This document shows, in pieces, positions 1-36,867 of a stretch of DNA of 36,867 bases (its first letter is position 1; every line of letters begins with the position of its first letter). Location: IMG/VR virus record IMGVR_UViG_3300045941_000051, positions 1-36,867 of that record. The stretch is one strand, 5' to 3'. Position numbers and translations under genes: made by a program. The notes beneath the pieces were generated by a model. It saw only the letters and a program-made list of their open reading frames with translations. It was not told the DNA's origin and did no database searches. The stretch comes from a virus.

Positions 1-141
1 CGTCGCGACATCCTCGACGCCGCTCGATTCCTGGCGCAGGACGTACTTGGAGTCGCGGTAGATGAGCCAGAGCATCTTGCCGCGACGTTGAAGGGAACCG
101 GCCCCTCTGGGCCATCCCTTCGGGTTTAGAGTTTCGGTCAT
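1..141 (-). CDS. N-terminus of a probable tyrosine integrase (partial, runs off left edge)
   Basis: The minus strand is open from an ATG at 141 to the window edge (47 codons, no stop). The translation has a Gly-Ser-Leu-x-Arg-Arg-Gly start, a short aromatic strand (LWLIYR) and then RQESSG. This is the pattern of the N-terminal arm-binding beta-sheet at the start of many phage tyrosine recombinases (GSLYRRG...WWI.Y...G....ESSG). If so, the enzyme would integrate and excise the phage by site-specific recombination. The catalytic domain and any att site lie outside the window. It starts 10 bases after the nuclease-like gene, at the end of the leftward early operon, and has only a weak ribosome site. 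The identification rests on 47 residues and is an inference. Confidence 0.6.
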   Translation of the reverse strand, partial: MTETLNPKGWPRGAGSLQRRGKMLWLIYRDSKYVLRQESSGVEDVAT

Positions 142-150
142 GCGTATAGC

Positions 151-702
151 TTAACATGATTTCTCTACAGACTTCTGGAGGTCCGCCAGGAGGACAATGT
201 CAACTCCTCGACTTTTGAAGATTGCCCTGACCTGTTCCAGTGGAACAGCCGCCCCGATATAACCGCCTTTGCCGATGAGAAGAACGTGGTTCTCCCAACT
301 AACAGCGTGCGCCTTCATCTGCCGCAAGATCGCAGGATAATCATCGCCCACTGACGGCTTGCATTCGACATGAATGGTTTGGCCGGTGCATAGACTGATC
401 GACACGTCATAGCCTCGCTCCTCAAATGCCACGCCGCGAAGTTTCGGTTTCTCCTTCCCATATACATGCGTGACGAACCGTTCAGCGAAATCAGCATTGA
501 CGAAAAGAGCCTGAAGCGCATTGTGTTCCGGTGTTTCTTCCGGCTGACCGAAATTGTTGATGATCAACGTGTGAATTGCCGGATAGCGGACGCGAAACCA
601 TTCCTGCTCCGATAGCCATGTGCAGTATTCATGGTCCTGCGCCAAAACCTCGACGGGCTGGTCTTTGTATTTGCCGAATGGAATGACTTCCGGTTTGCCC
701 AT
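151..702 (-). CDS. ExoX-C-like / PD-(D/E)XK nuclease-like protein
   Basis: 183 aa with two parts. Residues 8-50 (FGKYKDQPVEVL ... YCTWL ... W...RYP) resemble the small domain found at the C-terminus of exodeoxyribonuclease X and in many phage proteins, followed by a conserved-looking ETPEHNALQALF stretch. Residues 88-140 look like a restriction-endonuclease fold: D99 in a short strand, then E113-C-K115 (the ExK half of PD-(D/E)XK) and a helix with QMK. I infer a metal-dependent DNA nuclease or DNA-end-binding protein in phage DNA metabolism; no substrate can be named. It lies between a 67-aa unknown gene and the integrase fragment. Its base composition is less GC-rich than the flanking genes, which suggests separate acquisition. 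Confidence 0.6.
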   Translation of the reverse strand: MGKPEVIPFGKYKDQPVEVLAQDHEYCTWLSEQEWFRVRYPAIHTLIINNFGQPEETPEHNALQALFVNADFAERFVTHVYGKEKPKLRGVAFEERGYDVSISLCTGQTIHVECKPSVGDDYPAILRQMKAHAVSWENHVLLIGKGGYIGAAVPLEQVRAIFKSRGVDIVLLADLQKSVEKSC

Positions 703-709
703 CAGAGCC

Positions 710-913
710 TCATCGCCGCACCGCCGGGTTCCGCGACATCACCGCCGTCACGACCTTGTCCTCCAGGCCCGCGTCGAGCTTGTCCACGTTGAGGTCCCAG
801 CCCGCCACCGGCCCCAGCACTTGCTGGATGATCACCGACCGCAGAGTCGTCCGCTCGTCCTCGCTGAACTGGCCGCGGATCGCTTGCCACGTCTTGTTGC
901 TGATGAAGAGCAT
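710..913 (-). CDS. Small hypothetical early protein, 67 aa
   Basis: I do not recognise this protein. The ATG at 913 overlaps the stop of the upstream gene (TGATG), so translation is probably coupled; a GTG one codon earlier is possible. It is mixed alpha/beta with a charged middle (SEDERTTLRS) and no membrane segment, signal or Cys. It is part of the tightly packed early operon between the 80-aa gene and the nuclease-like gene. Confidence 0.6.
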   Translation of the reverse strand: MLFISNKTWQAIRGQFSEDERTTLRSVIIQQVLGPVAGWDLNVDKLDAGLEDKVVTAVMSRNPAVRR

Positions 914-1155
914 CACCGTCCCTCTGCTGCCATTCGCCGCTTCGCTTCGTTCGCCATCGCTTCCTGGTAGTTGTCGATGGCGTCGAAGATCTTGACCGCG
1001 ATTTCCGGCGGCATGAACATCTTGAGCGTCACCTCCGAAGGCACGCGCGGGTACGTCTCCAGGCCGACCTGGAGAACCTGGAGGACGCCTTCGATGGCGT
1101 CATCGAATCCCTTCTGCCACTGCGTCAGCCGTTCCTTCTTGAGTTCGTTTTCCAT
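913..1155 (-). CDS. Small hypothetical early protein, 80 aa
   Basis: A helical, charged protein starting MENELKKERL, with the ATG at 1155 lying inside the 3' end of the LuxR-type gene (31-base overlap). That ATG was chosen because upstream residues in this frame are low-complexity shadow sequence of the overlapping gene. It has no domain I recognise. Residues 45-65 carry an MFMPPEIAVKIFDAI segment that may form an amphipathic helix. Its stop overlaps the next ATG, indicating one operon. Confidence 0.6.
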   Translation of the reverse strand: MENELKKERLTQWQKGFDDAIEGVLQVLQVGLETYPRVPSEVTLKMFMPPEIAVKIFDAIDNYQEAMANEAKRRMAAEGR

Positions 1156-1490
1156 TGCTCTCCCTTGCCCTTCATGGCGAACTGCGTCACCATCTTCATC
1201 GCGAGCTGCGTCCTGCTCTGCACGCCGGTCTTCTGGAAGATCCTGGTCATGTAGACTTTGACCGTTCCCTCCGTCAAGGCCAAGGCGTTCGCGATCTCCT
1301 TGTTCACCATCCCGTCCATCACGCATCCGACGACCTGACGCTCCCGTGGCGAGAGCGGCCCACCCAATCGCCGCGGCGCGTAATCGCGCGGCGGCTTCCT
1401 GCATCCGGCGCAGAGCCTCGCCGGGGCGAAGCAAGGCCCGCCGCACCGATAGCACGTTCGATCCGGCGGCATGTGCTGGGCGATGTTCAC
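1125..1490 (-). CDS. LuxR-type HTH regulator with N-terminal zinc finger
   Basis: 121 aa. Residues 13-30 contain C13-x2-C16, C20 and C27-x2-C30, a likely zinc knuckle. Residues 45-100 are a clear LuxR/GerE helix-turn-helix: LSPRERQVV, then NKEIANALALTEGTVKVYMTRIFQKTG. No receiver or autoinducer-binding domain is present, so it cannot be a classical response regulator or quorum sensor. It probably binds DNA directly, perhaps controlling phage transcription, with zinc-dependent folding or protein contacts at its N-terminus. The ATG at 1490 overlaps the upstream stop by 4 bases (ATGA), fixing the start. The HTH family is sure; the target is unknown. Confidence 0.8.
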   Translation of the reverse strand: MNIAQHMPPDRTCYRCGGPCFAPARLCAGCRKPPRDYAPRRLGGPLSPRERQVVGCVMDGMVNKEIANALALTEGTVKVYMTRIFQKTGVQSRTQLAMKMVTQFAMKGKGEQWKTNSRRNG

Positions 1491-1723
1491 TGCTTCCTCT
1501 CGAGGACATAGCCAAGCTTCGTCAGCCTCTCCTTGACCATCTCGAGGTTGTCCGCGAAGGTCCGGTTGTGATCGTGATGCAGGACCCAGCAGAGCACGTC
1601 GAGGTTGGCGACGACGATCTGATGCTCGTCATTGCCGAACACCGAACGGAACAGGAACGGCTCCAGCACCAGTTGCCCCAGCGTGTCGTGCGCCCGTTGA
1701 ATCTCGTCGTCGGTTCGGATCAT
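1487..1723 (-). CDS. Hypothetical early protein, 78 aa
   Basis: I do not recognise this protein. It has an acidic N-terminus (MIRTDDEIQRAHDTLGQLV), a hydrophobic centre with WVLHHDHNRTF, and a basic C-terminal helix. A purine-rich site (GGCGGGA) lies a few bases upstream of the ATG at 1723. It starts 3 bases after the stop of the 216-aa gene and ends in an ATGA overlap with the LuxR-type gene, so it is co-translated with them. Confidence 0.65.
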   Translation of the reverse strand: MIRTDDEIQRAHDTLGQLVLEPFLFRSVFGNDEHQIVVANLDVLCWVLHHDHNRTFADNLEMVKERLTKLGYVLERKQ

Positions 1724-1726
1724 CGT

Positions 1727-2377
1727 TCATCCCGCCGGAAGCAACGGCTCGACGGCCTGCCGCTTCCGCATCAGATCCTCCATCGCGCCCTTCTCCTGAC
1801 GCGCCAGATCCTCCAGCAACGGCATCCCGCTATCGATGGACGCCAGCACCTCGTCGCGTGTCGCCACGCGCCCCTCTGCCCACCACTCGACGGCGACCGG
1901 CGGGCCGATCTCGATCAGCGGCTTGTTCTCGTCATCGCGGAAAATCCGGTAGCTATGCGTGATCCAGACCGCGATGCATCCAGGGTTGCGGAGGATCGCC
2001 TCGCCTGCGACGTTGTGCTCGTTCGCCCGCGTTAGATCGTCCTCACGCCTGACCATGTGAGGCCGACTCAAGAACGGGCAGAACTGCGCCGACCAGCGGG
2101 CGCACTCCGCGTGACACGGCGGCTCCGACGTGGTCCGGTTGATCGTACACATGGGTCCGATGACGAAACATTTGTACGATCCCAATCTGTCGCCGCAGAC
2201 CCAGCACCGTTGCTCCTTGACGCACCGGACCCAGTGCGCCTGCGACATAAAGCGGAAGTCCCGCTTGCCGTTGATGGTGTCGACAAAAGCCGGGATCGGA
2301 TAGCCGCGCTCATCGAGCGGGAGATCCTGCATCCGGATCGGCAGGGCGCCGAGTTCAGGCCGCAGTGGATGGCTCAT
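1727..2377 (-). CDS. Cys-rich hypothetical phage protein, 216 aa
   Basis: The central third carries many metal-ligand candidates: C58-x2-C61, C70, C77, C88-H89, C92 and C100, in a context (CWVCG ... FVIGPMC ... NR ... EPPCH..CA.W....CPFL) that I recall as recurring in phage proteins of unknown function. The C-terminus is an acidic/basic helix. It probably binds one or two zinc ions. No catalytic motif is evident, although an HNH-like metal site cannot be excluded. The ATG at 2377 overlaps the preceding stop (ATGA). Confidence 0.65.
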   Translation of the reverse strand: MSHPLRPELGALPIRMQDLPLDERGYPIPAFVDTINGKRDFRFMSQAHWVRCVKEQRCWVCGDRLGSYKCFVIGPMCTINRTTSEPPCHAECARWSAQFCPFLSRPHMVRREDDLTRANEHNVAGEAILRNPGCIAVWITHSYRIFRDDENKPLIEIGPPVAVEWWAEGRVATRDEVLASIDSGMPLLEDLARQEKGAMEDLMRKRQAVEPLLPAG

Positions 2378-3420
2378 TGCCCGCTCTCTATCCCAGCCGC
2401 TTCACGGGCAGCAGCCATCGAACCGAAGAACCGCTTCCAGATCCGGTGACTGGGAAATCCCGGCGGCAATCCGCCGCCAGTTCCGTTCCCATGTTTGCGG
2501 GATAGGCGCGGTCCATGCCCATATGCTCGATAAAAATCGCGCATTTGTTGGATAAGGGACTCGCGCGTGTATGGGCTACGGCCTGATACTCTGGCGAGTC
2601 CCGCCGCTTCATAAGCCGCTTTCATCGAACCGAACACGCGAACAAAGGCTCCTCCGCGAGGAACCATGCCCATGCGCTCATGAGAGCGGCTTGGGAGTGT
2701 TCCATATTTCGCCCAGAAGTCGCGCAGAACCTCGATCAAGTATTCTCTGGTGTAACCTCTCACCCCTTGGCCTATCCGTTCCAATGAAGGCGTCAACTCT
2801 AGAAGTTTGATCACCTCCGTAATCGTTGGAAGATGGAAGGCGAGACAGATGCTTGAAGGCGACAGGCCGTTCTGGATCAGTTGGTCGTCGGTTGGAACCC
2901 CGTCATACCGCGCCTGTAATTCCTTCAACCGTTGAGTAAGCTGGGCGCGGCAATGACCGGATTCGTTTAGCCGCTCCGGTGTATCCAAAAATCCCTGACG
3001 CTGTTGTCCTCTAACGCGACTGGCTACTGCCCAAGCATGGGCCTTCGCCCCGAACTCAGCCCGTTTCTGGGGAGATCTACAGGCTTCGCGCAGACGCTCG
3101 TAGTATGCCGCCTGTCCGGTGGTGACTGCGGCGCACATTCGCGGCCCGCACAAAGCGCACTTCCTTCTGAGGCCGTGCTTCCTTCGATAATCGGCGGCGC
3201 GAAGAGCGTGCGCCCGAAAGGCGTGAGTGGCGAGCATACGAAACCAGCCGCCGCACTCGTGACACCGAACTTCATCCGTCTTCTCGCAGTACTCCAGAGC
3301 GCCATGAATCGACACGCCCGATGGGACAAACGGCGCCTTTTGCCGATACAGAAAACATTTGCCGCGAATCAAAACTTGTTCTTCTTTTGCTGTAAAAGGC
3401 GCCATGAAACCATACGTCAT
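2374..3420 (-). CDS. Ros/MucR-type zinc finger fused to homing-endonuclease-associated repeats
   Basis: 348 aa from the ATG at 3420, preceded by AGGAGAGAGG; an in-frame TTG five codons earlier is less likely. Residues 53-71 have C53-x2-C56-x9-H66-x4-H71, exactly the prokaryotic Ros/MucR zinc-finger spacing, followed by an AxDYRxKHGL stretch typical of that family. A second Cys cluster (C88-x2-C91, C96) follows. The C-terminal half has two clear repeats, residues 223-275 and 284-344 (YTRE.LI..-RDF...YG..P.. ending FGSM.AA.EAAG), and a weaker copy near 162-210. These match the DNA-binding repeats that accompany homing HNH nucleases, but no HNH catalytic domain is visible. I infer a sequence-specific DNA-binding protein. 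GC content is lower than in its neighbours. Confidence 0.7.
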   Translation of the reverse strand: MTYGFMAPFTAKEEQVLIRGKCFLYRQKAPFVPSGVSIHGALEYCEKTDEVRCHECGGWFRMLATHAFRAHALRAADYRRKHGLRRKCALCGPRMCAAVTTGQAAYYERLREACRSPQKRAEFGAKAHAWAVASRVRGQQRQGFLDTPERLNESGHCRAQLTQRLKELQARYDGVPTDDQLIQNGLSPSSICLAFHLPTITEVIKLLELTPSLERIGQGVRGYTREYLIEVLRDFWAKYGTLPSRSHERMGMVPRGGAFVRVFGSMKAAYEAAGLARVSGRSPYTRESLIQQMRDFYRAYGHGPRLSRKHGNGTGGGLPPGFPSHRIWKRFFGSMAAAREAAGIESGQ

Positions 3421-3438
3421 AACCTCTCTCCTCAACCT

Positions 3439-3609
3439 TTACTTTTCTTCCTCCGCGCCGCATCGCCGGCATCGAGTGACGACGGCCTGCCGGTATTCCT
3501 TGCCGCCGTCAGGCGCGACCACGCCGGTCGGCCCCCAGACCTCGCAGTCCTCGAGATCATCGGAGCCGCAGACGTAGCAGCCGTCACTGGTTTGGCTCTG
3601 GCCGGTCAT
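3439..3609 (-). CDS. Small zinc-ribbon protein, 56 aa
   Basis: A short minus-strand gene read directly from the sequence. It has C11-x2-C14 (CYVCG) and C47-x2-C50 (CRRCG), with C22 between them and an acidic C-terminus (GAEEEK). This is a classic zinc ribbon: two knuckles on beta-hairpins about 30 residues apart. Its ATG at 3609 lies 26 bases inside the end of the 123-aa gene, and the gene ends 18 bases before the zinc-finger/repeat gene. Zinc ribbons of this size usually contact nucleic acid or another protein; which applies here is unknown. Confidence 0.65.
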   Translation of the reverse strand: MTGQSQTSDGCYVCGSDDLEDCEVWGPTGVVAPDGGKEYRQAVVTRCRRCGAEEEK

Positions 3610-3955
3610 CGGGCCGATCCTCGAATAGCCGCTCCTGCTTCTCCTGCCACGTCAGCGGCTCGTAGCGGAGCGTCTTGTTGGTGTCGAGGCGCAGGATCTT
3701 GGCCTGATCGGCGCCCTTCTCGACCACGCGCATCACCTCGACCTCGACGGTCCTGACGCCGGAATGGATCATCTCCGCGAGCTCCGCGATGCGCTTGTCG
3801 CAGGCGTTGGTCCGGTGCGCGATCTCCGCGATGGTCGCCTTCCTCTCGACGCGGATGCCCGCCAGTTCCTTCTCCACGTCCGCGAGTTCGACGCCATACT
3901 GCCGGATCTCGTCCTGCGTCAGCGGCTCCTGCACCATCTCGAATTGACCGGGCAT
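3584..3955 (-). CDS. Coiled-coil hypothetical protein, 123 aa
   Basis: Residues 12-60 form a long heptad-like helix (DEIRQYGVELADVEKELAGI ... RIAELAEMI), followed by a strand-rich segment and a C-terminal PLTWQEKQERLFEDRP tail. A coiled-coil oligomer is likely. I see no enzymatic motif. The ATG at 3955 abuts the stop of the 276-aa gene, and its 3' end overlaps the zinc-ribbon gene by 26 bases. Confidence 0.65.
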   Translation of the reverse strand: MPGQFEMVQEPLTQDEIRQYGVELADVEKELAGIRVERKATIAEIAHRTNACDKRIAELAEMIHSGVRTVEVEVMRVVEKGADQAKILRLDTNKTLRYEPLTWQEKQERLFEDRPDDRPEPNQ

Positions 3956-4786
3956 TTACTCCTCCTTTGGTTGAGCCACGCTGTAATCGGAGATCACCAC
4001 GCCGCTCTTCTCCGTCCCTCGCGCGTGCGCCGGAATCCAGAACTGTCCGTGGATGCCGCGACCGAAAAGACCGGGGCCGCTCTCCGGATAGTGAGCGAAG
4101 TGCCCCCGACAAAGATGTAGCGCCCGCTGCAAGCCCTCGCTCTCGATCCGGCCTTCCGTCACCAGGATCTTCTTCATCGGTTCGATATCGAGCGTTTGGT
4201 ACTTCAGCATCGGGGGCTTGCCGCGTTCCGCGTTCCGCTTCGCCAGCTTCAGCGGTACGACATGCTCCACGCGCTGGACGTTTCTGCAATGGGTGAACAT
4301 GATGCCCATCTGGATTCCGAAAATCCATTTCGCGCAAAAGGGGCCGAGATCCTCAGGCTTTATTGGGTCCGATGGAGATCTGACGGGAATCTCTATCGTT
4401 TTCTCAGACCCTTGATCGTGCTTGCCGTTGCGGTCCAAATCAATCCGGCCTCTGCAAAGGTGCAGCGCGACTGGCGCGAGATTTGGCCGAAAACTGTAGA
4501 GCTTGAAGTTTATCGCCCACTGCGGGCTTCTGGTTTCGACGCACGCCATGCCGACGTGATGCGGCCCGTCCGTTTCTTGATATCGATACTCCATCCAAAA
4601 TCGCGGGAACGGCGGCGCCTGCAATTCCGGATTGAACTGTTGATCGGGATGCTGACAGAGATAAGCGATGACATTGTCGATGACGATGATCGGCATAGCC
4701 GGGAGAGCCTTGCGAAGCTCTTCAGCCTCGCTTGTCGCGATGTCTCTAATCCGGAGGTTCTGCCGTATCAAGTCCGCAAAACGCAT
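3956..4786 (-). CDS. Hypothetical phage protein with C-terminal RGH/LFG motif, 276 aa
   Basis: The C-terminal 50 residues (HLCRGHFAHY, then PGLFGRGIHGQFWIPAHARG) match a motif that I recall from many phage proteins of unknown function: cRGH..Y....LFG...G..W.P.H.RG. The conserved His, Arg and Gly residues suggest a structured binding or catalytic site, but none is proven. The N-terminal 200 residues are unrecognised. It sits immediately after the RecT-like gene (TAG followed by ATG), so it may act in DNA replication or recombination; that is inference from position only. It is less GC-rich than neighbouring genes. Confidence 0.6.
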   Translation of the reverse strand: MRFADLIRQNLRIRDIATSEAEELRKALPAMPIIVIDNVIAYLCQHPDQQFNPELQAPPFPRFWMEYRYQETDGPHHVGMACVETRSPQWAINFKLYSFRPNLAPVALHLCRGRIDLDRNGKHDQGSEKTIEIPVRSPSDPIKPEDLGPFCAKWIFGIQMGIMFTHCRNVQRVEHVVPLKLAKRNAERGKPPMLKYQTLDIEPMKKILVTEGRIESEGLQRALHLCRGHFAHYPESGPGLFGRGIHGQFWIPAHARGTEKSGVVISDYSVAQPKEE

Positions 4787-5719
4787 CTACTCTCCCTCCC
4801 CTGGCTCCCGCGCCGGTTCATCGAGGAACGAATCCTGTTTGAGCACGTCGCGCAGGGTGGCCCGCGCGGGCTTCTCCGCTTCGGGGGAAGCCGCCAGGTC
4901 TGACGATTCCTGCGGCTGCTGCAAATCCGGCGGCAACAGTTCCGGCGGCATCTGCTCGACCGGCATCATGTCCAGGGCCTCGTCCTGCATGGTGATCCCT
5001 CTCAGGACGTTTGGCGCGTAATACTTCTTCACCCGCGCCACGCATTTCCACCAGAACATGTCCTTCGCCCACGACTGGTAATTGAACTTCTCCGAAAGCG
5101 CCTTCTCCTTGCCGTTCTCCCAGATCTTCGCGTGCGCGGCGTCGGCTTCGGTGAACGAGACGGACACCTGTTCGCCGTCGCGATCCGTCACCGGGACGTA
5201 CCGCTTCTCGCCGGGATTCCACTTGGAGAGCCAGACGCGGCATCCGATGCACCTCTGCCACGTCGTGCCCTTGTACGGGACCTCCTCATAGAAGAACTGC
5301 GGATCGAGGAAGTAGCCCGACGCTTGCAGCCGCGCCGCGACCAGTTCGTTCTCCAGCGTCGGCCTGCCGTTGATGAAGACCACGTAGCGGACGGAGTCGG
5401 CGCGGGAGAAGCCCATCTCGCGCCCGATCTGAAGCTTCATCATGGTCAGCGAAACGGCCTGTTGCGGCGAGAGCTTCTTCAGTTCATCGAACTGGCCGCT
5501 GTTATAGGCGTCGATGGCGAACTGTTTGTCCTGCGCGTAGTCCATCCGCGCCACGTCCACCTTGACGTAAGCGTTGATCCACTCCGTCTTCTCCTTGGAG
5601 TCGGCCAATTGGAGCAGATGGTCAAGCGTCACCCGGCTGGGCGGCGCCGCTGGAGCTTGCTGAGTCGCCGGTAGAATCGCCGTTTCCGGCGCGTCACTCG
5701 TTGGAGGTTGTGGTTGCAC
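4787..5719 (-). CDS. recT: RecT-type single-strand annealing protein
   Basis: 310 aa from a GTG at 5719 with AGGGGA just upstream, overlapping the preceding gene by 26 bases. No ATG lies near the expected start. RecT proteins pair complementary single strands after an exonuclease has resected DNA ends. Residues 115-132 (FINGRPTLENELVAARLQ) and 215-237 (QSWAKDM, then CVARVKKYYAPN) fit the RecT core, in which a W..DM / K-R-rich helix / P pattern closes the fold. The N-terminus is Pro/Ala-rich and the C-terminus acidic and Pro/Gln-rich, as often seen in annealing proteins that recruit partners. A YqaJ-type exonuclease is encoded two genes upstream, the expected two-part recombination set. Confidence 0.75.
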   Translation of the reverse strand: MQPQPPTSDAPETAILPATQQAPAAPPSRVTLDHLLQLADSKEKTEWINAYVKVDVARMDYAQDKQFAIDAYNSGQFDELKKLSPQQAVSLTMMKLQIGREMGFSRADSVRYVVFINGRPTLENELVAARLQASGYFLDPQFFYEEVPYKGTTWQRCIGCRVWLSKWNPGEKRYVPVTDRDGEQVSVSFTEADAAHAKIWENGKEKALSEKFNYQSWAKDMFWWKCVARVKKYYAPNVLRGITMQDEALDMMPVEQMPPELLPPDLQQPQESSDLAASPEAEKPARATLRDVLKQDSFLDEPAREPGEGE

Positions 5720-5954
5720 GTTTCCCCTTTCTGAATCGGTTCGGATCACTGCAAGTAGCGAAGTGGTTGGTTCCGTCCGCGTCATACGGCGTGAGCCTGC
5801 CGTTGGCGTGCGGGACCATGAGCATGATCGCCTCGCAGGCGTGGCACTTCTGCTGCCGGATGGCAACGTGATTCAGCAGCGCCGTCATGCGCTCCCGCGC
5901 GTCGGTCAGCTTCTGCTCCACATCGCAGTAGTCGTTGTTGGCGGGATCGTTCAT
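5694..5954 (-). CDS. Small Cys/His zinc-binding protein, 86 aa
   Basis: An N-terminal helix (residues 12-35, EQKLTDARERMTALLNHVAI) is followed by C37-x2-C40, H64 and C68, a CCHC-type zinc site in a frame like K-C-x-x-C....NGR..P.D..G..H...C. Proteins of this shape occur near phage recombination genes. It is sandwiched between the YqaJ-type exonuclease (4-base ATGA overlap) and the RecT-type gene (26-base overlap), so it may be an accessory factor to that pair. The role is inferred. Confidence 0.65.
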   Translation of the reverse strand: MNDPANNDYCDVEQKLTDARERMTALLNHVAIRQQKCHACEAIMLMVPHANGRLTPYDADGTNHFATCSDPNRFRKGKRATTTSNE

Positions 5955-6940
5955 GCCGCCGCTCCTTCCTCGCCTTCCATCTCGAGGTGGCCCTGCTTGG
6001 AAGCCTTGAAGGCCGCGGAGTTGAAGTAGATCCGGCGCGCGCCGGGTTTGGGCCGCGTGTAGAACTCCTCCAGCCGCTGACGCTCTGCCGGATCTTCGAT
6101 GAACTTCTGGCGCAGGCCGATAGCCATCGACTGCCAGTCGGTGACCTTACTGTCCTTGGTCTTCTTCCAGGTGAACTTGCCCTCGCCCGCCGACCAGCGC
6201 AGGCCCTCGTTGTCACCGATGGCTTCCTTCAGCCGGTTCTCCAGCACGCGGCGATGCTCGATGAACTCGTCCTGGCAGATGCGGAGCGTCTCGTAGTCCT
6301 GAAGCATCAGGATCTCCGCGTCGGTCGCCTCGCGGAGCGCAGAGCGTTCCTTCGGGTGCCTCTGCTGCAAGTAGTGCGCGGCCACCATCGAGCCGTCGAT
6401 GGGCACTTCCTCGCCGCCCACGACGTAGCGGTTCCAGGCGTTGGTCAGGCGCCGGATGACCTTGCCCTCGATCTGAGCATCGCGGTATTGCGTGAACGTG
6501 ACCGGCGCGGCGCCGCGGATCGAGACGGCGAAGTCCCAGCAGTCGAACTCGCTGACGGCCATGTAGACGACGGCCTGAAGCTGGTAGTAGAGCGGCGGGC
6601 CGTCCTCCCACTCGTCGCCAAACCCGGCGGCATACTTGGCGTCGACGCCGCACCGTTCGCCCACGACCGTGGCGTCGTAGGTCGCGACCAGCGGGTGCTC
6701 CGGATGCTTGACGGTCTGGTGCTCCAGAATTAACTCGCGCCCGTGCTGCTCCGCGTAGCTCTGGAGGATCGGCATCTCCAGCAACTGCCCCCAGCGCATG
6801 ACCGGCGTCGGCTCCGCGGGCGGGAGCAGCCCGCGCTTCTCCATCACCGCCGCCCACAACGAGCGGTAGGGACTGAGGCCCATCACCGGAGCGGCGTCAC
6901 TGCCGCCCCAGCCCTGCTTGCGGATCTCCGGATCGATCAT
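5951..6940 (-). CDS. YqaJ-type viral exonuclease (lambda Exo fold)
   Basis: 329 aa from the ATG at 6940; an ATG two codons earlier (6946) is an alternative, but the GGAGAG site and the ATGA overlap with the upstream 52-aa gene favour 6940. These enzymes digest one strand at double-strand ends to expose single strands for an annealing partner. Residues 12-26 carry the family opening motif (GGSDAAPVMGLSPYRS). D89 and then D100-x-K102 form the PD-(D/E)XK metal site, with Asp in place of the more common Glu. A YYQLQAVVYMAV helix follows, as in lambda Exo relatives. Together with the RecT-type gene it forms a Red-like recombination pair. Confidence 0.85.
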   Translation of the reverse strand: MIDPEIRKQGWGGSDAAPVMGLSPYRSLWAAVMEKRGLLPPAEPTPVMRWGQLLEMPILQSYAEQHGRELILEHQTVKHPEHPLVATYDATVVGERCGVDAKYAAGFGDEWEDGPPLYYQLQAVVYMAVSEFDCWDFAVSIRGAAPVTFTQYRDAQIEGKVIRRLTNAWNRYVVGGEEVPIDGSMVAAHYLQQRHPKERSALREATDAEILMLQDYETLRICQDEFIEHRRVLENRLKEAIGDNEGLRWSAGEGKFTWKKTKDSKVTDWQSMAIGLRQKFIEDPAERQRLEEFYTRPKPGARRIYFNSAAFKASKQGHLEMEGEEGAAA

Positions 6941-7095
6941 CGGCATCTCTCCATTTGCAGCCGCGCGTAGTAGAGCCACGCGCACCGCAGGCACGACCAG
7001 TAGCCGTCGCAGAAGCGGGTGCCCAGCCGCCGATGGCAGAGGTCGCAAGGATAGCGGTCAGCCACGGAGACACACGTCTCCTGTTCGCCTTGCAT
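6937..7095 (-). CDS. Tiny zinc-finger protein, 52 aa
   Basis: Read directly from the minus strand: ATG at 7095 with AAGGA nine bases upstream, and a stop overlapping the exonuclease start (ATGA at 6940-6937). It has C8, C17-x2-C20, C29, C35-x2-C38 and a late Cys, with aromatic residues (DGYW, WLYY) between. Two CxxC knuckles 18 residues apart make a compact zinc ribbon. It is codon-coupled to the exonuclease and follows the ribbon-helix-helix gene, so it may be an early regulator or exonuclease cofactor. The reading frame is certain; expression and role are inferred. Confidence 0.6.
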   Translation of the reverse strand: MQGEQETCVSVADRYPCDLCHRRLGTRFCDGYWSCLRCAWLYYARLQMERCR

Positions 7096-7122
7096 CGCTG
7101 GTTTCCTTTTCTGCGGGAAAAA

Positions 7123-7350
7123 CTATGCCGACACGGAGATCGGCAACGTCTGCGCTTTGGCCTTGCTCTTGACCGGCTTCTTCGCGGGTTCGTCCCGCTG
7201 CTCCCTGCGCTCCCTGATCAGTTCGTTGATCAGGCGGGAGGGCGGCACAAAGACGCCCTCCAACTCCCGGCGCTTCGCCTGCTCGATCCGGACCCACTTA
7301 AGGTTCTGAGGTGTCAGAATGACGGTCAGCCGTTGTGATTCCTTGGACAT
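7123..7350 (-). CDS. Ribbon-helix-helix DNA-binding protein, 75 aa
   Basis: The first gene of the leftward early operon. The start at 7350 is chosen by a GAGGGG site; an upstream in-frame ATG lacks one. Residues 5-12 (QRLTVILT) form a short strand followed by two helices (NLKWVRIEQAKRRELEG, then VPPSRLINELIRERREQ), the ribbon-helix-helix arrangement of Arc/CopG-type dimeric repressors. The Lys-rich tail may add non-specific DNA contact. By position it is likely to control the early promoter about 125 bases upstream, perhaps at the inverted repeat in its own leader (7413-7432). Confidence 0.7.
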   Translation of the reverse strand: MSKESQRLTVILTPQNLKWVRIEQAKRRELEGVFVPPSRLINELIRERREQRDEPAKKPVKSKAKAQTLPISVSA

Positions 7351-7412
7351 ATTCCCCTCATCGAATGACTCACGGACACACGTATAGCGCACGCTCTTCA
7401 GTCGGTTTATGG

Positions 7413-7432
7413 ACTTGTTCCGCCCAACAAGT
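7413..7432. repeat. Inverted repeat in the early leader
   Basis: ACTTGTT and AACAAGT are perfect 7-base inverted arms around a 6-base spacer, between the predicted early promoter and the first early gene. It could be an operator for the ribbon-helix-helix protein or a small RNA hairpin in the leader. Confidence 0.5.
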
Positions 7433-7482
7433 ACTGGAGGTAAGAGGGACCTGACTTCACTTGAACTTCGCGGCTGATGAGA

Positions 7483-7512
7483 ATCCTAATCCCGAACCGG
7501 GCAGAATGTCAA
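7483..7512 (-). promoter_or_regulatory. Predicted early promoter (leftward)
   Basis: On the minus strand TTGACA (7512-7507, perfect -35) is followed by 18 bases and TAGGAT (7488-7483, four of six -10 positions). It points to the early operon starting at 7350, leaving a leader of about 125 bases. Operator-like repeats lie just upstream. Confidence 0.5.
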
Positions 7513-7525
7513 GAGGCTTTTTTAT

Positions 7526-7588
7526 TCAACATGTTAGAGCGATATCGTGTCGATTTCGTGTCGTATTCATGCGACAAATCTCAACATG
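7526..7588. promoter_or_regulatory. Operator-like repeat cluster in the lysogeny switch region
   Basis: In an AT-rich stretch there are two copies of TCAACATG (7526 and 7581), the palindrome AACATGTT (7528-7535), the palindrome CGATATCG (7540-7547), TCGTGTCG repeated at an 11-base interval (7545 and 7556, one helical turn), and TGTCG-N8-CGACA (7559-7576). Such a cluster between a divergent repressor and early operon is where repressor operators are expected. The actual binding sites are not proven. The rest of 7351-7780 holds no gene that I can support; it includes the 10-base palindrome CCTACGTAGG (7642-7651) and a tandem GCACTGCGC(G/C) repeat (7681-7700). Confidence 0.5.
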
Positions 7589-7641
7589 AAAACTACACAA
7601 AAGTCACATAACATTTGAGCGTTGACCTGTTTTTTTCACAG

Positions 7642-7651
7642 CCTACGTAGG
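7642..7651. repeat. Perfect 10-base palindrome upstream of repressor
   Basis: CCTACGTAGG lies 130 bases upstream of the repressor ATG, downstream of a TTGACC hexamer at 7622 and a run of seven T. It may be part of the repressor promoter/operator; no good -10 accompanies the TTGACC. Confidence 0.35.
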
Positions 7652-7780
7652 TGCCTGGACACATGCGCCGCCGGGGTGCGGCACTGCGCGGCACTGCGCC
7701 GCAAGCGGCCCGTAGCGGCATCTGCGCCGTGGTGGCGAACACCGTGGTCAAGTACGACACACGGGCGTAAGCTAGCGAAC

Positions 7781-8623
7781 ATGAAACAGCCTGAGCCGAC
7801 TGAAGAGCAGATCCGCGTTGCATTGGGCGAGTGCATACGCGGACTTCGGCAGGAACGAGGAATCGCCCAGGAGCAATTGGCCCTGATCGCCCATGTGGAC
7901 AGAGCCTACATGGGAGGGCTGGAGAGAGGCAAGCACGCCGCGACCATCGTGACGATCTGCCGGATCGCGCGGGCGCTCAAGGTCAGCGTCACGCACTTCG
8001 CCAGAGAATTCGAGCGGCGGCTGAAGCATCCGAACAATGCGCTGGCTTTGTTGCTGGTGATGGTCCGGTTGCAGCCGCCAGCTTCACCCCTTGGCGCCGT
8101 TCACCGGAAAGTTGTGATCGACGCGCCACTGGTCGACCTGTTGAATCGGAATCTCCGATTGCGCGAGGTGCGGCATCGCGGCCTGGATCGCGGCATTGGT
8201 TTGCGTCTCGACGGCGTCGGCCCGCTCCGTCTCCAGAAACGGCGCGAGATGGTCCGCGATATGGTCGATGATGTCGGCGGTCTGGAGCGTGTAGGGCGCC
8301 AGCCTCTGGGTGAAGTGATCCGGCGTCTGGGGAATCCGTTCCGCCATCAGGCGGCGCCTGATCCACTCGTCGTCCGGATTCGACGGGATCGGCTGGGCGA
8401 GCTGGCCCGCCGACCACGCCATCAGCCCGCCGTAGAGCCGGTCGCGCACCACGGGACTGCGGGCGTACTCCGACATGGCGGCGTATCGATTGGAGAGCGG
8501 CATGGTGATCCTCCCGGTCAGACGATCTTGTTGATGACCCCTTCGACGGCGCTCTGGAGCGCCGCGTCCGTGATCGCCGCGCCCGCGCTCTGCACGGCGC
8601 CGTCCATCACCACGGGCGGATGA
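7781..8623 (+). CDS. XRE/Cro-cI family repressor-like protein with antisense run-on C-terminus
   Basis: The only rightward gene in the control region. Residues 8-75 are a clear XRE helix-turn-helix: LRQERGIAQEQLALIAHVDRAYMGGLERGKH, then TICRIARALKVSVTHFARE. It is the best candidate for the lysogeny repressor. The ATG at 7781 has no good ribosome site, so the mRNA may be weakly translated or leaderless. Family members of this type often end near residue 80, but here the frame stays open to 8623 (280 aa), running antisense to two late genes. The extra 200 residues look like a codon-bias shadow. Either the gene has lost its natural stop (a +1 reading gives TGA at about 8022) or the protein really is extended. 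The HTH call is firm; the 3' end is doubtful. Confidence 0.65.
   Translation: MKQPEPTEEQIRVALGECIRGLRQERGIAQEQLALIAHVDRAYMGGLERGKHAATIVTICRIARALKVSVTHFAREFERRLKHPNNALALLLVMVRLQPPASPLGAVHRKVVIDAPLVDLLNRNLRLREVRHRGLDRGIGLRLDGVGPLRLQKRREMVRDMVDDVGGLERVGRQPLGEVIRRLGNPFRHQAAPDPLVVRIRRDRLGELARRPRHQPAVEPVAHHGTAGVLRHGGVSIGERHGDPPGQTILLMTPSTALWSAASVIAAPALCTAPSITTGG
8084..8503 (-). CDS. Hypothetical late protein, 139 aa
   Basis: The last gene of the late operon. The start at 8503 has GGGAGGA upstream. It is mostly helical with Asp/Glu/Ile-rich centre (TADIIDHIADHLAPFLETERADAVE), no Cys, no membrane segment and no lysozyme-like motif. I do not recognise it. It follows the fibre genes, so it may be a tail accessory or fibre-assembly protein. 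It overlaps the run-on part of the repressor frame on the other strand. Confidence 0.6.
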   Translation of the reverse strand: MPLSNRYAAMSEYARSPVVRDRLYGGLMAWSAGQLAQPIPSNPDDEWIRRRLMAERIPQTPDHFTQRLAPYTLQTADIIDHIADHLAPFLETERADAVETQTNAAIQAAMPHLAQSEIPIQQVDQWRVDHNFPVNGAKG

Positions 8624-8805
8624 AGCTCCGTCGCTACCTGTTCCGGCATCTGCCATGTGCGCCGCGCCCAATTTTCCCGGCTGTTGTGGCCCTGGACGTT
8701 GTTCGCTTCATTCATGATGTAGTCGGCGTATTTGAGCGCCGCCACCTTGATCCGGCCCCTGAACTGAAAGTCGTTCATCAGGGCAGAGCTTTCTTCATAG
8801 GTCAT
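8518..8805 (-). CDS. Hypothetical late protein, 95 aa
   Basis: It starts with MTYEESSALMNDFQFRGRIKVAALKYADYI after a strong AAGGAG site. The C-terminal third (GAVQSAGAAITDAALQSAVEGVINKI) is an Ala-rich amphipathic helix. It lies 10 bases downstream of the second fibre gene and 14 bases upstream of the 139-aa gene. No family is recognised; a small virion or tail-assembly protein is possible from position. Confidence 0.6.
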   Translation of the reverse strand: MTYEESSALMNDFQFRGRIKVAALKYADYIMNEANNVQGHNSRENWARRTWQMPEQVATELHPPVVMDGAVQSAGAAITDAALQSAVEGVINKIV

Positions 8806-8815
8806 GATTTTCTCC

Positions 8816-11800
8816 TTAATACCATTCGGCCCAATATGCCACCGAAACTGCTCCGTTTATGTTGACTCGATAGTAGTAATTCGGCAAAACCCAAAACGTC
8901 ACCGGCACCCACGGAGCTACGGTGCTTGCAGCAGGATATGCCACCACCGTGCTTGGCGAACTGCTGGAATCGCACACAACTGGCGCACTGCTGCCAGCAG
9001 CCATCGACAGCGTAACCGTCACCATCATCGGTTTACCTGTCGTGTTCTGATACGTCGTACTCACTGCACGCGAGGGATTCGTCTGCACCGTGACGCCGCC
9101 GCTCAGATTGCTAGATCCAGGGTTGAAGAGAAACTTCGATCCATCATAGTAGATGTACGCGCCAGCATTACCGAAAAAGACTGCCCCGGTTCCAGGGCTG
9201 CTATCCCGAGAAACCCCAAGATCGCCAGCCGTATTTGTATATCCTTGTGTGCCAACTTTTACGTCGCCAACAACATGCAGCTTGGCCGTCGGCCCAATAG
9301 TCCCAATTCCGAGTTGACCGCCGCTATTCATCAGGAAGCGGGCCGCGCCCGCTGTTTCGTCGTAGAGGTAGAAGTTCCCGCTCCATCCCGAAGTGCTGCC
9401 ACCTACGGACAACTGATAAGCTCTGGAATTGGAGACGATGCGGAATTGCGCGAATCCTCCAGCCGCAGTGTTCTCGCTGGTGATCGCTACGGTGCTAGCT
9501 GACGATTTAACGTGTAGTAGGTATTGCGGATTATTTAGTCCAATCCCAATATTTCCATCACTGGCAACTGTCATTTTTACAGCATTGCCAGTAGCGAAGT
9601 GAAGCGCCTTCCCGCCAATAACGCTAGAAAGAAATGAGGCGCCGCCCAATGTTCCAGTCACACACACCCCACCCGACGCTGGCTCGATCCCCATCATCAA
9701 CTGACTCTCAGTGTTATACATCCACTGACGAACGTAATTTCCTGCTGACGTGGAGGTAATGCGGACCTCGCCCAGAGGCTTGTAAATTTCAAGAGTCGCT
9801 TGCGGATCGGTGCGGCCTATTCCTATATTACCGTTTGGCAGAAATGTTAGGCGGTTCGTTCCCGGCGCAACATTGTTGCCGTACAGCAATTCAAACATCC
9901 CGCTGGCGGTATAATCATTCGCCCAAGCCCAATTGTGTAAGCTGATACCGCCGAACCACGTCACCTTATTGCAGTTGTATCCCTTCAGATCAATACCGTC
10001 GATGTTTGCAGCAGACGCGATGGTTAGCTTCGATGAAGGATTAGTGGTTGCGATTCCCACGTTGCCACCCTGCCGATTTAGTACTAGCGGCATGAATCCC
10101 ACGCCGCCCCGTGCGCCTTGAATTTCGGCATATGTCGATGACTGATTGACGCCCAACCACAATTCCATAGGATTAGCGGTAGGCGCGGCCCGCGCGATGA
10201 TTACGCCGGTTCCATCTGCCGTCTGGAAAAACGCCGCGCAATTCGCGCCGTTGCCGGTAGTGGATATGTCGTTGACGGTTAGCTTAAAGTTGGGACTCGC
10301 CGTCCCGATGCCCACGTTGCCACCATTGGTGATCCGCATCCGGTCATACCATGTTGTTCCATCGAATGTGGAGAAGATCATGTCATTGGTGAGGCCACTG
10401 GGCGAACTGCTCATTCCGATATTGACGGCCTTGGTAGGTGTCTGATCCTTCCACATTTCAATGGCGCAACCCCCGGCATGGGCATGGAAGTACTGCCGCG
10501 CCGATCCGGTCAATAAGCCAACTTGAGAAGCTGTGCCGAGCCTAAACAGTTTGTATCCAGCCGCATCGATATCGCTCGTCCACGGCGTCTGGCCCGCGGA
10601 TGTCACCCACTTCACACCCAGCGTCTGCGTCGAGTCAGCGGAGAGCACTTGTCCGTTGGAGCCGACCGGAAGCCGGGTGGATGCCGACGCGGAGCGCACG
10701 ATCAGATCGCCTTTGGTCGTCAGCGGATCGATCATGCCGCCAACTCCGGTAACGTCGCCAGCGGTGAGCACCACGGCTCCGGTGCGCCCGAAGACGCTGA
10801 TCACGTCAGCGTTGAGGGTGACATCTGCCGAGAGCGGCCCGCCGCCCGTCATGCCCGTGCCAGCGTTTACCCGGCGCGTGGACGGGACGCCGCCGCTACT
10901 GGAGATGTCCTCTGCGGTGAGCGTCACGTCTCCGATGCGTCCCTGGACGCTGGTCACCTTGGCGTTCAGCGTCACGTCGCCTGAGAGAGCGCCGCCGCCC
11001 GTCATGCCAGCGCCCGCCAGGACTTGCACGGTAGGGAGGACGCCAGCGGTCAGTTGCGTCGTGCCGTCCGGATAGCCGATGCCGCCCGTGGTCGATTTGA
11101 TGAGGCCGGTCGCGGTGATCGAGGCGACATCGTAGAGGTTGTGACCGCCGCCGTAGATATCACTCAGCCAAGGCGACTGCGGCTGGCCGGTTGGCGCCGC
11201 TTTCCAGATGACGCCGAGGGGCTGGTCGAGGTCCGTGGTCAGCACCTCGCCCGCGAGTCCCACCGGGAGCCGCACCAGAGCGCCTGATGGCAGATTCGCG
11301 GAGCGGACGATCATGTCTCCCTTGGTCGTGGTGGGATCGATGGGGCCGGGATTGGTTCCGCCGAGAGCCGCGATAGCCACGTCCACCCGGTTGCTGCCGG
11401 GAATGTCGTTGATGCTGAGAACGATATTGCTGCCCTGGATGAAGTTGATCTCGCGGCGCGTCCCGATGAGGCCAGTGTCCTTGGAGACGCGCATTTTCTG
11501 GACGCTCGTATCATCGACCACGGCGAAGGTGCGGTTGGCCGAGAGGTCGCCGCCGCCCGTGAGTCCGGTTCCAGCGTTGAGCGTCCGCGTCTGGAGAACG
11601 CCGCCCGCGCTGCTGACATCCGTGCCGGTCAGAGCGATGGCGCCCGTGCGCCCGAAGACGGATTGGACTGCCGCATTCAGTGTCACGTCGGCTGAGAGAG
11701 CGCCGCCGCCGCTCATACCGGAACCGGCGATGACTTGCCGGGTGCTGGGTACGCCGCCCGCGCCCGCGACATCAGATGGGGTCAGCACTACGGCTCCGGT

Positions 11801-12703
11801 CCTGCCGAACACCGAGGTCACCAGCGCGTTGAGCGTGACATCAGATGTCAGCGGCCCGCCGCCGCTCATGCCCGCCCCGGCGAAGACGTTGCGCGAGGCC
11901 AGAGCGAACGCGGGCGCTGTGGGCGCCACCTTCGACCAATTCAAGCTGGTGATCCAGGCCGGATCGGCATAGGATGCCGACGAGTCCACCGCATTGGTCA
12001 CCTTCGCAGCGGTGTAGTCGCCAGCGGTCGCAACGATGGCTCCCGTCCTACCGAACACGCTGGAGACGGCTCCGGTGTTCGGCGCCCACTTGACGCCGGT
12101 CGCTTGCGTCGAGTCCGCGACCAGGACGTAATCGTTGTTGCCGACCGGAACCCGCTCCAGAGCAGAGGCGCCGTGCGCGAGGATGTCTCCCTTGCTGGTT
12201 GTGGGATCGGAGAGCATACCGGGGATGACCACGTTGGAGAGCGTCTTGCCGCCGCCGTTGACGTTGGCCGTCCAGAGTTGCTGCCCTAGCGAGACGATCC
12301 CGGTGGACCGCTCGATAGAGAGCGGCGTCCCAGCGAATGGCGTGCCGTTGTCCTGGTGGCGGACGATGGCGAAGTTGCTCCCCGAATTGAATCCGCTCTC
12401 CGTCGTGCCGTCCTTGCCCACCGTCCAGCGGGCGACGGGGGCCGGGGCGGGCGGCTCCCCGGTGTAAGCGGTGCTGTACTGCGTGACGGCGACGTTGCCG
12501 CCGCCGCTCGTCTGCGTGACGTTGAGGGGCGACGGGCTGTAGGTCGAACTGACGGCTCCGGTGATCCGCACGTTGGTCAGTTGAAAGCCGCCGCCGTTGA
12601 CATCGCCGCCCCAGTTGCGGACATCGATACCCAAAAAATTCAGCATGTCCGCATTGAGGTAATCGTCCTGGGTGATGTTGATCCGACTCAGCCAGCCCGC
12701 CAT
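8816..12703 (-). CDS. Long tail fibre protein with two repeat regions
   Basis: 1295 aa, start at 12703 with GGAGGT upstream. The N-terminal half (encoded about 10740-12070) contains five versions of a V.SVFGRTGAV....DV motif alternating with AG.GM.GGG.LS.DVTLNA units, a repeat common in phage fibres. The next third has five GN(V/I)GIG....P..-L.(V/I) repeats (about 9300-10310), characteristic of trimeric beta-helical fibre shafts. The last 90 residues, rich in Ser, Val, Trp and Tyr and ending WAEWY, are likely the receptor-binding tip. No catalytic triad or depolymerase motif is visible. DNA coding for the C-terminal half (8816 to about 10570) is clearly more AT-rich than the rest, suggesting exchange of the tip domain. 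Confidence 0.85.
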   Translation of the reverse strand: MAGWLSRINITQDDYLNADMLNFLGIDVRNWGGDVNGGGFQLTNVRITGAVSSTYSPSPLNVTQTSGGGNVAVTQYSTAYTGEPPAPAPVARWTVGKDGTTESGFNSGSNFAIVRHQDNGTPFAGTPLSIERSTGIVSLGQQLWTANVNGGGKTLSNVVIPGMLSDPTTSKGDILAHGASALERVPVGNNDYVLVADSTQATGVKWAPNTGAVSSVFGRTGAIVATAGDYTAAKVTNAVDSSASYADPAWITSLNWSKVAPTAPAFALASRNVFAGAGMSGGGPLTSDVTLNALVTSVFGRTGAVVLTPSDVAGAGGVPSTRQVIAGSGMSGGGALSADVTLNAAVQSVFGRTGAIALTGTDVSSAGGVLQTRTLNAGTGLTGGGDLSANRTFAVVDDTSVQKMRVSKDTGLIGTRREINFIQGSNIVLSINDIPGSNRVDVAIAALGGTNPGPIDPTTTKGDMIVRSANLPSGALVRLPVGLAGEVLTTDLDQPLGVIWKAAPTGQPQSPWLSDIYGGGHNLYDVASITATGLIKSTTGGIGYPDGTTQLTAGVLPTVQVLAGAGMTGGGALSGDVTLNAKVTSVQGRIGDVTLTAEDISSSGGVPSTRRVNAGTGMTGGGPLSADVTLNADVISVFGRTGAVVLTAGDVTGVGGMIDPLTTKGDLIVRSASASTRLPVGSNGQVLSADSTQTLGVKWVTSAGQTPWTSDIDAAGYKLFRLGTASQVGLLTGSARQYFHAHAGGCAIEMWKDQTPTKAVNIGMSSSPSGLTNDMIFSTFDGTTWYDRMRITNGGNVGIGTASPNFKLTVNDISTTGNGANCAAFFQTADGTGVIIARAAPTANPMELWLGVNQSSTYAEIQGARGGVGFMPLVLNRQGGNVGIATTNPSSKLTIASAANIDGIDLKGYNCNKVTWFGGISLHNWAWANDYTASGMFELLYGNNVAPGTNRLTFLPNGNIGIGRTDPQATLEIYKPLGEVRITSTSAGNYVRQWMYNTESQLMMGIEPASGGVCVTGTLGGASFLSSVIGGKALHFATGNAVKMTVASDGNIGIGLNNPQYLLHVKSSASTVAITSENTAAGGFAQFRIVSNSRAYQLSVGGSTSGWSGNFYLYDETAGAARFLMNSGGQLGIGTIGPTAKLHVVGDVKVGTQGYTNTAGDLGVSRDSSPGTGAVFFGNAGAYIYYDGSKFLFNPGSSNLSGGVTVQTNPSRAVSTTYQNTTGKPMMVTVTLSMAAGSSAPVVCDSSSSPSTVVAYPAASTVAPWVPVTFWVLPNYYYRVNINGAVSVAYWAEWY

Positions 12704-12715
12704 GATGGACCTCCG

Positions 12716-13033
12716 TTAGTTTTCGATGCTTGCCGCGCTACCGTTGGGCTTCCCGCCGTCAATGGGCATCAGGGGCGCGGGCGCCGCGTCCGGAATCTCG
12801 ATCAGGAGGTTCGTCCCGTCGATACGGGCCGCGCTGAACTGCTCGACGCCGCAACGGCTCACTGCGGAGCGGACGAGCTTTCGTTGCTCCTCCTCGATCT
12901 GGGGGAGCCGCTTGTTGATGGCTTTCTTTTGCAGCGTCATCGAGCCGAGTTGGGCGAGGAGGTTCCGCTGCTCCTCCTCCAACTGTCTCGCGTGCTGCGC
13001 TTCTTCCGGTTGTAGCGAAAATGCTTTCTGCAT
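12716..13033 (-). CDS. Small coiled-coil protein between fibre genes, 105 aa
   Basis: The start at 13033 is set by AAGGAG. Residues 9-55 form an uninterrupted coiled coil (EEAQHARQLEEEQRNLLAQL ... RLPQIEEEQRKLV), followed by a short beta-rich segment (GTNLLIEIPDAAP). It lies between two fibre genes, 17 bases after the first and 12 before the second, so an adaptor or assembly factor for the fibres is plausible. No sequence family is recognised. Confidence 0.65.
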   Translation of the reverse strand: MQKAFSLQPEEAQHARQLEEEQRNLLAQLGSMTLQKKAINKRLPQIEEEQRKLVRSAVSRCGVEQFSAARIDGTNLLIEIPDAAPAPLMPIDGGKPNGSAASIEN

Positions 13034-13050
13034 GGTTGCTCCTTGTTGGT

Positions 13051-16000
13051 TTACGGGGGAGTTGCATCCCCGATCTTGACGATGACGCCGCCACGCACAT
13101 GAACCGTGCGGCCATCTTGCAGCGGGAAGGAATCGTAACCGACGCCATACCACTGGTACGGGAAGCGATAGATGTTCACGCCGCCGCAGTTGACGCCCTC
13201 CCCCTGAACATCGACGCCTTTGCCGATGAACTGGCCGTTGTCGTTGATCACGTTGTAGCTGGTCGTCGCGAACGAATCGCCCGTGATCCTTCCGGTGGCT
13301 GAGAGCGTAGCCGCGCCGCTGACATTCCCGGTCAGGTTGCCGGTGACGTTGCCGTTGACGTTCCCATTGAGCGGCCCGTTGAAGCTGGTGGCGCTCATCG
13401 AGCCGGTGCATGAGACACCGCCGCACGTCACGTTGCCCGCGCCGACGTTGAGCGAGGCTCCCGTGATGCCTGCGCTGGCCGAGAGCGTAGTCCCGCTGAT
13501 CGGCCCGTTCACCGTGAGACTGGAGACGCTCAACGAACCGGCAGAGAGAGCGCCGGTCACAGAGAGAGCGCCTCTACAGAAGACGTTGCCTCGCTGATCG
13601 ACGGAGAAGTTGATGTTCCGCTGCTCATCGAGCAGCCGGAAGAAGGAAGCGTTGTAGGCATTGTCGGGAACGCCGGGAGTGCCGTCCGAGACGCCCGCCG
13701 AGAGCAGGACGAGGCCGTCGCCCGCTCCGTTGTAGAGCGCCAGTTCGCCCCACCATTTGGTTGCGGTGTCGGGATTCCCGGTCTGGTCGCCGTTCCATGA
13801 GATCAGCGATGCTTTCCGCAGACTGTTCGGCCCGTAGAGCACCAGCCCACGGGTGAAGAGCATCGAGCCGTGCGTGGTGTTCGTCCGGTTGATCTTGAAG
13901 CCGGGAAACTTCCACGCGCCGGGAGCCGCGCTATCCACCATGAAAGCGTCATAGCCGAACTCCAGGTGGACTGGCTCGTTGTTCGGATAGGAGCCGTTCG
14001 GGTAGTTCTGGAGGTAGTCGATGGTGAACTTGTTGATGTTCCGCATGTTCACCAGATCCGCGCCCGTGGCCGGGTTGGATGCGTCCCGCCGCGAGAGGAT
14101 GCGCCAGTCCGCGAGGCTCTGCCCGCCGACCGCAAACTCCGTGAACCACGCGCCCGCGATGTCGGCGGGATCGTTGTTCGGGACCAGCGTCGAGCCGTCC
14201 GTATTGCGCGAGATCCTGGCGCCGATGCGCCCCACCTCGATGCCGGTATTGCGCCGGATCGAGATGTATGGCGCGTAGGGCTGGCCCTGAACGAACTCAA
14301 AACCGCCGACGATCACCACGCCGGAATTGGTCGCGTAGATGGGCGCGTTCACCGGAGAGCCGCCGCCGATGTACAATTCGCTGAACCACGCGCCATGCAC
14401 CGTATGCGGATTGGTGGGCTGATCGGGCGTGGTCTGTGATCGTTGCTCCCCGATCCAGCCGCGCAGCACGTTGCTGGAGTTGTACACCGCAATCTGGCCG
14501 TTCTCAAATCCGCCGAAGTCGGGTTTGGTGATGCCCGTTTGCGTGCCGCCGCCGACACGGAGGATGCTTCCCACGTAGATCTTCTTGGCGATGAACCGCT
14601 CCGCTTGGAACTTCCCGTCAGCGGGCCACTCAAACTCCGTCTCATCGAACCAGTCCTTGGGGAGCCGCGTCACGATTACGTCGCCCGCCATCGGAGTGAA
14701 CGGATGCGTGAACTTTGGCGTGTTTCCCTGGATCGAGTTGCGCTTGCCGTCCATCGAGCGGCTGACGAAGTAGAAATCCCACGTCCGCGCCGCAGGCGCT
14801 GGTTCCCATTCGGTCGTGTAACTCGTCGCGTTCTTCGGCGCGTCCCACCACGTCGCGTTGGCGATGTCGCCGCCATGCACCCGCGCGATGCTCATCCCGC
14901 CGAAGGTATTGTCAGCAGGGTTGCCCCATCCCGTGATCTTGTGGCGCATCATCACGATGCCATCGGAGTTGAGTTGCTGCTCCGTGGTCACCGTGCCAGC
15001 GGTGCCGAGCGGCGCGAACTCCTGGCCCGATCCGCCCGGTCCTGGCGGGCCGACGACCCATGTCTGGATGGGCACGCGAGACGCTTCCGGAAGGCCGGTC
15101 CACGGATACTTGGAGGGATCGGCGGAGAGCGTGCCGTCATAGTTGTACGCGATGGCCGCAAACGTCCACGTCTCCGAGGTATTGGGCAGAGTATTGATCT
15201 GGATCGTCGCGGCCTTCGCTGGAGCGGGATAGCTTCCCATCAGGACCGGCGGATCGACGCCGACGCGGTAGATGGCGACTCCCTTGTAGCGCGTGCTATC
15301 GGGTGGCGCCCAGGACGCATCGGCAAGCGCATAGAGCGTGCCGTCGATCATGGTGGCGTGGCGCTTGTTGGCGAGGAGGAAGCTCTTGACATCCGGCGTC
15401 GGCCCCTGACCAGTCGGCGGGTAGATGACCTCCACGTCTACCGACGGTGTCACGTCCTTGATCGTGTTCAGGTTCCCTTCGATGTCCTTGGAGACGAACC
15501 AGCACTTGTACCGCTCCGTGGCCGCGATGGCGACGAAGGAGGAATGCCACTCCTCCGGTTTGTTGATGTCGAGGTACGGGCCAGTGGAGCGGTCACCGTT
15601 GGGACGCTCGTAGGTGATCTGCACGCCGGCAAACTTCTTCAGGCCGGGAGGAAGCGGGAGGGTGTCGTACGCTTGCCCCTCGTAGGTGGCATCGAAGTCG
15701 AAATCCAACCGATAGATCGGCCCGATGGCGTTCTCGAAATCCAAGACCGGGATCGCTTGCGGATTCTCGATCAGCCACGTATTCTCCATGCCGCTGACGA
15801 GGACGTTCCGCGCGGCATTGATGCCGATGCGGAGATTGGGCGTCGGGTTCGCCAGATTGGCGCGGACGAACTTCGCCACCCGGCTCCGATGGTACGAGAG
15901 CAGATAGACGCGGATCGGGCGCCAGATCGCCTTGCCGGGGATGAGCAGGACTGCCGGCGATTTGGTGCTCTCCGTCTTGGGGATCGGTTGCCACGTTCCG

Positions 16001-16317
16001 GACACCACGCTGGTCGGCGTTCCCGTGGTTCCGCGTTGGCCGAACGTCACCGTGTCATTGAGAGGCGCCGTCGCCTTCTCGCTGACATCCGGATCTTCCA
16101 GGTACACCTTGACGCCCGTAAAGTTGTCAGCGGTCGCGTCAGCGTGTTTCTTCCAGTGGACCGCAACCTCGATCTGCCCGTCTTCCTTCTCCTCGACGGA
16201 GGAATCGAGATCGATGACCGGCGGCGGCTCCTCCCCGCCCCCGCCCCCGCCGCCCGTTCCCCCGGTAGGGCTGGTGCGCTCGTAGATCCAGGTTCCGATC
16301 TTGGTAGTCGTCGGCAT
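13051..16317 (-). CDS. Tail fibre / tail-tip extension protein
   Basis: 1088 aa. The N-terminus has a Gly-run linker (residues 19-28) after a short anchor. Residues 45-540 contain several fibronectin-like beta domains (for example WHSSFVAIAATERYKCWFVSKD and ATSYTTEWEPAPAARTWDFYFVSRS). Residues 590-900 are beta-helix-like with repeated AWF.E...GG units. Near the C-terminus short TLSASAGITGASL and NGNVNGNVTGNLTGNVSG repeats form a typical fibre shaft. It follows the fused tail-tip gene by four bases, as fibre genes follow J in lambda relatives. I infer the central fibre connecting hub to receptor-binding parts. No enzyme motif was found. Confidence 0.8.
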   Translation of the reverse strand: MPTTTKIGTWIYERTSPTGGTGGGGGGGEEPPPVIDLDSSVEEKEDGQIEVAVHWKKHADATADNFTGVKVYLEDPDVSEKATAPLNDTVTFGQRGTTGTPTSVVSGTWQPIPKTESTKSPAVLLIPGKAIWRPIRVYLLSYHRSRVAKFVRANLANPTPNLRIGINAARNVLVSGMENTWLIENPQAIPVLDFENAIGPIYRLDFDFDATYEGQAYDTLPLPPGLKKFAGVQITYERPNGDRSTGPYLDINKPEEWHSSFVAIAATERYKCWFVSKDIEGNLNTIKDVTPSVDVEVIYPPTGQGPTPDVKSFLLANKRHATMIDGTLYALADASWAPPDSTRYKGVAIYRVGVDPPVLMGSYPAPAKAATIQINTLPNTSETWTFAAIAYNYDGTLSADPSKYPWTGLPEASRVPIQTWVVGPPGPGGSGQEFAPLGTAGTVTTEQQLNSDGIVMMRHKITGWGNPADNTFGGMSIARVHGGDIANATWWDAPKNATSYTTEWEPAPAARTWDFYFVSRSMDGKRNSIQGNTPKFTHPFTPMAGDVIVTRLPKDWFDETEFEWPADGKFQAERFIAKKIYVGSILRVGGGTQTGITKPDFGGFENGQIAVYNSSNVLRGWIGEQRSQTTPDQPTNPHTVHGAWFSELYIGGGSPVNAPIYATNSGVVIVGGFEFVQGQPYAPYISIRRNTGIEVGRIGARISRNTDGSTLVPNNDPADIAGAWFTEFAVGGQSLADWRILSRRDASNPATGADLVNMRNINKFTIDYLQNYPNGSYPNNEPVHLEFGYDAFMVDSAAPGAWKFPGFKINRTNTTHGSMLFTRGLVLYGPNSLRKASLISWNGDQTGNPDTATKWWGELALYNGAGDGLVLLSAGVSDGTPGVPDNAYNASFFRLLDEQRNINFSVDQRGNVFCRGALSVTGALSAGSLSVSSLTVNGPISGTTLSASAGITGASLNVGAGNVTCGGVSCTGSMSATSFNGPLNGNVNGNVTGNLTGNVSGAATLSATGRITGDSFATTSYNVINDNGQFIGKGVDVQGEGVNCGGVNIYRFPYQWYGVGYDSFPLQDGRTVHVRGGVIVKIGDATPP

Positions 16318-16321
16318 ACAG

Positions 16322-19300
16322 CTACCCTGCGGTCACTCTCAAGGTTTCCTGCGGAGGCACGGTCACCGTCTCCAGGCCATCGAACAGAAACTCTCCAGGC
16401 CAGCAGAAGACGGTGAGATTGTTAGGTCCATTATCGTTGGAAAAGTACATCGTGCGCCCCTGATATTGGGCCAGCGGCAACAACTGAACGGCGATGTCCC
16501 TCTCGCTGGTGTCCGCGCGAATCGTCTGGTCCGTGGCATACACCGTCCATGCCTCGCTGGTTTCCGGATCGAGGGCCTCTGGCCCGACCTCGCGCACTCC
16601 CGGCGGCTGGCCGTAGATGAAGATCTCGCGGTAGACGGCAAACTCCTCGTCGCTGATCCGGCCCTCGCGGTCCACCAGGAAGCCGCCCACCAACGCGACC
16701 ATCGTGGCGAGGTTGTCGACGCGGACTCTCAACTCGAAAGCCTGCCCCGGTCGCGGAACCAGCAGTTCGCTCGTCACACCCGCGTAGTCCCAGTCGTGCG
16801 CTTCGATGATGCCGACGGAGGTCGCGTCAGGCTGGACCTCCCACGGTGGCTCGACGGTGACGCGCACGTTGGTGTTCGCGGTGATCGCGCGGACTTGGCC
16901 GGCCCCCTTGCCGCGCAGGATGCGGTATAGGCGCCCGATCTCCTCGTCGGGGCGCAGGCCGTTGGTGTCGGGGAATTGCAGCCGCCCGACGCTGTTATTC
17001 CAGAGCGGATCTTCCACCCAGTCCGCGCCGGCGCTGACTCCGATGCTCCGCACGATGAGCACGTCACCCGGTTCGACGGAGTCGGCGGGATCGCCGCGGA
17101 CGCAATCGGGCGTGACCGTGAACGTGCCGGTCGCGGGATTGAAGGCAGTGACTTGGAAGTTCCAGAGCGGCGCCGATCCGTCCGACAGATCCGCGAGAGC
17201 CGACAGGTATCGCCCGACCCAGTTGTCGGTGGCCCCGATGAAGTTGTCGGCCTGGATCTGGTTCGGAGCGGTGACGCCAGTCACCAGCACGCCGGCCACG
17301 CCGGAATGCCAGACGTGCTTGGCGGCGAGGCGAACGCGCTCTGCGGCGGCGTCGGGCAACTGTTGCGTCATCGGCGCGAGGAAGCCGGTGTACTGATAGC
17401 TCGAGGGCAGGGCCTCGTTGCGCGACTCCTGCAACGCGATGCGCCGCCGGTCGGTTCCGATGTAGAGGTCCCAGCCGGCCCACGTTCCGCTGGGCGCCGG
17501 GATCATCGAGATGGTCAGCTTCTGATCGACCACGCCTTCCGGAATCCAGAGCGCGTACAGGTTCGACGGCGACGACGGAGCGCCGGTCAGGTCCCGCATG
17601 GTGACCGCGACGTACACGGTGACCGGCCCTGAGATATGCCCGCCCGCCGACCGGACCACGTTGGTGATGCGCGGCTGCACGGGCGCGATGAACTGGTTGA
17701 TGACCTCCTCGCCGCCGACCCAGATGGCCGGTGACCAGACGCCGTCGCGTTGGATGTTGTAGTCCTGCCAGAGATCGAAGGATTTTTCACGGGTGTCCGG
17801 ATAGAGCGGATCGCCGGGGAACGGCGCGACATGGTTCGGCATCCAGGCAAGGCCCGAGATCGACTGAAGCAGTTCCGGCGGGACTGGCTTCGATGGCCCG
17901 TCGGCGGGCTTCGGGCCGGTCGTCAGAAGGTACATCGAGTCGGTCGTGCAGCTTGCCGTGATGTCGATGGAGAAGTCCGGATTGAGGGTCCAAGACTGGA
18001 CACGCCCCTCGCCGCGTCCACCCGGCAGGCGAACGTGGTCGAGCCGGATCACGTCGCCGCACATGATCTTCAGGGCCAGGAGCGTCGTGCGGAAGCGGAG
18101 GTGGCGGGCGCGGATCTGCTCGTTCACCCCTGCGTTGTCCCAGAGGCCCCCCAGTTCCTCGCGCAGGCGCGTGGTGATCAGGCGGGCGCACTGGCTCTTG
18201 TTGGAGACGCCGACGAAGTTCATGGTGCTCTGGAGGTACTGCGGAGAGCCGGTTGCCTCACCCATCCAGAGCGCGTGTGAGATGTCGTAGAGAGTGACGC
18301 TATTCAAAGCCCAGTCGAACTCCTCGTCGCCAAACGAGCCGGTTAACCAATTGAACCGGGGGCTGAGAGGCGAGGCTTCCAACGACTTGAACAGGATGTT
18401 CGCGCGGGTGAAGGTGTACTCTGACGGCGTGCCCGAGTGGAAACGGATGCCGATCCAGAGCTTGCCGGTGACGAAGGTGAACCAGCCGCAACAACAGTTC
18501 AGGATCTCCTGCAACCAGTCCTTGAGCGGCTTGCGCTCCCTGATCACGCCGCGGAACGGAAACTGCCGCTCGTAGGTTCCCGGCACGATCATCGATTCGA
18601 CCACTTCCTCGCAGATCGCCGCCGCGGCGATGCAGGACGGGATATCGACAAAATCCTCCATCACCGCGACCGGGATGTCCGCGGCGCGGGACGGATCGAC
18701 GCGCAGGCCGATGGCGCGGAGGTACACGTTGACCGCGACCCAGACCGGGTTCGACAGGGCAGAGGTCCAGACGCGGGCGCCGGGAGCCGTCCAGGTCCAG
18801 CCGGCAATGCCCTCGTCCACCGTGACGGTCATGGCGCGGTCGGAAACCGCGGCGAGCTGCAAGCCTTTCTCGTCGGTGCGCCGGATCTCCGCGAAGGCCA
18901 CGCCAGCCGCATAGGTGGCTTCCGACGGAACCATGCCCCACGGCGCCCGGTCGAGGGCGAAGAAGTCGCTGGGCGCCGCCGGATCGGTTCCGAGAATCCC
19001 GCGCCATCCGCCGTTCTTCCTGGGGTCGTGCGGCGGCTGGTTGTCGAGTTGGTGCTTGATCAGGTTCAGCGAGTACTTCCCGATAGGCCCCTCGCCCACG
19101 ATGCCCAACGCGGAGTAGAAGGTGTCTTCGTCGCGGCCCGCCGCCACGTCGCAGTTCACCTTCATCGGCTTGTCGGTGTAGACCTCCTGCAAGGGCCTCT
19201 GGTAGGCCGACTCCTCCGCTACGCTGACGCTGGTGATGCGCGACCGGATGCCGACCAACGCGGCCAGCTTGTCGCGCACGCGGACATCGGAGGGAACCGC

Positions 19301-20290
19301 CACCACGCCGCCGAAGCTCTTGGGCACGCCTCGCTCGACGCACGCCGCGTAGTCCTTCGGGCAGTCGGAATGCGACGAGGTCGAAGGGCAGTGCGGCCCC
19401 TTGTACTTCTTCCAGCACGTCCGCGAGACGTTCCGCCACGGGTAGGCCAGCGTCAATTCATAAAGCCCGTCCGACGCCGGCAAGATGAACATGCCGTCCG
19501 AGGTGAGGGTCCACGGTCGCGCATACCCGGCCCAGAGGTTGATCAGGTAGCCGGTGTTTACGTGGTAGAGCGCGAACGCGATGTCGGCGCGGTAGAGGTT
19601 GGTCTGGTTCGCGTAGGTGACGAACACGTCATCGGCGTTGCCCAACGCGAACGAGGCCGAGTCGCTCGTCTCGTTGATGGTCTGGGAGATTCCCGTCCAG
19701 TCGAGCAGGCGCGGGAGATAGAGGTTGCCGCCGACCGAGCACCGCTGGTTGGAGACGCGCAGGATATCGGCCACGCCTCGCGGATAGATCGAGATCAGCG
19801 GGATGAACCGCTGCACTTGCGCCTCAAGAGCCGGCGTCAGGACGGTGTCGGGAAAGCGCGACACTTCCGCCGCGACGTTATACGTCGGCGTCGAGGCCGG
19901 AACCTCGAGCAGGGTCAGGCCGTTGATCGACGCGATGTATGCGGTCAGATGCGCGAAGTCCAGGTTCGGGTTCTCGTATCGCGCGGTGATCGATTCATCG
20001 CCGCCAGGTCCGCGATAGGTGAACGGAAATTGCGCGTACTGCCCAAAGGCTTGCTGCCAATGCGACTTGAGGTCGTTCAACTCGTTGCACGACAGGTGAT
20101 CGCGCTGGATGCGGAAGCGGCGCGTCCCGGCGCCCATCAGGTAGCGTTGCTCCGTCTTCAGCCCCGGCTGGTCGAAGACATGAGTGGCAATCTGCGGCTC
20201 GTAGTCCATGCCGCCGCCATAATCGCCCGTCAGCGGGAAGGGCGCGACGACCGGAGGATCTGGAATGGGCACCGCTCCGAGGTAGTCCAC
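16322..20290 (-). CDS. Fused tail-tip protein: M-like + L-like (Fe-S) + J-like hub
   Basis: 1322 aa from a GTG at 20290, nine bases after GGGAGG and one base after the upstream stop; ATG 20209 is an alternative. Residues about 28-125 resemble the lambda M-type tail domain. Residues 292-317 carry C292-x8-C301 and C310-x6-C317 in a YPWRN.....W..Y.GP.C....D.PKDY.AC..RG....FGG context. These Cys spacings equal those I recall for the [4Fe-4S] ligands of lambda gpL (C-x8-C and C-x6-C), with a shorter middle loop. Residues about 345-830 look like the J-type hub (beta-rich, LQEILNCCCGWFTF...LWIGI). The last 450 residues are FN3-like and beta domains. It closes the tail tube and carries the fibres. 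No separate L, K (peptidase) or I gene exists. Confidence 0.75.
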   Translation of the reverse strand: MDYLGAVPIPDPPVVAPFPLTGDYGGGMDYEPQIATHVFDQPGLKTEQRYLMGAGTRRFRIQRDHLSCNELNDLKSHWQQAFGQYAQFPFTYRGPGGDESITARYENPNLDFAHLTAYIASINGLTLLEVPASTPTYNVAAEVSRFPDTVLTPALEAQVQRFIPLISIYPRGVADILRVSNQRCSVGGNLYLPRLLDWTGISQTINETSDSASFALGNADDVFVTYANQTNLYRADIAFALYHVNTGYLINLWAGYARPWTLTSDGMFILPASDGLYELTLAYPWRNVSRTCWKKYKGPHCPSTSSHSDCPKDYAACVERGVPKSFGGVVAVPSDVRVRDKLAALVGIRSRITSVSVAEESAYQRPLQEVYTDKPMKVNCDVAAGRDEDTFYSALGIVGEGPIGKYSLNLIKHQLDNQPPHDPRKNGGWRGILGTDPAAPSDFFALDRAPWGMVPSEATYAAGVAFAEIRRTDEKGLQLAAVSDRAMTVTVDEGIAGWTWTAPGARVWTSALSNPVWVAVNVYLRAIGLRVDPSRAADIPVAVMEDFVDIPSCIAAAAICEEVVESMIVPGTYERQFPFRGVIRERKPLKDWLQEILNCCCGWFTFVTGKLWIGIRFHSGTPSEYTFTRANILFKSLEASPLSPRFNWLTGSFGDEEFDWALNSVTLYDISHALWMGEATGSPQYLQSTMNFVGVSNKSQCARLITTRLREELGGLWDNAGVNEQIRARHLRFRTTLLALKIMCGDVIRLDHVRLPGGRGEGRVQSWTLNPDFSIDITASCTTDSMYLLTTGPKPADGPSKPVPPELLQSISGLAWMPNHVAPFPGDPLYPDTREKSFDLWQDYNIQRDGVWSPAIWVGGEEVINQFIAPVQPRITNVVRSAGGHISGPVTVYVAVTMRDLTGAPSSPSNLYALWIPEGVVDQKLTISMIPAPSGTWAGWDLYIGTDRRRIALQESRNEALPSSYQYTGFLAPMTQQLPDAAAERVRLAAKHVWHSGVAGVLVTGVTAPNQIQADNFIGATDNWVGRYLSALADLSDGSAPLWNFQVTAFNPATGTFTVTPDCVRGDPADSVEPGDVLIVRSIGVSAGADWVEDPLWNNSVGRLQFPDTNGLRPDEEIGRLYRILRGKGAGQVRAITANTNVRVTVEPPWEVQPDATSVGIIEAHDWDYAGVTSELLVPRPGQAFELRVRVDNLATMVALVGGFLVDREGRISDEEFAVYREIFIYGQPPGVREVGPEALDPETSEAWTVYATDQTIRADTSERDIAVQLLPLAQYQGRTMYFSNDNGPNNLTVFCWPGEFLFDGLETVTVPPQETLRVTAG

Positions 20291-20291
20291 C

Positions 20292-20687
20292 TCACGCCAC
20301 CTCCCTGAGGCCCAGTGACACCTCGCTTCGCCCGACGCCGAACTGATCGCTCCAGTTGCCGTCCCAGACCACGACGTATCTGCCAAACGGCGAGGCCCCG
20401 GTGGGATCGGGCGTGAACGCCGGCTGTGTCTCGCGCGGCACGTAAAAGTAGAAAGGTTGCGCCAGATGATTCCGGAAGAACGTGTAGAGCGTCGAGTAGT
20501 CCGCAGGCTTCACCCGGCGGGTGATCCGCCAGAACCGGCGCGGGTTCGCCGCCAACGCGGCCCGGTCGGAACTGCCGTCCGGATAGCGGTTGACGTAGCT
20601 CTCGATGCGAAGCTCTTCCTCCAGCACGGCATAGAATCCGGCGGGCAGGACATCGACCGGCTGGGCGGGCTGGATGTTACCCGGCAT
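20292..20687 (-). CDS. Minor tail protein, lambda M-like
   Basis: 131 aa, start at 20687 with AGGGGG seven bases upstream. The pattern ..SYVNRYPDGSSDR.AL..N.R.-W.IT.R....DY..L..FF..H....PFYF.V is that of M-type tail-tip proteins, which connect the end of the tail tube to the tip. In lambda the order is H-M-L-K-I-J; here M is followed directly by the fused L/J-like gene. An upstream in-frame ATG at 20723 would overlap the moron leader and lacks a ribosome site. Confidence 0.7.
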   Translation of the reverse strand: MPGNIQPAQPVDVLPAGFYAVLEEELRIESYVNRYPDGSSDRAALAANPRRFWRITRRVKPADYSTLYTFFRNHLAQPFYFYVPRETQPAFTPDPTGASPFGRYVVVWDGNWSDQFGVGRSEVSLGLREVA

Positions 20688-20705
20688 ACGCCCCCTGAAA
20701 CGGGT

Positions 20706-20711
20706 TAAAAT
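20706..20711 (+). promoter_or_regulatory. Possible -10 box for the lipoprotein moron
   Basis: TAAAAT, five of six matches to the consensus -10, lies 23 bases upstream of the lipoprotein ATG on the plus strand. No good -35 accompanies it, so this is tentative. A private promoter is expected for a moron. Confidence 0.3.
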
Positions 20712-20733
20712 AGTACGTCTCAACGGGAACCCT

Positions 20734-21090
20734 ATGAAGTACGCTTTTCTGGCCCTCGCGGCCTTCTCCGCGGGTTGCGGATCTCAACCCCAAAAGCCTT
20801 ACCGCTCGTTGTCGGAGGTCGGCGTGGCCTCGCGATCCGCGTCGGCATACATCGAACAACAGGTGCTGAAAAAAGAATGGCCGCACAACTGGCGCGTCGT
20901 TCATACGCAAGGCGAACCTGATCCGGACCACGTCGGGCGCGTCTGGGTGAAGACCATTGCCGATCCCGCTGAAAAGCAGCATCTGGGTAAGCGCATCGCG
21001 TTCGTTGACTGCACAGTCGATCTCGCGCAAAGTCCGCAGGAGAAGGACCGCATCTTTAACTGCACCTCGTCGTTCACCCGTTCGCGTTAG
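20734..21090 (+). CDS. Phage-borne lipoprotein (moron), 118 aa
   Basis: A plus-strand gene inside the minus-strand late operon. MKYAFLALAAFSAGC is a compact signal peptide with a lipobox (FSAGC, Cys15), so the product should be lipid-anchored in the envelope, in the periplasm or on the surface. The mature part is 104 aa with SLSEVGVASRSASAYIEQQVL, an HxVGRVWVKTI strand and two later Cys (C112-like and C126-like in the longer frame) that could pair. I do not recognise its family. Lysogenic-conversion lipoproteins such as lambda Bor are similarly placed as independent units, and some block superinfection. It is antisense to read-through late transcripts, so it may be expressed mainly in lysogens. 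Confidence 0.75.
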   Translation: MKYAFLALAAFSAGCGSQPQKPYRSLSEVGVASRSASAYIEQQVLKKEWPHNWRVVHTQGEPDPDHVGRVWVKTIADPAEKQHLGKRIAFVDCTVDLAQSPQEKDRIFNCTSSFTRSR

Positions 21091-21092
21091 CC

Positions 21093-24000
21093 TCACGCCG
21101 TCACCGTAGTCGGCTCCAGCAATGCGCTCGACTGCGCCTGCCTGCCTTGGCCTGACCGCGCCGCCGTGGTGTTTGCCGCGCCCACCGCGCCGGGATTGTT
21201 GCCCATCACCTGAATGACCTGACCGCTGAACAGGCTCGTCGCCTGTTGCGGATTGAGTTGCAGGAATAGCGGCTGGTTGTTCGCCAGCGATTGCGCCACC
21301 TGAGTCGTGGTCGTGCCGACGTAGGGGTTCGCCACCAGCCGCCCGCCCGAGTAGACCGGCTGCACCTGGAGCCGGCCCGACGCCGACTGCGCGGAGGTCA
21401 CCGAATACATCGGGCGTGGCAGGCCCGCCGTCTGCCCGGTGTTCAACGCATACAGCCGCACCAGTTCCTGTACCTCCGGACTGAACACCGCCATGCGGAT
21501 GTCGCCGTTGAACCGCTGGTTCGCGATCTCCACGATCTGCGCCTGAATGCCCCTGTCCTGAATGTCGACGCCATAGGCGTTGCGGATCATCTCGCGGACC
21601 TTCTGCTCCTTCGTCTTGCGGAACAGGTTGACGACGCCGACCGTCAACCCCACTGCCGCCCCGACCGCCGCTCCGATCAGTGTGCCGACACCGGGCATGA
21701 TCATGGTCCCGATGCCCGCGCCGGCCAAGGCGCCGCCCAGCGTGGTCATCGCGAGGCCCGAGACGCCCCTGCGCTTGTACCCGGCGGCGAAGAGCATGGC
21801 GCCGCCCCCGGCGAACGCGCCCGCCGGCCCGTAGGCGCCCAGCATCGAGGCGATGCCGAATCCCGCCAGAGCGCCGCCCGCCACGCCCTGAATGTCGGCC
21901 ATGACGCCGCGCTTATTCAGGCTCGACAGGGCCATCGGCAGGCCGACCGCCGCGGCCATGTTGGCGAAGCCGGGGCTGGAGAGGACCGCATTCATCTTTG
22001 CGCGTGCCGGGGCTTGCGACCACGGGATGCTCTTGATCGCGCCGGTCACTGGGTCCTGCATCCGGATCGGCTTGCCGATATTGAAAGCGGTCTTCATTTG
22101 CTGCATCTGCGACATGCGGCTGGTCCCGCCGCCCAAGTTCATCGGCAGCACCTCGCCGTTGCCCCAGTCGCCGCCGCCCAGATACGACTGGCCTTGATAC
22201 GGCGCCACATATGACTCCGTCAAGATGCCCATGCCCGCGCCGGGAACCACTGCGCCCGTCGAGATGCGCGGAGCTTCGGCCTGCGCCTGCCGGGTGAGAT
22301 TGCTGATGGTGCTCCCCAGGATCGCGCCCCAGCCAGTGACGCCCGATGACGAGCCGGTCACCGCCGCCGCGGGAGAGAACGGCGCCGTGCCGCCGCCGCC
22401 GAACACCGGGATCTGCGAACCCAGCGGGCCGGTCTGCACGCCGACTTGCCCGTAGCCCAACATGCCGGTCAGAGCCGCCGCGAGGCGCGAGGTGATGATG
22501 CTCTTGATCGCGTTCAGAATCGACCGCTTGATCACGTCTCCGATGGCCGACCAGACGCTCTTGTTCTTGTCCAAAAGGGCGTCGAACAGTTCGCCCATCA
22601 CGCCCGCGATGGATTGGTAGACCGACCGTTGCTCATCGAGGATGATCTGATTGCCCGCTCTCCAGGCTTCGACGCGCTGCATCTGGATCTCGCGTTCGGT
22701 CTGTAGCCCCAGAGCTTTTATCTGTTGCGTCTGCTTCGCGTCGAATTCATCCAGCCGCGCCTGTCGTTGTTCCGGCGTCAGCGTGCTGGCTTCCAGGTAG
22801 CGGTTGAACTGCTCCCGCGCATCCCGCAACGCGCCCAATTGCGCGGCTTTCACTTGGTTGATAGCGGCGATGTTCGCGTCCCGCACCTCTGCGATCTGCG
22901 CCATCCGCTGTTCCTTCGTCTGCGCCTCGACGGCGGTCACGGTCGCGATGGTGTAATCGCGGACGTAGTTGATCTCGTCGGTCTGCGCCTGCGTCAGGGC
23001 CTCCCGTTGCTCCTTCTCCATCGCGAACAGGGCTTGGTTGACCGACTTCTCCATCGCGATCCTGGCTTCCGCCGACTGCTCGTTGAACTTGGTTTCCTGA
23101 ATCTTTCGATAATCGAGGTTGGCCTGCGTGAACGTCTGCGCCGCCGCCGCCATCTGTCCGAAGAAGTGCGCCCGGTACTCTGGCCTCGCCATCTTCTGGT
23201 TCTCCTCGTAGACCTTCCTGGCGCCATCGACTTGTTTCTGTGTCACTTCGTCGTTGATCCGGATCAGTTCGTCGGCCTGTTGCCGCGCCTCGCTGACGCG
23301 GCTCTCGTAGCCGAGTCCCGCCAGTTGTAATTGCGCCTCATAGGTCGTATCGGGCACGGCTTCCATCTCTGCCATTGCCATCTTTCGCAGATGACTCGCG
23401 GTTTCGAGAGCGGCTTTGATTCGCGCGTTCTTCACGATCTCCGTCTGCTTCAGGGCTTCCGTCGCGACCGCCACCTCCAGGGCCTTCAGGGCGTCGGCAG
23501 TTCCTTTGGCGCTATCGACGGTGTTCTTGAAGTGCTCCTTCCAGGCATAGTTCAGGGCCGCGACCGTCTCCTGCCCCACCTTCAGGTAGTCGCGCTGGGC
23601 GTCGGCCAGAAGCTTGGCGCCATACTCTGTAGCGCGTTTGACCTTCTCCCTGTCGGTTTCCAGTAATTCGTCCCGTTGCCTCTTTAGTTCCTTCAGTTCC
23701 GCAACGGCGGTTCTCAAATCATCGATCAGCATGGACCCATAAGACCGACCGGGATCGGGCACTTTGACGCCAGCCCGCCGCAGTTCATCCGCCATCTTCT
23801 GCGCCTCTGCCGCGAGAGTCTTGCGGTCGGAAAACGCCTTCCGCATCGCCGCCGTTTCATCCGGATCTTCCGCGGTCAGGTACTCATGCATCACATACGT
23901 CAACGCAGTGATTGCGGCTGTAACCGCAAAGACTTGCGGGAGCGAAGCCGCCAATGTGGCGCCGAAGCTGACCGTCGCGACTTCAGCGGCGCCGAACACT

Positions 24001-25061
24001 GTGGTGATCGCGCCGGTCCCGGCGACGAAGTTCACCATTGCGGTAGCCGCCACGCCGACGCCGCTTGCCAGCTTCACAAGGCCAGCGGTGATTCCCGGCA
24101 ATGCCGACCAGAGCGAGAACGCGACCGACACGGCTTTTGCGGAGACGGCCAGCAAGCCAAGCGCGATGGCGGTGTTCTTGATCGGGCCGGGGAGCTTATT
24201 GAAGAGATCGAGCGCATCGCCGCCGAGTTCGACCAGACTCCGCAATTCCTTCATCACTGCGATCAGAGCGGGCGCGAGGGCCATCTCCAGCTTCGCCGCC
24301 AAATCCTCGACGGTCGCCATGAGGCTTTGGAATTGACGACCGGGAAGCTCTCCTGCCTGCTTCCCTGCGGCTCCCCCCGACGACTTTGCCATCACGTCAT
24401 ACGCCATCTGCTCGAATGCCGCAGGACTCATCAGCCGCAGGCTCTGCTGCATCTCCTGCCGGGTCATCTTCAGCCGCTCCGCAAACATCGGGAGCAGCCG
24501 CTCTCCCAACTGCGAGAACGCGCCCACGTCTTCGCCTGAAACAAATCCCTTGGCCGCGATGGAGCGGAACTTCTCCGTCACGTTCATGACCGTCTGCATC
24601 CCCTTGCCGGCCCGCGCCGCCGCATCCACCAGGATCTTGAGCTTTCCGGCTACCAGTTCCGGCGCCACGCCCGCGTTCGACAGATCCTGCGCCGCTTCAG
24701 CCAGCGTCCGGAAGCCGACGCCGCTCTGCACGGCAAGTTCGCGGAGTTGCCGGAAGGCGCCCGCGCCCCCTTCCAGGCTCTCGAAACCCAGGCGCATCCG
24801 GTTCAGTTCGTCGCCCATGACGAGAAGCTGGCGCCCCATCTCCGCGATCCCCAGCCCGCTGATGGCGTCGGCCAGCTTGTCCATCGATCCGGCGGTCGTC
24901 TCGACGCTGGCCGAGACGCGGCTCAAGCCGGCAGAGGTCTTGGTCGTCGCCTTGTCGGCGCTCTCGCCAATCCCCTTCATTTGCTGGTTGAGCTTGTCGA
25001 AACCCTTCTCAGCTTCTGAGGAGCTTAGATCGACCTGGATGTAGATCTTGTTTGCAGCCAT
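21093..25061 (-). CDS. Tail tape measure protein
   Basis: 1322 aa, by far the longest late product besides the tip. The N-terminus (residues 5-60) is a heptad coiled coil (SSSEAEKGFDKLNQQMKG). Residues 90-260 contain the LAVQSG.....L..AA.DL...G and M...A.AAG...-family features of tape measures. A hydrophobic segment around 290-390 could span the host membrane during DNA ejection. A long charged coiled coil follows (about 400-800), then a Gly/Ala-rich region near 1080-1190 with glycine-zipper character (GALAGAGIGTMIMPGVGTLIGAAVGAAVG). Protein length sets tail length. At about 1.5 angstrom per residue, a tail near 200 nm is expected. It is preceded by the G/GT frameshift gene, the invariant context. 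Confidence 0.9.
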   Translation of the reverse strand: MAANKIYIQVDLSSSEAEKGFDKLNQQMKGIGESADKATTKTSAGLSRVSASVETTAGSMDKLADAISGLGIAEMGRQLLVMGDELNRMRLGFESLEGGAGAFRQLRELAVQSGVGFRTLAEAAQDLSNAGVAPELVAGKLKILVDAAARAGKGMQTVMNVTEKFRSIAAKGFVSGEDVGAFSQLGERLLPMFAERLKMTRQEMQQSLRLMSPAAFEQMAYDVMAKSSGGAAGKQAGELPGRQFQSLMATVEDLAAKLEMALAPALIAVMKELRSLVELGGDALDLFNKLPGPIKNTAIALGLLAVSAKAVSVAFSLWSALPGITAGLVKLASGVGVAATAMVNFVAGTGAITTVFGAAEVATVSFGATLAASLPQVFAVTAAITALTYVMHEYLTAEDPDETAAMRKAFSDRKTLAAEAQKMADELRRAGVKVPDPGRSYGSMLIDDLRTAVAELKELKRQRDELLETDREKVKRATEYGAKLLADAQRDYLKVGQETVAALNYAWKEHFKNTVDSAKGTADALKALEVAVATEALKQTEIVKNARIKAALETASHLRKMAMAEMEAVPDTTYEAQLQLAGLGYESRVSEARQQADELIRINDEVTQKQVDGARKVYEENQKMARPEYRAHFFGQMAAAAQTFTQANLDYRKIQETKFNEQSAEARIAMEKSVNQALFAMEKEQREALTQAQTDEINYVRDYTIATVTAVEAQTKEQRMAQIAEVRDANIAAINQVKAAQLGALRDAREQFNRYLEASTLTPEQRQARLDEFDAKQTQQIKALGLQTEREIQMQRVEAWRAGNQIILDEQRSVYQSIAGVMGELFDALLDKNKSVWSAIGDVIKRSILNAIKSIITSRLAAALTGMLGYGQVGVQTGPLGSQIPVFGGGGTAPFSPAAAVTGSSSGVTGWGAILGSTISNLTRQAQAEAPRISTGAVVPGAGMGILTESYVAPYQGQSYLGGGDWGNGEVLPMNLGGGTSRMSQMQQMKTAFNIGKPIRMQDPVTGAIKSIPWSQAPARAKMNAVLSSPGFANMAAAVGLPMALSSLNKRGVMADIQGVAGGALAGFGIASMLGAYGPAGAFAGGGAMLFAAGYKRRGVSGLAMTTLGGALAGAGIGTMIMPGVGTLIGAAVGAAVGLTVGVVNLFRKTKEQKVREMIRNAYGVDIQDRGIQAQIVEIANQRFNGDIRMAVFSPEVQELVRLYALNTGQTAGLPRPMYSVTSAQSASGRLQVQPVYSGGRLVANPYVGTTTTQVAQSLANNQPLFLQLNPQQATSLFSGQVIQVMGNNPGAVGAANTTAARSGQGRQAQSSALLEPTTVTA

Positions 25062-25083
25062 CTTTGCTCACCGTTTCGACGGT

Positions 25084-25443
25084 TCACCGCTTGGACTGCT
25101 TGCGGATCTCTTCGGTCTGAAACTTGTCGCGCTCTTCGACCAGTTGCCGAAGCAACAGAAAATCCGGATAGGGGATATCACTCAGCCGCAGGGTCACGCC
25201 CGTCTGGAGCGCGAAGTCCAGATCGATCACGACCTGGATCAGCAAACCGCCAGGAGACGCCAAATATCTCTGGAGGGCCTGCCGCGGGCAGAGCTCGCAT
25301 GGCATAGCGGAAGGCCCTGCGTCTGGCTCCTCTGTCAGCACGTCCGGACAGTTCATCGGCTGGGGGCACAGATCCTTCTGCCGCAACATGCGATGGAATA
25401 TGAACCGGGGCGAAGGCCATTCCGGCCAATCCCCGGCGGTTAA
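25084..25443 (-). CDS. T part of the G-T tail-chaperone fusion (translated by -1 frameshift)
   Basis: This -1 frame is open from 25452 to the stop at 25084, giving a 119-residue extension after the shift and a fusion of about 322 aa. The only internal ATG (25389) has no ribosome site, so independent translation is unlikely. In lambda, gpGT made by the same logic coats the tape measure and recruits tube subunits. The extension has a Cys pattern, C-x5-C and C-x2-C about 22 residues apart, that could bind zinc, and a charged C-terminus (EERDKFQTEEIRKQSKR). It ends 23 bases before the tape-measure ATG. Confidence 0.75.
   Translation of the reverse strand, partial: LTAGDWPEWPSPRFIFHRMLRQKDLCPQPMNCPDVLTEEPDAGPSAMPCELCPRQALQRYLASPGGLLIQVVIDLDFALQTGVTLRLSDIPYPDFLLLRQLVEERDKFQTEEIRKQSKR
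25404..25437 (-). promoter_or_regulatory. Stem-loop just downstream of the frameshift site
   Basis: In the minus-strand RNA a 7-pair stem (GCCGGGG with CCCCGGU, the outer pair a G-U wobble) encloses a second GGCC/GGCC stem with a 5-base loop. It starts two bases after the G stop codon, the position expected of a stimulatory element for -1 frameshifting. Confidence 0.6.
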
Positions 25444-25451
25444 AAACTTTC
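25440..25451 (-). other. -1 programmed frameshift site at the G stop codon
   Basis: The 0 frame reads GAA AGU UUU UAA. The -1 frame is blocked by UGA at 25455-25453, so the shift must occur in these last four codons. The simplest event is slippage of tRNA-Phe from UUU to the overlapping UUU while the stop codon is in the A site. The next codon read is then UUA. It is not a canonical X-XXY-YYZ heptamer. Slippage by RNA polymerase on the five T residues is an alternative. Confidence 0.65.
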
Positions 25452-26051
25452 GTCATCCTTCGGCCCGTATTCGAGATCGATTTCCTCCAGCACCGAACGC
25501 GCGACCTCATGCTTGTGCGGCATCGGAATCGCGCCATCGGCATAGTCGTCCGACCGCCCGCCGCAGTCGTCGTAGATTTTCGCGGCCACCCCTTGGTTGA
25601 AGATGGCGTGCTGCTGATTGTGCGGAAGGTCCAGCCGGCGCACCGCTGACCGGCGGTAGAGGCTGGCCTGATCGGCGGTCGGGATTCGCATGGTGTGCTT
25701 CACCGTTCCGCCCAGCACGCGCATCTCGACGGCGGCTTCCAGCCCCTCCAGCTTCACGCTGGTCACTTGCGAGATCGAGAGCGTGTCGAGCAGCTTCGAC
25801 GCTTCGGCGGGCGTCAGCGTCGGCATTCCGTTCAACGCGATCTTCTGGCAGAGTTGCACGTCGGCCTCGCCGGGGGCCGGCGGGATCGTCTCCGAGACGC
25901 CGCGCCCTAGTTGCCGCACATTGAACCGCTTCGACCGCAGATACGCGCCCCACTCCTCGTCGGTCGGCCAGCGGACGCCGATCTCCTCGAGCTTGTTGCC
26001 GCTCGACTGGACACGCGCGGAGATGTAGATTTCCGATTTGATGTCGAACAT
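25440..26051 (-). CDS. Tail assembly chaperone, lambda G-like
   Basis: 203 aa, with the ATG at 26051 overlapping the stop of the membrane-protein gene (TAATG) and GAGGG upstream. It has the shape of a tail chaperone: an N-terminal strand (MFDIKSEIYISARVQ), a WPTDEEW..-YLR recognition region, a helical TLTPAEASKLLDTL part and an acidic C-terminus (LEEIDLEYGPKDDESF). Chaperones of this type bind the tape measure before tube polymerisation. Identification rests mainly on position between tube and tape measure, and on the frameshift at its 3' end. Confidence 0.7.
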   Translation of the reverse strand: MFDIKSEIYISARVQSSGNKLEEIGVRWPTDEEWGAYLRSKRFNVRQLGRGVSETIPPAPGEADVQLCQKIALNGMPTLTPAEASKLLDTLSISQVTSVKLEGLEAAVEMRVLGGTVKHTMRIPTADQASLYRRSAVRRLDLPHNQQHAIFNQGVAAKIYDDCGGRSDDYADGAIPMPHKHEVARSVLEEIDLEYGPKDDESF

Positions 26052-26200
26052 TAGACCCTCGCGGTGACCAGCCACGCCAGCGTGAGAAGCGCGAGGCCAG
26101 CGGCCACCCAGTTGATCGACCGATTGGCGGGCCACTGCGCGTTGACGGTTCCGATCAAAAACATCAACAGGCCCAGGATCACTAAGACGCTTACGACCAT
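26051..26200 (-). CDS. Two-helix membrane miniprotein, 49 aa
   Basis: The ATG at 26200 follows a very strong AAAGGAGGAGG site placed across the end of the tail-tube gene. Almost the whole product is hydrophobic: helix 1 VVSVLVILGLLMFLIGTV, a short turn with QWPANRSIN, and helix 2 WVAAGLALLTLAWLV, ending ARV. A membrane hairpin is the likely fold. The gene is unexpected in the tail module. It may be a holin-like or superinfection-exclusion protein; no lysis cassette is seen elsewhere in the window. Both are inferences. Upstream in-frame starts would extend it into tube-gene shadow sequence. Confidence 0.6.
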   Translation of the reverse strand: MVVSVLVILGLLMFLIGTVNAQWPANRSINWVAAGLALLTLAWLVTARV

Positions 26201-26211
26201 GACCTCCTCCT

Positions 26212-27348
26212 TTAGGTAAGTCCGAGGATTCCGGACTTCTCCGTCGTCGCGGAGAGCGTCACGTAGTCGCCGGTCGGCGGCTTGAGCGGCGTGACGACGC
26301 AATCGACGGTGACGATGCCATCGGCTTCGCCGTTCACGACGGCAGTGAAGACGGCGCGAGGGAAGGTGACGGTGAAGCCGTGCTTGCCGGGACCGGCCCC
26401 GATGGTCGCCCCGGTCGTGCTAATGGTGACCGACCCTTCGTTCCCCGGCGCCGGCGTCATCAGCAGAGCGTATTCGGGAGAGCCTTTCAGAGCGCGGGCG
26501 ACGAAGCGCAGGCTGCACTCGCGGGAGCCGTACTCCATGCGTCCGCGAATCGCGTAGCCGTTCTGGACTCCCGAACCTGGATACAAACCGGACGGCAGGC
26601 GCACGTTGTTCCCCCAGCGAAGCTCCGCGGAGATGAACGACGCCGACATCACGTAGTCGATCCCCAGGATGCTGATGGTCGCGCTGGCCGCGTTGAGAAA
26701 GTGTTCCGGCTCGATGGCCGGCCACGGCGTGATGCCGGATGGCGCGATGGTCTTGCCGGTGCCAACGCAGTTGACGGCGACACGGCAATTGGCGCGGCCA
26801 GGTCCCGACTCCATCGTCAGCGTCCAGTCGTTGACGACCATGCCCACCATCGCGCGGTCCACGACCGAATCCGGCTGGGGCCGGATCTGCTCCGCGTAGG
26901 TGAACGCCGGGAGGTTGAGACAGTTCACGACGGGATCGGACGGCACTGCGGTGTAGGTATTGCCGGTCTTGGTCGCCTTGCCGGTTGTGAAGCAAAAGAG
27001 CCATGCGAGGAATTCCGACGAGCAGAACTTCTCAATGGTGGCGGCGGTGTCGATGGAGGTCGGAAACGTGGCAGTCGGAAACTCGTCGCCTTTGCCGATG
27101 TCGTCGGCGTCGGTTTCGTTGATGGGCGTAACCACGCCGAGGGCCGGGTTGGTCTTGGTGAGGGACCACATTTCCGGCGGCGTGTTCGGCGTCGGCAGAT
27201 CCGGTTGCGGAACGAAGCCGAAGGCAATCTTGGTTTCGCGGACGTTGGCGGGACAGGAAGTGGGTCCTGCCAGGATATCGGGACCTACCGGCGGCGGCGC
27301 GTCGAGCGGCGCGACGGGCGCATTGTGCGCGGGCGGGCGTGTAGCCAT
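26212..27348 (-). CDS. Major tail (tube) protein
   Basis: 378 aa. A Pro-rich N-terminus (residues 1-35) is followed by a beta-rich body with repeated strand-turn elements (DWTLTMESGPGRANCRVAVNCVGTG ... GIDYVMSASFISAELRWGNN ... MEYGSRECSLRFVARALKGSPEYALL ... GFTVTFPRAVFTAVVNG). This is the internal pattern of tail-tube proteins, in which two or more tube domains can be fused. It is longer than lambda V (246 aa). It sits where V is expected, between a U-like terminator protein and the chaperones. GGAGA lies eight bases upstream of the ATG. Function by position and fold pattern. Confidence 0.75.
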   Translation of the reverse strand: MATRPPAHNAPVAPLDAPPPVGPDILAGPTSCPANVRETKIAFGFVPQPDLPTPNTPPEMWSLTKTNPALGVVTPINETDADDIGKGDEFPTATFPTSIDTAATIEKFCSSEFLAWLFCFTTGKATKTGNTYTAVPSDPVVNCLNLPAFTYAEQIRPQPDSVVDRAMVGMVVNDWTLTMESGPGRANCRVAVNCVGTGKTIAPSGITPWPAIEPEHFLNAASATISILGIDYVMSASFISAELRWGNNVRLPSGLYPGSGVQNGYAIRGRMEYGSRECSLRFVARALKGSPEYALLMTPAPGNEGSVTISTTGATIGAGPGKHGFTVTFPRAVFTAVVNGEADGIVTVDCVVTPLKPPTGDYVTLSATTEKSGILGLT

Positions 27349-27349
27349 G

Positions 27350-27808
27350 TTATGCGTCTCCTATCTCCTTGGTTTCGGTTTGGATCGTCCAGTAGTCGAT
27401 CTGCTCCGGATCGCTCTCGCGCATCAGTTGCCTGACTTCGGTTGGATCGACGCCAGCCATCACCGGGCAGAAATACCAGCGCATCCCGTCGCCGGGATCG
27501 GGCACGCCGCGCATGATGTCATCGATGATCTGGTAGGTCGTCTGCCCCCTCTGCGGGCGGATGTAGAACTCGACGCGATGCAGCCACCGGCTCATCTCGC
27601 CTTCGGTCATGGTTGTCTCGACGGCGGCGACGATGATGGTTCCCGGCTGCATGGAGTACTTGGCGGATTCCAGGTTCTGTTGCGCGGGATTCGAGTCGAT
27701 GTACGCGATGATCGATTCCGGCGCGGGCGGAAAGAGGTCGGCCACCAGCGGCGGGATGCGCCGCAACGTGCCCACCATCGCGTTCGTCAGATCCGCCAGA
27801 TTCACCAT
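27350..27808 (-). CDS. Probable tail terminator protein, lambda U-like
   Basis: 152 aa. A helical start (VNLADLTNAMVGTLRRI) is followed by alternating strands (GTIIVAAVETTMTEGEMSRWLHRVEFYIRPQ) and a helix (YQIIDDIMRGV), the layout of tail-terminator proteins that cap the growing tube and join it to the head. It occupies the U position between Z-like and tube genes, overlapping neither. Sequence similarity to lambda U is not evident by eye, so the name comes from order, size and predicted fold. Confidence 0.6.
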   Translation of the reverse strand: MVNLADLTNAMVGTLRRIPPLVADLFPPAPESIIAYIDSNPAQQNLESAKYSMQPGTIIVAAVETTMTEGEMSRWLHRVEFYIRPQRGQTTYQIIDDIMRGVPDPGDGMRWYFCPVMAGVDPTEVRQLMRESDPEQIDYWTIQTETKEIGDA

Positions 27809-28285
27809 TCACTTCACCTGGATGAACGCCTTCTTCACCAACGCTCCGTACTCGTTCTGCGTGCTACGGATGATCCCGACCTGTTCCGCGCCCGAGAGGC
27901 CGATCATCTCCTCGATCAGTTGCGCCTGACGCGCATGTTGCCGCGCCTTGCGCGTGGTGTTCTCCGCGCGGATCTGGTTGTCGATGGCCTTGCGGAGCGT
28001 GAAGTTCGGGATGAGCAGCCCCTCGACGCCGCGCTGGTCGCGGTACGGCTTCCCGCGAATGCCGAGAGCCTTCCGCTTGATGAACGTGTACCGCTTGCTG
28101 AGAGGCTTCGCTTCCTGGCCGTTGGCGTTCTTGTGCTGCTTCCACCGCGCCAGTTGTTGCCGCACCATCTGGGCGCCGATCCTGGTAAGAGAGCCGTTGT
28201 CGAGCTTCGGCTTCTTCAGCTTGCCGGTATAGGGCACCCAGAACTGGCAACCGACCTTTGCGCCGCCGCCGGCCCTCGTCGCCAT
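27809..28285 (-). CDS. Probable tail completion protein, lambda Z-like position
   Basis: 158 aa from the ATG at 28285, which overlaps the stop of the FII-like gene by one base (TGATG); longer upstream readings are shadow sequence. It is strongly basic (KLKKPKLDNGS, KRYTFIKRKALGIRGKPYRDQRG) and helical at the C-terminus (ARQHARQAQLIEEMIGL). It occupies the Z slot between the head-joining and U-like proteins, where a neck or tail-completion protein prepares the tail for head attachment. The function is positional. Confidence 0.6.
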   Translation of the reverse strand: MATRAGGGAKVGCQFWVPYTGKLKKPKLDNGSLTRIGAQMVRQQLARWKQHKNANGQEAKPLSKRYTFIKRKALGIRGKPYRDQRGVEGLLIPNFTLRKAIDNQIRAENTTRKARQHARQAQLIEEMIGLSGAEQVGIIRSTQNEYGALVKKAFIQVK

Positions 28286-28767
28286 CACGCCCCTCCTGTC
28301 GGGTTTTGCAGCACGACGTTGGATGCGCCGTACTTGTAAGCGTCCACGCGCACGACCTCGTAGACCGCGCCGCCAGACGCCACCGTGTCGCCCACTGCGG
28401 GCGGCGCCGGCAGATGCTCGTTGAGCACCTGGATATGCGAGTAGCGCCCCGGCGAGACATCCTCGTCTTCGGCGCCCTCCTTCCACATGACGGAGATCAC
28501 CCATGCGTCGTCGGGATTGCCCCCGATACGGTACTCGACATCGCGCCGGAACTCCGTCATCAGGGCCTCCCAGAGCATCGGAACGTGAACCGACGTGAAG
28601 CGGTCCACGCCCGAATCGAGATCACCCGCCGCGCGAGTTCCGGCGAGTGGCGACAGGCCGGAAAACGCGCTGGGACGGGGATTGCCTGCGCGTCCCGCCG
28701 TGTTAGCACGCGCCGACAAATGCGAGAACGGCCCGATGAACGGGTTGGTGTAGCCCTTCGCCGCCAC
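28285..28767 (-). CDS. Head-tail joining protein, lambda FII-like
   Basis: 160 aa from a GTG at 28767, directly after the capsid stop; AAGG lies about ten bases upstream. From residue 64 it matches the lambda FII layout: a helix (WEALMTEF), a variable strand, SHIQVLNEHLP, VGDTVASGGAVYEVVRVD, then SNVVLQNP, as FII has LFVRTDEV..LRRGDTLTIGEEAFWVDRV. FII forms the ring that the tail binds. The first 60 residues (Gly/Ala/Pro-rich, probably flexible) have no counterpart in lambda FII. No separate FI gene is present between capsid and this gene. Confidence 0.7.
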   Translation of the reverse strand: MAAKGYTNPFIGPFSHLSARANTAGRAGNPRPSAFSGLSPLAGTRAAGDLDSGVDRFTSVHVPMLWEALMTEFRRDVEYRIGGNPDDAWVISVMWKEGAEDEDVSPGRYSHIQVLNEHLPAPPAVGDTVASGGAVYEVVRVDAYKYGASNVVLQNPTGGA

Positions 28768-29784
28768 CTAGATCACCTTGGCTTTGAAGCTGGCGTTCGG
28801 GCGATACGGGACCAGAAGCGGCGCCGATTGGAGCAGGATGAAGCGGACGCTGGGGTCAGGCTCCGTCCAACTCTTGACGTAGTACGGCACGCTCTGCAAA
28901 CCGGCCTCTTCGTCGCGGATGGCGCCGTAAGCGCGGACGCCTTCCAGTTGCGCCGACGCCATGATCACCGAATCCGCCGGCAGGATCGGCTTCTCCGTCG
29001 AATCGGCGGGATCGACGTACCACGAGGAGTAGACGATGATATTGAATCCGTCGATATTCCCGACGCTCATCCCCCCTTCCATCGAGCCAGCCGCGTTGAG
29101 CGAAAGCGAGGTGTCGGTCCCGCGCCGGATATCCAGCCGCTCCTTCACGTCGGCGTGATTGCGGAACACCTTCCAAACGGCCACCGGCATGATCACGTCG
29201 GTCATGTAGATGCCGGTCGATTGCAGCGAGATCTGCGCCCAGTCCTGTAGATCGTCCAGCGGATGCGATCCCGCGGCGCTCCAGAGCGTGGCGGCGGTGA
29301 TGGTGTTCCCCGGCGCCCGACCGAAGTCCACGATGGCCTGCGGGTACTTCTCACCGACAATCGTGACCTTGCCGGTCGCCAGAATCTCGCCCGCCATGAC
29401 CTCCTGGCGCCGCTGCAACATGTTCACCTGATCTTCCATGTCCAGCGCGATCAGCGCCCGCATCCGGTCCATCGGACTCATCGTGCCGCCGAAGTTCTCG
29501 CCTGCCGACCGCTTGAAGGGCCGCAGCATGTCGAAGACTCTCTTGTCCTTCACATAGGCCGGCTTGAATGTGCCCGTCCGGTATCCCGGCGAGGCCACGA
29601 TTTGGCCTTCCACCAGGAAGCTGACGAAGGGCGCCACGCGGCGCGTTCCATCGACCACGTCGAAGTGGATCTCCTCGCTCTGTTCGCTTTGCACGGTCGG
29701 GAAGTAGCGGTCGAGCAGGAACTGTGTCTGCCCCTTCAGATTCGCCACCACGCGATTGAGCGTGCCGGTGCTCCAGAGGTCCAT
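28768..29784 (-). CDS. Major capsid protein, lambda E family
   Basis: 338 aa, close to the 341 aa of lambda E, with AGGAGA before the ATG at 29784. Features of the family include the N-terminal LLDRYFP segment, EIHFDVVDGTRRVAPFVSF, the RVFDMLRPFKRSAGENF region, the DRMRALIALDMEDQVNMLQRR helix (long-spine-like) and a C-terminal ...SVPYYVKSW.EPDPSVRFILLQSAPLLVP. These are the typical E-type HK97-fold signatures. It builds the icosahedral shell together with the decoration protein encoded just upstream. Confidence 0.9.
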   Translation of the reverse strand: MDLWSTGTLNRVVANLKGQTQFLLDRYFPTVQSEQSEEIHFDVVDGTRRVAPFVSFLVEGQIVASPGYRTGTFKPAYVKDKRVFDMLRPFKRSAGENFGGTMSPMDRMRALIALDMEDQVNMLQRRQEVMAGEILATGKVTIVGEKYPQAIVDFGRAPGNTITAATLWSAAGSHPLDDLQDWAQISLQSTGIYMTDVIMPVAVWKVFRNHADVKERLDIRRGTDTSLSLNAAGSMEGGMSVGNIDGFNIIVYSSWYVDPADSTEKPILPADSVIMASAQLEGVRAYGAIRDEEAGLQSVPYYVKSWTEPDPSVRFILLQSAPLLVPYRPNASFKAKVI

Positions 29785-29826
29785 GTGACTCTCCTAAAGC
29801 GGCGGGTGTTAGAGGTGAAGGGTCAT

Positions 29827-29866
29827 GCCGCCTGACCGGGTCGTCGCCAAACGCCGGTCAGACGGC
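29827..29866 (-). promoter_or_regulatory. Strong hairpin between decoration and capsid genes
   Basis: Arms 29827-29839 and 29854-29866 pair over 13 positions with a single C/A mismatch around a 14-base loop. There is no T run, so it is not a standard terminator. It may act as an RNA-stability or processing element that adjusts the capsid/decoration ratio. The rest of the 96-base gap 29785-29880 holds only the capsid ribosome site. Confidence 0.55.
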
Positions 29867-29880
29867 GCTACTCGATGCGA

Positions 29881-30573
29881 TTACCGGCGATGCGGTTCCG
29901 GCGGCTTCTGAGGCGGCGGCGGTTTGGGCTGCTCCCTCTTCGGCTCCTTCGGGTTCTCCTGCTGCTCTTCCGCGAACTCTTCGGCGGCGATGCCCAACGC
30001 GCTGGTGGCGAGGCCGGGATTGTCGGCCTTCTCGTCGGGCGTGAGGTATTGGAACGGCGAGTCCGATGGCGGCTGCTTCTCCTCCTCCGCAGCTTCCTCC
30101 GTTTCCTTCACGGCATCGCGGGCCTTCTTGAGGTTCTTGATGGCTTCCTTCGCTTCCGCCTCAGTCGGCGTCGACTTGGCGAGAGAGCCGTCCGCGATGA
30201 TGACGCTCTCCAGGTAGATGCCGACATCGCGCAGGGCTTCGGTGCAGTCGGCGTGCGAGAGCGCCCCCGGCCACTGGATGGCGTCGGCCTTCATGCGGCC
30301 CGTGAGATACACGCCGGCCTGCACGGTCGCGCTGGTGGCGTCGATGTCATCGACCAGAACGCAGTTGCAGTCGCCCGCGGCGGCGGGCACGGTGATCACG
30401 CCGGTCGCCGCGACGATCTTGAGGATCGCGCCGCGCTTCAGGATGCCGATGCCGCTGGCGACGGTTCCCTTGCGCGAGGTCACGTCGTGGCCGTCCGCGA
30501 GGAGCGGGTTAAGCCACGTCGGCGTTTGGAAGCTGAAGCTGGCTTTGCTGATGGGATCGTATGTTGCGGGCAT
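29881..30573 (-). CDS. Head decoration protein, lambda D-like with long C-terminal tail
   Basis: 230 aa, twice the 110 aa of lambda D. Residues 10-130 have the D-family fold pattern: GHDVTSRKGTVASGIGILKRGAILKIVA...G, VLVDDIDATSATVQAGVYLTGRM and a closing YLESVIIADG strand. D trimers clamp the expanded shell. Residues 136-230 form an extra tail: a helical Lys/Glu stretch (EAEAKEAIKNLKKARDAVKE), a FQYLTPDEKADNP motif, then a Pro-rich basic end (KPPPPQKPPEP). This tail would project from or wrap the capsid surface. The ATG at 30573 has AAGGAG upstream. Confidence 0.8.
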   Translation of the reverse strand: MPATYDPISKASFSFQTPTWLNPLLADGHDVTSRKGTVASGIGILKRGAILKIVAATGVITVPAAAGDCNCVLVDDIDATSATVQAGVYLTGRMKADAIQWPGALSHADCTEALRDVGIYLESVIIADGSLAKSTPTEAEAKEAIKNLKKARDAVKETEEAAEEEKQPPSDSPFQYLTPDEKADNPGLATSALGIAAEEFAEEQQENPKEPKREQPKPPPPQKPPEPHRR

Positions 30574-30588
30574 AGTTACTCCTTTCGA

Positions 30589-31056
30589 TTACGCGGCGCT
30601 ATGGCGCCGGTTCTGCGGAACGAACGCCAGGATCTTCGCCGCTTCCTTGGCTTCGTCGTCCTGCTCCTGCTCACCCGTGCCGACCTTTGGATTCGGGAGC
30701 CTTGCCATCTGCGCGGCCAGCGGATCGGCCGGCTGGGCTTCGGCGGTCGGCGCGGACGCCATCAGCTTGCGGGCCGCGTCAGGCGCCATGCCGGTTTCAA
30801 GAGCCAGATGGCGGGCGAGGCTCTCCCGTCCTTTGGCTTCCGGCGCGTCGAGGATGGCCGCGATGCGCTGGCGTTCGGGGGCGCGAAGATCCTCTCCGTG
30901 GATTACCGCCGCGGCGTGGACCGGCGGCGCAGTCTTGGCGTCCTCCTTGTTGGCGGGAACCTTGCCCGTGCCGCCGCATTCGGAGCACTTCTTTCCATCG
31001 ACCTCGCCCGTGCCTTCGCACTTCGGGCAGTCCTTCTCTTCGTCTTGAGCTTTCAT
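30589..31056 (-). CDS. Nested scaffold protein (Nu3-like internal start)
   Basis: An in-frame ATG at 31056, inside the protease gene, is preceded by AAGGAGA at good spacing. It would give a 155-residue protein equal to the protease C-terminus, as lambda Nu3 is made from within C. It begins MKAQDEEKD and then has a DnaJ-type zinc finger: C10-x2-C13-x-G-x-G and C24-x2-C27-x-G-x-G. The rest (ERQRIAAILDAPEA, LARHLALETGM...AARKLM) is helical, as in scaffolds. It would guide procapsid assembly and then be removed by the protease. Internal initiation is inferred from the ribosome site. Confidence 0.6.
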   Translation of the reverse strand: MKAQDEEKDCPKCEGTGEVDGKKCSECGGTGKVPANKEDAKTAPPVHAAAVIHGEDLRAPERQRIAAILDAPEAKGRESLARHLALETGMAPDAARKLMASAPTAEAQPADPLAAQMARLPNPKVGTGEQEQDDEAKEAAKILAFVPQNRRHSAA

Positions 31057-31929
31057 ACCGATCTTCTCCTTGACGGTGATTGATGCGGCGCGTGGCGAGG
31101 ACTCAGCCGCCAGACGCGCCACCAGCGGCTCAAAGCTTGCAACCTCGTCGGCCATGCCGACCGTGACGGCGGCTCTCGCCACCATCGTCTTGCCCTGCCC
31201 GAAGTCCCGCTCCACCTTGGCTGTGCTGAATCCCCGAAACGCGGCCACGCGACCGATGAAGATGTCGGCCAGCGCGTCCACCGTTTCGAGGATCTGCGAC
31301 CGGCCTTCGTCGGTCGCCGGATCGGGACGCTTGTAGGGCGACTTCGATGAGACGATCTCGTAGTTCTTGACGCCCTGCTTCTCCTGCGCGGCGCGGTTGT
31401 CGCGGAGCGAGGCGACGACGCCGATGGAGCCTAGCAGGCTCGATTCCGCGGTCACGATCTTCGGCGCCGCCGCCGCCAGCCAGTAGCCGGCGGATGCCGC
31501 GAGGCCATCGATGTATGCGGTCACCGGCTTCGCCTTCGACGCCTCGCGGATCTGGTCGGCCAGTTCCTGAATGCCGTCGATCTGCCCGCCGGGGGAGTTC
31601 ACATTGAGCACGATCTGCTTCACGTTGGGGTTGTCCAACGCGGCTTGCAGATCCGTCGCCAGCACCTGGACGCTCGACGCGCCGCTGATGTCGGTGAGGA
31701 TGTTCGCATAGCGGAAGAGCGGGCCTTCGATGGCGAGGACCGCGATGCCGTGCCGGATCTCGACGCCGTTGCCGGCGTTGTCGAGCGGTCGCCCCAGCTT
31801 GGCCGCGACGGCCTCGATGTCGTTCTCCCGCTCCGCGATCTCGATGATCGTCGTCAGGGCCTGCGGCGTGATCGCCCACGGTTTATCGTGGATCTCAGCG
31901 AGGACACGGAACAGTGATGATCGTGGCAT
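30589..31929 (-). CDS. Head maturation protease, S49 (SppA/ClpP-like), lambda C-like
   Basis: 446 aa; the ATG at 31929 overlaps the portal stop (TAATG). Residues 60-270 are an S49 peptidase: IVLNVNSPGGQIDGIQELA (oxyanion region), then DGLAASAGYW with the nucleophile Ser146, and SSKSPYKRP with the probable general-base Lys200, about 54 residues later as in SppA. LLGSIGVVA is the usual core strand. It cleaves scaffold and portal during head maturation. From residue 292 the protein carries a DnaJ-like double CxxCxGxG finger (C301/C304 and C315/C318) and a helical scaffold domain. The zinc finger is not something I know in lambda C. Confidence 0.85.
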   Translation of the reverse strand: MPRSSLFRVLAEIHDKPWAITPQALTTIIEIAERENDIEAVAAKLGRPLDNAGNGVEIRHGIAVLAIEGPLFRYANILTDISGASSVQVLATDLQAALDNPNVKQIVLNVNSPGGQIDGIQELADQIREASKAKPVTAYIDGLAASAGYWLAAAAPKIVTAESSLLGSIGVVASLRDNRAAQEKQGVKNYEIVSSKSPYKRPDPATDEGRSQILETVDALADIFIGRVAAFRGFSTAKVERDFGQGKTMVARAAVTVGMADEVASFEPLVARLAAESSPRAASITVKEKIGMKAQDEEKDCPKCEGTGEVDGKKCSECGGTGKVPANKEDAKTAPPVHAAAVIHGEDLRAPERQRIAAILDAPEAKGRESLARHLALETGMAPDAARKLMASAPTAEAQPADPLAAQMARLPNPKVGTGEQEQDDEAKEAAKILAFVPQNRRHSAA

Positions 31930-33671
31930 TAGGCGGCTTCCTCCTGATCGCGCTGGGGTGCGTCCTCTTCCTGATCCCCTTCGCTCTCTTCAGCCGGTGG
32001 GTCGGCAGATTGCGTCGGCGGTTGTGGCGCCTGCGGCTTTGGCGGCGTCAGGTCTAGCTCCTTCATCCGCTCCAATTCGAGGGCGCGTTGCTCCATTACC
32101 TCTTCATAGTCGAGGCCCTGCTCCGCGCACTCCATCTCGAGGGTCGACACCATCGTCTCCATGCGGATCTGCGCGGCCTGCGCCTCTTTGGTCGGATCGA
32201 CGTACAGCCGCCCCGGCCCGATCCATCTGGCCCGCAGATAGAACGGCGCATTCTCGTAGAAGTCGGGCGCCTCGATCATGCCGGCGTTCACGGCCTCCTC
32301 AAACCAGAGCTTGTAGACCGGGGCGCACCAGTAGGTCGCCAGCCACTGCCGGCGCACCAGGAACATCCGCCACGCCTCGTTCAACGCGGCCCGCGCACTG
32401 CTGTAGTTGGTCTTGCTGAAGTCTTTGCAGATCAACTCGTATGGCAGGCCCAGAGCCACGCCGATCTGGCGCGTGATGGACTCGACAAACGCCGGATAGG
32501 TGTTCGGCGGGCGGTTCGGGACGTAGGGCGTGAGCTTGTCGCCGGGATAGAGCGGGATGAACGTCCCGCCCTCCATCTGCGGGCGGTACTCGCCCTTCGA
32601 TTCCAAGTAAGCGTTCGGATCGCCGCCCATGAGTTCCGCGATGCCGGCAGGGTCCATCGGCGTCTCGATCACGCCCGCGACCAGCGAGTTCACGATGCTC
32701 GACTGAAGCTCCGTCCGCTGGTACGAGTCCAACATGCGGAACTGCTCGATGATCGGCGTCAGGATCGGCTTGCCGCGCGACTGATCGACACGGTCCTTGC
32801 CGAATACGTGCAGCACGCGCTTGCGGCCCCAGTCGGTTTCCGCCGGGACACGTTCCCAATCCACCAGCCCGCCGCCGGCAAACAGCCCGCCCGCGTTGAG
32901 CGTCAAATACCAGATCTCCAGCCCGGACCACGTCGGGTTCTTCAGGATGTTGTAGGCCAGCGGGCGCCCGTAGTCGTCAAACTCGATGCCGCCGCGGAGG
33001 TTCAGCGTGCTCTGCGCGAATTGCGGATTCGACAACCTGTCCGGATCGATCAGTTGCAGGCACGTCCGGTACGGCGTGTCCGGTCGATCCAGCCAGAGCG
33101 CCAGCGCGAGGGCCTCGCCGTTCTGGAGGATCGAGCGGAAGACCAGTTGCGTCATCGTGGTGAACGTCATCTGGCCGGCCACGTCGCACGCCGTCGTGTT
33201 CGCCCACGTCTGCCAGAGAGTCTCGACTTCGCGCGTCCACTCCTGCTTCCACGCCATGTCGCGCCCGAGAGCGCGATACGCCGGATCAGCCGCGAGGCGC
33301 AGGCCCGTGCCGACGACGTTGTCGTTCAACGTCTGAAACGCGCCGCTGGCGATGCCGTTGTTGCGGTCGAGGTCGCGCGACCGCGCGATCAGCATCTCCT
33401 GTTCGGGCAAAAGCTCCGCGTCGGCGGGCCACCGCTCCGGTTGCCAGTTGGTCAGTTGCTTCCGAGTACGGCTGGCCCCGGCGTATGCGGTGTCGCGGTA
33501 GCGCGATAGCTGGGCGCCGAAGCGAATCCCCGGCGCGGAAGGGGGATTCGTCCAGCGTCCCAGAAGCCGCGCCAGCCAGCCCGATGAGTTAGCCGCTGGC
33601 GCGGCGGTCGTCGCGAGTGCCCGACGAGGATCGCGACGAACTTGTGGCCGGCCCTGCAATTGGGGCGTCAT
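31929..33671 (-). CDS. Portal protein, lambda B family
   Basis: 580 aa from the ATG at 33671, which overlaps the gpW-like stop (ATGA) and has GAGG upstream; a GTG two codons earlier is possible. Lambda B is 533 aa. Typical features include ARSRDLDRNNGIASGAFQTLNDNVVGTGLRL near residue 95, QNGEALALALW, RVPAETDWGRKRVLHVFGKDRVDQSRGKPILTP, SITRQIGVALGLPYELICKDFSKTNYSSARAALNEAWR and an acidic Pro-rich C-terminus. The dodecameric portal is the DNA gate and terminase dock, and it nucleates procapsid assembly. Confidence 0.92.
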   Translation of the reverse strand: MTPQLQGRPQVRRDPRRALATTAAPAANSSGWLARLLGRWTNPPSAPGIRFGAQLSRYRDTAYAGASRTRKQLTNWQPERWPADAELLPEQEMLIARSRDLDRNNGIASGAFQTLNDNVVGTGLRLAADPAYRALGRDMAWKQEWTREVETLWQTWANTTACDVAGQMTFTTMTQLVFRSILQNGEALALALWLDRPDTPYRTCLQLIDPDRLSNPQFAQSTLNLRGGIEFDDYGRPLAYNILKNPTWSGLEIWYLTLNAGGLFAGGGLVDWERVPAETDWGRKRVLHVFGKDRVDQSRGKPILTPIIEQFRMLDSYQRTELQSSIVNSLVAGVIETPMDPAGIAELMGGDPNAYLESKGEYRPQMEGGTFIPLYPGDKLTPYVPNRPPNTYPAFVESITRQIGVALGLPYELICKDFSKTNYSSARAALNEAWRMFLVRRQWLATYWCAPVYKLWFEEAVNAGMIEAPDFYENAPFYLRARWIGPGRLYVDPTKEAQAAQIRMETMVSTLEMECAEQGLDYEEVMEQRALELERMKELDLTPPKPQAPQPPTQSADPPAEESEGDQEEDAPQRDQEEAA

Positions 33672-34192
33672 GGGCACGCCTCGATGCTGATCGGCCTGCG
33701 GCGCATCGTGACCGCAGAGGTTGGATCGATCTGCGCCTTCAACCAGTCGATGAACCTCTGGAGGTCCGCGATGTTCGTCTGGTTGTAGACGACGCGCCCA
33801 AGCTGGGGCGTCTCGATGGCGACGACGGCCTGACCGGCGGCATAGCGGGCCATCTGCGCCGACGCCATCACCAGCAGTTCCGCGTAGGGGCTGACTGGCG
33901 TGACCGGCGGCGTCGTCTCACCCGGCGGCGCCGGTTCAATGTCGGCGGCGGCGGCGCCGGAATAACCGTTGGAGGTGGCCGTGATGGTCGCGGTCCCGGC
34001 GGATAGGCCGGTGACGATGCCTTGGGAATCGACCGACGCGACCAACGGATCGGTGGACTCCCATGCGCTCGTTAGCGTCACGTCGGCGTTCCCGCCGTTG
34101 CTGTAGACTTCCAGCGCGGAGAACTGCTGCGTCTCTCCGACAGTGATCGTGACGTTGATCGGCGTGACGACGATGGATGAAATAGCGGGCAT
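33668..34192 (-). CDS. gpW-like head completion protein with N-terminal Ig-like (BIG2) domain
   Basis: 174 aa between large terminase and portal, exactly the W position. Residues 104-167 match lambda W (68 aa) in layout: AQMARYAAGQAVVAIE, GRVVYNQTNIADLQRFIDWL, then a TMRRRP end, as W has [34 protein letters not shown] and TQRRRG. W seals DNA in the head and lets FII bind. Residues 3-86 are a bacterial Ig-like group 2 domain (VVTPINVTITVGETQQF ... AWESTDPLVASVDSQGIVTGLSAGTATITATS). A Pro-rich linker (88-102) joins them. It starts 3 bases after the terminase stop and ends in an ATGA overlap with portal. Confidence 0.8.
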   Translation of the reverse strand: MPAISSIVVTPINVTITVGETQQFSALEVYSNGGNADVTLTSAWESTDPLVASVDSQGIVTGLSAGTATITATSNGYSGAAAADIEPAPPGETTPPVTPVSPYAELLVMASAQMARYAAGQAVVAIETPQLGRVVYNQTNIADLQRFIDWLKAQIDPTSAVTMRRRPISIEACP

Positions 34193-34195
34193 TCT

Positions 34196-36121
34196 TCACT
34201 CCAGCCAATCGTGCTTTGCCTGCATCGAGCGGAACTTCGGAACCGGCCTCGTCGCCTTGGTTTGCGGGCCTGCGGACGCGCCTGTCGTCGCAGACCTGGC
34301 GCTCTGATTCATGTCGCTCAACTCCTTTTCCATGCCGTCCCACCGCTCCGGTTTCCAACTCTCGAAACGCAACGACGCCGCCGCGGCCCGCGCGTACACG
34401 CGACAGTCGAGAGCCTCGTTGCGGTCGCGCACCGGCTCCCACTTGCTGATGCGCCTGCCGGCCACCGTGCGCGTGATCAGAGCCTCGCCGGTCAACTGCT
34501 CGAAATACTCCTTCCCATACGCCGGGAAGTGGCAGAAGCCGACCGGCCACTCCTCGCCACGCGCGAGATCCGGCACGGGCGCACGCAACCAGCGGTACAA
34601 CTCCTCCTTCGCGATATTGGTGTTCACCGGCCAGAGCCGAATGCCCCACTTCACGCGCGATCCGGTAGGACCGGCCTCGATCAACGACGGTGCGCTTACG
34701 AGGTTCGGTCGGTGCGTCTGCCCTTTGATCGCCATCACGCGCTGGCGCGACTGCTTCCTGATCCAGTCGTAGCAGGCCATCGTCTGAAAGCCGGTGTCCA
34801 CGCCCATGCGCCGGATCTTGATCGGCTGGCCGTACTCCGTCTTGAAGTCCTCATCGAGCAGTTCGGACAGTTGCGCCCAGACTTGCGGCTGATTCGTCTC
34901 GCCGTCGAAGCGCCGGTAATCGACGCTCCACGACTCTTTGTTGCGGCCCCACGCGACGATCTCCACCTCGAGCCGGCGAAGCTGCACGTCTACGCCGGCA
35001 GTGAGCACCAGCCCGCCGCGCGGCACGACGCCGACCTCGTAGCCCTCGCGCCGCTCGTAGAGCCGCTCCGCGTCGGGCACCTCCGATGCGTCCGCGTAGG
35101 GCAGGCCCAGCACCGTGTTCCAGAACACCTGGAGCTTCTCAGGGTCCTTGCCGGCCTTCTCGCGCTTCTCCGCAACCTCGCCCCAGGAGAGCCAGCCGAC
35201 CGGCGAGTTCAGCGAGGGCAGATGGTAGCCGCGCGTCTTCAGGTTCTGGATGCGGTGCCGCCACTCGCCGCGCTGGAGCATCTGCTCCTTCGCGTAGTTC
35301 TCAATCGGGCGGGCGCACGCCTCGCAGAAGTATTGGGCCTTGTGCGGCTGGCCCGCCGGCCACCGGAGGTTCTCGAATGCGAGGACCATGAACTCGCCGC
35401 AGTGCGGACACGGCATCCACCACTGCGCCTGACTCGACTCCTCGTAGAACTTCTCGATCCGGCTCCGACCGCTGACGACCGGCGTCGAGGTGATCAGGAT
35501 CTTCCGCCGCGGGAAGTTGCTCGTCCTCGCAATGGCGAGATCGCACGGATCGCCCTCGCCGCCGATGTCGCCCTTGTACCCGTCCACCTCATCGAGGAAC
35601 AGGTAGCGCACCGGCATCGAGCGCAGGCCCTTCGGGGAGTTCGCGCCGACCAGAACCAGGACGCCGCCGGGGAACTCCTTGGCGAGGACGCTGTTTCCGC
35701 CGTCTCTCGCGCGTGGCGCCGCTACCAGCCCGCGCAGTGCCGGCGAATCATCGATCAGCGGCTGGATGCGTTGGCGCGAGTTCCGTTTAGCCATGTCCGT
35801 CGTAGGCTGGACCGCCATCATCGGTCCCGGCGCCATGTGCATGTTGAAACCGCACCAGTTGTTGCCGCACTCCGTCTTCCCGATCTGGCTACCCGCCATC
35901 ACCACGACCGTCTGCACCCGGCTCGACGGCGACAGGTCGTCCATGATCGCCTTCAGGTACGGCACACGGCTGGTGCGCCACGGGCCGGGTTCCGGCGACG
36001 ACCGCTCCGTCAGCACCCGGTAGCGGTCTGCCCACTCGCTGATCTTGAGGTTCGGCTCCGGTCGCAACGCCGCCAGCGCGGCCTGCCGGTACACCTCCGC
36101 TCCCGTCAGCAGTGCGCTCAT
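34196..36121 (-). CDS. Terminase large subunit, lambda A (GpA) family
   Basis: 641 aa, as in lambda A. Residues 77-83 (GSQIGKT) are the Walker A loop of the packaging ATPase, YLFLDE at 173-178 the Walker B, and ILITSTP at 209-214 the coupling motif. A zinc knuckle follows: C238-x2-C241 and C266-x2-C269. The C-terminal nuclease domain begins with LTAGVDVQLRRLEVEIVAWG, in which the Asp is a likely metal ligand. It cuts concatemers at cos-type sites and pumps DNA into the procapsid. The ATG at 36121 overlaps the small-subunit stop by 4 bases. GpA-family enzymes use cos ends. Confidence 0.95.
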   Translation of the reverse strand: MSALLTGAEVYRQAALAALRPEPNLKISEWADRYRVLTERSSPEPGPWRTSRVPYLKAIMDDLSPSSRVQTVVVMAGSQIGKTECGNNWCGFNMHMAPGPMMAVQPTTDMAKRNSRQRIQPLIDDSPALRGLVAAPRARDGGNSVLAKEFPGGVLVLVGANSPKGLRSMPVRYLFLDEVDGYKGDIGGEGDPCDLAIARTSNFPRRKILITSTPVVSGRSRIEKFYEESSQAQWWMPCPHCGEFMVLAFENLRWPAGQPHKAQYFCEACARPIENYAKEQMLQRGEWRHRIQNLKTRGYHLPSLNSPVGWLSWGEVAEKREKAGKDPEKLQVFWNTVLGLPYADASEVPDAERLYERREGYEVGVVPRGGLVLTAGVDVQLRRLEVEIVAWGRNKESWSVDYRRFDGETNQPQVWAQLSELLDEDFKTEYGQPIKIRRMGVDTGFQTMACYDWIRKQSRQRVMAIKGQTHRPNLVSAPSLIEAGPTGSRVKWGIRLWPVNTNIAKEELYRWLRAPVPDLARGEEWPVGFCHFPAYGKEYFEQLTGEALITRTVAGRRISKWEPVRDRNEALDCRVYARAAAASLRFESWKPERWDGMEKELSDMNQSARSATTGASAGPQTKATRPVPKFRSMQAKHDWLE

Positions 36122-36633
36122 GCCGCTTTGCCCTCCTCGCCCACAAAGGCGTCCAGAGCGCGGCGCAGTTCGCCCTCCAGCAGCCCGTGGATGGTGGCCT
36201 CGTCGGTCTGGCCGACCAGTTGGCCGGATAGGCGGGCGGGCACGTTCAGGATCGCGTCACGGATCTGCCGGTAGAGCCGCGCGGCTTCCTTCTCGACATC
36301 CGCCCGCGTGATCAGTTCGCCGTGTCGAAGCTGTAGCTCCAGCTTCCGCCGTTGGGCGTCGTACACCTCCCGCAGAGCGCGGGCCTGCGTGTACGTCATC
36401 CCCGGCACGGGTTCGGTCGGAGCAGGCTCACCCGGTGAGCCACTCCTCGTGATCAGCTTTGGCCCGTTGCGCGACGACGCGAAATCGGCGTTCTCCTGCC
36501 AGTGCCGATCAGCCTCGTCGGACTCGATCTGGTTGTCGCCGGTCAACGTGATCCGGCCCGCCGCGATGGCGTGCTGTACCGAACTCAGAGCGCATCCGCG
36601 ATGGTCCGCGTAAGCGGCGATTCCCATGAGCAT
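36118..36633 (-). CDS. Terminase small subunit, Nu1-like
   Basis: 171 aa from the ATG at 36633, with AAGG upstream; GTG 36639 and ATG 36627 are alternatives. Residues 4-40 (GIAAYADHRGCALSSVQHAIAAGRI, then IESDEADRHW) fit the winged-helix DNA-binding N-terminus of Nu1-type proteins, which bind cos-proximal sites. A charged linker is followed by a helical domain (TYTQARALREVYDAQRRKLELQLRHGELI) and a C-terminal helix likely to contact the large subunit. It starts the late operon. The extended helical part is close to that seen in many GpA-linked small subunits. Confidence 0.85.
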   Translation of the reverse strand: MLMGIAAYADHRGCALSSVQHAIAAGRITLTGDNQIESDEADRHWQENADFASSRNGPKLITRSGSPGEPAPTEPVPGMTYTQARALREVYDAQRRKLELQLRHGELITRADVEKEAARLYRQIRDAILNVPARLSGQLVGQTDEATIHGLLEGELRRALDAFVGEEGKAA

Positions 36634-36655
36634 AATCACGCCTTGCAGTCAATTC

Positions 36656-36676
36656 GCAGAAGGAGTACTATTCTGC
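36656..36676. promoter_or_regulatory. Dyad upstream of the late operon
   Basis: GCAGAA and TTCTGC are perfect 6-base inverted arms flanking the AGTACT palindrome, 23 bases upstream of the small-terminase start. It is a candidate activator or repressor site for late transcription or a terminase-binding site; no clear -10/-35 pair was found nearby. Confidence 0.35.
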
Positions 36677-36728
36677 AAAGCGGTTCAGCATTGATTTGAT
36701 GGTTTCTCTTTAGCTGGCAGGCACATTA

Positions 36729-36758
36729 GGGTCATCTGGTATCCAGATGGCCCTTTTC
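36729..36758 (+). terminator. Intrinsic terminator on the plus strand
   Basis: An 11-pair stem (GGGTCATCTGG with CCAGATGGCCC, one T-G wobble) with a 3-base loop (TAT) is followed by TTTTC on the plus strand. It is a textbook rho-independent terminator for rightward transcription, but no rightward gene precedes it in this window. On the minus strand it lacks a T run. Confidence 0.7.
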
Positions 36759-36802
36759 GTTGCACGGTACCAGGACTCCCACGGAAAGTCAACAATTTGC
36801 GT

Positions 36803-36811
36803 TGTGGATAA
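36803..36811 (-). promoter_or_regulatory. Single DnaA-box-like sequence
   Basis: TTATCCACA on the minus strand is a perfect consensus DnaA box. Only one copy was noticed here, so an origin is not supported. No gene is supported in 36640-36867. Confidence 0.3.
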
Positions 36812-36867
36812 CTTTACAGAGTGGCGCGGCCCACTCGCACCTGCCACATGGTGCGGGCGGCGAAGCC

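Follow-up and report, generated by a model that had tools for sequence, protein, structure and literature searches.

The window, i.e., the whole 36,867-base virus record, carries its structural genes on the minus strand in the order terminase, portal, protease, lambda-E-like capsid protein, and then the tail genes. Between the presumed tail tube gene and the tape measure gene lies a gene with an extension in the -1 frame, the arrangement expected for a G/GT pair (Table 1). The 3' end of the 0-frame gene reads GAC GAA AGT TTT TAA (25454-25440, minus strand). The -1 frame is open from 25452, 10 bases before the 0-frame stop, to a TGA at 25086-25084, and a fused product would have 322 aa. An earlier note on this DNA had placed the shift in the few codons ending GAA AGU UUU UAA, with the -1 frame open only from 25452 and no X-XXY-YYZ heptamer in reach, and all of this agrees with the minus-strand sequence: the last upstream -1 stop is the TGA at 25455-25453, the heptamer A AGT TTT (25449-25443) does not fit X_XXY_YYZ, and the stretch delimited by the two stops (25452-25440) offers no -1 slippery element other than U_UUU (25446-25443). 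An assembly error in the T run or in AGT is unlikely, since two other contigs are identical to the window over this region; three more are at 70% identity.

Table 1. Features at the putative frameshift site and in the neighboring tail genes of the window.
Feature	Coordinates	Strand	Basis or remark
Predicted tail tube gene	26212-27348		Assigned by position and size
0-frame gene, 203 aa, gpG-like position, putative tail assembly chaperone	25440-26051	-	Translation; gene order; 132 distinct relatives
AAGGA, possible Shine-Dalgarno-like stimulator, 9 nt upstream of U_UUU	25456-25460	-	-5.5 kcal/mol with anti-SD
-1-frame TGA, upstream limit of the shift window	25453-25455	-	Last upstream -1-frame stop
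Degenerate heptamer A_AGU_UUU	25443-25449	-	Relatives mostly A_AAU_UUU
U_UU.U slippery tetramer, invariant core	25443-25446	-	NNU UU(U/C) + stop in 71/71 U-type sites
0-frame stop UAA, directly 3' of the slip codon	25440-25442	-	Stop adjacent in 71/71 U-type sites
Two-tier stem-loop, 5 nt from UUU and 2 nt from the stop	25404-25437	-	RNAfold
-1-frame extension, gpT-like (T domain), 119 codons from TTA after the slip	25087-25443	-	Codon periodicity
Tape measure gene	21093-25061		Pfam TMP_3, match below cutoff

Relatives were collected from viral contigs and Acidobacteriota genomes, mainly with chaperone profiles in which the downstream domain was not part of the query; a scan with a T profile added others. 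After removal of copies 132 distinct sequences remained, and the T domain is found in the -1 frame in every one of them. A genome scan with the wider chaperone profile found 12 loci, of which one belongs to Anaerolineales and the other eleven to Acidobacteriota, mostly Bryobacteraceae; querying the genomes with T domains from two sequences had yielded none. A tree built from both proteins shows two lineages, the window belonging to lineage 1. Among GenBank phages, tblastn returned no relative of either lineage: in 50,697 phage records nothing scored better than E 0.9, and the two hits at that value were set aside as noise, their match straddling the join of a tail tube and a chaperone gene. 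Acidobacteriota genomes harbor tail modules of lineage 2 (loci L170-L181), one of which (L177) is in the near-complete genome of Bryobacterales bacterium F-183. These modules are probably prophages, and from them one may guess that the host of the window phage is also a member of the Acidobacteriota.

Comparison of the relatives indicates that the -1 frame is coding from the slip onward. Pairwise differences are enriched in third positions of the 0 frame up to its last codons and in third positions of the -1 frame from the stop on. The peptide directly after the slip is conserved in the alignment as L.G(G/D/E)WPE.PS.RF, and the T domain has four conserved cysteines, spaced C-x5-C or C-x4-C and then C-x2-C, which suggests a metal-binding site.

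The same comparison points to conservation of the slip site and its adjacent stop. In 71 of the 132 sequences, including the window, the 0-frame gene ends in NNU UUU or NNU UUC followed at once by a stop (the U type), so that the alignment of the T run recommended by the earlier note shows U_UUY and the stop kept in 71/71 sites. The stop itself varies (UAG 49, UAA 19, UGA 3). The penultimate residue is likewise variable (N, S, D, G, F, L, I, H, T, A, or V), while the third base of its codon is U in 71/71, compared with only ~11% of codons overall. With the encoded amino acids and the codon usage taken into account, U at all of these third bases has a chance probability of ~10^-50, a figure that assumes independence and is overstated by relatedness. 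This ending is not a chance occurrence, since just 4/394 ORFs (1%) taken from these loci as controls end in T_TTY and a stop, compared with the invariant U in all 71 sites. The remaining 61 relatives carry C_CCA_AAC or G_GGA_AAC, with the stop adjacent in 48/61 and one codon further in 13/61. One site of this second type (L197) lies inside the U-type lineage of the window and twelve U-type sites lie within the other lineage, which indicates that the slippery sequences replace one another at the same place.

Taken together, these comparisons strongly support frameshifting as such, and very probably ribosomes slip back by one base on UUU exactly at the stop to give the longer fused protein. We consider it highly probable that the locus encodes a programmed -1 frameshift producing a G/GT-type pair, and favor as its mechanism a hairpin-stimulated slip of P-site tRNA-Phe at the stop. 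In most cases translation would end at UAA with release of the 203-aa protein. In a smaller share of ribosomes, with peptidyl-tRNA-Phe on UUU, the A site occupied by the stop and the mRNA entrance by the hairpin, the tRNA would slip one base back onto the overlapping UUU (U_UUU), after which UUA would be read as leucine, followed by 118 further codons of the fusion. We infer the production of this fusion and its rate, as well as the involvement of a single P-site tRNA. By gene order, the two products would be a tail assembly chaperone and its extended form.

A slip of UUU with UAA in the A site had already been suggested in the earlier note; the conservation of UUU beside the stop is now evident in the relatives, and the placement of the slipping tRNA in the P site is the interpretive part of that suggestion. 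It is favored because UUU re-pairing and the stop are invariant while the XXX half of the heptamer is often lost. The competing explanation is tandem or A-site slippage before translocation, in which tRNA-Ser (on AGU) and tRNA-Phe move together, Ser mispairs on AAG, and the stop is uninvolved. Several observations speak for it. The canonical A_AAU_UUY occurs in 46 of the 71 U-type sites, where A always precedes AAU (Fisher p 1e-10), and three further sites retain XXX as G_GGU or U_UUU, so that a canonical heptamer is found in 49/71; in two relatives XXX is retained through coordinated change (G_GGU). Poor re-pairing may also be tolerated, as PEMV keeps 36-40% of frameshifting when P-site re-pairing is blocked (PMC4737148). 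Against these stand the loss of XXX in 22/71 sites, including the window, through a history of at least 11 changes between canonical and non-canonical forms (by parsimony on a quick tree with several unsure branches), the site of L115 (U_GAU_UUU), where the upstream tRNA would have UGA to re-pair with, and a stop that changes its identity and never its adjacency. The adjacency is complete for the U type versus 48/61 for the other type, in support of a single-tRNA slip. The same sequence pattern would result from a P-site slip at the stop and from a slip in the A site in the preceding step, with the P-site tRNA mismatched, and we regard the tandem explanation as possible though somewhat doubtful for the window. 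The 46 full heptamers suggest that tandem slippage is at least ancestral or common in the family. The earlier note called a stop-assisted slip unusual. The site is indeed non-canonical in the window, but it is no isolated oddity, being one base away from the A_AAU_UUU form of those 46 relatives, among them the near relative L014. Assistance by the stop codon is suggested by its invariant adjacency and by plant-virus precedents described below.

Alternatively, the downstream frame could be a separate protein begun near the stop by termination-reinitiation, for example from the ATG at 25389-25387. Such coupling is common in bacterial operons, and a possible start in the right frame (ATG, GTG, or TTG) no later than the WPE motif is present in 5/132 relatives, an example being a TTG that overlaps the stop. 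In the window, however, none of these codons occurs before codon 20 of the extension, and the ATG is replaced by CTC in L004-L006. Within 60 codons 34/132 relatives lack any of the three, and L078 has none before codon 106. A start and ribosome site belonging to the downstream frame were sought in the 132 relatives and not found, the ribosome site not being conserved, while GDWPE.PSPRF, a peptide ahead of any start, is under coding constraint. With codon periodicity passing into the -1 frame at the stop, and with start codons not conserved, reinitiation is very unlikely. Even less probable is transcriptional slippage. The T run that could permit it has five bases before an A interrupts it, which is short for a process that usually takes place on longer runs, and the C_CCA_AAC-like sites of 61 relatives have no such run. 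That the downstream frame is a decayed remnant or an assembly frameshift error, for which the out-of-frame layout is the sole argument, has a negligible probability and is refuted by 132 distinct sequences of identical layout, which come from many metagenomes and from Acidobacteriota genomes.

Next, we examined the elements that might stimulate the slip of tRNA-Phe. The earlier note described a two-tier stem-loop starting two bases after the stop. Its position holds (25437-25404), and the 5-nt distance from UUU falls within the 5-9 nt usual for a downstream structure. RNAfold gives -26.3 kcal/mol for the 73-nt stretch carrying it. In the window alone the hairpin is modest and not significant, with a z of -1.36 versus shuffles and about -0.8 versus synonymous recodings, and its support comes from the relatives. 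Since the hairpins of the window and L005 pair in shifted registers, stability was tested against synonymous recodings that keep the -1 peptide. The mean z of the post-slip fold is -0.56 in lineage 1 and -1.64 in lineage 2, means that are not independent as the sequences are related. Of 12 segments along T, the post-slip segment is the most stable (in kcal/mol) in both lineages; in z it is the lowest in lineage 2 and ties with the next segment (-0.60) in lineage 1. This comparison indicates that the hairpin is under selection in the relatives. An upstream Shine-Dalgarno-like element is an optional stimulator in bacteria. Lineage 2 sites have a strong one at the usual spacing, with a mean of about -7 kcal/mol, whereas the average site of lineage 1 has none; the AAGGA of the window is possibly fortuitous, since it is not conserved in that lineage. 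U-type sites inside lineage 2 (e.g., L239, L240, and L247) have a very strong upstream Shine-Dalgarno-like stretch (CAGGAGGAT, about -10 kcal/mol), and those of lineage 1 differ in having no stretch of such strength. Compensation of non-canonical sites by a stronger hairpin or Shine-Dalgarno-like element was also considered and rejected (mean SD -2.4 vs. -2.1; fold z -0.54 vs. -0.56), the groups being alike.

A -1 shift at this gene position has long been known from G/GT of phage lambda, where it takes place at G_GGA_AAG and has widespread counterparts, and -1 frameshifts of phages are usually explained by tandem slippage on X_XXY_YYZ. The locus described here resembles lambda G/GT in the location of the gene between tail tube and tape measure genes, in a -1 shift near the end of the first gene, and in the fused C-terminal domain, and the lineage 2 heptamers C_CCA_AAC and G_GGA_AAC are closely similar to that of lambda. 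It differs in that the slip codon abuts the stop, the window has no XXX half, and the proteins gave no significant match to a chaperone family or fold.

Stop-adjacent U-run sites are already known in plant viruses. The RdRp frameshifts of umbraviruses and related plant viruses use G_GAU_UUU (PEMV), A_AAU_UUU (GRV), or G_GGU_UUU (BYDV), located next to a UAG or 3 nt before it and followed by a stem-loop, with a 5-nt spacer in PEMV; only tRNA-Phe re-pairs fully in PEMV, and the stop contributes to the frameshifting rate (PMC4737148). The phage sites share with these the same heptamers beside a stop, the PEMV spacer length, and the stem-loop. The umbravirus sites, however, function on eukaryotic ribosomes in an RNA virus polymerase gene, and the resemblance is convergent, not homologous. 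A shifty stop in potato virus M, AAAA-UGA, works by P-site slippage and is reported to function with any stop codon and to fail with a sense codon (PMC4737148); it is similar to the slip proposed here in that one P-site tRNA moves by -1 at a stop, although the slip codon is different and the virus infects plants. The tetramers U_UU.U and U_UU.C promote -1 frameshifting in E. coli when a pseudoknot lies downstream, and they occur in IS elements (PMC4066793). The U_UU.U/U_UU.C core is common to the phage sites and to the Z_ZZ.N tetramers of E. coli and IS1/IS3, but in the latter a sense codon follows and a pseudoknot stimulates, whereas here the stop is adjacent. The PRFect motifs 'five' and 'twofive' are proposed non-canonical slippery runs for chaperone frameshifts in SEA-PHAGES genomes (PMC10885494); unlike the present sites they were inferred from annotation, and adjacency to a stop is no part of the motif. 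A search of the open-access literature, which covers older work thinly, yielded no phage chaperone gene described as having a single-tRNA -1 site next to its stop.

There is about an even chance that this family, in phages of Acidobacteriota and their kin, uses a stop-assisted slip of a single P-site tRNA-Phe on U_UUY, has switched repeatedly between tandem and single-tRNA slippage while keeping the stop adjacent, and so parallels, in bacteria, the sites of umbraviruses and potato virus M. If so, viruses that infect bacteria and viruses that infect plants would have reached the same site design. The 71 related sites form a natural series from the full heptamer to U_UUY alone, with the stop always adjoining, and the sister lineage would achieve the same with C_CCA_AAC and a Shine-Dalgarno-like element. 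These natural variants make the contributions of P-site re-pairing, the stop codon, and the release factor directly testable.

The earlier note referred to the 0-frame gene as a tail chaperone gene, a designation to which gene order and the frameshift itself point, whereas searches of protein families and folds gave it no backing. Pfam and PHROGs searches with both proteins and 38 chaperone relatives returned nothing of note. The AlphaFold models of both proteins are good (pLDDT 94 and 89), and neither found a significant match with Foldseek or VIA-align (best VIA Z 4.2). The protein family is unannotated and overlooked by standard libraries.

Two neighboring genes of the window were also recorded. 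A small gene on the minus strand at 26051-26200 (MVVSVLVILGLLMFLIGTVNAQ..., ~49 aa), between the presumed tail tube gene and the putative chaperone gene, encodes two likely membrane segments, and its TAA overlaps the chaperone ATG (TAATG). L006 has a similar ORF in the corresponding position. One would not expect to find a membrane protein in a tail operon. Just past the tape measure gene, a lone gene on the plus strand (20674-21090), opposite to the tail operon, has a lipoprotein-like start (MKYAFLALAAFSAGCGS). Its counterpart in L006 (8116-8565, minus strand) has a membrane-anchor-like start, and the pair looks like a moron gene with a fixed place and changing content.
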